Positions 1-64,000 of a DNA stretch of 64,000 bases are shown here, piece by piece. The notes below the pieces were generated by a model, which was not told the DNA's origin, did not search any database, and was given only the letters and a program-made list of their open reading frames with translations. This DNA comes from Candidatus Gastranaerophilales bacterium (GTDB lineage: Bacteria > Cyanobacteriota > Vampirovibrionia > Gastranaerophilales > Gastranaerophilaceae), in NCBI GenBank assembly GCA_944326115.1, contig CALVCQ010000003.1, positions 1-64,000 of the forward strand. The letters are read 5' to 3'. The first letter of the stretch is position 1; each line of letters begins with the position of its first letter. Both the position numbers and the translations under genes were made by a program.

Positions 1-188
1 CTCAAGGCAGGTAGTAATCTAACTTCGAGTGCAATGCACTCTGGGCATTGAGTTACTTCCGCATAGATTTTTGTTTGCGTCCTGCCTTCCTCAAGGCAGG
101 TAGTAATCTAACTTCGAGTGCAATGCACTCTGGGCATTGAGTTACTTCCGCATAGATTTTTGTTTGTGTCCTGCCTTCCTCAAGGCAG
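1..188. repeat. Tandem 89-bp repeat, two full units and a partial third
   Basis: Units begin at 1 and 90, with a partial third from 179 to 188; the period is 89 bp. The two full units differ at about one base (ttgtttgcgt versus ttgtttgtgt). Each unit is bounded by complementary ends, so every junction forms an 8-bp hairpin (CCTGCCTT, loop cctc, AAGGCAGG). Inside each unit there is a further palindrome, GAGTGCAATGCACTC. The array starts at base 1, so it may continue upstream of the window. It stops 19 bases from the tRNA gene. No convincing reading frame runs through it. Confidence 0.9.
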
Positions 189-206
189 TAGACAAGATCT
201 AAAATC

Positions 207-280
207 TCGGGATGACACGATTCGAACGTGCGACCCCTTCGTCCCAAGCGAAGTGCGCTACCAAGCTGCGCCACATCCCG
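207..280 (-). tRNA. tRNA-Pro (anticodon TGG)
   Basis: The reverse strand folds as a 74-nt cloverleaf. It starts CGGGATG at 280 and ends CATCCCG plus discriminator A at 207. The anticodon stem is CTTCG/CGAAG with loop CTTGGGA, giving anticodon TGG, which reads CCA proline. The T-arm has the GTTCGAATC signature and the D-arm has the GCGCAGC...GGTAGCGC pattern. CCA is not encoded. The C1 of the acceptor stem fits tRNA-Pro. Confidence 0.95.
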
Positions 281-478
281 ATTTATCTATGACTTTTGGG
301 CTTTACCGGTCATGATTTAATCGACAGACTGCGGTATCATCAGCAGTTCAGTATTAATAAAATCATCCGTATCTTAATTTTATCGAAATAAATATTAAAT
401 TTTAAAAGTGCAATATCTGTGCTCTTTTGAGTTTATCAACAACAAATATTTCAGTCAAGATAATAAATAATCTTGTTA

Positions 479-883
479 TTACATTTTTCTTATTACTTTA
501 ATCAAATGCCAGCCGTATCTTGTTTTAACAGGATCGGAAACACCTCCTATAGGAGTGGAAAACGCTGCATTTTCAAATTCGGGAACCATCTGTCCTCTGA
601 CAAAATATCCGAGATCTCCCCCCTTTTCTTTTGAAGGACATTTTGAATACTGTTTCGCCAGCTCTTCAAAGCTTTCACCCTCAGTTACTCTGGATTTTAT
701 TGCCCACGCCTGATCTTCCGTGTCTACAAGTATGTGCTCCGCACGCACGGTCTTGTATACCTTTTCAGTGTCTTCATCAAAAGCTGCCATTGCATATTGA
801 TTTACCGGTGCAAATGCAAAAATACCTGACAAAGCAGCAAAAAACACTGAAAATATTATTATACTTTTTGATATGTTTTTCAT
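479..883 (-). CDS. Secreted parvulin-type peptidyl-prolyl isomerase (PpiC/PrsA-like)
   Basis: This 134-residue protein probably catalyses cis-trans isomerisation of prolyl bonds outside the cytoplasm. A signal peptide covers about residues 1-33 (Lys-containing start, hydrophobic stretch SIIIFSVFFAALSGIFAFA, then an AMA cleavage-like site). The rest is one rotamase domain, from VRAEHILV near residue 47 to the C-terminal GWHLIKV. It has the family landmarks FEELAKQYS, GGDLGYF and the YGWHLI end. There is only one rotamase domain and no chaperone-like N-domain, so it is much shorter than PrsA or SurA. It stands alone, facing the tRNA end, and is followed by no obvious partner. The exact substrate is unknown. 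Confidence 0.9.
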   Translation of the reverse strand: MKNISKSIIIFSVFFAALSGIFAFAPVNQYAMAAFDEDTEKVYKTVRAEHILVDTEDQAWAIKSRVTEGESFEELAKQYSKCPSKEKGGDLGYFVRGQMVPEFENAAFSTPIGGVSDPVKTRYGWHLIKVIRKM

Positions 884-955
884 ATATAACTCCTATACTA
901 CATTCAAATAATAAATAAAAATTAAAACAAATACAATTAACGGTGAGGCTAATTT

Positions 956-2344
956 TTAGACTCTCCCGTAAGCATCTTCATAACGAATAATATCATCTTC
1001 AGCGATATAATCACCTTTTTGAACTTCGATGATTCTCAGCTCATCATCATAGGGGTTTTGCAATGAATGAATAGCTTTTAATGGTATATCAATACTCTGT
1101 CCCGATTCCAGATAATGTTTTTTTCCATCCAGTACAACAAGAGCTTTTCCTTCCAGTACTACCCAGTGTTCCGAGCGGTGATTGTGCGATTGTATAGAAA
1201 GTTTTTGCTTTGGTGAAACACTTATAAGCTTTGTCAGATAGCCTTTGCCATCAGCAAGACAGGTATAATATCCCCAGGGACGAAAAACAGTTTTGTGTAT
1301 ACTTTTCGCCTCGAGATTTTTTTCTTTAAGATTGTCATACAGTTTTTTTACATCCTGTGATTTATCTTTTTTGCATGCCATTATCGCATCTTCTGTTTCA
1401 ACAAGGATTACATCCTCCAGCCCGGAAACAGCAACCAGCTTTTTAGCGCTGAAAATCAATGAATTTTTTAAATCGTTTGCAATAACATTTCCCTCAACAA
1501 CATTTCCATTTTTATCTTTTTCTTTTATTTTATAAACAGATTGCCATGAGCCAAGATCCTCCCAATCACAAGCAAGCTCACACATTACGGCAATATCGGT
1601 CTTTTCCATTACTGCATAATCAAATGATATCTCCGGCAGGTCTTCATATACACTGTAAGGTATATTGGTGCTTTCATTAAAATTTATGCTCTGTGTTTTT
1701 TGAAATATTTTTTTTGCATGTTCTGAAAATTCCTTTTCTAATGTTGAAATTTTTCCGGCAAATATTCCGCTGTTCCAGAAATAATTTTTGTCTTTTAAGT
1801 ATTCTTTTGCAGATTTTATATCAGGTTTTTCAACAAATTTATCAACTCTGTAAAAGTTTTCTGTTTTGTTCCCTGTTTTTATATAGCCATAACCTGATTC
1901 AGGATATGTAGGATTTACCCCGAATGTAACAATATATCCGTCATTGATTGCATCGGCAGAAGCTTCAACAGACTTTAAAAAAGAATCCGTATCTTGAATC
2001 AAATGATCTGAAGGAAGTATAATAACGGATTCATCACAGTCTGAAACCGTTCTTATATATGACAGTGCAGACGCAATGGCAGGTGCAGTGTTTTTTGCCA
2101 TGGGCTCCGCAAGAACAACACCGTTGTATTGAATTTGTCTGAGTTGAAATTTTACATCTGCGGAGTGTTTAATATTTGTAACAAGAATAGTCTTTTCTTC
2201 CTTGATTAACCCTTTTATTCTTTTGCATGTATTTTGAAGCGGGCTGAATTTTCCGTTGAGCGGTATAAGCTGCTTGGGATATAGTTCCCTGCTCAATGGC
2301 CACAATCTGCTTCCTGAACCTCCCGAAAGAATAATTGCATACAT
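956..2344 (-). CDS. manC: Mannose-1-phosphate guanylyltransferase / mannose-6-phosphate isomerase (bifunctional type II)
   Basis: The 462-residue product makes GDP-mannose from mannose-1-phosphate and GTP, and its C-terminal half resembles type II phosphomannose isomerase. The nucleotidyltransferase signature GGSGSRLWPLSR with the following YPKQ is at residues 8-24. VEKPD and the F(W)NSGIF motif lie in the middle. A cupin-type PMI domain occupies about residues 345-462, including PKQKLSIQSHNHRSEHW and a final IIEVQ-like strand. Length matches AlgA/XanB/ManC proteins. It supplies activated mannose for surface polysaccharide or glycoprotein. It is monocistronic, with a good promoter just upstream. 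No glycosyltransferases are nearby in the window, so the final polymer is not known. Confidence 0.95.
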   Translation of the reverse strand: MYAIILSGGSGSRLWPLSRELYPKQLIPLNGKFSPLQNTCKRIKGLIKEEKTILVTNIKHSADVKFQLRQIQYNGVVLAEPMAKNTAPAIASALSYIRTVSDCDESVIILPSDHLIQDTDSFLKSVEASADAINDGYIVTFGVNPTYPESGYGYIKTGNKTENFYRVDKFVEKPDIKSAKEYLKDKNYFWNSGIFAGKISTLEKEFSEHAKKIFQKTQSINFNESTNIPYSVYEDLPEISFDYAVMEKTDIAVMCELACDWEDLGSWQSVYKIKEKDKNGNVVEGNVIANDLKNSLIFSAKKLVAVSGLEDVILVETEDAIMACKKDKSQDVKKLYDNLKEKNLEAKSIHKTVFRPWGYYTCLADGKGYLTKLISVSPKQKLSIQSHNHRSEHWVVLEGKALVVLDGKKHYLESGQSIDIPLKAIHSLQNPYDDELRIIEVQKGDYIAEDDIIRYEDAYGRV

Positions 2345-2378
2345 GCTATATTAACCTCCATAAAAAGATATTAAACAA

Positions 2379-2407
2379 ATTATACTGTAACATTGCACAT
2401 ATTTCAA
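2379..2407 (-). promoter_or_regulatory. Sigma70-type promoter for manC
   Basis: On the minus strand there is TTGAAA (2407-2402), a 17-base spacer and TATAAT (2384-2379). The manC start codon lies 35 bases beyond the -10 box, with GGAGG as its Shine-Dalgarno sequence at about 2352-2358. This is a near-consensus vegetative promoter seen directly in the sequence. Confidence 0.7.
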
Positions 2408-2692
2408 AGCAGATTTCAGTGATATATAGAAGTTTTGCCGGAAATATTCTTAAAACAGTTATAATATCGTTCCTGAATACATTTCGTAGGTCTTTGACAT
2501 AAATTTATTGGTTCTTTTATTAATTTATCTAACCCTACATTTTTCTTGTGAGACTTAAAGATTTTTTATTGAATTTAAATTGCTGGCAGTATTACTGTCT
2601 ATTGAATATAAAGCATAATTTTTATCTTGATTTTTGAATAGCAAAAAAATTTTTTTTATACGTTACTCTAAATAGAGAATTTTGGAGGTATT
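2408..2692. other. Intergenic region between divergent manC and the 2693 gene
   Basis: This AT-rich spacer holds the upstream sequences of both genes. A TTGACA-like box lies at 2494-2499 on the plus strand, but its -10 partner is poor. A strong Shine-Dalgarno (TTGGAGGT) sits right before the 2693 start. I see no RNA gene or further reading frame of substance. Confidence 0.5.
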
Positions 2693-3235
2693 ATGTACAA
2701 TAAAATTAGTTTTGGTTCAACATTTAGAATTCCTGTTTCTCAACCCGGGGTTAATTCTTCAAAAAAATTACGATTAAAGCAGCTTGTTGAATCATATCCC
2801 AACGGGCTTATAGGAAACAGTAAAACCGGTTATGCAAGAGTTTCTGTAAGTAATAATGAAGATAACATATTTATTAGCAAACTAAAAAACATCGGTTATA
2901 AAAGGTATCAAATCTTTGAAGGTGAAAATATTCCTGCAGAAGAAATTGATATATTTATAAAAGAAAGATTAAAACAATGTGATTACACGCAAGCCGGATG
3001 TCAGAAAAAACGTAAATCTAATAAGTTGAAAAATGAATTATTTCAGCCAAAAGTATCCGACGAAATTTCGGATAATAGTAAAAACACTGAATTAAAAAAT
3101 CAAGATGACTGCAAAGCTTTATCAGCTGAAGAGGTTGAAAAAATAAGAATACAGTCTATAAAATCATCAAAAGATTATTTGTACATAAAGACTCGATATG
3201 GTGAGGCTGTAGCAGATGAATTATTTTTAAAATAA
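2693..3235 (+). CDS. Hypothetical protein with N-terminal FG motif
   Basis: I do not recognise this 180-residue protein. It has a strong ribosome binding site (GGAGGT) six bases before ATG. Nothing suggests a signal peptide or membrane segment. The N-terminus (ISFGSTFRIPV) is followed by a compact-looking part to about residue 95 containing NIFISKLKNIGYKRYQIF. The central region to about residue 145 is Lys/Asn/Ser-rich and probably disordered. The C-terminal 30 residues look helical. A weak resemblance in the arrangement of short hydrophobic patches exists with the 82-residue protein at 58143-58391, which also starts with a Phe-x-Gly element. The next gene converges on it. Confidence 0.75.
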   Translation: MYNKISFGSTFRIPVSQPGVNSSKKLRLKQLVESYPNGLIGNSKTGYARVSVSNNEDNIFISKLKNIGYKRYQIFEGENIPAEEIDIFIKERLKQCDYTQAGCQKKRKSNKLKNELFQPKVSDEISDNSKNTELKNQDDCKALSAEEVEKIRIQSIKSSKDYLYIKTRYGEAVADELFLK

Positions 3236-3287
3236 GTCTCTTATTACTGATTAATTCATTTAACTACATAGCGTATAGAACTTAAAA

Positions 3288-5186
3288 TCAGCATATGCCG
3301 TATAACTCTTGCAGTTCCAGCTGTTTTGATGCATTCTTTTTGGTGCTGTCAAGGATATTAAGTGCATCATCTTCAGTATTATTTATTTTACTTTTTCTTG
3401 TAATTTTGATTGCTTGATTTACTGAATTTGCACTGTTAAGTGCTGCAAGCATTACATTTGTGTCACTTTGACCTGTGCAGAGTTTTAATATTTCTTCCAG
3501 ATCTTTATTAGAAACATGTGCTGCTGATTTTATTTTGTTTACAAGTGATGGATTTTCTATCTGTGCTTTTAGAATTGTAAGATTACCGTTGCATTCTTTG
3601 ATTACATCAATGAATCCAGGATCCTTTTTAATCTGCTGTAAAATGTCATCTGTCATTGTTCCAAAATAATTATAAATCTTGTAATATATACCAACAGGGA
3701 TATTGTGTTTCTCGGCTATATTTATTCCGGTTTCACTATCACTATCAATATCAGTGTTTTCTTCCGGCATAGTAATGTTAATTTTATCTAAGTTATTTAA
3801 TATTTTAATTACTTCTTCATATTTTTCTTTATATGAATTATCAGTACCGGCAGAATTATTTTGAGTCGACTCTGCACTTTCGGTAAAAGACGGAGTAGAC
3901 GTTACCGTATATGATTCAGTCAAATTATCTGTTCCGGAGTCAGCTGTATCATCAATAGAATCCGCAGTCGATGTTATTGGAGTATTGCCGGATAGCTTAG
4001 TGCTGTATTCAGCAATTTCTTTTCCGCTATACTCGCCGCTTTTTATCATGTTGATAATTTCGTTTTTAATTTCCGGTGCGGATGTAATATTGGCGGTTAT
4101 GGAAACGATATCTTCACCGCTTAGATTGCTGTAGCCTGTTAACTCTTGTAAATTCAATGTAAAAGTGTTGCAATAATCTTGATCTTTATCAACTAAATGA
4201 TTAGATTCATAGTTGATGCTGCAAGCGCTAAATCTGTCAGTACCGTCTTCATTTTTTGCATCCAAAGAAAATTCAATTGCTTCTTGCATGTGCGGATTCT
4301 GTTCCAAATTATAAGTAATATTGTTTAGATATTCATCTGTCATATCTGATTTATGTGCAGCTTTCATCATAGTCGGTTTTAGTTCTTTATTGTTAACCAT
4401 TCTTATGTCAACATTGACAATAGTGCTGCCTTTGTATTTTACATTTCCGTTTTCATCTTTTATTGATTCTAACTCCTGCGCATTAGCCAGAAATGTCTCT
4501 GCTTCGTCTGGTTTTTCTGCCATAAATGTTGCAGCACCTAATACATCTTGTTCCGAGTAGAGGTATTCACCTTTTTTTGCTTCAAATGTTACAAAGTGCA
4601 TAGTCTCATCTTTTATATCAGGATTTGTAACACATACATCAGCGATATTAGCAAGACCTTCTGCACTGAAATCTTTACGTTCTGTTCGAATTTCACTCAT
4701 TGTCGAGCTTAATTCGTTCGCATAATAGACACTTTCGCTTCTTGCAAGTTCAACACCTTCCGAAATGCCATCTTTTACTGTTGTTTTTATGACGTTCCAA
4801 ACTCTTCCAAAAAAGTTATTGCCTTTAAAATCATTTGTTTTTTGCATTGCAGCCATAATATCTTCTGCATTGAGATTTGATTTATCCACTATAACAAGAA
4901 ATGATTCAAGGTGTTTTTCATCTTTCAACATTGTGTTTAATTTACGCTGTTGCTCTTCATTAAAATCAACACCCAGCTCTTGTATTACACCGATTGGATT
5001 TTCTTTATATTTTTCTGATAAAGCATCAATATCAATTTCTTGTCTTCCGATTGTGTTCGGATTTGTTTGCAGGTTTTCATTGAACACAACAATGCTGGAA
5101 GCACCTGTATTTTTGTTATTGATGTTTCCGGAACCGCTATTTTGCTCTATATTATAGTATTTTGTTGCTTCAATGTAGCCGCTCAT
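3288..5186 (-). CDS. Large acidic hypothetical protein
   Basis: I do not recognise this 632-residue protein. It is rich in Asp, Glu, Asn, Ser and Thr and has no signal peptide or transmembrane segment. The N-terminal 40 residues look disordered. A helical middle contains an IDIDALSEKY stretch and a hydrophobic amphipathic patch near residues 125-140 (FFGRVWNVIKTTVKDGI). A Ser/Thr/Asp-rich linker lies near residues 395-455, and a helical C-terminal part follows. ATG has a purine-rich GAGGAAGAG leader sequence. It is one of several large proteins in this window (with those at 5512 and 49211) that look lineage-specific. Its role is unknown. Confidence 0.8.
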   Translation of the reverse strand: MSGYIEATKYYNIEQNSGSGNINNKNTGASSIVVFNENLQTNPNTIGRQEIDIDALSEKYKENPIGVIQELGVDFNEEQQRKLNTMLKDEKHLESFLVIVDKSNLNAEDIMAAMQKTNDFKGNNFFGRVWNVIKTTVKDGISEGVELARSESVYYANELSSTMSEIRTERKDFSAEGLANIADVCVTNPDIKDETMHFVTFEAKKGEYLYSEQDVLGAATFMAEKPDEAETFLANAQELESIKDENGNVKYKGSTIVNVDIRMVNNKELKPTMMKAAHKSDMTDEYLNNITYNLEQNPHMQEAIEFSLDAKNEDGTDRFSACSINYESNHLVDKDQDYCNTFTLNLQELTGYSNLSGEDIVSITANITSAPEIKNEIINMIKSGEYSGKEIAEYSTKLSGNTPITSTADSIDDTADSGTDNLTESYTVTSTPSFTESAESTQNNSAGTDNSYKEKYEEVIKILNNLDKINITMPEENTDIDSDSETGINIAEKHNIPVGIYYKIYNYFGTMTDDILQQIKKDPGFIDVIKECNGNLTILKAQIENPSLVNKIKSAAHVSNKDLEEILKLCTGQSDTNVMLAALNSANSVNQAIKITRKSKINNTEDDALNILDSTKKNASKQLELQELYGIC

Positions 5187-5511
5187 GGCTCTTCCTCTAT
5201 TAAGTTCTTTTCCGTAATAAAATACATGTCTAGTTAATTTATATATTAATAAAGTAATTTTTTACAAAATAATTGCCTAAATAAATTTTATATTACATAA
5301 TATTAAGCAAATTTTCTTTATTGATTTCTATATTTTTAAACAAAGGACTTGTTTATTGAAAGATTAAACAGCTTTTGGTATGGTACACACCCGGGGAACG
5401 AGGACATTGAGGCGATTTGTACTAAGCTGTCAGAGCGGTAAAAAATCTATAACTTAGAGGAGTCAGTTGGCTGTATGAAAATTTAAAATGATAGATTTTA
5501 TTTAAATTTTA
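5187..5511. other. Intergenic region with a hairpin and an element remnant
   Basis: The spacer lies between two minus-strand genes. The stretch from about 5369 to 5440 is locally GC-rich and can fold: ACAGCTT pairs with AAGCTGT and an inner GTAC pairs with GTAC. Immediately after it, 5459-5483 resembles one end of the dispersed 177-bp element found at 51-62 kb. No reading frame is convincing here. A small RNA or decayed insertion is possible. Confidence 0.45.
5459..5483. repeat. Remnant resembling one end of the 177-bp dispersed element
   Basis: The plus strand has GGAGTCAGTTG, four differing bases, then TATGAAAAT. The complete element copy at 61495-61671 ends GGAGTCAGTTG, ACAA, TATGAAAA. 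About 20 of 24 positions match. The rest of the element is not recognisable upstream, so this is either a heavily decayed copy or an independent short similarity. Confidence 0.45.
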
Positions 5512-7287
5512 TTATGCACCGAGTTGTCTTGCTCTGGCTTCTGCTATGTCTGCCTGTCTAAGAACTGCATCAATTTGTGCTGCTCTGCTCGATGCAGGGT
5601 TTATCGGATTTTCAACACCAAGGTATGCATTTGGTATATAGGATCTTGTTATTCCGGCATTTTGTTCAGGTGTTTGCTGCATAATCCCTGTTGCTGCTGA
5701 CGGTTGATATAATGACTGAGATGCAGGAGAGTTGTACTGTCTGTTCATTGTATCGAGTAAATTTCCGGGTTTTGATGGCTGCTGGGTATATTGCGGCGGA
5801 ATAACAGTTTGCTGCGGAGCCGTTGGTGTCTGATTCTGCGGTTGATTAATAGGGGGTTGCTGTTGTTCAGCTTGTGCATTTTCAGCTTCTTCTTTAGCCT
5901 TTTCCCTTGCCAGTGTTTTTGCCGGCTTTCCGAAAACTGCATAAGATAATTTTTTTGCTATTCCTGAAAATATTGGAACAATAACGCCCATAATGAGAGC
6001 AACTCTGCCTATATAGCCTGCGCCTACTTTTAATCCGTAAGGGATTTTCTTTAAGAATGAGCCGGCTGTTTTTGTATCAAGCGGTTTGATTGTTTCTTTA
6101 ATTCTTCCGAAACTAAAGATGTTACCCAGCCATTTTACAGGTTTTTGATACCATTTAGTATTTGCTTTTGCCGTATTTTTTATTTGTTTAATGATTGCTT
6201 TTTGTGCATTATAAGCTGCTGCATCACCGGCTTTTGCCGCATTGTTAACGGCTTCCATTGCAGATTGGTATCTCCGGTAATCAGCCTGCGACATACCTAT
6301 ATGTTTTAGACCGGCAAGATTGTTTACAACACGCATTTGTATGCCCATTGTAGCAAGGAAGCTCATAAGTTCGGCAAGTGATGCCATAAACATCGGGAAT
6401 TTCTCACCCTTTTCTGCTTTTGATGCTTCATTTGCAGCCTGTGCAATCATAAGTGCTTGTATTAAAACTTGACCTTTACCGGAAAATATTCCGTTGGTAA
6501 GACATTCCGCACTTCTCAGCAGGTATCCGGAAACTTTTTTACCTAACGATGTTCCCGCATTTTTATAATTGCTGATTAATATATCTTTATTGAGTATTTC
6601 TTTCAAAGAAGATTTGTTTTTTACAAGCCCTAAGCCCCACCACGGTCTTTTTGACATTACTTTTGTTAAATCAGCACCGGAGTTGCGGATTGTATTCATT
6701 ATTTCATCGTAATGCTTATAGCTTTCTTTGCCTGCTTTCTGTAAAATCGCATCAAAGCCTGTGAAACCTGTCGCTTCTTTGTACTTGCGCATAATTTCAA
6801 GCGCACGTCCGGCAAGGTGACCTCTTGCACCGGCAGCTTGCTGTTGAACTGTAGGACCGCCTATACTTGGCTTTCTGAACAAAGTTCTTAGTATTTCTGA
6901 TTTGTCAACAACATTTTTAGCTCTTTGTTTTACAGTCGACAAAAATCCGCTGATTTTTCTGATTGTTTCGTTATTTGCTGTTTTTGAATCTATTGCATTT
7001 TCTATTCTGCCAAAGAAAGTATTTGTATAGTCTTTAGTTTGCAGGGGTTTATTGATAAAATTATTAATTCCGAACAGCGCAAGTGTGCTTGCTGCTGCAG
7101 CTCCGAGAAAAGCAAGCGGATTTTCCGGTGTGCTAGCTGCCGCATTCAACAAAGGATTTCTTTCGACAACAGTGGCTCCGCTGGAAACAGGGGAGCCTGC
7201 TGCCGTAAAATTCGGATTTGATACCGGTTGCATATACTGAGTTTGCTGAGGATAAACCGGAACATTTGAAGAAATGTTTTGAGACAT
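5512..7287 (-). CDS. Large hypothetical membrane-associated protein, Pro/Gln-rich
   Basis: I do not recognise this 591-residue protein. The N-terminus (residues 1-40) is Gln/Pro/Tyr-rich and looks disordered. A hydrophobic stretch near residues 58-75 (AFLGAAAASTLALFGI) may be a membrane helix. The centre is basic and helical. Further hydrophobic segments lie near residues 275-315 and 425-450, the last containing MGVIVPIFSGIAKK. The final 130 residues are again Pro/Gln-rich. It has some resemblance in organisation to the protein at 49211-50668, which also ends its last hydrophobic segment with GLIVP. No catalytic motif is visible. It may be an envelope or scaffold protein. Confidence 0.8.
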   Translation of the reverse strand: MSQNISSNVPVYPQQTQYMQPVSNPNFTAAGSPVSSGATVVERNPLLNAAASTPENPLAFLGAAAASTLALFGINNFINKPLQTKDYTNTFFGRIENAIDSKTANNETIRKISGFLSTVKQRAKNVVDKSEILRTLFRKPSIGGPTVQQQAAGARGHLAGRALEIMRKYKEATGFTGFDAILQKAGKESYKHYDEIMNTIRNSGADLTKVMSKRPWWGLGLVKNKSSLKEILNKDILISNYKNAGTSLGKKVSGYLLRSAECLTNGIFSGKGQVLIQALMIAQAANEASKAEKGEKFPMFMASLAELMSFLATMGIQMRVVNNLAGLKHIGMSQADYRRYQSAMEAVNNAAKAGDAAAYNAQKAIIKQIKNTAKANTKWYQKPVKWLGNIFSFGRIKETIKPLDTKTAGSFLKKIPYGLKVGAGYIGRVALIMGVIVPIFSGIAKKLSYAVFGKPAKTLAREKAKEEAENAQAEQQQPPINQPQNQTPTAPQQTVIPPQYTQQPSKPGNLLDTMNRQYNSPASQSLYQPSAATGIMQQTPEQNAGITRSYIPNAYLGVENPINPASSRAAQIDAVLRQADIAEARARQLGA

Positions 7288-7380
7288 TTTTTAACCTGTA
7301 AATACCTACACTATTATAATAAAAACATCTGATAAAAATATATTGTTATGATTCGAAATTTATATTAAATTTTGTAACAA

Positions 7381-7408
7381 AAAACCGGTGCTTTTTAACA
7401 CCGGTTTT
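7381..7408. terminator. Rho-independent terminator downstream of rplI
   Basis: A perfect 10-bp inverted repeat, AAAACCGGTG and CACCGGTTTT, is separated by an 8-base loop (7391-7398). It lies just beyond the rplI stop codon on the minus strand and has T-runs on both sides, so it can work in either direction. Confidence 0.85.
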
Positions 7409-7426
7409 TTGTTATATGCAAAACTG

Positions 7427-7930
7427 TTATTGTGCAGTTTCTTCTGTCTCCTGGACTTCTTCAATTTCTGATTTAATTATTTCGGAAGCTGTAACTATAA
7501 CAGGCAATTCAGTTTTAACTTTTGATGTTAATTTGATGAGCATTTTGAATTCGCCTACTTTATTTATGGCCGCATCAAGTGAAATAATTTTTCTGTCAAT
7601 AGAAGTACCTAATTTGGCATTGAGTTCTTCTGCCAGCTTTTTAGTTGTAATAGTACCGAATAATTTGCCTGTTTCTCCGGCTCTTGCTGAAAGTTCTAAT
7701 TTTTCTAATGATTCAATCTTTTTAGCAATTTCAAGTGCTTCCTGATGCAGTTTTTCCTGTTTAGCTTTAATTCTTGCCAGATTCTGCTCTCTGTTTTTTA
7801 ATGCTCCGTCTGTTGCAACTTCAGCAAAGTTCTGCGGAAGCAAAAAGTTTCTTGCATATCCGTCTTTTACATTTACTACATCACCAGCTTCGCCGACATT
7901 TTGTACATCTTTTTTTAAAATAACCTGCAT
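7427..7930 (-). CDS. rplI: 50S ribosomal protein L9
   Basis: L9 binds domain V of 23S rRNA at the base of the L1 stalk and helps keep reading frame. The N-terminal domain is unmistakable: MQVILKKDVQNVGEAGDVVNVKDGYARNFLLPQ. A long connecting helix follows (about residues 40-75), then the C-terminal RNA-binding domain with GKLFGTITTKKLAEEL. At 167 residues it is slightly longer than usual because of an acidic tail from about residue 150. ATG has a GGAGAA Shine-Dalgarno. Replisome or primosome genes that often neighbour rplI (rpsF, ssb, rpsR, dnaB) are not present here. Confidence 0.97.
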   Translation of the reverse strand: MQVILKKDVQNVGEAGDVVNVKDGYARNFLLPQNFAEVATDGALKNREQNLARIKAKQEKLHQEALEIAKKIESLEKLELSARAGETGKLFGTITTKKLAEELNAKLGTSIDRKIISLDAAINKVGEFKMLIKLTSKVKTELPVIVTASEIIKSEIEEVQETEETAQ

Positions 7931-8061
7931 TTTTATTCTCCTTTAGTTCTTATTTTTTATGATAAAAAGTTGTCTCATATTGTGTAAAATATGCGACGAT
8001 TATTATCGTAATAAAAACATAGAGAATTGTCACCATTTTCGAGTTATTTTTTTAATTATTG

Positions 8062-8067
8062 TATAAT
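8062..8067 (+). promoter_or_regulatory. -10 box immediately before the U32 peptidase start
   Basis: TATAAT lies only seven bases upstream of the ATG at 8075, with no Shine-Dalgarno between. If used, transcription would start at or next to the start codon and give a leaderless message. No well-spaced -35 box is evident. Confidence 0.35.
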
Positions 8068-8074
8068 TTTTGTA

Positions 8075-9874
8075 ATGATTAATAAAAATACAAAAATTGA
8101 ACTTCTGGCTCCTGCTAAAAATATTGAATGTGCATTTGCTGCTATAAATGCAGGTGCTGACGCTGTTTATATAGGTGCTGAGTCATTTGGAGCAAGAAAA
8201 AAAGCTGCAAATTCTCTTGATGATATAGTAAAGGTTGTTGACTATGCCCATAAGTTTCTGGTTAAAGTCTACGTCACAGTCAACACAATATTGTTTGATT
8301 CGGAACTGGAATCAGCGGAAAAACTGATATGGAAACTCTATTATGCAGGTGTAGATGCTATAATTTTTCAGGATTTTTCTTTTTTTGAAATGAATTTGCC
8401 TCCGATTGCATTACATGCAAGTACTCAATGCAACAACGACACTGTAGATAAAATTAAATTTTTAAATAAAATGAATGTTCAAAGAGTTGTATTGCCACGT
8501 GAATTTTCAATCAATGAAATTAATGAAATAACTAAAAATATCGATATTGAAACAGAAGTATTTGTCCACGGTGCACTCTGTGTCTGCTACAGCGGACAGT
8601 GTTATTTTAGCAATTTTATAGGCGGCAGAAGCGCAAATCGTGGCGAGTGTGCGCAGCCGTGCAGAAAAAAATATTCACTTGTTGATGACAAAGGTAATGT
8701 TATCTTAAAACCGCAGTATCTTTTGTCAATGAAAGATAATAATCTGTCCTCGCATTTAATAGAGTTAATTGATGCAGGTGTTACTTCCTTAAAAATTGAA
8801 GGTCGTCTTAAAGATAAAGAATACGTCACTAATGTAGTATCTTTTTACAGAAATGAGCTGGATAAAATTTCAAAAAATTTAAAACCATCTGCAGGAATTA
8901 TAAAGACAGATTTTGTGCCAGATGTTAATAAAACTTTTAACAGAGAATATACTGATTTTTATTTTGACGGCAGAAGAAAAATTTTTATTAATCCAAAAAC
9001 TCCAAAATTCCTCGGCGAAAAGATAGGTGCAGTCAAATTTATCAAAGGCAAAAATTTAAAAATTAATACTGAAATTAAATTAAATGTTTCTGATAAAGTA
9101 GCATATTTTGATAAAAACATGGAAGTTAAAGGGACAACTATTACTAAAATAACCCGAGATTTAACCGAGGTTTTAAACCCTGGTGAAATAGCTGTCGGTA
9201 CTGTATTATACAGAAATTTTGATGCTTTTTTTGATAAAAGTCTAAATAATGCACAATTTAAGAGAAAAATACCTTTAACTGTTAATGTAGATAACATTCA
9301 AATTACCTTAAAAAGTTTTGATAACAATGTTGTTATCTATAATTTTGATGAAGTTTTTGAAGATGCTAAAAATACAGAGAAAGCAAAGGAAAATATTGTT
9401 AAACAATTGTCTAAGCTTGGTGATACAGAGTTTTTTGTTTCATCATTTACTGTGTCTGATGACTTCAATTTGTTTATTCCTGTTTCAAAGCTTAATGAAA
9501 TAAGACGCAATGCAGTTTTGTTATTGCAGAAAAAATCTGAGGATAATTATAAATTCCAAAGACGAGATATTTCTTTTGATTACTGTTCTTATCCGGTTAA
9601 AGATATTGATTATTCTTATAATGTCGCTAATAAAAAATCAAAAGATTTTTATGAAAAGTGCGGATGTAATGTAATTGAAATGTCACCGGAGTCTAGCTCG
9701 TTAAAGCACAATATCGTTTTAATGAAAACAAAACATTGCCTTCGTGACTTTGCGGGGATTTGCATGAAAAAAAGAAATGAGATGGCAAGGCTTTTCCTTG
9801 TTGATGAATATAATAATAAATTTGCTCTTGAGTTTGACTGCAAGAAATGTTTAATGTATATCAACAGATCTTAA
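8075..9874 (+). CDS. Peptidase U32 family protein (RlhA/TrhP/YegQ group)
   Basis: The product (599 residues from ATG 8075) belongs to the U32 family, several members of which are now known as RNA C5-hydroxylation factors rather than proteases. The N-terminus IELLAPAKN...AGADAVYIGAESFGARKKA is typical. The family signature lies near residues 165-205: EVFVHGALCVCYSGQCYFSNFIGGRSANRG split around conserved Cys, followed by ECAQPCRKKY. The C-terminal third carries the extension usual for long members and ends with a CKKC pair. A TTG start at 8027 would add 16 residues that do not fit the family, so I choose ATG 8075. Which RNA it acts on cannot be told from sequence. Confidence 0.9.
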   Translation: MINKNTKIELLAPAKNIECAFAAINAGADAVYIGAESFGARKKAANSLDDIVKVVDYAHKFLVKVYVTVNTILFDSELESAEKLIWKLYYAGVDAIIFQDFSFFEMNLPPIALHASTQCNNDTVDKIKFLNKMNVQRVVLPREFSINEINEITKNIDIETEVFVHGALCVCYSGQCYFSNFIGGRSANRGECAQPCRKKYSLVDDKGNVILKPQYLLSMKDNNLSSHLIELIDAGVTSLKIEGRLKDKEYVTNVVSFYRNELDKISKNLKPSAGIIKTDFVPDVNKTFNREYTDFYFDGRRKIFINPKTPKFLGEKIGAVKFIKGKNLKINTEIKLNVSDKVAYFDKNMEVKGTTITKITRDLTEVLNPGEIAVGTVLYRNFDAFFDKSLNNAQFKRKIPLTVNVDNIQITLKSFDNNVVIYNFDEVFEDAKNTEKAKENIVKQLSKLGDTEFFVSSFTVSDDFNLFIPVSKLNEIRRNAVLLLQKKSEDNYKFQRRDISFDYCSYPVKDIDYSYNVANKKSKDFYEKCGCNVIEMSPESSSLKHNIVLMKTKHCLRDFAGICMKKRNEMARLFLVDEYNNKFALEFDCKKCLMYINRS

Positions 9875-10040
9875 AATACATTTTGTTCTTTATAAACAAT
9901 ATTAACAAATCTTTACAATACCTTTAAATCCAATCATAATAACTAATAGGATAGATGAGGCTTGAAAACTATAAGTAAATATTGATTAATATTTCGTTTT
10001 TATATAGCTGTGGTTAGTTTATTTGGAAAGGTTGGTTATT

Positions 10041-10448
10041 ATGTCTACAGCGTTAGTCAGATTTTTGGATAGTTTTGCACGTAAATATGGACGCAGTATG
10101 CCAAAAGTCAGCGGAGAATTAGTTAGAGACGGAAGAGTGTTAGTCAAATACGGAGATGAAACTACAAAAGGTATGAAATGGATGAAGTATTTTGATCAGG
10201 AATCAGGTGAACTTGTGGGCTGGGAACAATCATTTAAAGATCAAGCAAAAATGGGAAGATATGATATATCTGATGTTCCTGTTGTACTCAGATTTTCAAA
10301 AAATGGGTCTGTGAATATTCCCGGACAAAATGCTATTGATTCATATCGGATACGTGAAAATCTGTATAGTGATATAAACGATTTTAAGGAACGTCTTTAT
10401 AGTCCGTTTGATGAATTATATTCAAATAGACCATCGTGGCTTTTTTAA
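10041..10448 (+). CDS. Conserved-looking hypothetical protein
   Basis: I do not recognise this 135-residue protein. ATG 10041 is preceded by GGAAAGG at a suitable distance, which is better than the upstream TTG at 10023. The sequence is compact with even composition and no membrane segment. It contains KVSGELVRDGRVLVKYGDE and a Trp-rich centre (KWMKYF, GWEQSF), suggesting a small folded beta-rich domain. It ends with a terminator shared with nusA on the opposite strand. A role tied to neighbouring translation genes cannot be inferred from strand or spacing. Confidence 0.75.
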   Translation: MSTALVRFLDSFARKYGRSMPKVSGELVRDGRVLVKYGDETTKGMKWMKYFDQESGELVGWEQSFKDQAKMGRYDISDVPVVLRFSKNGSVNIPGQNAIDSYRIRENLYSDINDFKERLYSPFDELYSNRPSWLF

Positions 10449-10454
10449 AGTTTA

Positions 10455-10490
10455 AATAAAAAGCCTCTGAAAATTCAGAGGCTTTTTATT
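10455..10490. terminator. Bidirectional terminator between the 10041 gene and nusA
   Basis: A perfect 16-bp inverted repeat (10455-10470 and 10475-10490) with a 4-base loop has A-runs on the left and T-runs on the right, as expected for convergent genes. Confidence 0.92.
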
Positions 10491-10500
10491 TATTAATTCT

Positions 10501-11745
10501 TTACTCTTCTTCATCATCGGATTGAGTATTGACATCGTCTTGGGGAACTTCTTCCATCATGTCTTCCGCATCGATACCGTATTCTTCTTCTACAATCGGT
10601 TCTTCTTCATGCTCTGATTCTTCTGTGTAATCCTCGTCAACTGCAGGCTGATCATCTTCATATTGAGATTGATATGCAGCCTCTGCTTGTGCTGCCTGTG
10701 ATTCATTTTTGATATCTATTTTCCAGCCTGTTAGTTTGTGAGCAAGTCTTACATTTTGACCTTCTCTTCCGATTGCAAGACTCAACTGGTCATCAGGTAC
10801 AATAACAAGTGCTTCGTGAGCATTTTCATCGTCAGCGAGAATATCTACTGAAATTATTCTTGCAGGAGATAGGGCATTAACAATGTACTCTACAGGATCT
10901 TCCGACCATCTTACTATATCTATTTTTTCGTTCTTAAGTTCGCCGACTATTGTTTGTATTCTTGAACCTCTCGGTCCTATGCAGGCACCCACTGAATCGA
11001 TTTCAGGGTCATTTGAATGAACTGCAAGTTTTGTTCTAAAACCTGCTTCTCTTGCAATTGATTTGATTTCAACTATTCCGTCTTCAATTTCGGGTACTTC
11101 CAGCTCGAATAATTCTCTTACTATTTCAGCATGAGCATGAGATACAATAACCTGCGGCAATCTGTTTGTCTCTTTTACATTAAGAACAAATACTCTGATT
11201 CTGTTTCCGGGTTTGTAATATTCACCTGGGATTTGTTCTCTGAAAGGAAGAATTGCATCTGTTTTTCCGATATTTACATAAACATTTCTGTTTTCAACAC
11301 GTTGAATTATGCCTGTAGTAAGAGTACCTTTCTTTTCCATAAATTCGTCAAGAACAAGTTTTCTTTCAGCTTCTCTAATTCTTTGAGTTATAACCTGCTT
11401 TGCAGCCTGTGCAGCAATACGTCCGAAGTTTTCCGGTGTTACTTCAATCTTAACTTCATCTTCAAGCTCAACTTCGTCGTCAATTTCTTTTGCATCTTCA
11501 AGTGAGATTTCAAGATTTTCATCTTCAACTTTTTCAACAACGAGTTTTGTTCTGAATACGCCTATTTCTCCCGATACTTCATCAAGAATAGCTTCAACGT
11601 TAGGTGCTTCTTTGACTTTTATATGTTTTTTATAAGCTGCAACAAGAGCATCTTTTAGTGAATCAATTATCACTTCTTTTGATATACCTTTTTCTCTTTC
11701 GAGTTCTTCCGTTGCTTCAAAAAGAGCTGTACCGATTTTAATCAT
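10501..11745 (-). CDS. nusA: Transcription termination/antitermination protein NusA
   Basis: NusA binds RNA polymerase and nascent RNA and controls pausing, termination and antitermination. The 414 residues show the N-terminal RNAP-binding domain (about 1-125), an S1 domain (about 135-200, GTLTTGIIQRVENRNVYVNIGKTDAILP) and two KH domains (about 225-345, including GACIGPRGSRIQTIVGEL and LAIGREGQNVRLAHKLTGWKI). The last 65 residues are a Glu/Asp-rich tail. It lacks the second pair of acidic repeats of E. coli NusA. It sits 11 bases downstream of rimP, a classic order, with AAGGAG before ATG. Confidence 0.97.
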   Translation of the reverse strand: MIKIGTALFEATEELEREKGISKEVIIDSLKDALVAAYKKHIKVKEAPNVEAILDEVSGEIGVFRTKLVVEKVEDENLEISLEDAKEIDDEVELEDEVKIEVTPENFGRIAAQAAKQVITQRIREAERKLVLDEFMEKKGTLTTGIIQRVENRNVYVNIGKTDAILPFREQIPGEYYKPGNRIRVFVLNVKETNRLPQVIVSHAHAEIVRELFELEVPEIEDGIVEIKSIAREAGFRTKLAVHSNDPEIDSVGACIGPRGSRIQTIVGELKNEKIDIVRWSEDPVEYIVNALSPARIISVDILADDENAHEALVIVPDDQLSLAIGREGQNVRLAHKLTGWKIDIKNESQAAQAEAAYQSQYEDDQPAVDEDYTEESEHEEEPIVEEEYGIDAEDMMEEVPQDDVNTQSDDEEE

Positions 11746-11756
11746 CTTATTCTCCT

Positions 11757-12245
11757 TTATATGTCTTCTATATGTAATTGTGCTTTCTGTATTTTATCTG
11801 ACGGAATCAAATAATTTTTATTATCATCAATTTTTTGTACTGTTAATCCGTTTTCGGGATCAAAATCTATAATTTTTGCAATAAAATGTTTTTCATCAAT
11901 GTTGTCTACAAAAGATTTTAATTTAAGGTCAATTAATTTGCCTTGAAAGATTATAAATTCTTTATCTGATTTAAGCTTTCTGTCCAATCCTGGAGAACTT
12001 ACTTCCAGATAAAATTTAACGGGAATTAAATCGTCTAAAAAAGGATTCAGGCTTCTTGATACATTCTCGCAGTCATCCAGTGTTACACCGTCTTTTTTAT
12101 ATAAAAATATTCTTAAAAACCATTTTCCGTTTTCTTTTGAAAAGTCAATTTCTAAAGGTATTGCATTGTATCTTATTGCCGTATTTTCAATGAGCGGAGT
12201 AAGTTTTTGCAATATTTCATTTTTATTTATGTGTTTTTGTTCCAT
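11757..12245 (-). CDS. rimP: Ribosome maturation factor RimP
   Basis: RimP helps mature the 30S subunit. The 162 residues show the usual two domains: an N-terminal alpha/beta domain with DDCENVSRSLNPFLDD near residues 60-80, the conserved SSPGLDRKL motif (about 100-110), and a C-terminal SH3-like barrel. It is the first gene of the rimP-nusA operon; the usual downstream genes (ylxR, infB) do not follow nusA here. The start is ATG at 12245 with a GAGAG sequence ahead. A terminator-like hairpin lies 20-45 bases upstream. Confidence 0.93.
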   Translation of the reverse strand: MEQKHINKNEILQKLTPLIENTAIRYNAIPLEIDFSKENGKWFLRIFLYKKDGVTLDDCENVSRSLNPFLDDLIPVKFYLEVSSPGLDRKLKSDKEFIIFQGKLIDLKLKSFVDNIDEKHFIAKIIDFDPENGLTVQKIDDNKNYLIPSDKIQKAQLHIEDI

Positions 12246-12264
12246 ATACTCTCTTATAAATAAA

Positions 12265-12290
12265 AAAGAAACGGAAAAAACCGTTTCTTT
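12265..12290 (-). terminator. Terminator-like hairpin in the rimP-nusA leader
   Basis: The inverted repeat AAAGAAACGG / CCGTTTCTTT has a 6-base loop. On the minus strand it is followed by a T-rich tract and then the rimP start 20 bases later. No minus-strand gene lies upstream of it, so it is better placed as a leader attenuator than as a terminator for another gene. Confidence 0.6.
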
Positions 12291-12445
12291 CAGTAACTAT
12301 ATAAATAATAACATTAAATTCATAATTTTCAATAGCTACATTATTAATCCTTAATAAAATTTTAATTTTCAAATATAGACTAAGAAATTTATTGGGGTAT
12401 AATTAATATGAAACGTATAATGTTTTAGTTTTTGGGAATACTTGG

Positions 12446-13129
12446 ATGGAAGATAATACTATTTTTTTGGATTTTAATGCAAATTTCGGTCAATACTCTG
12501 ATAGTGATGCAGCAGACAGGTGTGATAAGTTTATACCCCTTTTTAGTTCTATAAACATCACCTGCGGTTTTCATGCCGGCACTCCGCTGTCTATAAAAAG
12601 AACAATAGAGCACTGTAAATTTAAAAATAAAGTTATCGGTGCATTAATAGGTCTGTCTGATAAAATTACTGATCCTTTAAACTTATCCGCAGAAGAAGTG
12701 GAGTCAATAGTTCTTTATCAGCTCGGGGCTTTGAGTTCGTTTGCAAAAGCTTACAGTTTGAATATTGAACAGGTAAGACCGGACGGTATAATGTATGATT
12801 TAGCACGGGATAATAAAGAGTTTTCAATTAAAATTGCAAATGCAATAAAAAAATTTAACAAATGGTTTATATACGTCGGTTCTGCTTGCCAGAATTTGAA
12901 AGAAGTTTCAGATGAAGTTAAAATAAATACTGCAGCTGAATTTATTATAAATAATGATTCTTCAATAGATGAGTTAAGAGAAAAGATTAAGGCAAATAAT
13001 CTGCCGGATACTTTACATTTTGATTTATCATCAGATAATGCTGATGATTTAATTAAAAAAGTAACGGAAATTGTTAAACCCAGACCCGTTAACTTTAATA
13101 ATGTAGTTTCGTCCGGCTGGGTAGATTAG
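12446..13129 (+). CDS. LamB/YcsF (PxpA) family protein, active site degenerate
   Basis: The 227-residue protein aligns by eye with the YcsF/PxpA family, subunit A of 5-oxoprolinase: INITCGFHAGTPLSIKRTI, VLYQLGALSSFAKAY and VRPDGIMYDLARDN follow the family order. Several residues normally invariant are changed. DLNADLGE becomes DFNANFGQ, GAHP becomes GALI, and KPHG becomes RPDG. The C-terminal portion is also short. Partners PxpB and PxpC are absent here. I therefore read it as a diverged paralog that may not open 5-oxoproline. It is followed 30 bases later by yvcK. A TATAAT at 12398-12403 may be its promoter. Confidence 0.75.
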   Translation: MEDNTIFLDFNANFGQYSDSDAADRCDKFIPLFSSINITCGFHAGTPLSIKRTIEHCKFKNKVIGALIGLSDKITDPLNLSAEEVESIVLYQLGALSSFAKAYSLNIEQVRPDGIMYDLARDNKEFSIKIANAIKKFNKWFIYVGSACQNLKEVSDEVKINTAAEFIINNDSSIDELREKIKANNLPDTLHFDLSSDNADDLIKKVTEIVKPRPVNFNNVVSSGWVD

Positions 13130-13159
13130 TTGTAAATAGTTATACGCAGGAGATATATT

Positions 13160-14503
13160 TTGAAAAACTTGTTGCATAAAATAAGAGTGCCCAAAGATGC
13201 AGGCTGGCTTTTACCTGGGTTACAGGTAAAAAGATGGTTCGGATTAATTATTATAGGAACCGTTATATCTCTTTTAGGACTTTGCGTATTATTTAACATG
13301 CGACCGGTTTATTTTGCAATTGGAATATTGAAGTATATTGCAGTAACAGTCAATCAAGAGTTTCTGGGTATAGTACTTGTAATTGCCGGTGCATATATAT
13401 TCCTGAAAGGATGGAAAAATACAAATTACTCTATATTAGATTTAACCGAGGACAGAGACAGACATGCTCTGCTTGAGTCTTTATATAAAAGAAGAAAGCT
13501 GAACTATGGTCCTAAAATTGTTGCCATTGGTGGTGGAACAGGACTATCTACAATGTTAAAAGGTATAAAAAAAATTACTAATAATATTACGGCTGTTGTT
13601 ACTGTCGGTGATGACGGCGGCAGTTCGGGACGGTTAAGACAGGAGATGGGTATATTGCCTCCTGGTGATATAAGAAACTGTATTGCAGCACTGGCTGACG
13701 ACGAAGACCTGGTCACAAAGCTGTTTCAATATCGTTTTAAAACCGGTGAAGGACTGGAAGGTCACAGTTTCGGAAATTTGTTTTTAACCGCCTTATGTGC
13801 GATAACCGGAAATATGGTGCGTGCAGTTCAGGAATCATCAAAAGTCCTTAATATAAGAGGTCGTGTATTGCCTTCTACCCTTGATGATATGAAGCTAGCT
13901 GCGGAATTGGAAGATGGTTCTATTGTTCGTGGTGAATCAAGCATACCTGAAACAGGCAAAAAAATAAAAAGATTATTTACCGAACCTGCAGACTGCAAAG
14001 CTTTACCGGAAGTCTTGCAGGCAATTAAAGAAGCTGATTTGATTGTACTTGGACCGGGTAGTTTGTATACCAGTGTTATACCAAATCTTTTGATTAAAGA
14101 AATTTCAAATGCCATACACAATTCATCAGCTAAAAAAATATATGTATGTAATATAATGACACAACCGGGGGAGACTACAAATTACACAGCTTCTGAACAT
14201 ATACAGGCAATACTTGATCATTCCGGCTATCAGGATCTTGTAGAAGCTGTTATGGTGAATAATTCTTTGCCGGATGATTTGTCTCCTGACTATGAAAAGT
14301 CCAACTCATATCCTGTGGTTGTTGATATTGATAAAATTAAAGATAAGAATATTAATGTAATTACAACAAGATTATATGAAGAAAATGAGCAAAAGTATGT
14401 CAGACACAGCCCGTCGAGATTGGCAAGAGCTATTGCATACTGGTATAAAAAACAATTAAAGAACAAAAGCAATAAACACAGTAATCAAAATATTGTTAAA
14501 TAA
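13160..14503 (+). CDS. yvcK: YvcK/CofD-like gluconeogenesis factor with N-terminal membrane segments
   Basis: This 447-residue protein belongs to the UPF0052/YvcK group, which binds UDP-sugars and influences carbon flux and cell-wall synthesis in Bacillus and mycobacteria. Two hydrophobic stretches near residues 28-48 and 70-92 precede the catalytic-like core. The core starts at PKIVAIGGGTGLSTMLKG (about residue 115), with VTVGDDGGSSGRLR, PPGDIRNCIAAL, EGHSFGNLFL and LGPGSLYTSVIPNLL. The start is TTG with CAGGAG seven bases ahead; no better ATG exists. The membrane part is an extension relative to B. subtilis YvcK. It leads a run to panB, 11 bases away. Confidence 0.92.
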   Translation: MKNLLHKIRVPKDAGWLLPGLQVKRWFGLIIIGTVISLLGLCVLFNMRPVYFAIGILKYIAVTVNQEFLGIVLVIAGAYIFLKGWKNTNYSILDLTEDRDRHALLESLYKRRKLNYGPKIVAIGGGTGLSTMLKGIKKITNNITAVVTVGDDGGSSGRLRQEMGILPPGDIRNCIAALADDEDLVTKLFQYRFKTGEGLEGHSFGNLFLTALCAITGNMVRAVQESSKVLNIRGRVLPSTLDDMKLAAELEDGSIVRGESSIPETGKKIKRLFTEPADCKALPEVLQAIKEADLIVLGPGSLYTSVIPNLLIKEISNAIHNSSAKKIYVCNIMTQPGETTNYTASEHIQAILDHSGYQDLVEAVMVNNSLPDDLSPDYEKSNSYPVVVDIDKIKDKNINVITTRLYEENEQKYVRHSPSRLARAIAYWYKKQLKNKSNKHSNQNIVK

Positions 14504-14514
14504 GAAGGATTATC

Positions 14515-15375
14515 ATGTCAGTAGAAACTCATACAAAAAAAATAACGATAAATACATTCATGAAGAAAAAAGAGTCAAAGCAAAAAATTTCTATGCTCAC
14601 TGCTTATGATTGTTCTACTGCAAAATATTTTGATGAAGCCGGTGTTGATGCACTGCTGGTTGGTGATTCTCTGGGGATGGTTATACTCGGTTACGACTCA
14701 ACACATAAAGTTAATATGACTGACATGAAAGTATTTACCGGGGCAGTCAGCCGAGGTACAAAAAATTGCATGGTAGTGGCAGATATGCCTTTTATGAGCT
14801 ATCATACAACAGTAGAAGAAGCTGTAAAAAATGCCGGAGAACTAATTATTGCAGGAGCTTCTGCCGTTAAACTGGAAGGAGCTACAGAACATATTTTAAA
14901 TGTAGTGCAAAGGTGCGTTGAATCCGGTATTCCTGTTATGGGACATCTCGGATTTACTCCGCAGTATTTAAACGTACTCGGCGGGTATAAAATTCAGGGG
15001 AAATCTGCTAAAAAAACTGAATTTATTTTAACTCAGTCTTTGAAACTTCAAGATGCAGGTGCATTCTCTGTAGTTCTGGAAATGGTACCTGAGGAATCAG
15101 CGAAATATATAACAGAAAAACTTTCTATTCCCACTATAGGTATCGGTGCAGGAAAATATACAGACGGTCAAATACTCGTTGCTGATGATGTATTAGGAAA
15201 ATATTCAGAATTCAAACCTAAATTTGCAAGAAAATATGCAAATTTAGCAGATACTATTAAAAATGCTGCATCAAACTATGTTCTTGATGTAAATAGTGGG
15301 TCTTTTCCTGATGATTCAGAGGTGTTTCATTTGCCCGATAACGAGACAGCAGAACTTTTGGAGCTTAAAAAATGA
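14515..15375 (+). CDS. panB: 3-methyl-2-oxobutanoate hydroxymethyltransferase
   Basis: PanB transfers a hydroxymethyl group from methylenetetrahydrofolate to 2-oxoisovalerate, the first step to pantothenate. The 286 residues carry the metal and substrate motifs: SMLTAYDCSTAKYFDEAG, LVGDSLGMVILGYDST, VKLEGA and HLGFTPQ, plus IPTIGIGAGKYTDGQILV. The length is slightly greater than usual owing to a C-terminal tail. AAGGAT precedes ATG. Its stop TGA overlaps the panC ATG, so the two are translationally coupled. Confidence 0.97.
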   Translation: MSVETHTKKITINTFMKKKESKQKISMLTAYDCSTAKYFDEAGVDALLVGDSLGMVILGYDSTHKVNMTDMKVFTGAVSRGTKNCMVVADMPFMSYHTTVEEAVKNAGELIIAGASAVKLEGATEHILNVVQRCVESGIPVMGHLGFTPQYLNVLGGYKIQGKSAKKTEFILTQSLKLQDAGAFSVVLEMVPEESAKYITEKLSIPTIGIGAGKYTDGQILVADDVLGKYSEFKPKFARKYANLADTIKNAASNYVLDVNSGSFPDDSEVFHLPDNETAELLELKK

Positions 15376-16232
15376 GTGTACAGGTAGTAAATAAAATAAA
15401 TGATTTAATAAACAAAATAAAAGATATAAAAGCTGAAGGTAAAACAATCGCACTGGTTCCTACTATGGGATGTTTGCATGACGGGCATAAATCTTTAATG
15501 TTAAAAGCTAAGTCTCTTGCGGATATTGTTATTATTTCAGTATTTGTTAACCCGATACAATTCTGTCCGGGTGAAGATTATGATAAATATCCGAGAACTC
15601 TTGACAACGATATGCTGGTAGCACAGAGTGCAGGTGTAAGTATTATATTTGCGCCGTCAGTCAATGAAATGTATCCTGGTTTACAAAAATTTTCAGATTT
15701 AACAATGGTTGTCCCGCCTTATGAATTAACGGATATAATGTGCGGTAAATCAAGAATAGGTCATTTTGACGGTGTTGAAACTGTTGTATCTAAACTCTTT
15801 AATATAGTTCAGCCTGATTATGCGTGCTTTGGAATGAAAGATATTCAGCAATTGTTTTTAATAAAAAAAATGGTTAAAGATTTAAATTTTCCTGTAGAAA
15901 TAATTTCGTGCCCGCTTATTCGTGAGGAATCCGGTCTGGCTCTAAGTTCAAGAAATAAATATCTATCTGCAGAAGCTAAAATAAAAGCGATAACTATAAG
16001 TCAGGCATTGTTTGCTGTAAGAGACTCTTTTAACGCAGGAATAAAAGATGCAAAAAAACTTTTGGATACAGCACTGGCTGTTCTTGATAAAGATATTGAA
16101 CTGGAATATCTCGAATTTGTTGATAAAGAGACCTTTAAAACAATTGAAAACATCGAATCAAATACTATTTGTGCAATTGCTGCAAGAATCAATAATGTAA
16201 GATTAATAGACAATGTGTTGCTTGAGGTATAA
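15372..16232 (+). CDS. panC: Pantothenate synthetase
   Basis: PanC joins pantoate and beta-alanine using ATP. Motifs of this HIGH-type ligase are clear: VPTMGCLHDGHKSLM (residues 28-42), VFVNPIQF, YPRT, the FGMKDIQQLFLIKKMVKDL region, and a KMSKS-equivalent SSRNKYLS near residue 190. The 286 residues match the family. The start codon lies inside the panB stop (ATGA overlap). It is immediately followed by a membrane protein gene with no gap. Confidence 0.97.
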   Translation: MSVQVVNKINDLINKIKDIKAEGKTIALVPTMGCLHDGHKSLMLKAKSLADIVIISVFVNPIQFCPGEDYDKYPRTLDNDMLVAQSAGVSIIFAPSVNEMYPGLQKFSDLTMVVPPYELTDIMCGKSRIGHFDGVETVVSKLFNIVQPDYACFGMKDIQQLFLIKKMVKDLNFPVEIISCPLIREESGLALSSRNKYLSAEAKIKAITISQALFAVRDSFNAGIKDAKKLLDTALAVLDKDIELEYLEFVDKETFKTIENIESNTICAIAARINNVRLIDNVLLEV

Positions 16233-17162
16233 ATGTTCTTTAGAGCTATAGACAAATTTTTCTTTCAAATAAAAAATTTTATTACAATAATAACCTTTGT
16301 ATTAATCGGTTTTTCATGTTTATTTTTTGTCTATTGGCTATTATTTAGCGCAAATTTAAAAATGCCGGATATTTTCAATGCTTTTATCTGGTCAATAATT
16401 GATTTTTTTGCACAAAGCTTTAAAAATACTCCTCTTTACAATGAAATAGTGCCGCTCCTGCCGGTTTTGACCTGCGGTATATTTATACTTCTAACATATT
16501 TAGCAAATTGTTTAATGGTCTTTTTGGAAAATAATCACAGACTCTTTAAAAACTGTGTTCAAAATTATAAAACTAATCTTGAAAAAACAATAAATACCGA
16601 GTTGCATAATGATTTTATTAATGAACTAAAACGCACATCTTATATGCTGATAAAAATAAATATTGCAGTAATTAAGCAAGAATCTTACCTGAGTACCATG
16701 TCTCAGGATGATATAAACTCATCTACACTCGAAGATTACATTGAAAAACAAATTGTAGACACTATTGATTCACAATATATTGAGAAAAAAGGTGTACATA
16801 ATAGATCAGGATATTTTTTGATTAATAACATTGAGTACTCAAAAGATTTTTTAATTGAGCTTGTTTCTAAATCGTCAAAGGTTATTTCTTCGCAACTCAG
16901 ACCGAAATTAGAAATTGATTTTTATTGTGTAGTCGAACTTTTAAACAATTTATCAGAGTTTCCTGAAAAATCAGATTCAATGGATAAAATTTTGGATCTT
17001 AAAATAAAAAATAAAATTGCTGCTACGCCGAGAGTAAAGGTTTACTTTGACAATATTTTTCCAAATGTATACAAATTTGATACATTAGGTGAATATAATT
17101 TAAGTCAAATACCTGCTAATACTAAAAATGTCATGATATATTCAATGAGCAGAAAACGTTAA
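16233..17162 (+). CDS. Two-span membrane protein of unknown function
   Basis: I do not recognise this 309-residue protein. It has two transmembrane helices, about residues 16-38 (FITIITFVLIGFSCLFFVYW) and 72-95, followed by a soluble domain of about 210 residues. Its ATG directly abuts the panC stop, so it is cotranscribed with panBC, but nothing in it points to pantothenate use. The soluble part has alternating helix and strand patterns without a motif I can name. The gene ends four bases inside the converging decarboxylase gene. Confidence 0.8.
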   Translation: MFFRAIDKFFFQIKNFITIITFVLIGFSCLFFVYWLLFSANLKMPDIFNAFIWSIIDFFAQSFKNTPLYNEIVPLLPVLTCGIFILLTYLANCLMVFLENNHRLFKNCVQNYKTNLEKTINTELHNDFINELKRTSYMLIKINIAVIKQESYLSTMSQDDINSSTLEDYIEKQIVDTIDSQYIEKKGVHNRSGYFLINNIEYSKDFLIELVSKSSKVISSQLRPKLEIDFYCVVELLNNLSEFPEKSDSMDKILDLKIKNKIAATPRVKVYFDNIFPNVYKFDTLGEYNLSQIPANTKNVMIYSMSRKR

Positions 17163-18514
17163 ATACAAACGTTAATATAATCGTCATCAGAATCCAGCGC
17201 ATTAATTATATCAGCAGTTATTACCTCACCGGGAAGAATTAGCGGAATACCCGGCGGGTAAATAACTCTTTCTTCAGCTGAAATCATTCCGGTGGCTATA
17301 TTCGTCTTTAGTGCAGATTTATTAGAAAAATAAGCAAATCTTGGAGAATATTTCATTTCGGGTATTGAATATGCTTTCTGATTAGGCATGCAGTGCTGTA
17401 CCTTTTTAGATGAGGATATATATTCCAGAGCTTTTCTAAGTCGGTTTAGTTTTATTGTATTAGTTCCAATACCGCACAAAAAAAGCATTGCGGAAGAAGT
17501 TGTGTATTCTTCTTCAATTTTAAATCTTTTATTTAAAATTGTGGAAGCATATATGCAATCAATTCCTTTTATTTTTATTAACAATTTTGTGCAGTCGTCA
17601 TTGTTGCAGATATCAATATTCTCCGGCAGGTTATCTCTAAACTTATTTACGTCAGCAATAAGTTTATTTACAGTATATTTCCCTTTCGGACTGTCCAAAA
17701 ATTGAACAGTTCCCTCTATTGAACACAATATGGGATATGATGGCGAAGTTGTGGTAATTAAATTTAATGCATTTTGAATTCTATTTTCTGTAACATTAGA
17801 ATCTTTAGAAATATGCAGCAATGCAGCAGGATTTGGAGCACCTGCTGTTTTGTGCAATGATTGTATAGATATATCAGCACCAAGCTTAATAGCAGGCATT
17901 GTATTAAAATCCGAAAAGTTATACAAAGCGCCGTGTGCCTCATCTACTATAAATATTATTGATTTCTCTTTACATATTTTTGCAATTTCTGAAATTTCGC
18001 TGTAACAACCTTCATAAGTCGGTGAAGTTAGTATTAAAGCTTTAATATTATAGTGTTTCATCAATTGTTTATTTATATCCGATGCTTTTACTCCTCTAAA
18101 AATACCCCATTCATAATCATATTCAGGCAAGAACCAGACAGGTAATGCACCTGATAGAACGAGAGCATTGTAAACTGATATATGGCAATTTCTTGCAACA
18201 AGCACTTTATCATTTTCTTTTAATGTGGATAAAACAGCAGCAATAATTCCTGATGAAGAACCGTTTGTTAACATAAAACTTGCTTTAGCATCATAGATAT
18301 CTGCAATTTTTGCTTGTAGTTGTTTTATTGCACCATCAGGATTTCTTAAATTATCGAATCCGTCAATTTCTGAAAAATCACATTTAAAATATTTTATACC
18401 TAACATCTCTTTTAATACAGGAATTATAAAATCACCTTGAGCATGTGACGGCGTGGTAAACAGATATCGTTTATTACCGTTATAATAATCCTTAATTTTT
18501 TTTATCAGACTCAT
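17159..18514 (-). CDS. PLP-dependent Orn/Lys/Arg decarboxylase family protein
   Basis: This fold-type I decarboxylase of the short (SpeA/Cad-like, Bacillus YaaO) group probably makes agmatine or cadaverine. From ATG 18514 it has 451 residues. TTPSHAQGDFIIPVLKE is the typical N-terminus, so I prefer this start to the ATG at 18577. The PLP-binding region shows FIVDEAHGALYNF and SIQSLHKTAGAPNPAALL with the Schiff-base Lys. The C-terminal domain has SPRFAYF and the family-typical ERVIYPPGIPLILPGE. Substrate choice cannot be decided by eye. It is monocistronic and converges with the preceding gene. Confidence 0.9.
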   Translation of the reverse strand: MSLIKKIKDYYNGNKRYLFTTPSHAQGDFIIPVLKEMLGIKYFKCDFSEIDGFDNLRNPDGAIKQLQAKIADIYDAKASFMLTNGSSSGIIAAVLSTLKENDKVLVARNCHISVYNALVLSGALPVWFLPEYDYEWGIFRGVKASDINKQLMKHYNIKALILTSPTYEGCYSEISEIAKICKEKSIIFIVDEAHGALYNFSDFNTMPAIKLGADISIQSLHKTAGAPNPAALLHISKDSNVTENRIQNALNLITTTSPSYPILCSIEGTVQFLDSPKGKYTVNKLIADVNKFRDNLPENIDICNNDDCTKLLIKIKGIDCIYASTILNKRFKIEEEYTTSSAMLFLCGIGTNTIKLNRLRKALEYISSSKKVQHCMPNQKAYSIPEMKYSPRFAYFSNKSALKTNIATGMISAEERVIYPPGIPLILPGEVITADIINALDSDDDYINVCI

Positions 18515-18629
18515 ATAAAAATCCAAATTTTGTTGTAAAATACTACTGTGTAGATTATACAGGAAATAAGATATCATTAGTACAGGTAATACAAATATAA
18601 AAAGCAGAATAGATGAGTTAACAGCTCTT

Positions 18630-20582
18630 TTGAAAAAATACAGTGATGAGTATTACAATCTTAATTCACCAAGTGTTTCTGATAAGGAATATGATTCGCT
18701 TTTTAAGGAGTTGGCTGACTTAGAGCAACAATATCCCGAGTATAAAAATATAGATTCACCGACTTTAAAAGTCGGAGCCAAGGTTGAGAGTAAATTTAGC
18801 GAAATCAAGCACAAAGTGCGATTGTACAGCCTTGACAATACGTACTCTTATGATGATTTGAAGATTTGGTATGAAAAAATTCAAAAGAATTTCGGTCTTT
18901 CTGTTCCTCCAAAACTTGTATGCGAGCTGAAAATTGACGGACTTGCAATTTCTCTTACTTATATAAATTCGAAATTTTCGATTGGTGCAACAAGAGGAGA
19001 CGGCTTTGTCGGCGAGAATATTACCGGTAATTTAAAAACAATAAGAACTATACCTCATGCTATCAATTCTGCAATCAAAGAATTAGAGGTGAGAGGTGAA
19101 GTGTATATGCCAAAAACTTCTTTTGAAAAGCTTAATGAAAAACAGCGTCAGAATAATGCGAAAGTTTTTGCTAACCCCAGAAATGCTGCTGCTGGCTCGC
19201 TAAGACAGTTAAACGCTGAAATTACTAAATCCAGAGATCTTGCTATGTTTAGCTATTACGGTAGGATTGACAGCGGTGAGATTACAATAAACTCGCATTC
19301 AGAAATGCTTAATTTTCTAAAAACACAAGGATTTAATGTAAATCCCGAGTACAGAGTATGCAATAATATTGAGGAGGCTATTCTATATTGTAAAGAATGG
19401 GATATAAAAAGACAGAATCTTGAGTATGCGACTGATGGTGTAGTGATAAAAATAGATGATTTCAATTTGCAAAATGAAATAGGTTTTACATCACGTGCTC
19501 CCAGATGGGCAACGGCATTTAAATTTCCGCCGGAAGAAATGTCTACTATAGTAAGAAATATTGAAGTGAATGTCGGCAGAAGCGGTGCGGTTACTCCGGT
19601 TGCAATTCTGGATCCGGTATATATTTCCGGTTCTACTGTTCAAAGAGCAACACTGCATAATTTTGACGAAATTAAAAGATTGGATATAAATATTGGTGAC
19701 AGGGTTTTAATAAAAAAAGCTGCTGAAATTATTCCGAAAGTAATTTGTGTGACAGAGCATGCAACAAATAAAGAAGCTTCATTTCAGGCTCCGTTATATT
19801 GTCCGTCTTGCGGAGCAAAGTTAGTTGAATCAGCTGGTGAGGTTAACTTATACTGTCCTAATCATCTTGCATGTCCCGCACAGATTAAAGCAAAAATTGA
19901 ATACTGGGTTTCTAAGGATTGTATGGATATTGACGGTATTGGTGACAATATTGTTGCACAACTTGTAAATAAGCAAATGATTAAAACTCCGGCTGATTTA
20001 TATAAACTTACAGTTGATGATTTTATGAAACTGGATTTAATTGCTGAAAAATCAGCACAAAATTTGATAGATGAAATTAACAAGTCCAAAAATCCCACAC
20101 TCGCAAGATTCATAAATTCTCTGGGGATAAGACACGTCGGCAAAGAAACATCAGAACTTCTTGCTAATAAGTTTTTAACTATCGATGCCATATCAAATGC
20201 TGATATCGAACAAATTTTAACTATAGACGGCATAGGAGAAAAAATAGCATTAAGTATTGTTGATTTTTTCTCAAATTCATTTAATAATGAAGTATTGACC
20301 GAGTTGCAACTATATGGAGTAGTTCCTCGTTCAGTAATCTCTGATATAGTATCAGAAAAGTTAGCCGGTAAATCTTTTGTTATCACCGGTACACTCTCTG
20401 AACCCAGGGACGCATTTTCAAAATTAATAAAACAAAACGGTGGTAAAGTTTCTTCCAGCGTTAGTAAAAATACTTCATACGTGCTTGCTGGAGACAATCC
20501 GGGTTCAAAATATACAAAAGCGGAAGCTTTAGGTGTTAAAATAATTAATGAAGGCGAATTTAGAAAGCTAATTGGCGAATAA
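18630..20582 (+). CDS. ligA: NAD-dependent DNA ligase (start codon uncertain)
   Basis: LigA seals nicks using NAD. The 650 residues contain domain Ia remnants (SDKEYDSLFKEL), the adenylation motif CELKIDGLAISL, the OB fold, a C4 zinc finger (CPSCG...CPNHLACPAQ), helix-hairpin-helix repeats and a C-terminal BRCT domain (LAGKSFVITGTLSEPRDAFSK). Homology seems to begin earlier: the in-frame bases before TTG 18630 encode RIDELTALLKK, which fits the usual LigA start, but this stretch has no ATG, GTG or TTG. The frame is open back to 18570, with ATA and ATT codons as possible unusual starts. TTG 18630 is therefore a minimum start. Confidence 0.93.
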   Translation: MKKYSDEYYNLNSPSVSDKEYDSLFKELADLEQQYPEYKNIDSPTLKVGAKVESKFSEIKHKVRLYSLDNTYSYDDLKIWYEKIQKNFGLSVPPKLVCELKIDGLAISLTYINSKFSIGATRGDGFVGENITGNLKTIRTIPHAINSAIKELEVRGEVYMPKTSFEKLNEKQRQNNAKVFANPRNAAAGSLRQLNAEITKSRDLAMFSYYGRIDSGEITINSHSEMLNFLKTQGFNVNPEYRVCNNIEEAILYCKEWDIKRQNLEYATDGVVIKIDDFNLQNEIGFTSRAPRWATAFKFPPEEMSTIVRNIEVNVGRSGAVTPVAILDPVYISGSTVQRATLHNFDEIKRLDINIGDRVLIKKAAEIIPKVICVTEHATNKEASFQAPLYCPSCGAKLVESAGEVNLYCPNHLACPAQIKAKIEYWVSKDCMDIDGIGDNIVAQLVNKQMIKTPADLYKLTVDDFMKLDLIAEKSAQNLIDEINKSKNPTLARFINSLGIRHVGKETSELLANKFLTIDAISNADIEQILTIDGIGEKIALSIVDFFSNSFNNEVLTELQLYGVVPRSVISDIVSEKLAGKSFVITGTLSEPRDAFSKLIKQNGGKVSSSVSKNTSYVLAGDNPGSKYTKAEALGVKIINEGEFRKLIGE

Positions 20583-20583
20583 T

Positions 20584-20991
20584 ATGAATAAAAAATTTAG
20601 TGTTATAAAAATCAACGGTTTCAAAGGTCTATTTCTGGCAATATTTATAGTCGGCTGCTTAATTGCAGGTTTTTTAATATTTCCGGGATGGATTTGTATG
20701 CATGTCTGGAATTTTATTGCTGACTTTTTCTCAATTATGCCGGTAATGTCAATTGTTCACGGGATTATGTTATGGGGAATAATAGCTTTATCTTTGTATG
20801 CAATTAACAAAAATGATTTCTTAATTTCATTCGGCACATCTGCGCCTGTTATATCAAATGAAGATCGCATAAAAGACATTATTAAACAAATTAACGAAAA
20901 AAATGCACAAATTATCCCTCTTGCAAAAAATAATGATAAAATTAATAAAGATAGTGAAGATGCTGACAGTCAGGATAAACTGATAAAATAG
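20584..20991 (+). CDS. Small two-span membrane protein
   Basis: This unrecognised 135-residue protein starts at ATG 20584, one base after the ligA stop, so it is probably cotranscribed. It has two membrane helices, about residues 14-34 (GLFLAIFIVGCLIAGFLIF) and 58-80 (MSIVHGIMLWGIIALSLYAI). A Lys/Asp/Asn-rich cytoplasmic tail with a short helical stretch follows (EDRIKDIIKQINEKNAQI). No functional motif is seen. Confidence 0.75.
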   Translation: MNKKFSVIKINGFKGLFLAIFIVGCLIAGFLIFPGWICMHVWNFIADFFSIMPVMSIVHGIMLWGIIALSLYAINKNDFLISFGTSAPVISNEDRIKDIIKQINEKNAQIIPLAKNNDKINKDSEDADSQDKLIK

Positions 20992-21025
20992 ATTTTTATA
21001 AAAAAAGTGAAAATCGGGGTGAAAT

Positions 21026-21742
21026 ATGAAAAAGATACTATTTATTTTAGCGTTGTTATTTACATTTGTATATTCAAATAGTGCAGATGCAATAACTGTT
21101 GTACACAAAGATATGGGCTATATCTCTGTTAACTCAACAGCATCAAAGGAAATAATCCCGGATACGGCTTCCGTTTATTTTACAATCGAAACATCAGCCC
21201 CTGATTCACAGTCTGCTGTTAACAAAAATAAAGAATATACTTCAAAAGTCATTAATTCTTTAAAACCGCTTTTAGCTATTGAGAAAAGCGATTCAATACA
21301 AACTAAAAATTTTATTTTAAAACCTGTTTATAAAAAAGAAAAAAATGGTAAAAAAACTTTTTTGAATTATACCGCAGTAAATGTTATATTTGTCAAAACA
21401 AAAAATTTGGAGAATGTTTCAGCACTAATTGATGCTGCTGTTCAAAAAAATGTTTCTAATGTGAGCGGATTGTCGTTTTATGTTGAAAATGAAAAGCAGT
21501 ATGCAGGTAAACTAGCTCAGGAAGCATTATCAAAGGCAAAAGTTGTTGCAGGGTTAACTGCTTCAACACTAAACCAGCAGGTAAAAGGTATTAAATCCGT
21601 AAGAGTGACTGTTTACCCTCAAAATAATATGCAGCCATATGTGACCAATGAATTAAAATCTTCTTCAAAAAAAGATTCACAAATTGAATACGGAAAAGTA
21701 AAACTTGAAGCTAATGTAAATGCTGAATTTTATGTAAAATAA
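21026..21742 (+). CDS. SIMPL (DUF541) domain protein, exported
   Basis: This 238-residue protein has a signal peptide (residues 1-22, MKKILFILALLFTFVYSNSA then ADA) and a SIMPL domain. The domain shows the family order: GYISVNSTASKEIIPDTASVYFTIET at the N-terminus, YTAVNVIFVKTKNL in the middle and KAKVVAGLTASTLNQQVKGIKSVRV late. Members such as BP26 and YggE form periplasmic oligomers and are linked with stress, but their molecular function is uncertain. GGGGTGA precedes ATG. Its stop is one base from the hisC start, suggesting cotranscription. Confidence 0.88.
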   Translation: MKKILFILALLFTFVYSNSADAITVVHKDMGYISVNSTASKEIIPDTASVYFTIETSAPDSQSAVNKNKEYTSKVINSLKPLLAIEKSDSIQTKNFILKPVYKKEKNGKKTFLNYTAVNVIFVKTKNLENVSALIDAAVQKNVSNVSGLSFYVENEKQYAGKLAQEALSKAKVVAGLTASTLNQQVKGIKSVRVTVYPQNNMQPYVTNELKSSSKKDSQIEYGKVKLEANVNAEFYVK

Positions 21743-21743
21743 A

Positions 21744-23459
21744 ATGATTAAACCCAGAAAAGAAATAGTTGAATTAAAAAGTTATCAGACTGCATTGTAT
21801 CCTCAGACATGGGATATGAAGCTTGATTCTAATGAAAATTATATTGGTCCGTCCTCCTCTGTGATTAAGGCTTTGAAACAGTTATCAACTGAGGATGTTT
21901 CTCATTATCCGCATTATGGAAATTTATATAAAGTATTATCTGAAAAATTTGATATTGATAAGTCTTGTATAGCGATAACCAATGGCGCAGATGAGGCTTT
22001 ATATGCAGTAATTAACACTTATATTGAAAATAATGATTGTGTATTGTCTGTTGAACCGTCTTTTTCAATGCCGGAGTTATATTCAAAATTAGTAGGTGCA
22101 AACTACATAAAAGTACCTTATAAGAAAAAATGGAGCTATCCTCTTGAAGAGATAATAAATGCAGTCGATATCAGGACAAAAATGATTATTATTACTTCTC
22201 CTAACAATCCGACAGGTGATATTATATCACAGGAAGAAATAATAAAAATACTTGAAATTTATCCGGATATAGCCATTGTTGTTGATGAAACTTATGCAAA
22301 TTTTTCGCAGCATACTTGTATTAGTCTGTGCGATACTTATAAAAATTTAATTGTTGTGCGTTCTTTTTCCAAGGATTACGGACTGGCAGGTCTCAGGTTA
22401 GGCTGTGTAATTTCTGCTGCAGAAAATATTGATTGTATAAAAAAAACATTAAGCCCTTACAATGTTAACAGCATAGCTGTTATTGCCGCTATTGAAGCTC
22501 TTAAAGATGACAACTACATTGAAACTGTAAGAACAGAATATAAAAAATCTTATGAATTTCTTTTCAAAAATTTTAAAGAATTAAATTTTACTACGTACCA
22601 AAGTTACGGCAACTTTATACTGGTTGATTTTGGCAGTAAATGTAATTTGATTTATGAAAAACTTAAATCAAACAAAATTATAGTTAAAAATTTTGATTCA
22701 ACTGATAAAAATCTCTCAAATTGTTTGAGAATAACATTGCCTACGTATAGTGCAGCAACTAAAATATTGGATTTGATAAAATCAAGAGATACAGTTGTTT
22801 TTGACATGGATGGAGTTCTTGTCGATGTAAGCAGTTCATATATGCAGGCAATTAAGTATACGTATAACTATTTTACCGGCAAAGAGATTGATGACGATGA
22901 AATATACGAGGCAAAAAAGCTTGGCGGGTTAAACAATGATTGGGATTTAACCGATTATTTAATCAGACAATGCGGTTTTGACTTTTCTTATGATGACATA
23001 GTTGAAATTTTCCAAAAACAGTACTGGAATGATGGAAAAGGCTCAATAAACAATGAAAGTCTGCTTATCGATACAAAAGTTCTCGATGAATTGAGCAAGA
23101 ATTATAATCTTGCTATATTTACCGGCAGACCAAAAGAAGAAGCTTATTACACGCTTAATAAATTTGAAATTTTAAAATATTTTTCTAAAATTGTGACTAT
23201 GAATGATTTGCCTCATGATCGACAGAAGCCCAAAACTGACGGGTTGAAATTGATTAAAGATTCATTTTTGACAGATGAAATAATTTATTTGGGCGATACA
23301 GTTGATGATATGTTTTGTGCAAGTGATTTTGGTGCTTATGGCATCGGTGTGTTAAAAAACAATAGTGATGTTAAACAACCTGCAGATTATCTTTTCAATG
23401 CAGGTGCTAAAGTGGTAATTAACTCTGTAAATGATATAATTAACGTACTGGAGATTTAA
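21744..23459 (+). CDS. hisC: Fusion of histidinol-phosphate aminotransferase and HAD phosphatase
   Basis: Residues 1-345 form a HisC-type aminotransferase: LDSNENYIGPS, GADEALYAV, SPNNPTGDI, VVDETYANF and the PLP-lysine motif VVRSFSKDYGLAGLRLG. Residues 350-571 form a HAD phosphatase: VVFDMDGVLVD (nucleophile and acid/base Asp), a helical cap, FTGRPKEEAY, and IYLGDTVDDMFCA near the end. This HAD type resembles TIGR01548, known in cyanobacteria and sometimes fused to HisC. The next gene is hisB, a monofunctional dehydratase. I infer that the HAD part supplies histidinol-phosphate phosphatase. Both active sites look intact. The gene follows the SIMPL gene by one base. Confidence 0.9.
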   Translation: MIKPRKEIVELKSYQTALYPQTWDMKLDSNENYIGPSSSVIKALKQLSTEDVSHYPHYGNLYKVLSEKFDIDKSCIAITNGADEALYAVINTYIENNDCVLSVEPSFSMPELYSKLVGANYIKVPYKKKWSYPLEEIINAVDIRTKMIIITSPNNPTGDIISQEEIIKILEIYPDIAIVVDETYANFSQHTCISLCDTYKNLIVVRSFSKDYGLAGLRLGCVISAAENIDCIKKTLSPYNVNSIAVIAAIEALKDDNYIETVRTEYKKSYEFLFKNFKELNFTTYQSYGNFILVDFGSKCNLIYEKLKSNKIIVKNFDSTDKNLSNCLRITLPTYSAATKILDLIKSRDTVVFDMDGVLVDVSSSYMQAIKYTYNYFTGKEIDDDEIYEAKKLGGLNNDWDLTDYLIRQCGFDFSYDDIVEIFQKQYWNDGKGSINNESLLIDTKVLDELSKNYNLAIFTGRPKEEAYYTLNKFEILKYFSKIVTMNDLPHDRQKPKTDGLKLIKDSFLTDEIIYLGDTVDDMFCASDFGAYGIGVLKNNSDVKQPADYLFNAGAKVVINSVNDIINVLEI

Positions 23460-23464
23460 AATTA

Positions 23465-24040
23465 ATGAGAAAATCTGAATTCAGCAGAAAAACTAATGAA
23501 ACGGATATAAAAGTTTATCTTAATCTTGATGGCAGCGGTGAGTATGAAATAGATACAGGTTTTAAGTTTTTTAACCACATGCTGGAACAATTAGCTTGTC
23601 ATTCAATGTTTGATATACGAATAAAGGCAAATTCACTTGATTCTGACGAACATCACCTGGTCGAAGATACGGCAATTGCAATTGGAAGTGCTATAAAATC
23701 CGCATTGGGTGATAAAAAAGGTATTAACCGGTACGGACAATTTATGCTGCCAATGGATGATGCACTTGTTCTCTGTGCGGTAGATTTATCAGGCAGAGCT
23801 TATTCTAAAGTATTTGCAAATATATCTGATGAAAAAATTGCTGATTTTTCTGCAATTATGATTCCTCACTTTTTCTGCAGTCTTGCTCAAAGTGCTCTTT
23901 TAACCGTGCATATAAGACAATTAGAAGGTACAGATGCACATCATATTGCAGAAGCAATGTTTAAATCCTTTGCAAGAGCCCTAAAACAGGCTGTCGCCAT
24001 TACAAATAAAACTTTGCCTACTACTAAGGGTATTTTGTGA
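23465..24040 (+). CDS. hisB: Imidazoleglycerol-phosphate dehydratase
   Basis: HisB removes water from imidazole glycerol phosphate in histidine synthesis. The 191 residues are monofunctional, with metal-binding signatures FFNHMLEQLACHS, DEHHLVEDTAIAIG, GRAYSKVF and GTDAHHIAEAMFKSFARAL. No N-terminal phosphatase domain is present, unlike E. coli HisB. GGAGA lies ahead of ATG and the HisC-HAD stop is five bases away, so these act as one unit of three steps if the HAD part is a phosphatase. Confidence 0.97.
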   Translation: MRKSEFSRKTNETDIKVYLNLDGSGEYEIDTGFKFFNHMLEQLACHSMFDIRIKANSLDSDEHHLVEDTAIAIGSAIKSALGDKKGINRYGQFMLPMDDALVLCAVDLSGRAYSKVFANISDEKIADFSAIMIPHFFCSLAQSALLTVHIRQLEGTDAHHIAEAMFKSFARALKQAVAITNKTLPTTKGIL

Positions 24041-24100
24041 AATAATATTTTAATTTAACAGGAACTTTGCAAAATAATTTCCGTCAATACATACAAAAGC

Positions 24101-24126
24101 CCCGGATATTAAACATAAAATCCGGG
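24101..24126. terminator. Terminator between hisB and the 31-residue ORF
   Basis: CCCGGAT (24101-24107) pairs with ATCCGGG (24120-24126) around a 12-base loop. A T-rich tail exists in both directions, so it may end both the his operon and the converging small gene. Confidence 0.7.
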
Positions 24127-24147
24127 ACTAAAAACTTTTTTCTGGAA

Positions 24148-24243
24148 TTAATGCTGTGCTGCTTTCTTTTCCATAATCTCTGGAATAGTAATGAAGCATA
24201 AATACATTAAACCACCGAAAGCTACTAAACTTAAAATTTCCAT
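24148..24243 (-). CDS. 31-residue single-span membrane peptide
   Basis: On the minus strand an ATG at 24243 opens a 31-codon frame ending TAA at 24148. The peptide starts MEILSLVAFGGLMYLCFITI and ends with a short polar tail (about PEIMEKKAAQH). It is therefore one hydrophobic helix with a charged C-terminus. GGTGG lies eight to twelve bases before ATG, and a good terminator follows. The architecture matches tiny subunits of respiratory or transport complexes, but I recognise no family. It occupies what would otherwise be an empty 340-base spacer. Confidence 0.65.
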   Translation of the reverse strand: MEILSLVAFGGLMYLCFITIPEIMEKKAAQH

Positions 24244-24383
24244 GATGCCACCTACTTTATCTATTTACTACTGCATTTACCTGCACATTATTATAATTCC
24301 CTGTTATTCAATTTCTAAACATGTTTATGCAGGATTTTATTAAATGTTACAAATTATATATTTTATAGTAAGATGAGGATTGT

Positions 24384-24725
24384 ATGAATAAGAAAATAAT
24401 AGAAATGCTGTTCTCTGATATGTGCTGTTCAGAGTGCAAATCGGATTTTACCGGGGATTCTGTCTTTGTGTTAAGACGTGAAAAAAATCTGTGTGTGATA
24501 CAGGTTATCTGTCAACATTGCGGAAAATCTTTCGGTATTGCTCTATTGGGCGGGTGTGATGAAAAAGAAATCGCAAAATACGCTCCTGATGACCTGTCTT
24601 TGCAAATAAATGAAGGTCCGGAGGCTATATGTTATGATGACGTACTGGATGCACATAATTTTTTCAGCAATCTGGAGGATGACTGGCAAAAATATATCCC
24701 TGATAACCTGAAAAAATCTATTTAG
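24384..24725 (+). CDS. Small zinc-ribbon-like protein
   Basis: This 113-residue unknown protein starts with MNKKIIEMLFSDMCC. Two Cys pairs, CSEC (about residues 15-18) and CQHC (about 44-47), form a likely treble-clef or zinc ribbon. The C-terminal half is acidic, with DDVLDAHNFF...DDWQKYIPD. GAGGA precedes ATG. Its last eight bases overlap the 3' end of the converging engB gene. It may bind nucleic acid or protein, but no function can be assigned. Confidence 0.8.
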   Translation: MNKKIIEMLFSDMCCSECKSDFTGDSVFVLRREKNLCVIQVICQHCGKSFGIALLGGCDEKEIAKYAPDDLSLQINEGPEAICYDDVLDAHNFFSNLEDDWQKYIPDNLKKSI

Positions 24726-25299
24726 AAAGTGACAACTCACTGTTAAGATAGTTGATAATATTATCATTGTAACGTTTATCAACAGCTGAAAAAGGTAAAA
24801 CGGTTCTTTTTGTTGCTTTTGTAAATTCAGCTATCTTTAGTTGCCGTTTTGATTTTGGGATGAGGTCAATTTTGGTTGCAATTACTATTGATTTCAAATT
24901 GTTGTGAAATAACCAATCTTGCATTTGTAAATCATTGTTTTGTACATCGTGTCTTGAATCTATCAACTGGATAAGCAATTTAAGCATATTCCTGTTAAGC
25001 AGATATTTCTCTAAATTCTTTTGCCATTCATTTTGCATTTCTTTAGATACCTGTGCATATCCGTATCCCGGTAAATCTGCAACTATATAATCGTCATTAA
25101 AGCTAAAAAAGTTAATTAAACGTGTCTTACCCGGTTTATTACTGGTTTTTGCGAGTTTTGAATTATTTGTAAGCGCATTTATAAATGTAGATTTACCAAC
25201 ATTTGATCTGCCCAGCAAAGCTATTTCAGGTAAATTAAAGTTTGGACACTGTGAGAGTTTTTGTGCGCTTGTCAGAAATTTTGCTTTCTTTATTATCAT
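24718..25299 (-). CDS. engB: Ribosome biogenesis GTP-binding protein YsxC/EngB
   Basis: EngB is a small GTPase needed for 50S assembly. The 193 residues have all G motifs: GRSNVGKSTFINALT (G1, about residues 31-45), a G2 Thr in SNKPGKTRLI, DLPGYG (G3), ATKIDL (G4) and SAVDKR (G5-like). NFFSFNDDYIVADLPGYGYA is highly typical. The gene lies downstream of, and overlaps by 65 bases, a doubtful small gene. Confidence 0.95.
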   Translation of the reverse strand: MIIKKAKFLTSAQKLSQCPNFNLPEIALLGRSNVGKSTFINALTNNSKLAKTSNKPGKTRLINFFSFNDDYIVADLPGYGYAQVSKEMQNEWQKNLEKYLLNRNMLKLLIQLIDSRHDVQNNDLQMQDWLFHNNLKSIVIATKIDLIPKSKRQLKIAEFTKATKRTVLPFSAVDKRYNDNIINYLNSELSLSK

Positions 25300-25528
25300 T
25301 ATTTAATTCACTTAACTTCTTTTTTTTGTAAAGGACTCCTGACAATAAATTGTACATTTTGGGGCTGTTGTATACATTAATCTGTGCTGATTCATCTGAC
25401 AAATTAAATTGTATTTTGCTTATAGAGCCGGACACAGGAGATTCAACATGACAAATTTGTATTATTCGATCTCGAATAATACTCATTGGTTGTGACAAGA
25501 ATAGTTCAAATGATTGAAAAATATTCAT
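25235..25528 (-). CDS. Possible small protein overlapping engB
   Basis: This frame encodes 97 residues from ATG 25528 (MNIFQSFELFLSQ). It has a possible beta-sandwich middle (SGSISKIQFNLSDESAQINVYN) and a Lys-rich tail. It overlaps the engB start by 65 bases, which is unusual, and its own ribosome binding site is weak. It is kept because it fills the space between two genes on the same strand and its composition is protein-like. I would not be surprised if it is spurious. Confidence 0.4.
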   Translation of the reverse strand: MNIFQSFELFLSQPMSIIRDRIIQICHVESPVSGSISKIQFNLSDESAQINVYNSPKMYNLLSGVLYKKKKLSELNNDNKESKISDKRTKTLTVSKL

Positions 25529-25606
25529 CAAGCTAATATTAACAAATAAGCATTGCGAATTCAATCAATATTGAATGGTATATTACGAATATTTATAAAT
25601 ACGTAA

Positions 25607-25912
25607 TTAAGCTGTAAGATTAATTGTAAAGTCTTTCTTTATGTTAGTATCAAGTATTTTCTGCATACTTTCAAGTTCACTGTTTGCAGCTTTCTGCTGA
25701 GTCTCCAGGTTCTTTTGCTGCAATTCCAGGTATTGATCCATTGCTTGAAGTGCTTGAACTCTAGGATCATTTTCGAAATCTGCACCTGCTAACTGCATTG
25801 TTTGATATGCAATCTGTTGCCTTTTGTTTGTTATAGACGTAATTGAAAATTCAAGATTGCTCTTGTACATAGTTAGTGATAATAATCTTGTGTTAATAGC
25901 CCCTACAGTCAT
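25607..25912 (-). CDS. Small coiled-coil protein
   Basis: This 101-residue unknown protein has an excellent Shine-Dalgarno (AAGGAGAAC) before ATG. The centre, about residues 30-90, is a long amphipathic helix with heptad-like spacing and many Gln (KRQQIAYQTMQLAG...ALQAMDQYLELQQKNLETQQKAAN split by a DPRVQ turn). No membrane segment or cysteine is present. Size and shape recall small helical subunits or chaperones, but no homology is recognised. Confidence 0.75.
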   Translation of the reverse strand: MTVGAINTRLLSLTMYKSNLEFSITSITNKRQQIAYQTMQLAGADFENDPRVQALQAMDQYLELQQKNLETQQKAANSELESMQKILDTNIKKDFTINLTA

Positions 25913-26159
25913 TTTGTTCTCCTTAAAACATTTGTCTAGTGGTACGGTGGTAATTTAAATTGTGTGAATAGGATTTGTATTTTTTTATTTTTCTCTCTGT
26001 ATATATATAAAAAAAAATCCGTATTGAAAATTGCTATATTTAGTATATATCTCGTTACATTTCTTAACAATATACTTTAATAGTTTAACAATACAGTATT
26101 TAATTAATCGATGGTTGTTTATTAAGATAATAATATATATTATGTATATAATATTGTGA

Positions 26160-26522
26160 TTATTTGTTATTTAAAGCTGATTCCAATGCTGCTTCCAATG
26201 TTGCAATTTTAGCTTCCAGAGCATTAATTTTTGCTTTATCGCAATCTTTTTCTATTGATATATTTTCATGTTTTTTCTGGTAAGCCGAGCAGAGTTTATC
26301 TATTCCCGATTTTAGAAATGCACATAATGAATATCCTGCAGCAAAGCCTGCTGCTAAAAATAATAATGCAATATACACCAGATTGGCAGTGAAGTTTTTC
26401 TGCATAACAAAGCAGAAGAAATCAGCTTTATTACCAAAGTTATAATATGAAAAAACTGCGAAGCTGACTATGACAGCAGAAAAAATAAGTAAATATAGAA
26501 AATTTTCAATTTTTTTATTCAT
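26160..26522 (-). CDS. Two-span membrane protein with cytoplasmic coiled coil
   Basis: From ATG 26522 (120 residues) this protein has two membrane helices, about residues 9-28 and 48-70 (NLVYIALLFLAAGFAAGYSLCAFL). A charged helix ends in a coiled coil (KINALEAKIATLEAALESAL). The layout resembles LapA/DUF1049 proteins. Its ATG overlaps the rluD stop (ATGA), with GAGGTG as ribosome binding site within rluD, so it is the tail of the lspA-rluD operon. Confidence 0.8.
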   Translation of the reverse strand: MNKKIENFLYLLIFSAVIVSFAVFSYYNFGNKADFFCFVMQKNFTANLVYIALLFLAAGFAAGYSLCAFLKSGIDKLCSAYQKKHENISIEKDCDKAKINALEAKIATLEAALESALNNK

Positions 26523-27439
26523 TTTGTACACCTCAAATAGTTAATTGTTTTAATTATATCATTATCAAACCCTGTAACAATATGCTTTTGTTCATTATCC
26601 TCCGGTGAGACAAAAGAAAGAGAATATGCCTGCAGTGCCTGTTCGTTTGAATTTACCGGCAAGCTTTTGCCTCCGTACAATGTATCATTTACAATCGGGT
26701 GACCGATGTGCGACATGTGAACTCTTATCTGGTGAGTTCTTCCGGTTTCTAGAGTAACATCAAGTAAGGCAAAGTTATTGAATGTATCAATTACCTTATA
26801 GTGAGTAATTGATTGTTTTCCGTTGCTAATAACTGCCATTTTTTCAGGTTTTGTCGGATGTCTTCCTATATCTGTAATTATAGTGTCTTCAGCAGATTGC
26901 GGAATACCGCACACAATTGCATAATATTTCTTTTCGATGGTTCTGTTTTGCATCTGTTTTTTTAAAAAGAAGTATGCCTCATCATTTTTTGCTACTATCA
27001 GTAAACCCGATGTATTTCTGTCCAATCTGTGCACAATACCCGGTCTGTCAATTCCTGCTGCAAATGCAAGTTTTGAATTAGTGTAATATAGCAGTGCATT
27101 TACAAGTGTACCTGATTTTTCAGTTGAAGTCGGATGAGTAAGCATTCCGGAAGGTTTATATACAACAAGTATTTGTGAATCTTCATACATTATGTCTACA
27201 GGTATATTTTGAGGTAAAATAACCGGTTCAGATTTATTATTAATATCTACTGCAACTACATCATCAGTCTTTAATATATACGAAGATTTAACATTAGCGT
27301 TATTTACCAGTATATTTCCTTCTTTTATTTGTTTTTGCAGATAAGATCTTGATAAATCAGGGTAAATATTGCATAAATAGACATCTATTCTGAGTCCTGA
27401 ATCTTCATATTCTATTGTATAATTATTTTTTTTGTTCAT
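26519..27439 (-). CDS. rluD: RluA/RluD-family 23S rRNA pseudouridine synthase
   Basis: This enzyme isomerises uridine to pseudouridine in RNA. From ATG 27439 it has 306 residues: an S4 RNA-binding domain (about 10-70, DSGLRIDVYLCNIYPDLSRSYLQKQI) and the catalytic domain with GIVHRLDRNTSGLLIVAK (catalytic Asp in RLDRNTSG). The C-terminal part has TGRTHQIRVHMSHIGHPIVND. An upstream in-frame ATG at 27508 lies deep in lspA and adds a hydrophobic, untypical stretch. The gene overlaps lspA by 17 bases. Target positions are not decidable. Confidence 0.93.
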   Translation of the reverse strand: MNKKNNYTIEYEDSGLRIDVYLCNIYPDLSRSYLQKQIKEGNILVNNANVKSSYILKTDDVVAVDINNKSEPVILPQNIPVDIMYEDSQILVVYKPSGMLTHPTSTEKSGTLVNALLYYTNSKLAFAAGIDRPGIVHRLDRNTSGLLIVAKNDEAYFFLKKQMQNRTIEKKYYAIVCGIPQSAEDTIITDIGRHPTKPEKMAVISNGKQSITHYKVIDTFNNFALLDVTLETGRTHQIRVHMSHIGHPIVNDTLYGGKSLPVNSNEQALQAYSLSFVSPEDNEQKHIVTGFDNDIIKTINYLRCTK

Positions 27440-27896
27440 TATCATTATTAAAAAGTATATTACAAATAAGTGCAAAAGCGCCAATGCATATATAAATGTC
27501 GGAAACATTAAAAATAGGAAATGCTATATGTTTTATGCAGATATAATCAGATACAAACCCGTCTACTATACGTTCAGCGAGATTGCAAACGATTCCGGCA
27601 CACAGCAATGAAGAGAAAAGTATATCACAGTTTGTAAATCTTTTGATATTATCAAATATATAGTAGATTGTTAAAACCAGAATTAGCCCTGAAACTGCAA
27701 TAAGTAGAGACGTATGTGTGTGAAAAAGACTGAAAGCCGCACCATAATTTTTGATATAATCTATCTTGAAAAAGATAAAATCATATCCATTATAGTTATT
27801 TACAAGGACAATTCTGGATAGTAAAGATATAGCGCCAAAAACTATTGTTGTAAGAACAAAAATAATCAGTTTTAAATATTTTTTGCTGAATTGCAT
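27423..27896 (-). CDS. lspA: Lipoprotein signal peptidase II
   Basis: LspA cleaves signal peptides of prolipoproteins in the inner membrane. The 157 residues contain four hydrophobic helices. Catalytic Asp residues are visible in GFVSDYI and FNVSDIYI. The usual DR pair of GNLIDR is ER here (CNLAERI), an uncommon change that keeps the charge. IKNYGAAFSLF is the conserved N-x-GAAF region. Its start overlaps the stop of the upstream gene by one base (TAATG), and its 3' end overlaps rluD. Confidence 0.93.
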   Translation of the reverse strand: MQFSKKYLKLIIFVLTTIVFGAISLLSRIVLVNNYNGYDFIFFKIDYIKNYGAAFSLFHTHTSLLIAVSGLILVLTIYYIFDNIKRFTNCDILFSSLLCAGIVCNLAERIVDGFVSDYICIKHIAFPIFNVSDIYICIGAFALICNILFNNDNEQKK

Positions 27897-28807
27897 TATA
27901 TCTTTTCACCTGAAACTTTTGACTTAATTTCATGCAGAGTTGAGTTTGCATGTTTATTTTTTATAACATTTACCCTGCTTGACAGAAAAGCAATTCCGAC
28001 AATATTTACGTTAATATCGTTGTTTTTGATATCAGCTTTTGCGATGCCAACTGATGCAATTGCATTTTCATTGTTTTTACCGCAATTACTGGTCAATATT
28101 CTTTCTTGTATGCCTGAAGGCTTTAGTGTTCTGAATACTTCTGCCGAATGTTGAAACGGATAAGTAATAGGTTCATTTGCTATTGATATGAGTGAAATAT
28201 ATGACTTTGGAGCATTAATTTTCAAAATTGCAGTGTAATCTTCCTCAGGTGCAACAATTGCTGGTGCATCAAGATACATTGGTACGTATTTAGCTATACC
28301 ATAGCGCATAGAAGTCTTTTCGTTAATCACAAAATCTGATACTATTTTCCAATCATTGGAAAATCTTTTTAAATAGTATATTGATGTAGAATCAGAATCG
28401 ATATAGCCGGATCCTTTAACAAATTCTACAGGTGTATTTGTTGTACCGGATAGTTTTTCTCTTGTAATTACTGTTGCGTTATCCAGATTTACAGCAACTG
28501 ATAATATTTTTATCGAGTACTTTACGTCAGGAAATTCTTTCCAGGATTCAATTGCCAGATCTTTAAGTCTGTCTTTGTTGTAACCGTCCGAACTCAAATA
28601 TGAATCGTCATGCAGATTTAAAAATCGTTCTAAGTCTTGATTATTACAATATTTTTCATAGTTTTTAAAAATTTGCTTTATTTGTGTTTCCGGCGCTACA
28701 TTCAGCTTTTTGTGAAAACCAATGTCAGAAAAAGCAAATTTTTCAGCGCATGACGCAGGTATTTGTAATGCAAATAGACATAAAATTAGTACTATTATTT
28801 TTTTCAT
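27896..28807 (-). CDS. Exported protein with NTF2-like (SnoaL-type) domain
   Basis: This 303-residue protein has a signal peptide (residues 1-20, KKIIVLILCLFALQIPASC). Residues about 40-165 look like an NTF2-like fold: FKNYEKYCNNQDLERFLNLHDDSYLSSDG, EFPDVKYSIKILSVAVNLDNATVITREKLSG and YYLKRFSNDWKIVSD. The second half (about 180-300) is beta-rich, with PEEDYTAILKINAP, and unassigned. The Cys at the signal end (ASC-A) might be a lipobox and fits the following lspA gene, but a mature AEK start is also possible. Function unknown. Confidence 0.8.
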   Translation of the reverse strand: MKKIIVLILCLFALQIPASCAEKFAFSDIGFHKKLNVAPETQIKQIFKNYEKYCNNQDLERFLNLHDDSYLSSDGYNKDRLKDLAIESWKEFPDVKYSIKILSVAVNLDNATVITREKLSGTTNTPVEFVKGSGYIDSDSTSIYYLKRFSNDWKIVSDFVINEKTSMRYGIAKYVPMYLDAPAIVAPEEDYTAILKINAPKSYISLISIANEPITYPFQHSAEVFRTLKPSGIQERILTSNCGKNNENAIASVGIAKADIKNNDINVNIVGIAFLSSRVNVIKNKHANSTLHEIKSKVSGEKI

Positions 28808-28904
28808 ACAATTAATTTCCTCTATATAGAAATATTATAGCAAAAATTGTTCAAACTAAATTATTTTTGCTATATTTTTTTGTTAGAATATATTTGAGGT
28901 AAAT

Positions 28905-29678
28905 ATGTTATTAACACTGGATATAGGAAACACATCAACAACTATAGGTTTGTTTGACGGTGATAATCTTCTTGAAACTTGGTCAATAGCTTCTGAAAAA
29001 AATCGTTCAGAAGATGAAATCGGTATTTTGTTAATTAATCTCCTTAGAATTCATAATTATGAACATTGCGTGCATTCAGCCTGTATGTGCAGTGTAGTTG
29101 TCTGTCTTACTGAAAGATTTAAAAATGCAATAAAAAGGTATTTAAATATTGAGCCTTTTGTTGTGTCAAATAAAACAACTAACCTGCTTAACTATTGTGT
29201 TGATTATCCGGAAGAAGTCGGTGCTGACAGAATTGTAAATGCGTTTGCCGCATATAGCATGTATAAAAAGACATCTATTGTTGTTGACATGGGAACGGCA
29301 ACATCCTTTGATGTTGTGAAAGGTAACGGCAATTTTCTCGGCGGCATCATATGTGCCGGCATGAAAATACAGGCTGAAAGTTTGAAAAAATTTACATCAA
29401 AGCTGCCTCTAATAAAAATAGAATCATCAGATACCGCTATCGGACCGAATACAATAGATGCGATGTTATCAGGTATTGTCAGAGGACATGCCTGTATGAT
29501 AGACGGGCTTATTGAAGAATGTGAAAAAGAACTCGGAGAAAAAGCGATTATAATTGCTACAGGCGGTTACTCGGACATTGTAGCTAAATATATGAAAAGG
29601 AAATTTGATTATATTAACCCGAATATTACTCTTGAAGGGCTTAAAATAGTTTATGATGCACATGTATTACCTGTGTAA
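28905..29678 (+). CDS. coaX: Type III pantothenate kinase
   Basis: CoaX phosphorylates pantothenate, the first committed step to CoA, and complements panB-panC elsewhere in the window. The 257 residues show the ASKHA-fold motifs: LLTLDIGNTSTTIGLFDG, EEVGADRIVNAFAAY, SIVVDMGTATSFDVV and a late IIATGGYSDIVA. GAGGT precedes ATG. It is single-gene and divergent from the exported NTF2-like gene. Confidence 0.96.
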   Translation: MLLTLDIGNTSTTIGLFDGDNLLETWSIASEKNRSEDEIGILLINLLRIHNYEHCVHSACMCSVVVCLTERFKNAIKRYLNIEPFVVSNKTTNLLNYCVDYPEEVGADRIVNAFAAYSMYKKTSIVVDMGTATSFDVVKGNGNFLGGIICAGMKIQAESLKKFTSKLPLIKIESSDTAIGPNTIDAMLSGIVRGHACMIDGLIEECEKELGEKAIIIATGGYSDIVAKYMKRKFDYINPNITLEGLKIVYDAHVLPV

Positions 29679-29758
29679 TAAAATACATCATCAAGCCGAG
29701 TAAATTAAGATAAATATGCGTTATATTGTAAATGGGGTAACAATCGGGGGTCTTTATT

Positions 29759-29995
29759 GTGGCGATTATTTCTGAATTGTACACACCGCAGACAAATGGT
29801 GAAATTTCACCGTCTATAATGCAGAATTGGACTTTACAGGCAATAGAATGTTATGAGATTAATTCTGATTGTAGGAGATGTTCTCTTGCAAACGGCAATT
29901 ATTCTTTTGTCTGTCAAATGCCCAAAATTGTCCAAGCTTTAATAAAGACTTACGGCAGACCTAATGAATGTTTAAAGAAAATTTCAAATTTTTAG
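29759..29995 (+). CDS. Small Cys-containing hypothetical protein
   Basis: This 78-residue unknown protein starts at GTG 29759, with CGGGGG about eight bases upstream. It has a WTLQAIECYEINSDCRRCSL stretch with four Cys in the middle (C at about 31, 38, 41 and 52). A helical C-terminus follows (KIVQALIKTYGRPNECLKKI), which could form a small DNA-binding or regulatory helix bundle. Its 3' end overlaps the next gene by four bases on the other strand. Confidence 0.7.
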   Translation: MAIISELYTPQTNGEISPSIMQNWTLQAIECYEINSDCRRCSLANGNYSFVCQMPKIVQALIKTYGRPNECLKKISNF

Positions 29996-30336
29996 AATTT
30001 TTCAATAAAAAATTTGGTTGCCTCATCAAGTGTTTCCGGTGAATTTAAATTCTTTGAAATATCTTGATTAATAACTATTTTTTGTTGAGAATTTTTGAGC
30101 CGCTTGTAGGAAAGCAGCATTAGAAATATCACAACGCAAGATCCTGCTACCCAGGACATAGATACACCGAATTTTTTAAGCAATATTTTAATTTCGTGTC
30201 TTTTAGTCTGTGAAATTTTATTTTGAACAGATTTCAACGAATCGGCACCTGCAGCACAAGTACAGAGCGGTGTAATACTCCAGAACAGCAGTGTTGCTGC
30301 GATTAAAATATATGACAATTTGCTCTTAATGTTCAT
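29992..30336 (-). CDS. Small exported/membrane protein
   Basis: This 114-residue unknown protein has an N-terminal hydrophobic segment resembling a signal peptide (YILIAATLLFWSITPLCTCAAG) and a second membrane helix at about residues 60-79 (SWVAGSCVVIFLMLLSY). A short cytoplasmic tail follows. It lies 20 bases after the RNase E/G gene and is probably its operon partner. No motif is recognised. Confidence 0.7.
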   Translation of the reverse strand: MNIKSKLSYILIAATLLFWSITPLCTCAAGADSLKSVQNKISQTKRHEIKILLKKFGVSMSWVAGSCVVIFLMLLSYKRLKNSQQKIVINQDISKNLNSPETLDEATKFFIEKF

Positions 30337-30356
30337 AAATCACCGTTTTACTATAC

Positions 30357-32195
30357 TTAATCTTGCTTATCTGCAGTCTTTTTTCTGGTTCTTGAAGCTT
30401 TTCTCGTTTTTGTCTTCTTTTGCACAGGTTCAGGAGCAGATGTGTTCTCCGGTTCAGGCAAAAGAGCCGAATTGTCTGTCAATTGAATATTTTCCGGAGT
30501 CACTTCCTGTTCAGCTTTTGTTTTCTTTGAAGTTCTTCTGCCTCTTTTTTTCTCCTGTTTTGCTGGTTTTTCTTCTTTAGCTTCAGCTGTTACTGCATTT
30601 TCTATTTCAGTATTTACTGTATTATCTGCTGTCTGAATACTGTCTTGCTGAATTATTATATCATCAGCAGTATTTTCGGTTGCAGCAGGTGAAAAATCGT
30701 CTTTTTTCCTTTTGTTATTGCGTCTGTTTTTATTAAAACGTTTGTTTCTGCTCTCAGTTTTCTGCTGCTCCTGCAAATGCATTTCTGCAATTTCGTGTTG
30801 AATATCAGCTGTGTTTTGCTCGTCTGCAGGCTGATGATTACGTCTGTCATAATCATTCCTTTGCAAATTGTTTTGATTTTGCTGTCCAAAAGACTTATTG
30901 TTTTTGTCAGAATGTTTGTTTTTATTGTTAATAGGCAGTTTTAATTTTGCGGCTTTAGAACGGCTTTCTCCTTCTGATAGAGATGAAGCAAAACTGAAAT
31001 CATCTAAGATGTGACCAGTACCGTTGCAATGCGGGCATTTCTTTGTAAATATTTCAGACAGGCTTTGCCCCTGCCTGTGTCTTGTCATTTCTACAAGCCC
31101 CAGATCTGACAACTGACCTACCTGCGGTTTAGCTTTATCAGATTCAACTGCAAGTTCAAGCTCTTCCATAATAGCAATTTTGTCAGCTCTGCTCAGCATA
31201 TCAATGAAATCTATAATAATCATTCCGCCTATATTTCTGAGTTTCAACTGTCTTGCTATTTCTACAACTGCTTCTTTATTGGTTTTTAATATCGTTTCAT
31301 CCTGTGTGGCGGAACTTATGAATTTACCGCTGTTAACGTCTATTACAGTCAGAGCCTCAGTTGTTTGGATAAATAAATATCCGCCTGAGGGCAGGTTTAC
31401 TTTTATTTGCAGCGCCTGTTCAATTTCTTTTTTTACACCGGTTGCAACCAGAAGAGGTTCACTGCCTTTATATACCGAAATATCTATGTTTTTATTCAAA
31501 TTCCAATTCTGAATAAGCTGCTGGGTTCTGTGCATAGCATAAGGTGTATCTACTATGATTTCTTTTACATCCTCTGTGCATGCCTCTCTGATTACTCTGT
31601 ACAGTAAATCTTGATCTCTGTATAACAGGTTTGGTGCATCTACAAGTTCTGCCTGAGTTACTATTGTGTTCCATTTCTCAAGAAGAATTTCCAAATCTTC
31701 CTGTATTTCAGCTTCTGTTTGTCCTTCAGCTTCGGTTCTTATTATGACACCTAATCCAACTGGTTTTAAAAGACTAACAATAGACTTTAGACGGGCCCTC
31801 TCTTTTGAAGACATAATTTTTTTGCTCACACTTATACCCGACTCATAAGGCATCAGCACGCAAAAACGACCGGGCAGACTTATTGATGTTGTTACTCTCG
31901 GACCTTTATGTCCAGTAGGCTCTTTTACTACCTGAACAACAAGTTTTTGTTTAGGAGACAATTTGTCCTGTAATCCGCCTTTTCCGATTACATCAGCTGC
32001 GTGTAAAAAACCCATTTTGTCCGAACCAACGTTTACAAATGCTGCTTCTATACTCGGTAAAATATTTTCAACTTTACTTAGGTATACATCACCTAAAAGT
32101 ATTTCGCCTCTGTGAATAAAAAACTCTGTAGCTTTTTTATCTTCAAAAACAGCTGCTATATTGTCACGTTCAGCAATAATTATTGATTTTGACAT
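30357..32195 (-). CDS. rng: Ribonuclease E/G
   Basis: This 612-residue endoribonuclease takes part in rRNA maturation and mRNA decay. The N-terminal half is typical: FFIHRGEILLGDVYLSKVENILPSIEAAFVNVG (S1 domain region), GGYLFIQTTEALTVIDVNSGKF (DNase I-like subdomain with catalytic Asp) and a second acidic motif in MIIIDFIDM. The zinc-link Cys pair is in CPHCNGTG (about residue 395). From about residue 425 to the end the protein is Lys/Asn/Gln/Glu-rich and disordered, and finishes in a basic stretch (KTRKASRTRKK). The gene follows the radical SAM gene by 32 bases, an arrangement known elsewhere. Confidence 0.95.
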   Translation of the reverse strand: MSKSIIIAERDNIAAVFEDKKATEFFIHRGEILLGDVYLSKVENILPSIEAAFVNVGSDKMGFLHAADVIGKGGLQDKLSPKQKLVVQVVKEPTGHKGPRVTTSISLPGRFCVLMPYESGISVSKKIMSSKERARLKSIVSLLKPVGLGVIIRTEAEGQTEAEIQEDLEILLEKWNTIVTQAELVDAPNLLYRDQDLLYRVIREACTEDVKEIIVDTPYAMHRTQQLIQNWNLNKNIDISVYKGSEPLLVATGVKKEIEQALQIKVNLPSGGYLFIQTTEALTVIDVNSGKFISSATQDETILKTNKEAVVEIARQLKLRNIGGMIIIDFIDMLSRADKIAIMEELELAVESDKAKPQVGQLSDLGLVEMTRHRQGQSLSEIFTKKCPHCNGTGHILDDFSFASSLSEGESRSKAAKLKLPINNKNKHSDKNNKSFGQQNQNNLQRNDYDRRNHQPADEQNTADIQHEIAEMHLQEQQKTESRNKRFNKNRRNNKRKKDDFSPAATENTADDIIIQQDSIQTADNTVNTEIENAVTAEAKEEKPAKQEKKRGRRTSKKTKAEQEVTPENIQLTDNSALLPEPENTSAPEPVQKKTKTRKASRTRKKTADKQD

Positions 32196-32227
32196 AACAT
32201 ATTCCTTTAAAACTGATAAACCTGTAT

Positions 32228-34732
32228 CTACATGACTTGCATGTTTTCATCAAACAGCAAGAGTCTTGTAATATTAAAATTATCTTCGGGATAGAAAAAT
32301 TTCATTAAAACATCAGCACGAACAGAGGGTATTTCTTGATTCTGCCCTGTTTTTAGAGTTACATAAAGCGTATTTTTTTCAAGCTCAACATCTTTGACCG
32401 ATTGTTTTATATTTATTAATTTGTCTATACCTTTTTTACTCTTCTTCGTTAAGAATATTTCATCCTGTGAAGTAAGCTTATCTTTAATATACATTAAATC
32501 AACAAAATTGGAAATACCTTTTTTTATCGGAGTTATTTTATATCTTGCCCACTGTGTAGTTATATCAAGTGATTTAGCAGATTTATCTATTTCTTTAATT
32601 TCAAGAATTTGAGCATTTGGGTCAATTGATTTGTTCAATATCTCTTTGATTTCGTTCAATTTATTCATCCCGAACAACTCAAAGTCGATAAACTCGGTTT
32701 CACTTTCTATAAATATTGGTAAAGCTGAGCCCAGAGAAATTTTTGGTATCGGGTTAAAACCTTCGGTGAAGACAACCGGCAAGCCGCTTCTGAAGAGACC
32801 TTTAACTATAGTATTCTGCCAGTCAAGATGTGACAAATATTTTAAATAGCCTTTTTTGGTTATCCTGGCTCTGTATTTATGAATCTCAGAGCTATTAATT
32901 TTGCAGGCATTACTGATTTGTGGTTTGTATGGATTATCAATGTATTTTGATATTTTAAAATTAGAACATACACCACAATTGGTGCACTTAGTTTCACAAG
33001 GCTGGCTGGATTTGTTTCCCAGTGCTTTTTTATATTCGTTAATCAGCCATTCTTTGTTTATCCCGGTGTTTATGAAGTCCCATGGAAGCTTATCATCAAG
33101 ATTAAACGTCTTTTGAGCTTCATTACCGATAGAAAAACCGCAGTCTTGTGCTATCGTGTACCATTTATTTCTGTCAAAATTTTCATCCCAGGTATCTAAA
33201 TAGCAGCCAGATTGATACAATTTATAAATATACCGGCAAAGTGTTCCGTCGCCTCTTGTCAGCACGGACTCTATCTCAGAAATGTACTTTTCATGGATTT
33301 TTAATCGAATACTTTTTAAAGATTTTGATTTTTCTCTAATATATGCAATTTTTTCAGAAATTGTTTCTAGTGAGTCCTGACCGGCCCACTGAAACGGAGT
33401 AAATGGTTTAGGCACAAAAATTGAGAGTGTGCAATTTATTTTTAAGTCCTGTTTGATTCCCAGTTCGGTTTTAATCTGTTTTGCCTTATATCGTATTTCT
33501 GACAGAAGTTCAATCATTTCGTCGATATCTTTATAGGTTTCAGTCGGAAGACCAAGTATAAAATAGTACTTAATACTATCGTATCCGTTTTTGTAGCAGT
33601 CAAGAGTTGTACTTACAATCTGTTCACGGTTTATATTTTTATTAATAACGTCTCTCAATCTTTGTGAACCGGCTTCCGGAGCAAGTGTTATTGTTGTTTT
33701 TCTAACATCTTTAACTAAGTTTGATAATCTTATGTTAAATCTATCAATTCTCTGGCTCGGTAAAGATGCTGAAACCTTTTTGTCATGGAAAAAACAGGTT
33801 AATTCTTCTAACACCGGCTCAATATTTGTATAATCATTAGAAGACAAAGAAAGCAGTGAAAATTCATCATATCCTGTATTCTTTACAAGTTCTTCTGTTA
33901 TTTTTATAATATCTTCAGCTTTTCTTTCCCTAATTGGAAGATTTACGTGCCCGGGCTGACAAAAACGGCACATCCTTCCGCACCCTCTTCTTATTTCCGT
34001 GACAGCTCTGTCGTGTATAGAAGAAGAAAAAGGAACAGGGTATTTTATTGGTGCTGTTTCTGTTGAAAAATTGTAAATTCTTTTATTGATAATTTGTCCG
34101 TGATATCTTGACGGAACATACATGCCATCAAGTAATGACAGTTCATCAAGAATCTGACTCCTATTTTTATTTAAAAGCTTTGCATCTTTGTAAACTTTTA
34201 CAATTTCTTTTATTATGTCTTCACCGTCGCCAATTAAAAAACCGTCAATGAAATCTTTCATCGGTTCTGGATTGAATGCACACGGACCGCCGGCAAGAAC
34301 TATAGGACAATTATCGTCTCTATTGTTGCTTTGTACAGGAATATCTGAGAGTTCTAACATTTTTAATACAGTCGGATAGCACAATTCATACTGTAGAGAA
34401 AAACCGAGAAAATCGAACTCTTTCAAGCAGACTTTTGTTTCTGTTCCGTAAAGCAGCAATCCAAGCTCCTGCAGCTTGGAGACACAATCGGTGTCCGGTG
34501 CATAGGCTCTGTCGCACAAACATCCGTCTATTGAATTTAACGTTTCATACAAAATCCTGTGCCCTAGATTGCTTGCACCTACTTCATATTTATCCGGGAA
34601 TGCAATTGCAAACCTTACATCAGATTTATCAAAATCTTTGTTGTATGAATAAATTTCATTTCCCGCATATTGATAAGGCTTATTAACACTAAAAAGTAAA
34701 TTTTCTAGTTCGTAATTGGAAATTTTTTTCAT
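32228..34732 (-). CDS. TIGR03960-type B12-binding radical SAM protein with DUF2344
   Basis: The 834-residue protein combines an N-terminal B12-binding-like domain (about 40-180), a radical SAM core with CGRMCRFC (the CxxxCxxC cluster, residues about 256-263), and a C-terminal DUF2344/TIGR03936 domain beginning RARITKKGYLKYLSHLD. A Cys cluster, CETKCTNCGVC, between them may bind another metal centre. Such proteins are often encoded beside RNase E/G and are suggested, not proven, to modify RNA or a ribosomal partner. It is first in a three-gene operon with rng. ATG 34732 has no obvious Shine-Dalgarno. Confidence 0.9.
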   Translation of the reverse strand: MKKISNYELENLLFSVNKPYQYAGNEIYSYNKDFDKSDVRFAIAFPDKYEVGASNLGHRILYETLNSIDGCLCDRAYAPDTDCVSKLQELGLLLYGTETKVCLKEFDFLGFSLQYELCYPTVLKMLELSDIPVQSNNRDDNCPIVLAGGPCAFNPEPMKDFIDGFLIGDGEDIIKEIVKVYKDAKLLNKNRSQILDELSLLDGMYVPSRYHGQIINKRIYNFSTETAPIKYPVPFSSSIHDRAVTEIRRGCGRMCRFCQPGHVNLPIRERKAEDIIKITEELVKNTGYDEFSLLSLSSNDYTNIEPVLEELTCFFHDKKVSASLPSQRIDRFNIRLSNLVKDVRKTTITLAPEAGSQRLRDVINKNINREQIVSTTLDCYKNGYDSIKYYFILGLPTETYKDIDEMIELLSEIRYKAKQIKTELGIKQDLKINCTLSIFVPKPFTPFQWAGQDSLETISEKIAYIREKSKSLKSIRLKIHEKYISEIESVLTRGDGTLCRYIYKLYQSGCYLDTWDENFDRNKWYTIAQDCGFSIGNEAQKTFNLDDKLPWDFINTGINKEWLINEYKKALGNKSSQPCETKCTNCGVCSNFKISKYIDNPYKPQISNACKINSSEIHKYRARITKKGYLKYLSHLDWQNTIVKGLFRSGLPVVFTEGFNPIPKISLGSALPIFIESETEFIDFELFGMNKLNEIKEILNKSIDPNAQILEIKEIDKSAKSLDITTQWARYKITPIKKGISNFVDLMYIKDKLTSQDEIFLTKKSKKGIDKLINIKQSVKDVELEKNTLYVTLKTGQNQEIPSVRADVLMKFFYPEDNFNITRLLLFDENMQVM

Positions 34733-34885
34733 AACTATTTGATATTATTACAAATTAGTAATTAGTACAATCATAGTTGCTATGTAGCTATGTGTTAATT
34801 TTTGTTACAAAAAATCAGTAGTTTCTAAAGATTATGGATTTAATGACCGTTATACACAATATAGCAGAAATATAAGGAGTTAAAT

Positions 34886-35614
34886 ATGGAAATTGGCAAT
34901 ATTACAGCAAAAGCTGTTTATTCACAAAATTCATACACAGCAGCCGCCGTAAACTATAACACATCAAGTGAAATAAACGAAAGCTTAGTGGAAGAAAGCA
35001 TTGATGATGAACCAGTGATAGATATTGATGACTCGAATAATCAAGATAATCAGGAATCAGAGAACACACTCATAACAACTCTTACAGAATTAAATAATCT
35101 GGTAGACAAATCAAGTCGTGTCCTTCCGGGTAATGTTGTATCAAAACCAATTGATAAAGAATCAGGCTACTGGACGCAATACGGCGATGAAAGAGATTTG
35201 CATCCTTCACAAGTCCTGACTGAATCAGAATTATATTTCAATTTAACATTACTTTTGGAATCTTCAAACCAAGAGATATCAGGAATTGCAAAAATATTTG
35301 CTGAAATATTTGAAAAATATGGAATTGATGTGCCGGACGGTGATTCAGTAGTACAAAACGAATATGCAAATATTATACTCGAAACCGTATTTAATGCAAT
35401 TAAAGGTAAAGAGCTTGAATCAGATGAAATATATGAACAATCAGCAAACAGTCAAAAAGGTCTCACAATTGCTGATTTAATGTCGCTTGATAAAAACAGC
35501 GACGGCAGTATTGTTGAAGAATTAAAAGAATTATTGAATTCAACTGAACTTAATAATGTTATTCAAAATAAAATATCCGAGTATGAAGAAATGCTGAAGG
35601 AAGTTCAAGAGTAA
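34886..35614 (+). CDS. Acidic hypothetical protein with EF-hand-like loop
   Basis: This 242-residue unknown protein is acidic (long Asp/Glu/Asn run at residues 35-60). Residues about 204-220 read SLDKNSDGSIVEELKEL, a good EF-hand calcium-binding loop (D-K-N-S-D-G-S-I-V-E-E-L). A second matching loop is not obvious. Helical stretches flank it. It has AAGGAG before ATG and no signal peptide. The calcium role is inferred from the loop only. Confidence 0.75.
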   Translation: MEIGNITAKAVYSQNSYTAAAVNYNTSSEINESLVEESIDDEPVIDIDDSNNQDNQESENTLITTLTELNNLVDKSSRVLPGNVVSKPIDKESGYWTQYGDERDLHPSQVLTESELYFNLTLLLESSNQEISGIAKIFAEIFEKYGIDVPDGDSVVQNEYANIILETVFNAIKGKELESDEIYEQSANSQKGLTIADLMSLDKNSDGSIVEELKELLNSTELNNVIQNKISEYEEMLKEVQE

Positions 35615-35649
35615 AATGCAATGAAAAAATATAATATTTATACCGGATA

Positions 35650-35994
35650 CTAAATAATACTTTTTGGTAAAAATTTATCTATTTCTATAATAGTTCCGTT
35701 TAATTCATTATTTCTGAACTTTAAGAGAAAATCCAGCAGTTTATCATTAGGAACATTATAGCTGTACAATGATGGCGAGCCGTTTTTCTCACGCATTACC
35801 TTGACTATATAATGACAATCTTTTGCATAATCAAGCAATTTTTGTTCCTTAAACGGGTATCCGTTTGCATCTTTATCCATCCTTACATAGCTAAACCCTG
35901 CAAAAGTCTTTACTTTTTCATTTGTATCGACCGGTTTATTTTTGAGATGTTTGCTGAATATATTTATAACTTTTTTGCTGATTTCTTCTGACAT
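35650..35994 (-). CDS. Small hypothetical protein
   Basis: This 114-residue unknown protein has a helical N-terminus (SKKVINIFSKHLKNKP) and a mixed alpha/beta body with charged residues. The stretch DKDANGYPFKEQ resembles a degenerate EF-hand loop (Pro at a position normally hydrophobic). The 35 bases between it and the converging 34886 gene hold no obvious terminator. No function can be named. Confidence 0.65.
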   Translation of the reverse strand: MSEEISKKVINIFSKHLKNKPVDTNEKVKTFAGFSYVRMDKDANGYPFKEQKLLDYAKDCHYIVKVMREKNGSPSLYSYNVPNDKLLDFLLKFRNNELNGTIIEIDKFLPKSII

Positions 35995-36159
35995 ATTTTT
36001 ATTAAATCTTAATTTTTACTAGATGTCTAATTGTTAATATTTGTAAAAAATATAATATATTTAATGATGATAAAACGTTGTCCGCAAACAGATTGCTGAT
36101 GAAGATATTGAACTTATCGGAAATTCATCAGAATATAAATAAATTTTAAGTCAAATATT

Positions 36160-36202
36160 AATAAAAAAGAGCTGAGTTGTTTCAGACTCAGCTCTTTTTA
36201 TT
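36160..36202 (-). terminator. Rho-independent terminator downstream of the 36219 gene
   Basis: A 17-bp near-perfect inverted repeat (AATAAAAAAGAGCTGAGT against ACTCAGCTCTTTTTATT) with an 8-base loop is followed on the minus strand by a T-run. It ends the 36219-37250 transcript. Confidence 0.9.
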
Positions 36203-36218
36203 AATGGATTTTGAATTA

Positions 36219-37250
36219 TTATGCTGCCTGTGCAGGAGCTGCTTGCTCAGTGCCTATTGTTTCAAGTTTTGCAAGTCCTTCTTCCGCTACTTTTCTAACA
36301 TTTTCGTCAGCATCCTGTTTTGATAACTCAAAGATTTCTTTCATAACCGGTTTATATTCCGGTCTTGCGTTGAATGCAAGTGCCGCTAAACCGCTTGCTC
36401 TCAGCATCGGATTCGGATTGTCTTTGATAGTAAGAACAATCTGTTCCATACCGGGTAAATCTTTTATATCAGGTGTTACATTGTTGGTTTTTTTGAATTC
36501 ATCAATTAATTGATTTTGAAGAATAGCTGTTGTAAACAATGCATACTGTTTGTTTCTTTCAGCCATTTCAAGAGGAGTTATTTTATTTGCCTCTGCAAGC
36601 TCAGCTTCTGTAAGCTGTTTACCTTCCAGGAATTGCTGCCTTAATGTTTTCTGTTGTTCAGTAGGAGCTTCCAAAGTGCTGCTGTCTTTACCGATTACTC
36701 CGAGTAAAGCTTCCATTAAATCAGTGTCAAGCAATTCCGGAGCAGGTCTTGTTTGAGCAATGTCAGCTACTTCTTCGATAGCTTTACCTACATCTGCAAG
36801 GTCATCTGATTTTATTCTCTGAGTAAAAGCAGGAACATTTACTGCTGCAGTAGCCGGCTGCTGTTGAACAGGCTGTTCAGGTACTGTCTGTGCAGCCTGA
36901 GTAGTTTGTGCCTGCGTCTGTTCTGGAATTACAGACGGCGGAACCTGATTAACTGTTTGTTGATTTACTACCTGTGGAGCAGGAGGCGCAACCTGTGGAA
37001 CGGATTGAGGAGCAGGTGCTTGAACTGGCGGGTAGTAAGCAGGAGCTTGTTGTGCAGTAGCCTGCGGATAATTGTATACAGGAGCCTGCGGATAATTATA
37101 AACGGATGATGGTTGTTGTGCGCCGGGAGCATTTACCTTCGGATCAATGATATTGATTTTAATTGCATTGTATTCCGGTGCCGGCTGCTGATAATATGGC
37201 TGCTGTACAGGAGCAGTATATCCATAATTTACAGAAGGTGATTGTATCAT
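36219..37250 (-). CDS. Pro/Gln-rich protein with HEAT-like C-terminus, NAIKINI motif
   Basis: The 343-residue protein has a Tyr/Pro/Gln/Ala-rich, probably disordered N-terminal half (1-140). Near residue 27 is APEYNAIKINIIDPKVNAPG, a motif shared with the 67-residue protein just upstream. The C-terminal half is helical with HEAT/Armadillo-like pairs (NPMLRASGLAALAFNARPEYK and DADENVRKVAEEGLAKLE), suggesting a protein-binding scaffold. ATG 37250 lacks a signal peptide. It is not a family I can name. The motif sharing suggests a common partner for the two proteins. Confidence 0.8.
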   Translation of the reverse strand: MIQSPSVNYGYTAPVQQPYYQQPAPEYNAIKINIIDPKVNAPGAQQPSSVYNYPQAPVYNYPQATAQQAPAYYPPVQAPAPQSVPQVAPPAPQVVNQQTVNQVPPSVIPEQTQAQTTQAAQTVPEQPVQQQPATAAVNVPAFTQRIKSDDLADVGKAIEEVADIAQTRPAPELLDTDLMEALLGVIGKDSSTLEAPTEQQKTLRQQFLEGKQLTEAELAEANKITPLEMAERNKQYALFTTAILQNQLIDEFKKTNNVTPDIKDLPGMEQIVLTIKDNPNPMLRASGLAALAFNARPEYKPVMKEIFELSKQDADENVRKVAEEGLAKLETIGTEQAAPAQAA

Positions 37251-37366
37251 TTTATTCCCCTTATCAATAGTATTTGCAATGTATTAAATATAACTGAATA
37301 TCGAAAATTGCTATTTTTTTTCGTTTCTTTAATATTTATTTACAATCATTTAAACAATGTTGTAAT

Positions 37367-37570
37367 TTATGCCATGTAATTTATATTTTGTTCGCTGTTT
37401 TGTGCCGGCTGCTGCGGTATATTCTGAGCAGGAGCGGTAACATTAGCACCTGTGATGTTGATTTTTATAGCATTAAATTCAGGTGCAGGGAGCATCGGCA
37501 TGCTCTGAGTCTGACTTTGTTGAAATTGCGGTTGCATTTGTTGTACCGGCATTGTAGGTTGTTGTATCAT
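37367..37570 (-). CDS. Short Gln/Pro-rich protein sharing the NAIKINI motif
   Basis: From ATG 37570 this is a 67-residue protein with a textbook GGAGG ribosome binding site six bases ahead, which decides the start over the upstream frame. It is composed of Gln, Pro, Met and Ala, with APEFNAIKINITGANVTAPA in the middle. That closely matches the N-terminus of the neighbouring 36219-37250 protein (both also begin MIQxP). It has no C-terminal domain. It may be a truncated paralog or a freestanding version of the motif. Confidence 0.7.
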   Translation of the reverse strand: MIQQPTMPVQQMQPQFQQSQTQSMPMLPAPEFNAIKINITGANVTAPAQNIPQQPAQNSEQNINYMA

Positions 37571-37742
37571 TTTTCCTCCGTTTATAAATGTAGGTATTTG
37601 ATTATATTTGCTTAATAACTGAATACAAAAAAATTTGTTAGAAAAAACATTATTTATTAACAAAAGTTAACAAATCCTAAAAAACTACTATTCCTCTCCA
37701 CAATACATACAAATCATAACAAATTCAATTATATTCTATAAT

Positions 37743-38093
37743 CTAGTGCCGCTGCCGCAGCTCACCTTTCTATATATTTATACTGTACGTAGAACGGTAC
37801 AAAACTACGAACAAAATAACTTCGTTTCTGACTTATCACCTCTCATAAAATATGACATTTAGTCATATTTATTCTGCAGAGTTTCTATTCGAAACATGCC
37901 GCAGGCTCCTTTCACACAGAGTTTTTGTTGACGTCATTTCACTCTCACAAAACAATTCACAAGATTGTTTTGTCCGGCAGGATTTTATTATGAATTTTTC
38001 CAGGAAAATTTATACACCAAAATTTATCACAAATTATAAATTGCATGCTACAAATAAATAGATAATCATAAAATTGTGCGGAGCGGCAGTAGT
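37743..38093. repeat. 350-bp block with imperfect terminal inverted repeats and internal hairpins
   Basis: The left end, CTAGTGCCGCTGCCGCA (37743-37760), pairs with TGCGGAGCGGCAGTAG (38077-38093): CTA/TAG, TGCCGCT/AGCGGCA and CGCA/TGCG, with a mismatch and a bulge. Inside are two perfect inverted repeats, 37848-37870 (9-bp arms) and 37947-37973 (10-bp arms ACAAAACAAT/ATTGTTTTGT, 7-base loop). The layout fits a miniature inverted-repeat element or a long structured RNA. No direct target duplication is evident. Confidence 0.55.
37848..37870. promoter_or_regulatory. Candidate operator upstream of nadB (23-bp palindrome)
   Basis: AAATATGAC, 5 bases ATTTA, GTCATATTT forms a perfect 9-bp-arm dyad. 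It lies 267 bases before nadB. A window gene encodes an NrtR-like Nudix protein (53421), a family that regulates NAD synthesis, so NrtR binding is a reasonable guess. I do not know that this matches the NrtR consensus in this group, and the distance is larger than usual. Confidence 0.4.
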
Positions 38094-38136
38094 AAAATAA
38101 TTATTTTTATATTAAAATTAAGTGAAGAGGTAAATC

Positions 38137-39771
38137 ATGCCGATGAAACATTCTACATATTCTGCAATTATAGTTGGCAGCGGTATAGCGGGTCTTTATG
38201 CAGCCATAAAACTTTCTGAAATCAAAAAACCGGCAGACGGAATTCTTTTATTAACAAAAACTCAGCTTTCCGAATGCAATTCAAGATATGCGCAGGGAGG
38301 CATAGTAGGTGTATTGCCTGAAAACAAGACAGATTCAGTAAGTTTACATGTCGCTGATACAATCAAAGCCGGCTGTGGTTTATGTGATTTTAATGTAGTT
38401 AAATTTATTTCAGAAAACAGCAAATTTGCCATTAAAGACTTGATGAAATATGGTGTAGAGTTTGATCATAACGATAAAAACCAGCTTAATTTTACTCTGG
38501 AAGGTGCTCACAGTGTTAGACGCATACTTCACGTAGGCGGAGATGCAACAGGATACGGTATAGAAAAAGCTCTTGTTGATAAAATTAAAAATGATCCGCA
38601 AATCTCGGCTAATATTTCAATATATGAACAAAACATGGCTGTTGACTTGCTCGTTGATTCCAAAAATAAATGCAGGGGGGTTATTACATTCAACAACCTG
38701 ACCAGAGAATATGAATCTGTATATGCACCAGTGACGATTCTTGCAACAGGCGGTACAGGACAAATTTTCAAATATACAACAAATCCTTCAGTGACAACGG
38801 GTGACGGCATAGCTATTGCTGAAAGAGCTAATGCAAAAATTAAAGATATGGAATTTATTCAATTTCATCCGACTGCGCTTGCTATAGAAAATAATGATTC
38901 CAGATTTTTGATATCAGAATCAGTCAGAGGTGAAGGTGCAAAACTGGTTAATGACAAAGGCGAATATTTTATGTCAAATTTCCCGCAAAAAGATTTGTCA
39001 CCAAGAGATGTTGTTGCCAGAGAAATATACAGCCAGCTTTCAATGGGAAATAAGGTATATCTGGATACAACAAAGATTGATACAGTAACTTTTAAGCATA
39101 GATTCCCCAATATTTACAAAACGTGTTTAGAAAACGGAATTGATATATCAAAAGATTTTATTCCTGTAGCACCGGCTGCTCATTACTGTATGGGTGGAAT
39201 TAAAACAGAAGTCAACGGTCAAACATCTATTGAAAATTTATTTGCGATAGGAGAAGCAGCATGTACATCATTACACGGTGCTAACAGACTGGCAAGTAAT
39301 TCTCTGTTAGAGTGCGTTGTAACAGCTTATGAGCTTGTTAATACACTTCTAAAACTAGATTTACAACCTTCACAAATTATTGATGAAACTATAATGAATA
39401 CAATAAAAAAATACACTGTTGAGAGTGAACCGGTTGAACAAACTTTTTATAATGCACTTATTACAAAGCTTAAGACTACTATGTGGGATCATGTAGGAAT
39501 TGTGAGAACAGAAGAATCATTACTGAATGCATTATCTAATATTAAAAAAATTGAATCAGACTTTAACTGCAAAGACAAATGCAATAGTTTGAATGAATAT
39601 GAGTTACGCAACATGATAATTGTTGCAAAGTTAATAATTAATGCTTCGCTGAGCAGAAAAGAGTCAATTGGTGCACATTTTAGGGCGGATAATAAAGAAT
39701 TTTCCGCAAAAGATGAAAATAACACATTCTTGCCTGAGGATTTATCAGATGGGTCAAAAATTACTGCATGA
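38137..39771 (+). CDS. nadB: L-aspartate oxidase
   Basis: NadB oxidises L-aspartate to iminoaspartate in de novo NAD synthesis. The 544 residues show the FAD dinucleotide motif AIIVGSGIAGLYAA near the N-terminus, SRYAQGGIVGV, the active-site region EFIQFHPTAL, SESVRGEGAKLVND and GGIKTEVNGQTSIENLFAIGE with LHGANRLASNSLLE. The C-terminal helical domain is present. It leads a coupled operon with nadC and the two ETF genes. NadA is not in this window. Confidence 0.96.
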   Translation: MPMKHSTYSAIIVGSGIAGLYAAIKLSEIKKPADGILLLTKTQLSECNSRYAQGGIVGVLPENKTDSVSLHVADTIKAGCGLCDFNVVKFISENSKFAIKDLMKYGVEFDHNDKNQLNFTLEGAHSVRRILHVGGDATGYGIEKALVDKIKNDPQISANISIYEQNMAVDLLVDSKNKCRGVITFNNLTREYESVYAPVTILATGGTGQIFKYTTNPSVTTGDGIAIAERANAKIKDMEFIQFHPTALAIENNDSRFLISESVRGEGAKLVNDKGEYFMSNFPQKDLSPRDVVAREIYSQLSMGNKVYLDTTKIDTVTFKHRFPNIYKTCLENGIDISKDFIPVAPAAHYCMGGIKTEVNGQTSIENLFAIGEAACTSLHGANRLASNSLLECVVTAYELVNTLLKLDLQPSQIIDETIMNTIKKYTVESEPVEQTFYNALITKLKTTMWDHVGIVRTEESLLNALSNIKKIESDFNCKDKCNSLNEYELRNMIIVAKLIINASLSRKESIGAHFRADNKEFSAKDENNTFLPEDLSDGSKITA

Positions 39772-40594
39772 TTTTCTTATAGAAGAGCATATTAAACATT
39801 CACTAAAAGAAGATATCGGTTTTGGAGATATTACCACTGATTTTCTTTATACGGATGACGACATTATTGAAGCGAATTTAAATACACGCTGCGATGCAGT
39901 AGTGTGCGGCTTAAATATTTTCAAAAAAACTTTCGATATATTGTCAAATGAAGTAAATACAATTTTTAATTGCTGTGATGGCGATATTATTGAAAAGGGA
40001 ACTACAATTGCAACGGTAAAAGGACCTGCAAGAGCAATATTGACAGGTGAGAGAACCGCTTTAAATTATATACAGAGAATGTCCGGAATTGCAACGGAAA
40101 CACGAAAATACCAGAATGCAATTAAGCCTTATAGTGCATTTGTTACAGACACTCGCAAAAATACACCGGGATTTAGAATGTTTGAAAAATATGCAGTAAT
40201 GATTGGCGGGGCAAAGCTGCACAGATTCAATCTCAGTGACTGTGTCATGCTTAAAGACAACCACATTAAACATGCAGGTTCATTAACTTTAGCTGTAAAT
40301 AAAATAAGAGAAAATACATCTCATACTCACAAAATCGAAGTCGAATGCGACACAGTAGAGCAGGTAAAAGAAGCATTAGAAGCGAGATGTGATATCATCA
40401 TGCTTGATAACATGTCTATTAACGATATGAAAAAATGTGTTAATTTGATTAACCATAAGGCTATTGTGGAAGCAAGCGGGAATGTTAAAATTGAAACAAT
40501 AAATGAAATTGCATCGACTGGAGTGGATGTAATTTCTACCAGTGCAATAGTTGCACAGGCTCCTGTATTAGATTTTGGATTGGATATGATTTAA
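39749..40594 (+). CDS. nadC: Nicotinate-nucleotide pyrophosphorylase (quinolinate phosphoribosyltransferase)
   Basis: NadC converts quinolinate and PRPP to nicotinate mononucleotide. From ATG 39749 (281 residues) it has the typical start, then KEDIGFGDITTD. Active-site motifs are ERTALNYIQRMSGIAT, DTRKNTPGFR (usually DTRKTTPGLR), GGAKLHRFNLSD, MLKDNHI and VEASGNV. GAGGA inside nadB is the ribosome binding site; the 39668 start would add unrelated residues. It overlaps nadB by 23 bases and its TAA overlaps the etfB ATG. Confidence 0.96.
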   Translation: MGQKLLHDFLIEEHIKHSLKEDIGFGDITTDFLYTDDDIIEANLNTRCDAVVCGLNIFKKTFDILSNEVNTIFNCCDGDIIEKGTTIATVKGPARAILTGERTALNYIQRMSGIATETRKYQNAIKPYSAFVTDTRKNTPGFRMFEKYAVMIGGAKLHRFNLSDCVMLKDNHIKHAGSLTLAVNKIRENTSHTHKIEVECDTVEQVKEALEARCDIIMLDNMSINDMKKCVNLINHKAIVEASGNVKIETINEIASTGVDVISTSAIVAQAPVLDFGLDMI

Positions 40595-41388
40595 TGACTT
40601 TCTCTATTGTTGTTTGTATAAAACAGGTACCGGATACAAATGATATCAGATGGACAGAAAATAATACTATCCAGCGTGATGGTCTTGATTCAATCATCAA
40701 TCCTTATGATATCGGCGCAATACAATTTGCACTCGATATAAAAAAAATATTGAAAGACACTAAAATATTCGCTGTTACGATGGGTCCTGAGCAAGCAAAA
40801 GATATATTAAAAGAAGCGCTTGCCATGGGCTGCGACTTTGGCTGTTTGTTGTCGGATAAGAAATTTTCAGGTGCTGATACTCTGGCAACAGCCTATACAT
40901 TATCGCAATTTATTAAGACAAAAATTCCGGATTTTAAACTGGTTATTTGCGGACAGCAGGCTGTTGACGGCGATACAGCACAAACACCGTCAAGCATGGC
41001 TGAAAAGTTAGATTTGCCGCAAATAACAAATGTTGTTGCTCTAAAAACAATAACCGATAACAGTTCTGTGTGGATTAGAGAAACTGACAGGCTAAAACAA
41101 GAGATTGAAATTACACATCCGGCTTTAATTGCTTCTTCAAATCCTGATGTAGAGATTATACCGGACATAGCCGGTTATATATCAGCTCAAAATAAAGATA
41201 TTAAAGTTTATGATTCAGCGTCATTTGATTGTGACGTTGAAAGAATAGGTCTAAAAGGTTCCCCAACACAGGTAAAACGAGCTTTTAGATATCTTATATC
41301 ACGTGACAGCAAGCTAATAGATAAGTCTACACCTGAATCTGCTGCAGACTTAATAAAACATGAAATTGAACAAATCAGGAATATATAA
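40594..41388 (+). CDS. etfB: Electron transfer flavoprotein, beta subunit
   Basis: EtfB, with EtfA, moves electrons between flavin dehydrogenases and quinone or ferredoxin pathways. The 264 residues start IVVCIKQVPDTNDIRW and contain DTKIFAVTMGP, ADTLATAYTLSQF, VICGQQAVDGDTAQTPSSMAEKL and TPESAADLI. It overlaps nadC by one base (TAATG) and etfA likewise. No acyl-CoA dehydrogenase or bifurcating partner is nearby, so its electron source is unknown. Its place in a nad operon is unusual. Confidence 0.94.
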   Translation: MTFSIVVCIKQVPDTNDIRWTENNTIQRDGLDSIINPYDIGAIQFALDIKKILKDTKIFAVTMGPEQAKDILKEALAMGCDFGCLLSDKKFSGADTLATAYTLSQFIKTKIPDFKLVICGQQAVDGDTAQTPSSMAEKLDLPQITNVVALKTITDNSSVWIRETDRLKQEIEITHPALIASSNPDVEIIPDIAGYISAQNKDIKVYDSASFDCDVERIGLKGSPTQVKRAFRYLISRDSKLIDKSTPESAADLIKHEIEQIRNI

Positions 41389-42356
41389 TGAACAAAAACA
41401 TTCTGGTATATATTGAAATTACCGATAATAAGATTGAAAATGTAACCGGAGAAATAATTTCTTATTTACATCAAAATTTTAATGACTGCAATATAAATGG
41501 ATTATTGCTTACTGATAATAGTACATATAATTCTGTCAAAAATGATTTAAAAAAACTTAATATAGATAAACTTTATGTTATAAAAAATGATAATTTTAAT
41601 AGGTTTGAAACCTGTATTTTTGCATCACAAATTGCTGATTTCATAGAAAATAATCAAGTTGACATTTTTTTAGCAGGTGCAACTCAAAACGGCAGAGATC
41701 TTGCGCCCAGAGTTGCATCTAAACTTAATATTGGACTTACTGCTGATTGTACAGAATTAAATATCGATGAAAACGCTAAACTGCTTGCAACAAGACCTAC
41801 TTACGGCGGTAAGATGATGGCTGCAATATATTCAAAAACAAGACCTGATTTTGCTACTGTGCGTCCGGGTGCTTTTAAAATCGAGCGCATGCAGACTAAA
41901 GAGACTGAAATAGTTGAAATAAATTCTAATCTGTGTAACTTAAATCAATCAGTAAATATAATAACAACAATGAATAAGGCATTAAATGATAGGTTCGACT
42001 CTGCTGATATAATAATAGCCGGCGGACTCGGTCTTCAGACAAAAGATAATTTCGATTTGATATACAAATTTTCACAACTGATAGATGCCGCACCTGCTGC
42101 ATCCAGAGGAGCAGTTGAACGGGGATGGGCACCAAAATCAATTCAAATAGGACAAACGGGTAAATCCGTATCACCCAAAATTTACATTGCATTTGGTATA
42201 TCAGGAGCAATGCAGCATCTTGTCGGCATAAGCAATTCAAACAAAATAATTGCGGTTAATACTGATATAAATGCTCCGATAATGCAATCCGCCGATATGG
42301 CTGTGATTGCTGATGCAGCAGGTGTATTAAACAGTCTGCTTGACAAATATAGTTAA
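41388..42356 (+). CDS. etfA: Electron transfer flavoprotein, alpha subunit
   Basis: EtfA carries the FAD of the ETF heterodimer. The 322 residues include the N-terminal domain (ILVYIEITDNKI) and the C-terminal FAD-binding signature: ADIIIAGGLGLQTKDNFDLI, PAASRGAVERGWAP, IQIGQTGKSVSPKIYIAFGISGAMQHLVG and NTDINAPIMQSADMAVIADA. All FAD-contacting landmarks look intact. It ends four bases inside the converging LuxR-type regulator gene. Confidence 0.95.
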   Translation: MNKNILVYIEITDNKIENVTGEIISYLHQNFNDCNINGLLLTDNSTYNSVKNDLKKLNIDKLYVIKNDNFNRFETCIFASQIADFIENNQVDIFLAGATQNGRDLAPRVASKLNIGLTADCTELNIDENAKLLATRPTYGGKMMAAIYSKTRPDFATVRPGAFKIERMQTKETEIVEINSNLCNLNQSVNIITTMNKALNDRFDSADIIIAGGLGLQTKDNFDLIYKFSQLIDAAPAASRGAVERGWAPKSIQIGQTGKSVSPKIYIAFGISGAMQHLVGISNSNKIIAVNTDINAPIMQSADMAVIADAAGVLNSLLDKYS

Positions 42357-43015
42357 ACCAGACCTTCTTTGATTGCCTTTACAGCTGCCTGCGTTCGGTC
42401 ATCAACAACAAGTTTTTGTATAATGTTACAAACATGCGCTTTTGCAGTATGTTCACTTATTGTTAACGTATTTGCTATTTCCGCATTTGACTGTCCGTTT
42501 ACAACAAGCTTTAATACTTCGTATTCTCTCTCTGTTAAATTTGCATGCTGCGCTCTAAATGCTGCCCTTGAATTTTGTTTTTGCGGGATAAAACAATTCG
42601 ATTTTTCTCTTACTACAGGCACAATTTTTGGGTCAAGCCATATAGCGCCGTTATTTACAGACTTTATTACCATTATTAACAATTCAGTGTTAATGTCTTT
42701 CAGTGCATAGCCGTAAACACCCGAACTTAGTGAGTCAATAACTTCTTTTTCATCAACATGGGATGTTAGCATCATAATTTTTTGTTCGGGGTTATTGGAG
42801 AGAATCCTTTTTGTTGCCTCTATACCGCTAATGTCAGGTAATCCAATATCCATAAGTACTACATCCGGACTCATAAGCTTTGCTTTCTCTACGGCATCTT
42901 TTCCGCAGCCAGCCTCTGCTATAACTTTTATATCCTGTGTCTCATCAAATAATGAACGCAGTCCGACCCGCAATAGTTTGTGATCTTCAACCATAAGAAT
43001 TGTCACGGATTTCAT
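42353..43015 (-). CDS. NarL/LuxR-family response regulator
   Basis: A two-component regulator of 220 residues. The receiver domain (about 1-125) has the acidic pocket (VEDH), the phosphoacceptor Asp in VVLMDIGLPD and the KD Lys in YALKDI. The HTH-LuxR domain covers about residues 150-215: LTEREYEVLKLVVNGQSNAEIANTLTISEHTAKAHVCNIIQKL. No histidine kinase is adjacent, so it is an orphan in this window. The targets are unknown. Confidence 0.93.
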   Translation of the reverse strand: MKSVTILMVEDHKLLRVGLRSLFDETQDIKVIAEAGCGKDAVEKAKLMSPDVVLMDIGLPDISGIEATKRILSNNPEQKIMMLTSHVDEKEVIDSLSSGVYGYALKDINTELLIMVIKSVNNGAIWLDPKIVPVVREKSNCFIPQKQNSRAAFRAQHANLTEREYEVLKLVVNGQSNAEIANTLTISEHTAKAHVCNIIQKLVVDDRTQAAVKAIKEGLV

Positions 43016-43208
43016 TATGCTCCCTCTCTCTTATATGTCATTTCTAAATAAAATATAATTTAATCGGATTTAATCTTCATCACCGAAAAATGAAATTGAG
43101 TAATATAATTTTTTTATTTAAAAATATAATTCACAAATATTACGATACGATATATAATGATAATATTAAATTTGTTTTAAGTATGTTTTACATGCATATA
43201 AGCAATGT

Positions 43209-43640
43209 CTAAACCTTGCTATAAGCATCAATATAAACCGGGCTGTCTTTAAAGCTGGTCGGGTCAACTACTTCACCGGATTTAAATCTTTCTATATCAT
43301 CGCTTGTGATTTTGCCGTTATTGTCTGTATCGAGCCAAGCAAGGAGCAATTCAGGTGTAACTTTATATTGACCGTCTACAATATTAGATATTGCATAAAA
43401 TATTGCAGCGTCGAAATTACCATTATCATTCACAAATAAACTTGCAATTGCGCCATTGTTATCAAAAGAATTTTTTATTTCTTCAAATGTTATATATCCG
43501 TCATTATCTGAATCCATTTCATCTGATATCATGTCCCGGGTTATTTTTTTCTGTGCACTGACTAAAACTTCATCAGATAAAGCTAGTGAATTCAACTCAT
43601 CAAAGAATGAACCATCGCCGTTTTTATCAAGCTTCGACAG
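43209..43640 (-). CDS. Calmodulin-like EF-hand protein, 5' end uncertain
   Basis: Three clear EF-hand loops are visible: DKNGDGSFFDEL before the TTG at 43595, then DSDNDGYITFEEI and DTDNNGKITSDDIERF, with a degenerate fourth (VNDNGNFDAAI). Four hands in two pairs fit a calmodulin-like protein. The frame is open upstream from TTG 43595 to a TAA at 43656-43658, but no ATG or GTG is found there. CTG 43640 is the earliest codon that might start it. The missing start suggests either an unusual initiation codon or a truncated copy. There is no signal peptide in view. Confidence 0.6.
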   Translation of the reverse strand: MSKLDKNGDGSFFDELNSLALSDEVLVSAQKKITRDMISDEMDSDNDGYITFEEIKNSFDNNGAIASLFVNDNGNFDAAIFYAISNIVDGQYKVTPELLLAWLDTDNNGKITSDDIERFKSGEVVDPTSFKDSPVYIDAYSKV

Positions 43641-43813
43641 ATTCTCTTTATATTTTTATAGTATAATCGGCAATTTTTAATTTTTACTTTAGTTGTTTTT
43701 ATAAATTTTTTACATTGATTTACAAAAGGCAGCAATTAATATTATCAATATGTATCGACATGATATATATTGATAATATTTGTAATAAATAAGCCTTTTA
43801 AAATTGTGCACTT

Positions 43814-43819
43814 TATAAT
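43814..43819 (+). promoter_or_regulatory. -10 box immediately before mnmD
   Basis: TATAAT ends six bases before the mnmD ATG (43826), with no Shine-Dalgarno in between. As with the U32 peptidase gene, this arrangement fits a leaderless transcript. No well-placed -35 is seen. Confidence 0.35.
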
Positions 43820-43825
43820 AAATAT

Positions 43826-44914
43826 ATGGGGGAAATTGTTATAAACGATTCAATTAAGTTTTCATTTACTAAAGACCGCTCTGTTGGTTTATACAATGAG
43901 GTTGTTCATGACGTTTACCACTCGGTTTTCGGTGCAAAAACCGAGGCAGAAGAAAAATTCATAAAGCCGCTTAATTTAAAAAAGAATTTTCTGCAAAAAA
44001 AACAAATAAAAGTTCTCGATATCTGCTATGGAATTGGGTATAACACAAAAGCATTTTTAAATGAAATTTTGAATTTAAAATATAACGGACTAATCTGCAT
44101 AGACGCACTGGAATACGATAAAAATCTTGTATTGATGTCACCTTTTTTAAAAGATGGGTATTTTAAAACTTACCCGGAAATATCTTTTTTGCTATTTAAA
44201 TCTTTAGCAGATGAGCTTTTATACTCTAGAGACTCATTTATTGACCGTACTGATTACAAGAGTATTGAAAAATACGTCGCACCATTTTACAAGCGTTTTT
44301 TAGAAGCATATTTTTATCGTGGCTATGTTTATATACCTGATAGGCAAATAAACGCCTTCTTACATAATATATATTATCATTATATATCGCAACGCAACAA
44401 AATCGGTTGTAGACTACTAAAAAATGGCTATTTTACATTTAATTACTATTTTGATGATGCAAGGCTTACTGTTAAAAGCATGGATAATGAGTACGATATT
44501 ATCTTTTTAGATGCATTTACCCCTGCAAAATTACCTACATTATGGTCCCTAGACTTTATCCGAGAACTGCACAGGATTTCTTCAAATGATTGTTTGCTTG
44601 TAACATATTCCAATTCTGCTGCCGTAAGACACTCAATGCTCGAGGCAGGGTATGCTGTCGGCAAAATTTTTGACAGAGAAGGACGTGCAAGCGGAACAAT
44701 TGCTTCAAAAAATTCATCGCTTATTTTAAACAAACTTAATGACTATGACACGGGACTTATAAAAACATCAGCCGGAGTATATTATAGAGACAATAATTTA
44801 TCTAAAACTGCCGATGAAATATTATATGAGCATGAGAAAAGAAAATTGTCCTTAAATCTTGAATCAACAAGTCGGTATATAAAAAAACACAAAAAGGAGC
44901 ATAAACATGCCTGA
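43826..44914 (+). CDS. mnmD: MnmD-type tRNA wobble-uridine methyltransferase
   Basis: This 362-residue protein matches the Methyltransf_30/MnmD group, which methylates nm5s2U34 in tRNA. The core begins near residue 14 (FTKDRSVGLYNEVVHDVYHSVFGA), then the SAM motif VLDICYGIGYNT, and the family hallmark IIFLDAFTPAKLPTLWSLDF. A later part has LLVTYSNSAAVRHSMLEAGYAVGK. It lacks the oxidoreductase domain of fused MnmC. The next gene, overlapping it by eight bases, encodes an FAD oxidoreductase. An insertion of about 100 residues lies between the SAM and hallmark motifs. It opens a five-gene operon with the riboflavin genes. Confidence 0.87.
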   Translation: MGEIVINDSIKFSFTKDRSVGLYNEVVHDVYHSVFGAKTEAEEKFIKPLNLKKNFLQKKQIKVLDICYGIGYNTKAFLNEILNLKYNGLICIDALEYDKNLVLMSPFLKDGYFKTYPEISFLLFKSLADELLYSRDSFIDRTDYKSIEKYVAPFYKRFLEAYFYRGYVYIPDRQINAFLHNIYYHYISQRNKIGCRLLKNGYFTFNYYFDDARLTVKSMDNEYDIIFLDAFTPAKLPTLWSLDFIRELHRISSNDCLLVTYSNSAAVRHSMLEAGYAVGKIFDREGRASGTIASKNSSLILNKLNDYDTGLIKTSAGVYYRDNNLSKTADEILYEHEKRKLSLNLESTSRYIKKHKKEHKHA

Positions 44915-46175
44915 TTATGATTTAGTTGTTTGCGGTGGCGGAACCGCAGGTTCTGCAGCAGGATATATTGCAGCAAAAAAAGGCTTAAAAACGTTAATTG
45001 TTGAAAAGAATATACATCTTGGCGGCTCAATTACGTCTGCGCTTGTGATACCGTCAATGAAATCAAATACTAAAAATATTAATTGCGAATTCTATAACGA
45101 TTTAATAAAGGAATTAAGATTATTTGGAGGGCAAACAACTTACGGGGATGGAAATCAAGGGTGGTTTAACCCTGAACTCACAAAAATTGCATTAGATTCA
45201 CTAATGCAAAAAGCAGGGTGTGATGTATTGTACGATTGTGAAATTACCGATGCAGTAAAAGAGAGAAATCATGTAAAATCCATTAAAATTTCTTCAAAAA
45301 TGTTATCATTATATATCGAATCGTCATATTTTTTAGATGCGACAGGCGATGGAAATTTATCATTTATTTTAAATAATAAAATTTTAGAAAATAAATTTAA
45401 CAGACAACCGATGACACTGAGATTTCATGTGTCGGGAGTAGATATGAAGAAATTTTCTTCGTGGCTTCTTAATTTTGATAATAATCGTGAAGTTACAACA
45501 TCTTACAAAAAAGACGGACAAATTCATTTGTCTACTGCTTGCACATGGGATACAAATCGCAGCTGGGCATTAAGACCTCTGTTCGAGGATGCAATCAAAG
45601 CGGGTGTACTCGAAGATGAAGACAGCTCATATTTTCAGCTTTTTACCATTCCAGCAATGCCAGACACGGTATCATTAAATTGTCCTAGAATCTTGCTGGA
45701 TAAGGATATCGACCCTTTGGATATATATAAAAAGTCTATAGTTCTTCAAAAAGCCAGGAGACAGATCTGGCGTTTGTATAATTTTATGAAATCCTACTTT
45801 CCCGGTTTTGAACATTCTTATATTTCAAACATTGCAGATATGATTGGTGTTCGTGAATCCAGACGAATTCAAGGTAAGAAAATATACACAAAAGAGGACA
45901 TTTTAAGCGGCAAAAGATATAAAAATCCTGTACTTCATGCAGATTATCCAATTGATATACATTCGTACAAAAAAGATTCATCAACTTTAGAACACACAAA
46001 AGTTGATTATGAATTACCTGTAGAGTGCCTTAAATCTTTGGATTTTGAAAATTTATATATTGCCGGCAGAAATATTTCCGCAGATTTTAGTGCACAGGCT
46101 GCATTACGTATACAAACATCATGTTTTTCCATGGGTGAAGCTGTAGCCAAAGATATTGCAAATATTTTAATGTGA
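44907..46175 (+). CDS. FAD-dependent oxidoreductase (PF12831-like)
   Basis: This 422-residue flavoprotein has the Rossmann FAD motif DLVVCGGGTAGSAAGYIAAKKG with LIVEKN at the end of the second strand. Then come GGSITSALVIPSMK, a second FAD-contact FLDATGDGNLSF and the C-terminal LYIAGRNISADFSAQAALR. It has no signal peptide. Its ATG overlaps the mnmD stop (8 bases), with AAGGAG as ribosome binding site. I infer a role beside MnmD in wobble-uridine modification, but most family members act on other substrates, so this is only a hypothesis. Confidence 0.85.
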   Translation: MPDYDLVVCGGGTAGSAAGYIAAKKGLKTLIVEKNIHLGGSITSALVIPSMKSNTKNINCEFYNDLIKELRLFGGQTTYGDGNQGWFNPELTKIALDSLMQKAGCDVLYDCEITDAVKERNHVKSIKISSKMLSLYIESSYFLDATGDGNLSFILNNKILENKFNRQPMTLRFHVSGVDMKKFSSWLLNFDNNREVTTSYKKDGQIHLSTACTWDTNRSWALRPLFEDAIKAGVLEDEDSSYFQLFTIPAMPDTVSLNCPRILLDKDIDPLDIYKKSIVLQKARRQIWRLYNFMKSYFPGFEHSYISNIADMIGVRESRRIQGKKIYTKEDILSGKRYKNPVLHADYPIDIHSYKKDSSTLEHTKVDYELPVECLKSLDFENLYIAGRNISADFSAQAALRIQTSCFSMGEAVAKDIANILM

Positions 46176-46195
46176 TTTTGTGTTAAATTATTAAT

Positions 46196-46846
46196 ATGTT
46201 TACAGGACTTATAGAAGAAACAGGCAAAGTAATCGATATACAAAAAACAGCAGAAACATTGTATATATCAATACAGTGCTCAGATGTTTTAAACGGGTTA
46301 AGAATAGGTGACAGTATTGCCGTAAACGGTGCTTGTCAGACTGTTATTGAAATGAATAATGATTCATTTAAAGTTTTTGCATCATCGGAAACATTAAAAA
46401 TAACTAATTTTAACATTCTGAAAGCAGGCGACATAGTAAATCTGGAAAGAGCATTAAAACTTTCTGACAGACTCGACGGGCATCTGGTTACCGGTCATAT
46501 TGATTCTACAGGAATATTAAAAAATATCGATATGAATGGTGATAATATCACAATAACAGTAGATGTAAATTCAGCAATTGCCGGACAGATTGTAAAAAAA
46601 GGTTCAGTAGCACTAAACGGAATAAGCTTAACTGTATCTGACATATTAGAAGGATGTTTTAAAGTTGCTATTATTCCTCATACATTTAATAATACAAACT
46701 TGAAATATTTAAAGAGAGGCAGTGTAATAAATATTGAAACAGACATAATAGCAAAATATGTTGAAAAATATTTATTATCGAACAATAATACTAATAAGAC
46801 TTCATCTATAGATATCAAACTACTAGCAGAGAACGGATTTATTTAA
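46196..46846 (+). CDS. ribE: Riboflavin synthase, alpha chain
   Basis: RibE dismutates two lumazine molecules into riboflavin. The 216 residues form two similar beta-barrels: MFTGLIEETGKV...SIAVNGACQTVIE and HLVTGHIDSTG...VALNGISLTVSD. The TGH(I/V)D and VNG(A/I)xxTV motifs occur as expected. The start is 20 bases after the oxidoreductase stop. Its stop overlaps the ribBA start (TAATG). No FMN riboswitch precedes it; the space is too short. Confidence 0.95.
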   Translation: MFTGLIEETGKVIDIQKTAETLYISIQCSDVLNGLRIGDSIAVNGACQTVIEMNNDSFKVFASSETLKITNFNILKAGDIVNLERALKLSDRLDGHLVTGHIDSTGILKNIDMNGDNITITVDVNSAIAGQIVKKGSVALNGISLTVSDILEGCFKVAIIPHTFNNTNLKYLKRGSVINIETDIIAKYVEKYLLSNNNTNKTSSIDIKLLAENGFI

Positions 46847-48114
46847 TGTCATTACTTGGAAACATTAAAGAAGATATTGATAAATTTCATTTTAATACCG
46901 TAGAAGAAGCAATTTATGCTATAAAAAACGGCGGTATGGTTATAGTTGCGGATGATGAATCCCGTGAAAATGAGGGTGATTTAATTTGTGCTGCAGAATA
47001 TGCAACACCCGATAATGTCAATTTTATGATAACCGAGGCAAAAGGTGTGCTTTGCGCTCCCGTCAGCCGGCAAAGAGCAAAGAAACTAGGGCTTGATTTT
47101 ATGGTAAAAAACAATACTGACATAAAAGGCACAGCCTTTACACAGAGTATTGATGCTGACCCTAAATACGGGGTGACAACTGGCGTTTCTGCTTTTGATC
47201 GTTCAATTACTCTAAAATTAATTGCTCAAGATAACATATTACCGTCTGATTTTCGACAACCCGGTCATATTTTTCCTTTAATTTCAAAAGAAGGCGGTGT
47301 GCTGGAGCGTGTGGGGCATACTGAAGCATCAGTTGATTTATGCAGGCTTGCTGGTTTAAAAGACGCTGCAGTCTGTTGCGAAATAGTTAATCCTGACGGT
47401 TCAATGGCACGCAGAGACGATTTGAAAAAGTTTGCAGACAAACATAATATTAAATTTATATCTGTTGCCCAGTTAATTTCATACAGGTTAAAAAATGAAA
47501 AGCTCATGATAAGAGAGGCGGAAGTCAATCTCCCTACTGCTTTTGGAACTTTTAGACTTCTGGGATACAGGCATGCTTTGACAGGACAGGAACATGTAGC
47601 ACTGTTAAAAGACGACGGTTCAGATAAAATTCCGCTTGTAAGAATGCATAGTATTTGTCTCACCGGCGACACATTTCACAGCTTAAGATGTGACTGTAAC
47701 AGTCAGCTGCAAAATTCAATGAGAATGATTGATAAATACGGAAAAGGCGCTGTGGTGTATCTTATGAATCACGAAGGCAGAGGTATCGGGATTGTTAACA
47801 AAATTAAAGCTTATGCTCTTCAGGATCAGGGCGAAGACACAGTTGAAGCTAATTTATCACTTGGCTTTAACTCTGATTTAAGAGATTACGGGGACGGTGC
47901 ACAGATATTGTTGGATTTAGGGTTTAATAAATTTAAGCTCATTACAAATAATCCTCAAAAAATTATAGGTCTTGAGGGATACGGACTTGAAATAATCGAA
48001 CGTGTACAGGTTGAATCAGAATGTACAAAATATAATTACCGTTATCTGTGCACTAAAGCAAATAAAATGCACCACATGCTTGATATAACTAAAATGGAGC
48101 AGACTAATGCCTGA
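46846..48114 (+). CDS. ribBA: Bifunctional DHBP synthase / GTP cyclohydrolase II
   Basis: The N-terminal half (to about residue 215) is 3,4-dihydroxy-2-butanone-4-phosphate synthase: DDESRENEGDLICAAEYATPD and the GHTEASVDLCRLAG site. The C-terminal half is GTP cyclohydrolase II: zinc motif LTGDTFHSLRCDCNSQL, HEGRGIGIVNK and RDYGDGAQIL. Both active sites look complete. The 422 residues match RibBA proteins. RibD and RibH are not in the window. It overlaps the GNAT gene by eight bases. Confidence 0.96.
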   Translation: MSLLGNIKEDIDKFHFNTVEEAIYAIKNGGMVIVADDESRENEGDLICAAEYATPDNVNFMITEAKGVLCAPVSRQRAKKLGLDFMVKNNTDIKGTAFTQSIDADPKYGVTTGVSAFDRSITLKLIAQDNILPSDFRQPGHIFPLISKEGGVLERVGHTEASVDLCRLAGLKDAAVCCEIVNPDGSMARRDDLKKFADKHNIKFISVAQLISYRLKNEKLMIREAEVNLPTAFGTFRLLGYRHALTGQEHVALLKDDGSDKIPLVRMHSICLTGDTFHSLRCDCNSQLQNSMRMIDKYGKGAVVYLMNHEGRGIGIVNKIKAYALQDQGEDTVEANLSLGFNSDLRDYGDGAQILLDLGFNKFKLITNNPQKIIGLEGYGLEIIERVQVESECTKYNYRYLCTKANKMHHMLDITKMEQTNA

Positions 48115-49087
48115 AGTTTCAACATATAAAGTTCAAGAATATACAAACGATTTAAAAAACATTTTTAAAGGTTTATATAACGACTTTAAAAATAAAGCAT
48201 TTACTGAATATAAATTTGAGCTGGAACCGCTTGAATATGAAGAATTCACAGAAAGTGTCGAAGAAGGACTTATAAAATGTCTTATACTTCTTGAAGACGA
48301 AATTCCTACTGCTTTTATGGTGTATACAACAGAAATAAGTGAAGCTCTTGAATTAAATCTTATACACTGTATTGGTGAGGACAAATTAAATGATAAAAGA
48401 AAACTTTTGGTGAAGAGTTTCATAGACATAAATTCTGAAATCTTAAAAGAAAAAGTAGTTACTTATCCTATGCTTGGTTCACAGGAAGAATTTACTCCGG
48501 AAATTACACATTTTGGCTTTAAATTGATAGGATTGGCTGTTGAACGATTTGAGTTTAATAACGTAAAATCTATAGAACTTTTCAAAGCTTATAAACAGAG
48601 AGCATTGCCTGAAGGATATAAGATAGTCAGCTGGGATAAAAAATACACTGATGATATTGTAAAAGTTATAAATACTTCGTTTAAAGATACATCTGATGCG
48701 CTTTTTGATCCGAGATTTTTGTCATTGGACGGCAGCTATGATATTTTAGATAAAATAATTTCTGATATTTACGGAAGATTCCTTCCTGACTGTACAAGTG
48801 TGCTGTTATACAATGATGTCCCTGTTGGAATGTGTCTTGCTAATATTACTGCAGGTAGAATTGCAAATATACCTTTGATTGGTATGGAAAAAGAACACTG
48901 TTCTAAAGGGCTGGGAGAAGCTTTACTGTTTAATACAATACAACAGCTGACAGACAAGCATATAAGTTTGCTTTCCGAAGTAAATGCAAGTACTGAGACT
49001 GACAATTATCCAGCGTTGAAAATGTACAGGAGACTAGGGTTTAAGGAAGATTATTACTACACTCAAGCATATCGTCCTATAAAATAA
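48107..49087 (+). CDS. GNAT-family acetyltransferase
   Basis: This 326-residue protein has a GNAT domain in its C-terminal half (about 180-326): the CoA loop GMEKEHCSKGLGEALL (Q/RxxGxG/A type) and LKMYRRLGFKEDYYY. The N-terminal half may be a second, degenerate GNAT fold. Its start overlaps ribBA, so it is the last gene of the flavin operon, but the substrate is unknown. Confidence 0.85.
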   Translation: MPEVSTYKVQEYTNDLKNIFKGLYNDFKNKAFTEYKFELEPLEYEEFTESVEEGLIKCLILLEDEIPTAFMVYTTEISEALELNLIHCIGEDKLNDKRKLLVKSFIDINSEILKEKVVTYPMLGSQEEFTPEITHFGFKLIGLAVERFEFNNVKSIELFKAYKQRALPEGYKIVSWDKKYTDDIVKVINTSFKDTSDALFDPRFLSLDGSYDILDKIISDIYGRFLPDCTSVLLYNDVPVGMCLANITAGRIANIPLIGMEKEHCSKGLGEALLFNTIQQLTDKHISLLSEVNASTETDNYPALKMYRRLGFKEDYYYTQAYRPIK

Positions 49088-49210
49088 ATCCGCTTTTTTA
49101 CCTGACAGAATAGCAAATCAATGATAATATGGAAAAGAAATTGAATTAACTTGAGCTTATCGTTTATAAGTCAGAAAAAAGTATAATTAGCTGTCTTATA
49201 AAATAATCAT

Positions 49211-50668
49211 CTATGCCACTCTGCCTTTAAAGCTTTGTTCCAATTGTCTTTCGATTTCAGATTGAACATGGAATTCTTTGTTCCCGTTTTGCTGCTTTTC
49301 TCTGTATTTCATCATTGCATAAGGAACTATCAAGCCTAAACATAAGCAGGATATTCCCATATTTGCAGCCACTGATGCAATTTTCATATTTCTGCATTTT
49401 TTCAAGAATTCTGTAATATTGTCATGTTTAGAGGCAAACTTTGCAAGTTTTGAAACATTGTTTGTAACGCTTTCTATGTCGCCGATTTTAATATATTGCA
49501 TAGGATCAATCAAATTAGTTTTTTTAGCTTTGTTGAATAGCTTATCCATCCAGCTGCCGTCAACAATTGTTTTAATAATTTTTGATTGTTTCGCTGCTTT
49601 TATAACGGTATTATCCTGATTTTTTTCATTGTAAATAAACTCAAACAAAGCCTTCTTTCTTTCTTCTAAAGCAAGTTTGTTTGCTGCGGACTTGTCAGTT
49701 TTTAATATTTCCTGTGCCTGATTTACAGAATCAATGAGCTGTTTTAAAGCGTTTACGTCAGCATGCACTTTTCCTGATTTTATTGCACTATCCATATATG
49801 CAGAGGATAAGACTTCTGCGTGTAATCCAATCGGTTTACCAAATTTTTCGCTGATTTTTTCTATTCCGTCCTGTATAAACTTACCTGCAACATATAAGAA
49901 AAATAATAAACTGCCTTCTTTTATAGAGGTTTCTGCAAATTCAGTTTTAGTTCTTGAATTCACAAGTCTTTCACCAGATATACCAACATCAACAAGAAAG
50001 AGATTTTGAACAGGATCAAACATTGCACCTTTTAATTTGGAAGCAATAGAACCCAATCCTTTAAAAGAAACATTACTGTTTTTAACAGTTTTGCTATCAG
50101 TTTGATCAGCAGGTAAAAATGCTTTAAAAGCGGGACTTTGCGCTAAAGATTTACTGTATTCCATCTGTGCTGATTTTTTTGCCCAGAATTGTTTTTCTAT
50201 TTGTTTTTTAGTGTAATGCTGTTTTAGTTTAACAAGTGTAAAGAAAGATGCCAGAGTTAATGCAGTTGCCGAAGCAAATTTACCTAAAAAGAGGGCTTTC
50301 GATTTTGTTGTATTTGCAGCAGCTTTTGCAATAGATTGTGCAATATCAGCTCTGCCTTTAAGAGATTCTGAATATCTTTGTGCAACCGAAAGCTGTGCTT
50401 TATCCGTTAAAAGTCTGTAATCGACATCAGGGTTAATTTTGGCTAATTTATACGCAGAATTATTATATAACCATTTAAAAAATGGTAAACCGCCCATCCA
50501 AAGAGCCATTGTGCCAAATTCATCGAGACATCTGTCTTTTGCTTCTATTTTCCCGCCGGCATCATAAGAAAAAGCTGTCATGCCTGCGCTGTTAACTACG
50601 TCTTTTGCGAAAAGGGGTAATAATGAAGAATGATCGCCAAATGCTGTTGTGAGTTTATTTATTAACAT
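49211..50668 (-). CDS. Large hypothetical membrane protein with FKG motifs
   Basis: I do not recognise this 485-residue protein. Hydrophobic stretches lie near residues 125-148 (FASATALTLASFFTLVKL), about 255-275 (SLLFFLYVAGKFI) and about 440-460 (NMGISCLCLGLIVPYAMMKY). The short motif SFKG occurs twice (about residue 202 and at the C-terminus, EQSFKGRVA). The rest is Lys/Ala-rich and helical. Organisation resembles the 5512-7287 protein. It may belong to the same lineage-restricted family set. Confidence 0.8.
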   Translation of the reverse strand: MLINKLTTAFGDHSSLLPLFAKDVVNSAGMTAFSYDAGGKIEAKDRCLDEFGTMALWMGGLPFFKWLYNNSAYKLAKINPDVDYRLLTDKAQLSVAQRYSESLKGRADIAQSIAKAAANTTKSKALFLGKFASATALTLASFFTLVKLKQHYTKKQIEKQFWAKKSAQMEYSKSLAQSPAFKAFLPADQTDSKTVKNSNVSFKGLGSIASKLKGAMFDPVQNLFLVDVGISGERLVNSRTKTEFAETSIKEGSLLFFLYVAGKFIQDGIEKISEKFGKPIGLHAEVLSSAYMDSAIKSGKVHADVNALKQLIDSVNQAQEILKTDKSAANKLALEERKKALFEFIYNEKNQDNTVIKAAKQSKIIKTIVDGSWMDKLFNKAKKTNLIDPMQYIKIGDIESVTNNVSKLAKFASKHDNITEFLKKCRNMKIASVAANMGISCLCLGLIVPYAMMKYREKQQNGNKEFHVQSEIERQLEQSFKGRVA

Positions 50669-51174
50669 CTAAATTTCCTTTATACACGGGGGCAGTGTAT
50701 TATAAGCCCCATACCAAGTTCATAACTAATACCATTTTTCCGTTTGTTCTTGATTGTGTATTGCGTCGGATATTAAACATTTTATATTTCTCCTTGTAAA
50801 CTTATTTTGTTTCAATGTATGTAAATATTGTTTTGTGCTAGTTTATTTATGTATTTTTATAATTTGTAACAATAATTAGATTAAATATCTGTAGACAAAA
50901 AAGCCTTCCGAATTTATCAGAAGACTTCACAAATTCTTTCTATGCTCATGCGGAAATACCGCAATCTTTTCAATTAATTGCGAAGACTTCTAATTTGTAT
51001 AAAATTGTCGCTTCTGATACTTTCTAATTCTCATATTAACTATTGCCTCATGACAAAGTTGTATTACATAGATAATTAATACATAAATATATTTAATTGT
51101 CCAGACCTTATACAGGGGACTTATATACAACTTTGCTCGAAATATAGTTATAAGGTCATTCCTGTATGTAACAC
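50669..51174. other. Intergenic spacer with terminator and no gene
   Basis: This stretch lies between the 49211 gene and element A. It has a minus-strand terminator at 50901-50927 and a small GCGG/CCGC hairpin near 50950. The element GAAGACTTC occurs twice (about 50920 and 50982). A 63-codon minus-strand frame (50990-51181) starts in the element end and looks accidental. Confidence 0.5.
50901..50927 (-). terminator. Minus-strand terminator hairpin
   Basis: On the minus strand AAGTCTTC pairs with GAAGGCTT (one G-U wobble) around an 11-base loop, followed by TTTTTTG. It probably once ended the exonuclease transcript, now separated by element A. Confidence 0.65.
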
Positions 51175-51440
51175 TTTTCATATTGTCAACTGACTCCGAC
51201 TACTTGTTGAACCTGTGCAATAAGCAAGTTCAATATTTAAGAATAAGTCCGGCACAGCCAACAAGCGCATGGGGTCTACCTCTCAGAAACAATACTTAAT
51301 TGTTTCTTCGGCAGAGTCGTAAAATGCTAGACTGGCTGCAACATCGGCTGAGCTAAAGCGAAGCCTGATGTTATGCCCCTACCTGGCGGCGCCACTCGCA
51401 CTCCGTGTACCACTCCTACAAGCGAGGTCCCACTCAGACA
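51175..51440. mobile_element. Dispersed element copy A (266-bp variant)
   Basis: The ends match the 177-bp copies (ttttcatattgtcaactg at the left, cactcagaca at the right), but the middle carries about 90 extra bases. That part includes a hairpin, AACATCGGCT...AGCCTGATGTT. It is GC-rich relative to its surroundings. It stops five bases from the exonuclease stop codon. Confidence 0.85.
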
Positions 51441-51445
51441 AATTA

Positions 51446-52372
51446 TTAGCAGTGATGTTTATCAGGTTTAATAACTTGAATATTTCTTGTTTCTGAAAAA
51501 TCGCATCTTGCAGCTTTAATTTTCTCTCTTGTTTCTTCATCCAGACTGTGTCCGCTTACCAGTCTGTCCACAAAACCATTGTTTAGTTTTACAGCCTTTG
51601 GCAGGGCACCTATGTCATCAAGAATATCTTTAATTTGCACAAAGTCGTATGAATATGACTGTTTTGATTGGTAAACAAGAGTCTCTCCCGTAGTTGCCGT
51701 TACCGGTTCTCCCCCTTCATCGAAATATAGCTTGAAAATAGATTTTAAGTCTTGAAGTTCTGATTGCATAGTTTGTACGGCCTGCTGAATTCTCAAAAAT
51801 CTTTCGAACAGATAATCAATATTGTCAATCTGTTTCATTTGCCAGTCGTATTTTTTTTCATACAACTTTTTAAGTTTTGGATATGCCTGAGCCAGCCCGA
51901 TAGTATCAGCCATTGCTCGGTGTCTTGTGTCAAATTCAACACCGAATTTATTCATCAAATTTTCAAGTCCGTGAGATTCAAACTCGGGATATACTTCTTT
52001 AAACAGAAACTGTGAGTCTATTCTTTGATTTTCTATTGGCTTTCCGTAAAGACGCTTTGACGCTTCGTTTATAAAGTTATAATCAAATATTGCATTATGT
52101 GCAACTATAGGATAATTTCCTATAAATTCAAGGATTTTGGGCATAACTTCTTCTTCTGTAGGTTTATCAGCAACCATTTCTTCTGTTATGCCGTGAACAG
52201 CCATGCTGGATTTTCTGATATGTTGCATCGGATTAATCATTGTTTCATAGCTGTCTTTAATAATGCCGTTTTCAAGTCTTACGGCTGCAAATTCGATAAT
52301 TCTCTCTTTTTTATAATCAAGTCCTGTTGTTTCTACATCCAGAACAATTTCTATACATTTTTTTCTTGGCAT
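51446..52372 (-). CDS. DnaQ-like 3'-5' exonuclease (DEDDh)
   Basis: This 308-residue protein has an N-terminal DEDDh exonuclease domain (about 1-175): VLDVETTGLD, AHNAIFDYNFI, then RAMADTIGLAQAY with the catalytic His (FDTRHRAMAD). It resembles the proofreading subunit of DNA polymerase III or an exonuclease-fused protein. The C-terminal 130 residues are unassigned and helical. Start ATG 52372, with AGGGAGA ahead. Element A begins just after its stop. Confidence 0.88.
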   Translation of the reverse strand: MPRKKCIEIVLDVETTGLDYKKERIIEFAAVRLENGIIKDSYETMINPMQHIRKSSMAVHGITEEMVADKPTEEEVMPKILEFIGNYPIVAHNAIFDYNFINEASKRLYGKPIENQRIDSQFLFKEVYPEFESHGLENLMNKFGVEFDTRHRAMADTIGLAQAYPKLKKLYEKKYDWQMKQIDNIDYLFERFLRIQQAVQTMQSELQDLKSIFKLYFDEGGEPVTATTGETLVYQSKQSYSYDFVQIKDILDDIGALPKAVKLNNGFVDRLVSGHSLDEETREKIKAARCDFSETRNIQVIKPDKHHC

Positions 52373-52682
52373 TCAAATCTCCCTCTTTTTTATATTATCA
52401 CAAATGAATATTCAGTCATCTAATTAACATAATTTACACTTTGAATAAAAATAAAAATGTCGTTAAAAGCCTTATTATTTCTGGCTTAATTGGATGAAAA
52501 TCGTCTCGGGACTTGACTTTTTATCTTTATGAAGTATTATAAACTAGAACTCGGATTCAAAATCATTGTGAAAGTCAAAGCAATCAAGATGAGAAAATGA
52601 GTTTTGCGGGGAGGATATAAGATTCCTGACATGAAAATCTGTATGTCCGTTCCGTATCAAGTTACAAAACAGAGGATTAACA
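52373..52682. other. Intergenic leader of the lytic transglycosylase gene
   Basis: A promoter is present at 52513-52540. A leader of about 130 bases then runs to the start codon; 52605-52665 includes a GACAT/ATGTC stem near 52628-52650. No riboswitch consensus was recognised. On the minus strand, AGGGAGA is the exonuclease ribosome binding site. Confidence 0.5.
52513..52540 (+). promoter_or_regulatory. Sigma70-like promoter for the lytic transglycosylase gene
   Basis: TTGACT (52513-52518), a 16-base spacer and TATTAT (52535-52540) precede the gene by 142 bases. Confidence 0.55.
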
Positions 52683-53294
52683 TTGATTAGAAAGTTACTA
52701 ACACTAACCTTACTATTCATTCTTTGCATTTTATTAAATCCAAACCAAGTACAAGCAGAAACTTCAAAAGCCACTGTCAAAGATTACATTGTAAAACATT
52801 CTTTGGAAATGGGTATAGATCCTGCTCTGGGTTTAAGTATTGCGAAAATGGAATCAGGATTTGTTCATGAAAAAAGAAGCTCTTTTGGTGCGGTAGGCGT
52901 ATTTCAATTAATGCCTTCAACTGCAAGAAAACTTGGCTATAATCCGTATTATCTGAGCGACAACATCAGAGGCGGATTGATGTATTACAAAATGATGTAT
53001 CAAAAATTCGGTTCAATAGAGCTGGCACTTGCTGCTTATAATGCAGGTCCTGGTAATGTAAGCAAATATAAAGGAGTTCCTCCTTTTGCTGAAACAAAAC
53101 GTTTCATAAAAGGTATTATGAATGAGTATTATGCTCAAAAGGCAAATCCGGATCCTGCTATTACTAAATATCAAGGAAAAGGCACTGTTGCTGCAGTTAA
53201 CAAATCACTGGTAATAGATAAAGAAAATAATGTATTGAAAAATACGAATTATTTTGAAAATTTACCTATTGTTACACTGACCGGTTCAATTTAA
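52683..53294 (+). CDS. Exported lytic transglycosylase (SLT domain)
   Basis: This 203-residue protein cleaves peptidoglycan glycan strands non-hydrolytically. A signal peptide spans residues 1-26 (LLTLTLLFILCILL...QVQA). The SLT domain has the catalytic Glu in LSIAKMESGFV, then GAVGVFQLMPSTARKLG, NIRGGLMYY and ALAAYNAGPGNVSKY. The C-terminal 50 residues are not conserved in SLT proteins. The start codon is TTG with AGAGGA six bases ahead. A terminator follows. Confidence 0.92.
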   Translation: MIRKLLTLTLLFILCILLNPNQVQAETSKATVKDYIVKHSLEMGIDPALGLSIAKMESGFVHEKRSSFGAVGVFQLMPSTARKLGYNPYYLSDNIRGGLMYYKMMYQKFGSIELALAAYNAGPGNVSKYKGVPPFAETKRFIKGIMNEYYAQKANPDPAITKYQGKGTVAAVNKSLVIDKENNVLKNTNYFENLPIVTLTGSI

Positions 53295-53315
53295 TCAGGT
53301 TATGCTTAATTTTAT

Positions 53316-53360
53316 AAAAGCATTTTGTAAACTTTTCTCAAAAAATTACAAAATGCTTTT
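53316..53360 (+). terminator. Terminator after the lytic transglycosylase gene
   Basis: A perfect 15-bp inverted repeat (AAAAGCATTTTGTAA / TTACAAAATGCTTTT) with a 15-base loop ends in a T-run. Confidence 0.85.
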
Positions 53361-53420
53361 TAAATCAGACTTGTTTGAAATAAAATATTTGTTAGAAGTT
53401 TTATAACAAGCCGAGGATGT

Positions 53421-54101
53421 ATGTTTAAAGAAACAAAAACCCATGAGGTCACAACAGACGTAGTAATTTTTACAATAAAAGATGACCAGTTAAAAGTATT
53501 GCTGGTTAAACGTGCTCATGAGCCGTTTAAAGGCAAATGGGCTTTACCGGGCGGTTATATTAGAATTTCTGAAACTCTTGATGATGCGGCTTTGCGTATT
53601 CTTAAAGAAAAAACAAACGTACAAAATATTTATCTTGAGCAGTTGTATACCTTCGGTGATCCTCTTCGTCACCCGAATTCACGTGTAATTACATGTGCGT
53701 ATTTTGCGCTTATTCGTTCTGATGATATTGTTCTGTCATTTGAAGAAAATACGGAAATTACAGAGGTAAAATGGCATCCTGTTAACAGTCTGCCGGCACT
53801 TGCTTTTGACCACAAAGAAATTATTGAGTATTCGCTGAAGAGAACAAGAGAACGTCTCGAGTTCTGTCCTATTGCGTTCCAGCTTTTACCGCAAAAATTT
53901 ACGCTTACTGAATTACAAAAAGCTTACGAAATGATTCTTATGAAGAAGCTTGATAAAAGAAATTTCAGAAAAAAATTTTTGTCCCTTGCTATTTTAAAAG
54001 AGCTAGATGAATACACAAAATCTGGTTCAAAAAGACCGGCACGCTTGTATTCCTTTGACAAGATTACCTTAAACTCAAAAAGAGGTCATTTCTTTTCATA
54101 A
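53421..54101 (+). CDS. NrtR-like Nudix regulator of NAD metabolism
   Basis: The 226-residue protein has an N-terminal Nudix domain and a C-terminal winged-helix region (about 150-226), the NrtR layout. The Nudix region reads LPGGYIRISETLDDAALRILKEKTNV. The catalytic REUxEE box is altered to RILKEK, so hydrolysis is probably lost, as in regulatory members. KTHEVTTDVVIFTIKDDQLKVLLVKRAHEPFKGKW is typical of this group. It could repress NAD genes such as nadB in response to ADP-ribose-type signals. Regulation is inferred only. Confidence 0.8.
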   Translation: MFKETKTHEVTTDVVIFTIKDDQLKVLLVKRAHEPFKGKWALPGGYIRISETLDDAALRILKEKTNVQNIYLEQLYTFGDPLRHPNSRVITCAYFALIRSDDIVLSFEENTEITEVKWHPVNSLPALAFDHKEIIEYSLKRTRERLEFCPIAFQLLPQKFTLTELQKAYEMILMKKLDKRNFRKKFLSLAILKELDEYTKSGSKRPARLYSFDKITLNSKRGHFFS

Positions 54102-54262
54102 ATTGGTACGGATACATTCCTTATAAAGAATGGTATACAATGTTTTAACAACAACTGGATATTGTTTTATTCGATTTTAATTAAAATCTCCTTATTTTAT
54201 ATGATACAGATTAAATGTTATAAGATATAATTAATGCTGGGATAGTATTATAGAGATTTTTT

Positions 54263-57200
54263 ATGTTACAGGAAGCTACAAAAATTATTCAATCTGCGTT
54301 TCATGACAGTTTTATAAAAAGATTGAGTCTATATTTGCATGATTGTGTCAGGGAAGAAGTGCAAAGTTCCACTTTTAGAAATTTAAAGCAGGATAAAGAT
54401 AATAAATGGATATTTTTAAAAGGCGAAGAAGAGTTATTTGCGCATTTTGATAAACCATTGCTTCTTGACGGTTCTGACAGTGATTTAACGGAGCTGATGA
54501 TTCAAAGCGAAATGAGTCAGAAGGATAAGTATCTTATATACGGACATTTATTTCTGGTTGGGAAGAATTCTCATTCCAAAAGAAAAAATGAATTTTTAAC
54601 ACCGCTTTTGTATGCGCCATGTAAGCTCGAAAGGGAAGGGGTAAATATTACCTGTACATTGCAGGATGACGTTTTATCATTAAATACCGGTGCGCTTACT
54701 GCATTGATGAGAAAAAGTGATGATGAAGATGAGATGGAGCACATGTTAGACGGTCTGCTCGAAGTTGTACCGGAACTTCCGTTAACAAAGGACGGACTTG
54801 ATATATTTTTAACAACACTAAAATCAATACTGCCGGATGTAGAGGTGTCTTTAGAGCATGAAGATGACGCAAATGAAAATTTTGTTAAAGATGATGCAGA
54901 TGCTTTTTATCAGAAAATAGATGCTGATAATGTGGATGAATTTTTGGAGGATAATGATCTGGATTCTCCTAAACCTGCAATCAAACTTGATAAAGTTTCC
55001 ATAACAAATCAGAGTGCCGTTATTTTGACTAAACGTCCTTCTGTCACAGCGGGTGTATTGCATGAACTGAAACAGATTGCTGAAAAACCAAGCGGTGTTT
55101 TCCGTGAATCAGCACTATCCGTAGTAAATGACGAGTATCTTAGAGGTATTGGAAAATTATTTGAGAAATCAACAAAAGATAAAAAAGAAATAAAGGATTT
55201 TGCTGCTGTCACACCTTTATCTCTTAGCGATTCTCAAGAAGATGTAATCAAAAAAATAGAACAAAACCCTCTTCTTGCAGTATACGGACCTCCGGGAACA
55301 GGAAAATCTCAAACAATAGTAAACCTCGTTTCTCATCTTGTTGCAAATGGCAAGACAGTTCTTGTTGCTTCAAGAATGGATAAAGCTGTGGATGTTGTTG
55401 CGGAAAGATTGAATGAACTCGGTGCACCTTTTCTGGCTTTAAGAGCAGGTCGGCTTAATTACCAGAAGCAATTGAGCTTTCAACTGCAGGATTTGATTGC
55501 AAATAAAGTTGATATTGATACAGGTTTTGAAGATGCAATACTTGTTGATGTTGATGATATGTACGATCTTTTAAAGGCTGTTAAAGAGCTTGAAAATAAA
55601 TGTGAGAAAATCATAGAACTTGAAAAAGAATGGCAGGAAATAATAACAAAGAAAGAAGCATTAGAGTCAGATTTAGGCGAACATTTGTTTATAAAAAGCA
55701 AGCTTAAAAAAGATGAAATTGATGAAATAAAAAAGGTTCTGTCATCCATTGAAAAAAATCTTGAAAAAACAGGATTTTTTACAAATATTTCAAACACATT
55801 TTCTGCAATTAAGTTAAAGAAAATTTTAAATACATCTAAACTTCCGTCAGATCCTGAATCCATTATGCGCTTGTCACTTGAATTACAGTCAGAGGAAATG
55901 GATTGCACTGCAAGAATGACCGAGACAAGGATACATAAGATTGGCAATATACATCAGTTATTGTCACAAATTAAGCAGTTGAAAAAAAGACAAAGATCTC
56001 TTGCTGTTGACATACTTAAAAATAAAAGAAGAGAATCTTTAAAAGGACTTTTGCGTGATCAGATAAAAAGACAAAGACTTATTATTCATACAAAAGCAAT
56101 TGTTGAAAGAAAGAAAAATCTGCAAAACAGATTGCTGGAGGAAGAAGATTTTACACCGCTTCTGGAAGCATTCCCCTGCTGGTGTGTAACGACATACGCT
56201 GTATCCGGCTCGCTTCCTATGAAACCCGGATTGTTTGATGTTGCTATTATTGATGAAGCTTCTCAGTGTGATATAGCTAGTTGTTTTCCTATACTGTTCA
56301 GAGCAAAAAAAGCTGTAATTGTTGGAGACGACAAGCAGCTTCCGCATTTGTCTTTTCTGGAAAAAGCAAAAGAGCAATCTTTTCTCAGTCAGTATAATAT
56401 TCCGGATAAGTATCAGCTTATGTGGAGATTCAGGACAAACTCCATGTTTGACCTTGCTAATTATTACTCAACAAATCCTGTGCTGCTTGATGAGCATTTC
56501 AGAAGTTATTATCCGATTATACAATTCAGTAATCAGGAATTTTACGGTAATCGGATAAGAATTATGACCAAAGACTCGGGAACTAATGATGTACTTGAAC
56601 TTCATCTTGTAAAAGACGGAAAAGTAGATTCAGATGCTACAAGAAACATGCCTGAAGTTGAAGCTGTAGTAAAAAGAATTCATGAAATTATACTTGATGA
56701 TTCACAAAACGGTGATGAGGACAATCCGGTTTCAATCGGCGTAGTTTCTCCTTTCAGAGGGCAGGTCGATTTAATAGAAAAAGCAATAAGGCAAGTTTTA
56801 ACTGAATCAACAATAAGAAGACATCGTATAGAAGTTGGCACAGCACATACTTTTCAGGGTGATGAGAGAGACGTTATAATATTCTCTCTTGCTGTGGCTG
56901 ATAATAGTTTCTCTCAGAGTCTTACGTTTTTACAAAAACCGAATCTGTTTAACGTTGCAATAACCCGTGCAAGAAAAAAATTGATTACATTTCTTTCAAG
57001 AGATCCCAAAAATTTGCCGCCGGGGTTGTTGAAAGACTATATAGAGTACATACAACGCTATGTTGATGCTGCAAAAGAGGATGAATTTTCTGCAAAATGT
57101 AAATTTAAAAATTCGTTTGAACAATCTGTTGCTCAGGCATTTATTATGGAAGGCTTTAGTGTTAGAGTCGGTATAGAAGCTGCAGGAGTTATTCCTGACA

Positions 57201-57406
57201 TTATTTTAAATGATGAATCCGGCACTGAGCTCATTCTGGAAATAGACGGTGTTGAAGATATTAAAAAATCTAATATATCCGATATAAAAAAACAAACAAT
57301 ACTTGAGCGTGCCGGCTATAAAGTTGAAAGAATATCCTACCGTGAATGGGTGCACAGTTCTCCGGCATGTATTGATAGAATAAAGAAAATCTTTACAGGT
57401 ATTTAG
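54263..57406 (+). CDS. SF1 (UPF1/DNA2-like) helicase fused to a PD-(D/E)xK-type nuclease domain
   Basis: The 1047-residue protein starts with an uncharacterised region (1-300, partly acidic). The SF1 motor follows: Walker A YGPPGTGKSQT (about 344), motif II IIDEASQCD, motif III VGDDKQLPH, GTAHTFQGDERDVIIFS and NVAITRARKKL. An insertion with coiled coil lies between motifs I and II. The last about 90 residues (SFEQSVAQAFIMEGFSV, GVIPDIIL, ELILEIDG) resemble a DUF559/MTES_1575-like endonuclease. Such fusions occur alone and in defence islands; no other defence genes are seen here. No ribosome binding site is evident. Function inferred. Confidence 0.85.
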   Translation: MLQEATKIIQSAFHDSFIKRLSLYLHDCVREEVQSSTFRNLKQDKDNKWIFLKGEEELFAHFDKPLLLDGSDSDLTELMIQSEMSQKDKYLIYGHLFLVGKNSHSKRKNEFLTPLLYAPCKLEREGVNITCTLQDDVLSLNTGALTALMRKSDDEDEMEHMLDGLLEVVPELPLTKDGLDIFLTTLKSILPDVEVSLEHEDDANENFVKDDADAFYQKIDADNVDEFLEDNDLDSPKPAIKLDKVSITNQSAVILTKRPSVTAGVLHELKQIAEKPSGVFRESALSVVNDEYLRGIGKLFEKSTKDKKEIKDFAAVTPLSLSDSQEDVIKKIEQNPLLAVYGPPGTGKSQTIVNLVSHLVANGKTVLVASRMDKAVDVVAERLNELGAPFLALRAGRLNYQKQLSFQLQDLIANKVDIDTGFEDAILVDVDDMYDLLKAVKELENKCEKIIELEKEWQEIITKKEALESDLGEHLFIKSKLKKDEIDEIKKVLSSIEKNLEKTGFFTNISNTFSAIKLKKILNTSKLPSDPESIMRLSLELQSEEMDCTARMTETRIHKIGNIHQLLSQIKQLKKRQRSLAVDILKNKRRESLKGLLRDQIKRQRLIIHTKAIVERKKNLQNRLLEEEDFTPLLEAFPCWCVTTYAVSGSLPMKPGLFDVAIIDEASQCDIASCFPILFRAKKAVIVGDDKQLPHLSFLEKAKEQSFLSQYNIPDKYQLMWRFRTNSMFDLANYYSTNPVLLDEHFRSYYPIIQFSNQEFYGNRIRIMTKDSGTNDVLELHLVKDGKVDSDATRNMPEVEAVVKRIHEIILDDSQNGDEDNPVSIGVVSPFRGQVDLIEKAIRQVLTESTIRRHRIEVGTAHTFQGDERDVIIFSLAVADNSFSQSLTFLQKPNLFNVAITRARKKLITFLSRDPKNLPPGLLKDYIEYIQRYVDAAKEDEFSAKCKFKNSFEQSVAQAFIMEGFSVRVGIEAAGVIPDIILNDESGTELILEIDGVEDIKKSNISDIKKQTILERAGYKVERISYREWVHSSPACIDRIKKIFTGI

Positions 57407-57429
57407 AATACATTGATTATTAAATTAGA

Positions 57430-57465
57430 AATACGACCGGTAAATCCAGCTTTGCCGGTCGTATT
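57430..57465 (+). terminator. Terminator after the helicase gene
   Basis: The arms AATACGACCGG and CCGGTCGTATT are complementary across 57430-57465, with a TAAA/TTTG extension of the stem (one wobble) inside. The T-tract after it is short. Confidence 0.7.
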
Positions 57466-57571
57466 GTTAAGAATTGTTAAACTATAATTTCTATTTTTGA
57501 ACATTTGTATCTATATATAAGTTATATCTAATGTATATGGTTACACATTGTCATCATGAAAGAAGGTTCTT

Positions 57572-57958
57572 ATGGCATCACAAATTAATTCAATTTCAAA
57601 ATTAACTACAAAAAATGAATTGGCTACAGCAGAGGCGGTATCTTATAAAAGATCACGGAAGTCTGCAATAAAAGAATCAGCTAACAATGAATCAAAATCG
57701 TTAAGTGATATCAAAACAGGTACTGCAGCTGTTGCAAAAATTTCTGAGAAAGCAAAATCTCTTGCCGCAGCAGAATATATAAATCTGACACAAGATGATG
57801 TAAATAATGATTCTAAACAGGTAGCCCCTAAACCTGATAACTCTGAGCATAATGCAGATTATATTGCAGATGAAGATGTATTAAATTTAGGATTATTAGG
57901 CGTTACATCAAAAAACTCTTCTAATAAATGTAATTCACAGTCATTTGGAATAATATAG
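57572..57958 (+). CDS. Small Ser/Lys/Ala-rich hypothetical protein
   Basis: This 128-residue unknown protein has AGAAGG before ATG. It is rich in Ser, Lys, Asn and Ala, with an amphipathic Ala-rich helix around residues 50-70 (TAAVAKISEKAKSLAAAEY). The C-terminal part is Asn/Asp/Ser-rich. No membrane segment is present. It is probably disordered. It converges on the 58143 gene. Confidence 0.7.
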   Translation: MASQINSISKLTTKNELATAEAVSYKRSRKSAIKESANNESKSLSDIKTGTAAVAKISEKAKSLAAAEYINLTQDDVNNDSKQVAPKPDNSEHNADYIADEDVLNLGLLGVTSKNSSNKCNSQSFGII

Positions 57959-58075
57959 CGTACAATTACCTGCTGCTCAAAAAAAATTTAAATTCAGCAC
58001 AGATTACTAATTATTTCTTCATAATTTTGCAAAAGTTTGCTGCAGTATATACATACAGATTATATTTATACGTAT

Positions 58076-58110
58076 AAAGCAAAAGACATATTAGACATGT
58101 CTTTTGCTTT
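58076..58110. terminator. Bidirectional terminator between converging small genes
   Basis: A perfect 14-bp inverted repeat (AAAGCAAAAGACAT / ATGTCTTTTGCTTT) with a 7-base loop separates the 57572 and 58143 genes. Confidence 0.85.
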
Positions 58111-58142
58111 GATTAAGATTTCTTTATACTGTCAATTTATAG

Positions 58143-58391
58143 TTACACCATTTTATTAAATCTGATGTTGTTGGATTGCAGGTTATTGAAAAAATATTCG
58201 TCATATTTTTCAGGTACTTCTGCAATATAGTTCAGACCGCCTTCGTTTATATCACCTTCATTTTTTGCCGGTATTAATTCTACTCTGGGATTTAGACTTA
58301 AATTAAACAGATAAGCAATTTCATCCGGCTTATTTTTGATATTTATATTGTATTTGCCGTGAAAACCAGGTTGATAGTTGTTTATTTGCAT
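58143..58391 (-). CDS. Small hypothetical protein with N-terminal FHG motif
   Basis: This 82-residue unknown protein has an excellent Shine-Dalgarno (AAGGAGGT) before ATG. It begins MQINNYQPGFHGKYNINIKN and ends with LQSNNIRFNKMV. The Phe-x-Gly start and hydrophobic spacing vaguely recall the 2693-3235 protein. It is probably a small alpha/beta protein. No function is assigned. Confidence 0.72.
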   Translation of the reverse strand: MQINNYQPGFHGKYNINIKNKPDEIAYLFNLSLNPRVELIPAKNEGDINEGGLNYIAEVPEKYDEYFFNNLQSNNIRFNKMV

Positions 58392-58960
58392 TTTTACCTC
58401 CTTATGTATATATGTATAAGTCGGCTAAAAAATTTTTTTGCTACCAAATCTTTAGCAGCAAATTTATATAAATAACAAAATTAAAACAGGCTAAGCTGCG
58501 TTAAATTATTTTTTTGTATTTGTTTATATTGCTTTTGAAAGTTTGAAAGTTTAATCAAATCTTTTTCTATATCCTGCAAAAAAGGAGAAATTTTTCTGTA
58601 TTCTATTTTACCGAATATTCTCCTTTTTAACGAGTGTGTCAGGAACAGTCTTTGTTTTGCCCTTGTTATTCCTACATACAAAAGTCGTTTTCTTCATCAA
58701 TTTCTTTTTCTGTTTGTGCTTTATACAAAGGCAGCAGTCCATTTTCGAGACCGGCAATAAATACACAGTTAAATTCCAGTCCTTTAGATGAATGTAATGT
58801 CATTAAAGATATTCTGTCTGCACGTGAATCTATTGTATCTGATTCTTTTGATAATGAAACTTCATGAATAAATTCGTTCCTTTTGTTATGTTTTAGTGCA
58901 AGTTTTTCTAAATATTCCCACACAAATGCGTCGATGCCTTCTTCAAATTCGTGTCTTAAA

Positions 58961-59137
58961 TTTTCATATTGTCAACTGACTCCGACTACTTGTTGAACCT
59001 GTGCAATAAGCAAGTTCAATATTTAACAATAAGTCCGGCACAGCCAACAAGCGCATGGGGTCACTTCCGTAAAATGCTAGACTCGGCGCCACTCGCACTC
59101 CGTGTACCACTCCTACAAGCGAGGTCCCACTCAGACA
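58961..59137. mobile_element. Dispersed element copy B (177 bp)
   Basis: It begins ttttcatattgtcaactg and ends cactcagaca. It has no reading frame. Near the left end is a hairpin (TTGAAC...GTTCAA) and near the right end an imperfect ACTCGC/GCGAGGT stem. It lies within the UvrD pseudogene. No clear target-site duplication is seen. Confidence 0.88.
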
Positions 59138-59364
59138 TTTTTTAGCTGTTCGCTTACACTTGAATTATTATTTAAACTTTTTAGCAATTTTCTTATCATT
59201 TTTTTAGTGCAAAGTAAATCGTCTGATAGTTTTATAAACGGCATACCTGATCTTGTCAGAGCTTCTTCAAGAGGTTTTAGCTGTAATGACGTTCTATACA
59301 ATATAGCAAAATCGCCAAAAGAAAATTCTTCTTTTTGTCCGTCAGAGCGGTCAGAGTCTATCGA

Positions 59365-59540
59365 TTTTCATATTGTCAACTGACTCCGACTACTTGTTGA
59401 ACCTGTGCAATAAGCAAGTTCAATATTTAACAATAAGTCCGGCACAGCCAACAAGCGCATGGGGTCACTTCCGTAAAATGCTAGACTCGGCGCCATCGCA
59501 CTCCGTGTACCACTCCTACAAGCGAGGTCCCACTCAGACA
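59365..59540. mobile_element. Dispersed element copy C (176 bp)
   Basis: It is the same orientation as copy B and differs by about one missing base (cgccatcgcac instead of cgccactcgcac). It occupies the UvrD gene where motif II should be. The flanks hold tttt/attt-rich sequence but no exact repeat. Confidence 0.88.
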
Positions 59541-60108
59541 ATTTCCTTCTTATTGTTGAATAATTTTAACGTAAGCGCAATCAAATCGTCGAAATACAGC
59601 ATATTATCAGGAATATCTGAATCGTTATAAAGTGATTTTTCTTCTTCCGTAATTATATGGAACTCTTCAGGCAAACCTGCTGCAGCATAGTTTTCTTTTA
59701 ACACGGAAAATGATAACGAATGGAATGTGTGAATATTGACTGAATGTTCTCTTGTATCAAGAAGTAATGATATTCTGTCATTCATTTCATGTGCCGCTTT
59801 TTTTGTAAAAGTGATTGCAAGGCAGTTATTTGCTGGAATTTGTTTTTCTTTAATTAAATATACAATACGCACTGTAAGCACAGTTGTTTTTCCGGAACCG
59901 GGACCTGCTGTTATCACAATATTTTTGGAAGAGCTTTGAATGGCTGACAGCTGGTATTCATCCGGTGTTGCAAATTTTGTATTTTCTGCTTTTTGTCTGC
60001 AATTATTATTGATATTTATAGAATATTCTTTTGTAACAGATGTTTTTAATTTATTCTTGTTATTTTCTTCTATTTTGTCCTCAGGAATTTCTATATCAAG
60101 TTTTAAGT

Positions 60109-61362
60109 TTAAAGAGTTTTTTTTACAATTTCATTTTCGTTGAATAATTTTATGACACCGTATTCTCCATCATAACCCGGCTGCCTTATTACATCTCCTT
60201 TTCTTAATCTTTTAATTCCCTCTGCAAGAATGGGGGAATGAACTTTTTCTATATCTTCAACCGGTACCGTAGTAAGAATGGATAACTCTGAGCCTAGTTT
60301 ATTTATTAAATTTTCGTATTCGAGTGTAACTGATTTACTGGATGCGCCTACCTGCATTATTTCGGAAAGAATTTCTGCAAGAGGTACAAGACTTACTACC
60401 TTTCCTGCCGTAGATGGCGGAATAATTTTACCTTTTCTGTCAGAAAGTTCATAAACTCTGTTGGCTACACCAATTGTAAGCGGTTTTCCGCAAATAGGAC
60501 AAATTCCGTTTAATTTTTGTGTTTCATCCGGAGTCAGACAAATATTACACTTTCTGTGTCCGTCGTCATGGTATTTTCCTTCTTCGGGAAAGAATTCAAC
60601 TGTACCGACATATCCCTTGCCTGTCTTTAATGCGTTCATTATACTGAAATAATCAGGTACTGTATCAAAAATAGTGGCTTCTCTTGCAAGTTTCGAAGGT
60701 GAATGCGCATCAGAATTTGAAACCAGCCTGAATTTATCAAGACTTGAAACATGCCAGTTCATTTCGGGATCGGATGACAACCCTGTTTCTACTGCAAAAA
60801 TGTGCGAAGATAAATCCTCATAGCACTCTTCTATAGAGTTAAAACCTGACTTTGACCCGAGAACAGAAAACCATGGTGTCCATATATGGGCAGGAATTAT
60901 ATAACTTCCTTCTCCCGATTCAAGAACAGTCTCGAGAAGGTTTCTTGAATCCAGTCCCAGTATCGGTCTACCGTCGGATTTTATATTGCCGATTGCGGAC
61001 AATTTTTCTCTAAAATTTTGTGCTGATTCCATATTGGGAGAAAAAACTACGTGGTGTACTTTTCTTGTTTTATCGCCTTTTTTGTAAATAGTTGAAATTT
61101 CAACAGACAACAAAAAGTAAACAGGATTTTGAGGCTTTAAAATGTGTCTTTCTATGTCCGCTCGCAGCCTGAATACACCGTTTCCCGCAGGTACAAGCTT
61201 TTCTTTAATTTCTTCAAACCAGGCAGGATGAGTAAAATCGCCTGTTGAAATAACACTTAAACCTTTTTTTTGCGCTCATAGCGCAAGTTCTTCAAGATTG
61301 CAGTTTTTGCTTGTTGCTCTTGAATATTTAGAATGAATATGTAAATCCGCATAAAATTGCAT
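60109..61362 (-). pseudogene. EndoQ-like PHP module of the fusion
   Basis: This part resembles EndoQ, an endonuclease that cuts next to deaminated bases. After the internal TGA it continues with STGDFTHPAWFEEI, VHHVVFSP, IIPAHIWTPWFSVLGSKSGF, FAVETGLSSDPEMNWH and LVSNSDAHSPSKLAREA. A four-Cys zinc part (CNIC and CPICG) follows. Apart from the TGA, its motifs look complete. The longest open segment is 60109-61275. Without suppression of the TGA, the first 28 codons cannot be joined to the rest. Confidence 0.8.
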
Positions 61363-61494
61363 TATATTGCTCCCGATTCAGATTGTATGTTAATTTTAAT
61401 CCAAATTTCTTTAAAATGTCTATAACATACAAAAATCCTGAAAAATTTGGTTTTCTGACAGTCAATTTTTATGATAGAATCTTTTTATAAAATT

Positions 61495-61671
61495 TGTCTG
61501 AGTGGGACCTCGCTTGTAGGAGTGGTACACGGAGTGCGAGTGGCGCCGAGTCTAGCATTTTACGGAAGTGACCCCATGCGCTTGTTGACTGTGCCGGACT
61601 TATTGTTAAATATTGAACTTGCTTATTGCACAGGTTCAACAAGTAGTCGGAGTCAGTTGACAATATGAAAA
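61495..61671. mobile_element. Dispersed element copy D (177 bp), inverted
   Basis: Inverted relative to A, B and C; its reverse complement differs from copy B at a single base by eye. It lies between the pseudogene start (61362) and the MerR gene, ending nine bases before the MerR Shine-Dalgarno. Confidence 0.88.
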
Positions 61672-61692
61672 TCTGGTATGAGGGATATACAT

Positions 61693-62112
61693 ATGTATAC
61701 AATAAAAGAAGTTGCAGAAAAAATGGATGTGTCGGAACATACTCTCAGGTTTTGGGCAAAATGCGGCTTTTTCCCTTTTGTAAAAAGAAATGAAAATAAT
61801 ACAAGATTATTTTCAGACAGTGATCTTGATTGGGTAAAAATAGTAAAATGTCTTCGTTCTGTTGGTACAGAAAATAAGTCAATTAAACGATATATTGATT
61901 TATGTATTGCAGGAGATTCCACTATAGCAGAAAGATATGACATTATTAAAACTACAAAACAAAAGGCACTAAACCAAATGGATGTGCTAAAAAAGCAACT
62001 CGCTATACTGGATTATAAAGAAGATTTTTATCAGAATCTTATAAAAAATAATTTAAAAGATGTCTGGAATCCGATAAACAAATTAACTTCAGAAGATTCA
62101 GCGGTGCGTTAA
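61693..62112 (+). CDS. MerR-family transcriptional regulator
   Basis: From ATG 61693 the product has 139 residues: an N-terminal winged-helix HTH (YTIKEVAEKMDVSEHTLRFWAKCGFF), a recognition part with TRLFSDSDLDWVKIVKCLRSVG, and a C-terminal coiled coil (about 90-120) for dimerisation. No effector-binding domain or metal Cys set is seen, so the signal is unknown. GAGGGA is well spaced to this ATG. Element D abuts its leader. The converging neighbour is hsp20. Confidence 0.9.
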   Translation: MYTIKEVAEKMDVSEHTLRFWAKCGFFPFVKRNENNTRLFSDSDLDWVKIVKCLRSVGTENKSIKRYIDLCIAGDSTIAERYDIIKTTKQKALNQMDVLKKQLAILDYKEDFYQNLIKNNLKDVWNPINKLTSEDSAVR

Positions 62113-62278
62113 GCTTGAATATCTATTTACACTTTCTATCTAAACTTCTCAAAAAAATACGATTTTCCTCTGTATTACTTAGCATCCGTAAACGACAGGA
62201 GCATATATACGATTGCTAATAAGATTTTACTATCTGTTTTTGTATATCAACTTTCATAAAACAAAGCAGGCTTACAAC

Positions 62279-62310
62279 GCATATACCGGCTCAATTGAGC
62301 CGGTATATGC
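62279..62310. terminator. 32-bp perfect palindrome between merR and hsp20
   Basis: GCATATACCGGCTCAA with TTGAGCCGGTATATGC is perfect, with AATT at the centre. It lies between converging genes and probably acts as a bidirectional terminator, though no strong T-tract follows. Confidence 0.7.
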
Positions 62311-62344
62311 TAAACAATTTCAAAAATTATTGTCTTAAAATGAA

Positions 62345-62797
62345 TTAGTCTACGGACAATTTTTTCTTGTTGTCTTTTTCTTTGGATAATTTGGGTGCAT
62401 TTATTTTTAATACGCCGTGTTCAAGTTTTGCTTTAGTGTTTTCTACATCTATTTCCTCTGGGAAGTATACTGTTCTTGAAAATTCACCATAGCTGAATTC
62501 GGTTTTTTTATAAGTTTTTTCGTTTTCTTCCTTTTCCTCTTCTTTTTTAGCATTGATAGTAATATAGTTCTTATCTATATCTATATCAAGATCTTCTTTT
62601 TTTACACCCGGTAATTCAGCTTTTACCGTATATTCATTTTCTTTTTCTTTCAATTCAACCGGCATAGCAAGTTTGTTTTCATCAGGAAATCCGTAATCCG
62701 GAAATAAACCTTCCATATTTCTGCTTAAGATTGAACTGATTTCGTCATTTACTGATTTTAAAAATGTATCAGGGGTTTTTCTTATTAAAAATCTCAT
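62345..62797 (-). CDS. Hsp20/alpha-crystallin small heat shock protein
   Basis: This 150-residue chaperone holds unfolded proteins. The alpha-crystallin domain runs about residues 42-140: VELKEKENEYTVKAELPGVKKEDLDIDI, FSYGEFSRTVYFPEEID and LEHGVLKINAPK. The N-terminal arm is short. The C-terminal IxI-type motif appears absent; it ends Lys/Asp-rich. AAGGAGA precedes ATG. No CIRCE or HAIR operator was recognised upstream. Confidence 0.95.
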   Translation of the reverse strand: MRFLIRKTPDTFLKSVNDEISSILSRNMEGLFPDYGFPDENKLAMPVELKEKENEYTVKAELPGVKKEDLDIDIDKNYITINAKKEEEKEENEKTYKKTEFSYGEFSRTVYFPEEIDVENTKAKLEHGVLKINAPKLSKEKDNKKKLSVD

Positions 62798-63031
62798 AAT
62801 ATTCTCCTTTCATTTCAACAGAATTTATAAGCCTTAAAGCTTTTCTTGTTCTAACTTATTACCTCTTACATTATTATTATTTATCTTTTTTTTACAAACA
62901 CTTCTAAAATTAACCAATTTTTAACAATTTACTAATTTTTAATATAACAATACCTGATTAATCCTGATATAGTATAATCAGCTACTATCACAGTCTGATA
63001 GTCAAGAAACAACATAGATTATTTCTTAAAC

Positions 63032-64000
63032 CTAATCGAAATTGTCACAAATGCAAACAGGTACTATTTTTCCGTTATGAACAGTCAAATCAGGGCAACA
63101 CTCACAATGCTCCACTTGATTATCAGGCAAAATTTCTGCCGGCGACTGTACAAGTATTCGTTTTATAAGTTTAATATTGTTGAAATTTTTAAATAAAAAC
63201 AGAAGATTACTAAAAAATGTATATCCGTATAGACCGTTCAAAAATATTTGAATCGAATTTATGAAACAATTTTGCGGATTAAAAAACGGGTATACTTTGT
63301 ACTTGTTCTTGTATATATTGAGATATTTTTTTTCAAAATTACTTATTTTAAGTTGTAGTTTACTTTTGCATTTTTCTTTTTTTAAACCGCAGGCTGTGAC
63401 GAAAGAAATCCAGCGGGGGATATCTTTGTTTAATCTTCCTGTTAAATAGCAATATGGTTCTGCGCCGGTAGAAGAAATTATTTTAATAACTTCTTCCATT
63501 GTAATTTCTTCTTTTGTATCGTGCTTGACATAATTGCCGGAAATTGCATTTGGAAGCTCACCTTGCAGCTTTCCTAAAGCCTCAATATTACGATATAACG
63601 TAATCAAAAAGTAGTTAATATATGGAGATTCCGTAAAAAAGTCAATATTTTTTAAAAGAATATCAGTCTGCGACTTTTTTAATGTCATACTAATTGCCGC
63701 TTCCATCCCTGCTTTTTTAATTAATTTTGCTTTTTGGGTTCTTAAATTATTTATTTCTTCAAGCGAAGTATTATCTGACAGATCAGGTCTGTTTTGACCG
63801 TAATCAACATGCAAAAAAATTAAATCTGCGCCTGCCGATGCCAGTTCTTTACACATTCTTTCATCCAGCAGTAAACCGTTTGTAAATAATTCAATTTTTA
63901 AATTTTGCTTTTTTAAAAAATCTATTATCTCAAACAGGTCAGGGTGTAAAAGCGGTTCGCCTCCTATAATTCCGATTGCGGATATTTTTCTTAAGCTTAA
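63032..64000 (-). CDS. Radical SAM protein, 5' part beyond the window
   Basis: The open frame continues to the last base (64000) and therefore lacks its start and the CxxxCxxC cluster. The visible part has IGIIGGEPLLHPDLFEIIDF and LKIELFTNGLLL, typical of a radical SAM core. The C-terminal HCECCPDLTVHNGKIVPVC looks like a SPASM-type or extra cluster-binding region. About 320 residues are visible. The substrate is unknown. It is not obviously cotranscribed with hsp20, being 234 bases away. Confidence 0.82.
   Translation of the reverse strand, partial: LSLRKISAIGIIGGEPLLHPDLFEIIDFLKKQNLKIELFTNGLLLDERMCKELASAGADLIFLHVDYGQNRPDLSDNTSLEEINNLRTQKAKLIKKAGMEAAISMTLKKSQTDILLKNIDFFTESPYINYFLITLYRNIEALGKLQGELPNAISGNYVKHDTKEEITMEEVIKIISSTGAEPYCYLTGRLNKDIPRWISFVTACGLKKEKCKSKLQLKISNFEKKYLNIYKNKYKVYPFFNPQNCFINSIQIFLNGLYGYTFFSNLLFLFKNFNNIKLIKRILVQSPAEILPDNQVEHCECCPDLTVHNGKIVPVCICDNFD

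Follow-up and report, generated by a model that had tools for sequence, protein, structure and literature searches.

Does a flavoprotein gene that overlaps the gene of a stand-alone tRNA methyltransferase supply the step from cmnm5U to nm5U? The question is raised by a locus in a 64,000-nucleotide stretch of DNA from a Gastranaerophilales bacterium, an uncultured relative of cyanobacteria (hereafter the window; its genome is a draft of 2.15 Mb, made up of 92 contigs), where mnmD runs into the gene of a FAD-dependent oxidoreductase, here called FLAV (Table 1). The original prediction saw in the two a possible split MnmC, with FLAV as a non-homologous replacement for the oxidoreductase.

Table 1. 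Features of the mnmD-FLAV locus (positions in the window)
Feature	Position	Strand	Description
mnmD	43826..44914	+	362 aa; stand-alone MnmC2/DUF752-type tRNA methyltransferase; PF05430, conserved Asp
AAGGAG, ribosome-binding-like site of FLAV	44894..44899	+	within mnmD, 7 bases before FLAV ATG
Overlap of mnmD stop and FLAV start	44907..44914	+	8 bases; from ORF coordinates
FLAV	44907..46175	+	422 aa; PF12831 FAD-dependent oxidoreductase
ribE, riboflavin synthase	46196..46846	+	local neighbour, only in genera g1 and g23 of the loci read
ribBA	46846..48114	+	local neighbour, only in genera g1 and g23 of the loci read

In a Pfam profile search MnmD matched PF05430 (Methyltransf_30) with 78.5 bits (cut-off 22), and its closest sequence in the PDB was the Aquifex MnmC2 (3vyw, E 7.8e-23). 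NF033855 (MNMC2), its best NCBIfam match, scored 96.2 bits and thus missed the equivalog cut-off of 136; by this model MnmD would be a divergent MNMC2 member. Asp229, located in the motif DAFTP..LW, aligns with Asp-178 of E. coli MnmC, and both this residue and the SAM-binding glycine motif (D65-x-C67-x-G69-x-G71-Y72-N73) were unchanged in all 19 sequences of the alignment. As predicted, the methyltransferase is an open reading frame of its own, separate from the oxidoreductase. The size of mnmD products ranges from about 270 to 548 aa (window, L097, L120, L128, L114 and L115), owing to an insertion that separates the SAM-binding from the catalytic half; a short form, apart from FLAV, occurs in genera g17 and g18.

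PF12831 (FAD_oxidored) spans residues 5-414 of FLAV (profile positions 1-391 of 416) with 267.5 bits against a cut-off of 27, while no NCBIfam model scored over its cut-off in the profile search. The glycines of the FAD-binding motif (G10, G11, G12 and G15) were invariant in 23 of 23 sequences. The FLAV profile found nothing in E. coli MnmC, so the earlier statement that the flavoprotein belongs to another family than the oxidoreductase domain MnmC(o) was correct, as was the statement that its gene overlaps mnmD. Since the AAGGAG site lies within mnmD just ahead of the FLAV start, translational coupling of the two genes is likely, judging by this arrangement of the sequence.

The AlphaFold model of FLAV (mean pLDDT 75.5, pTM 0.79, 7 sequences) has a FAD-oxidoreductase fold. 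Its best structural match was a subunit of EtfABCX (Z 20.9, rmsd 3.2, 298 residues aligned); further matches were the geranylgeranyl-reductase-like 3oz2 (Z 20.6, rmsd 3.2, 286 aligned), monomeric sarcosine oxidase (Z 18.6, rmsd 3.7, 294 aligned) and glycine oxidase (Z 18.1, rmsd 3.9, 281 aligned). By structure, MnmC(o) is most closely related to glycine oxidase (PMC3648344). To FLAV, glycine and sarcosine oxidases align over ~278-296 residues, with many other FAD enzymes within ~1-3 Z. Foldseek matches of the model include E. coli MnmG; structures of E. coli MnmC are absent among the 50 structural matches listed, an absence that excludes nothing. The modelled fold is compatible with amine oxidation, but it is common to very many FAD enzymes, and so broad a list of matches gives the superfamily only and no function. 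FLAV lacks a basic pI (27 paired loci, median 5.96; protein of the window, 7.54), and its net charge, taken as a hint of RNA binding, is near neutral. Six relatives of FLAV came from named genomes: four Gastranaerophilales, one uncultured bacterium and one Bacteroidetes.

To what extent the two genes belong together was seen from a survey of 146 Gastranaerophilales genomes. We found mnmD in 134 and FLAV in 142 of them (FLAV at E <1e-20; 144 at E up to 0.001, including two weak matches, in G048 and G016; G028, counted as positive, has just part of FLAV, at the end of a contig). Both genes were present in 133 genomes, and in 112 of these they lie at most 2.8 kb apart, which is more than chance: 107 of the close pairs have both genes on one strand, mnmD leading, and 5 are divergent. 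In the remaining 21 genomes the two genes are on separate contigs; G126 and G116 were scored as non-adjacent although their mnmD and FLAV lie near contig ends. By a hand count from genus labels and gene positions, 20 of the 25 genera of the home family have mnmD and FLAV side by side.

Gene-by-gene reading of 63 FLAV loci from 43 genera, with neighbours counted by locus content, covered 21 home-family genera; in 16 of them mnmD was no more than 3 kb away from FLAV, and the next commonest neighbours were the unannotated cluster c4 (8 genera), the GHMP kinase c5 (7) and a LuxR-type regulator (6). In other genera the pair sits between quite different genes than in g1, and in three g20 genomes mnmD and FLAV are divergent. 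The varied neighbours across genera indicate that the pair is kept while its surroundings change. The original observation is confirmed and reaches further than first described, since a conserved mnmD-FLAV pair, probably coupled, exists in most of a bacterial family. Six loci from several genera (L121, L122, L123, L124, L125 and L127) carry, between mnmD and FLAV, a gene that by eye resembles a type IV pilin (N-terminal FTLAEILI).

The flavin genes noted beside the pair in the original prediction do follow it in the window, but their restriction to two genera among the loci read led us to reject them as the cause of the mnmD-FLAV link. Even in two g1 genomes, G101 and G108, ribE and ribBA were not found within 1.5 kb of the pair. 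In genus g1, etfA is near one side of the pair and ribE near the other. Elsewhere in the window (38137-42356) nadB and nadC overlap and are directly followed by etfB and etfA, and the electron-transfer flavoprotein might serve as electron acceptor of L-aspartate oxidase (nadB). Ahead of mnmD, on the side of the LuxR-type regulator and flanked by these two genes, is a gene for a small EF-hand protein (43209-43595, minus strand).

Counted over all 146 genomes, 133 have both genes, 1 has mnmD only (G016), 9 have FLAV only and 3 have neither. The single mnmD without FLAV is truncated and has an internal stop, so intact mnmD without FLAV was found in none of the 146. Fisher's test gave p 0.0017 for the co-occurrence, a value that ignores kinship and draft gaps, one of which can remove both neighbours; with the same neglect of kinship and gaps, p was 0.003 when only genomes of at least 90% completeness were counted and 3.9e-5 if mnmD of G016 is scored as absent. 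FLAV, on the other hand, was retained in 9 of the 12 genomes without mnmD (6 of 8 among those at least 90% complete). In G048 we searched for the usual neighbour of the pair and found none, so no clean empty site could be demonstrated there.

MnmG scored over its cut-off in 141 of the 146 genomes, and MnmC(o) (TIGR03197) in none; the TIGR03197 matches listed span little beyond the FAD-binding end. MnmM gave weak matches of ~52 residues in 30 of 146 genomes, 3 of them just over the cut-off, and was rejected on this ground as the methylase of the order. The conserved pairing, the presence of MnmG and the absence of MnmC(o) make the idea of a replacement reasonable: FLAV fits the gap, being a flavoprotein with its gene coupled to mnmD, while the order has no MnmC(o). 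In the route that we propose, MnmEG would make cmnm5(s2)U34. FLAV, translated from the overlapping start codon, would most likely act in the same pathway as MnmD and would oxidise the glycine-derived C-N bond of cmnm5(s2)U34 to yield nm5(s2)U34 for MnmD. MnmD, to judge from its family and its conserved catalytic Asp, would convert nm5(s2)U34 to mnm5(s2)U34. In an anaerobe, as Gastranaerophilales would be, FLAV would need an electron acceptor other than O2. The reaction, tRNA as the substrate and the electron acceptor of FLAV are what we infer here.

That FLAV is a non-homologous replacement for the step from cmnm5U to nm5U is our preferred reading, which we hold tentatively, as a good possibility rather than a probable conclusion. 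The original prediction thus stands in part: the lack of MnmC(o) and the conserved pair speak for it, and the FLAV genes kept without mnmD, as well as a near-universal radical-SAM protein, speak against it. Two alternatives are serious.

According to the first of them, which is unlikely in our view and yet deserves weight, this radical-SAM protein (TIGR01212) converts cmnm5U to nm5U for MnmD, and FLAV has its role elsewhere. TIGR01212, which we take to be the family containing MnmL, scored over its cut-off in 142 of 146 genomes, including that of the window (G000:C15:24687-25586; 371.2 bits, cut-off 180). Three Bacilli records show the MnmL-MnmM arrangement, with the gene of a class I methyltransferase directly after that of a TIGR01212 protein, and a review table lists MnmL as an alternative to MnmC (PMC12548931). 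In a 16-row tree, however, the TIGR01212 proteins of the order (such as L136:5658-6599) formed a branch of their own, outside both Bacilli MnmL and E. coli YhcC, so identity with MnmL cannot be asserted. Moreover, mnmD was beside the TIGR01212 gene in 0 of 3 loci from mnmD-bearing genomes (L136, L137 and L138), and a two-by-two count revealed no link between TIGR01212 and mnmD (p 1.0): the 3 genomes without TIGR01212 all have mnmD, though draft gaps could explain these absences.

The second alternative, somewhat less likely still, dispenses with a converting enzyme: MnmEG would make nm5U from ammonium, MnmD would methylate it, and FLAV would be an unrelated operon neighbour. Such a route has been proposed for Aquifex. 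In vivo, E. coli MnmEG accepts both ammonium and glycine, and for its activity the methylase domain of MnmC does not depend on the oxidase domain (PMC3936742). With nm5U formed directly from ammonium, a converting enzyme would strictly be unnecessary. The best solved relative of MnmD, Aquifex MnmC2, is without a fused oxidase, and many members of the phylum have mnmD without FLAV. In a phylum sample that overlaps the order survey, 186 of 214 genomes had mnmD and 105 had FLAV at E up to 1e-20; Synechococcus elongatus, the named control, has PF05430. No mnmD was found beside the FLAV homologues of phylum families f8, f11, f22 and f32, the Bacteroidetes homologue had mnmD neither adjacent nor elsewhere in its genome, and among 80 Bacteroidota genomes, which gave 26 mnmD loci, a FLAV-like gene was absent within ~1.5 kb of mnmD in all of these loci. 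The pairing as a general feature of mnmD was rejected on account of the many phylum members and the 26 Bacteroidota loci without it. What an unrelated neighbour leaves unexplained, however, is the lasting place of FLAV beside mnmD amid changing neighbours. Among the papers that could be searched, none joined Gastranaerophilales with tRNA modification.

The remaining alternative comes from the history of FLAV itself. In a 66-row tree the paired FLAV proteins occupy one region, which suggests from the sequences that the pairing may have arisen once and was later lost, as it is in g17, g18, g22, g24 and g25. The labels of this tree are imperfect (L170, from G032, is labelled ELSE despite adjacent LigB and AMMECR1; L169, from G030, is labelled NEAR though LigB is also there), and L110, L135 and L171 were left out, being either on short contigs or duplicated. 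In the sister families f2-f4 a LigB-type dioxygenase gene adjoins FLAV in 9 loci from 7 genera (L101, L103, L104, L105, L107, L108, L109, L169 and L170), and AMMECR1 is near FLAV in 5 loci of these families, adjoining LigB; the one AMMECR1 protein tested scored over the cut-off of TIGR04335 (AmmeMemoRadiSam protein A). In regularity this link comes close to the one with mnmD. That FLAV belongs to such a LigB/AMMECR1 (AmmeMemoRadiSam-type) pathway and owes its place beside mnmD to a single ancient rearrangement kept by inertia fits one origin of the pairing but is quite improbable, because in none of the 21 home-family genera read did the 3 kb on either side of FLAV hold a LigB-cluster or AMMECR1-cluster gene, and because inertia would have kept other neighbours as well as mnmD, which is not observed. 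Membership of FLAV in an unrelated pathway, which the original prediction had named as counting against it, is not clear, but the LigB/AMMECR1 link is a warning.

We return to FLAV as the replacement. Put in full, that a PF12831 flavoprotein, unlike both MnmC(o) and MnmL, is the cmnm5U-to-nm5U enzyme coupled to a stand-alone MnmC2 is a claim we make slightly more guardedly, as possible and somewhat doubtful. If true, it would be a third solution to this step, and FLAV would be an example of the 'MnmC(o)-like' enzymes that bacteria carrying an orphan mnmC(m) are expected to have. The mnmD-FLAV pair names one concrete, testable candidate gene in an uncultured group.

Among the nearest known systems is E. 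coli MnmC, which joins a FAD domain (MnmC1) to a methylase (MnmC2); its methylase domain is homologous to MnmD, with the equivalent of Asp-178 conserved. As in E. coli, a FAD enzyme is made together with the methylase, but in place of one fused protein there are two genes, the methylase first and then the flavoprotein. FLAV also differs from the E. coli oxidoreductase in being a PF12831 protein; it matches this family over its full length, and the family is broad. The Aquifex aeolicus MnmC2 (DUF752, 3vyw) is, like MnmD, a stand-alone methylase. The MnmL-MnmM system of Bacilli (TIGR01212 radical-SAM protein and class I methylase) is likewise a two-gene route to mnm5U, with converter and methylase in an operon. 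Its enzymes, however, are different, MnmM being not convincingly present in the order and the order's TIGR01212 gene lying elsewhere in the genome. In Gastranaerophilales, the two genes mnmD and FLAV would together be the non-orthologous equivalent of the single bifunctional MnmC of E. coli.
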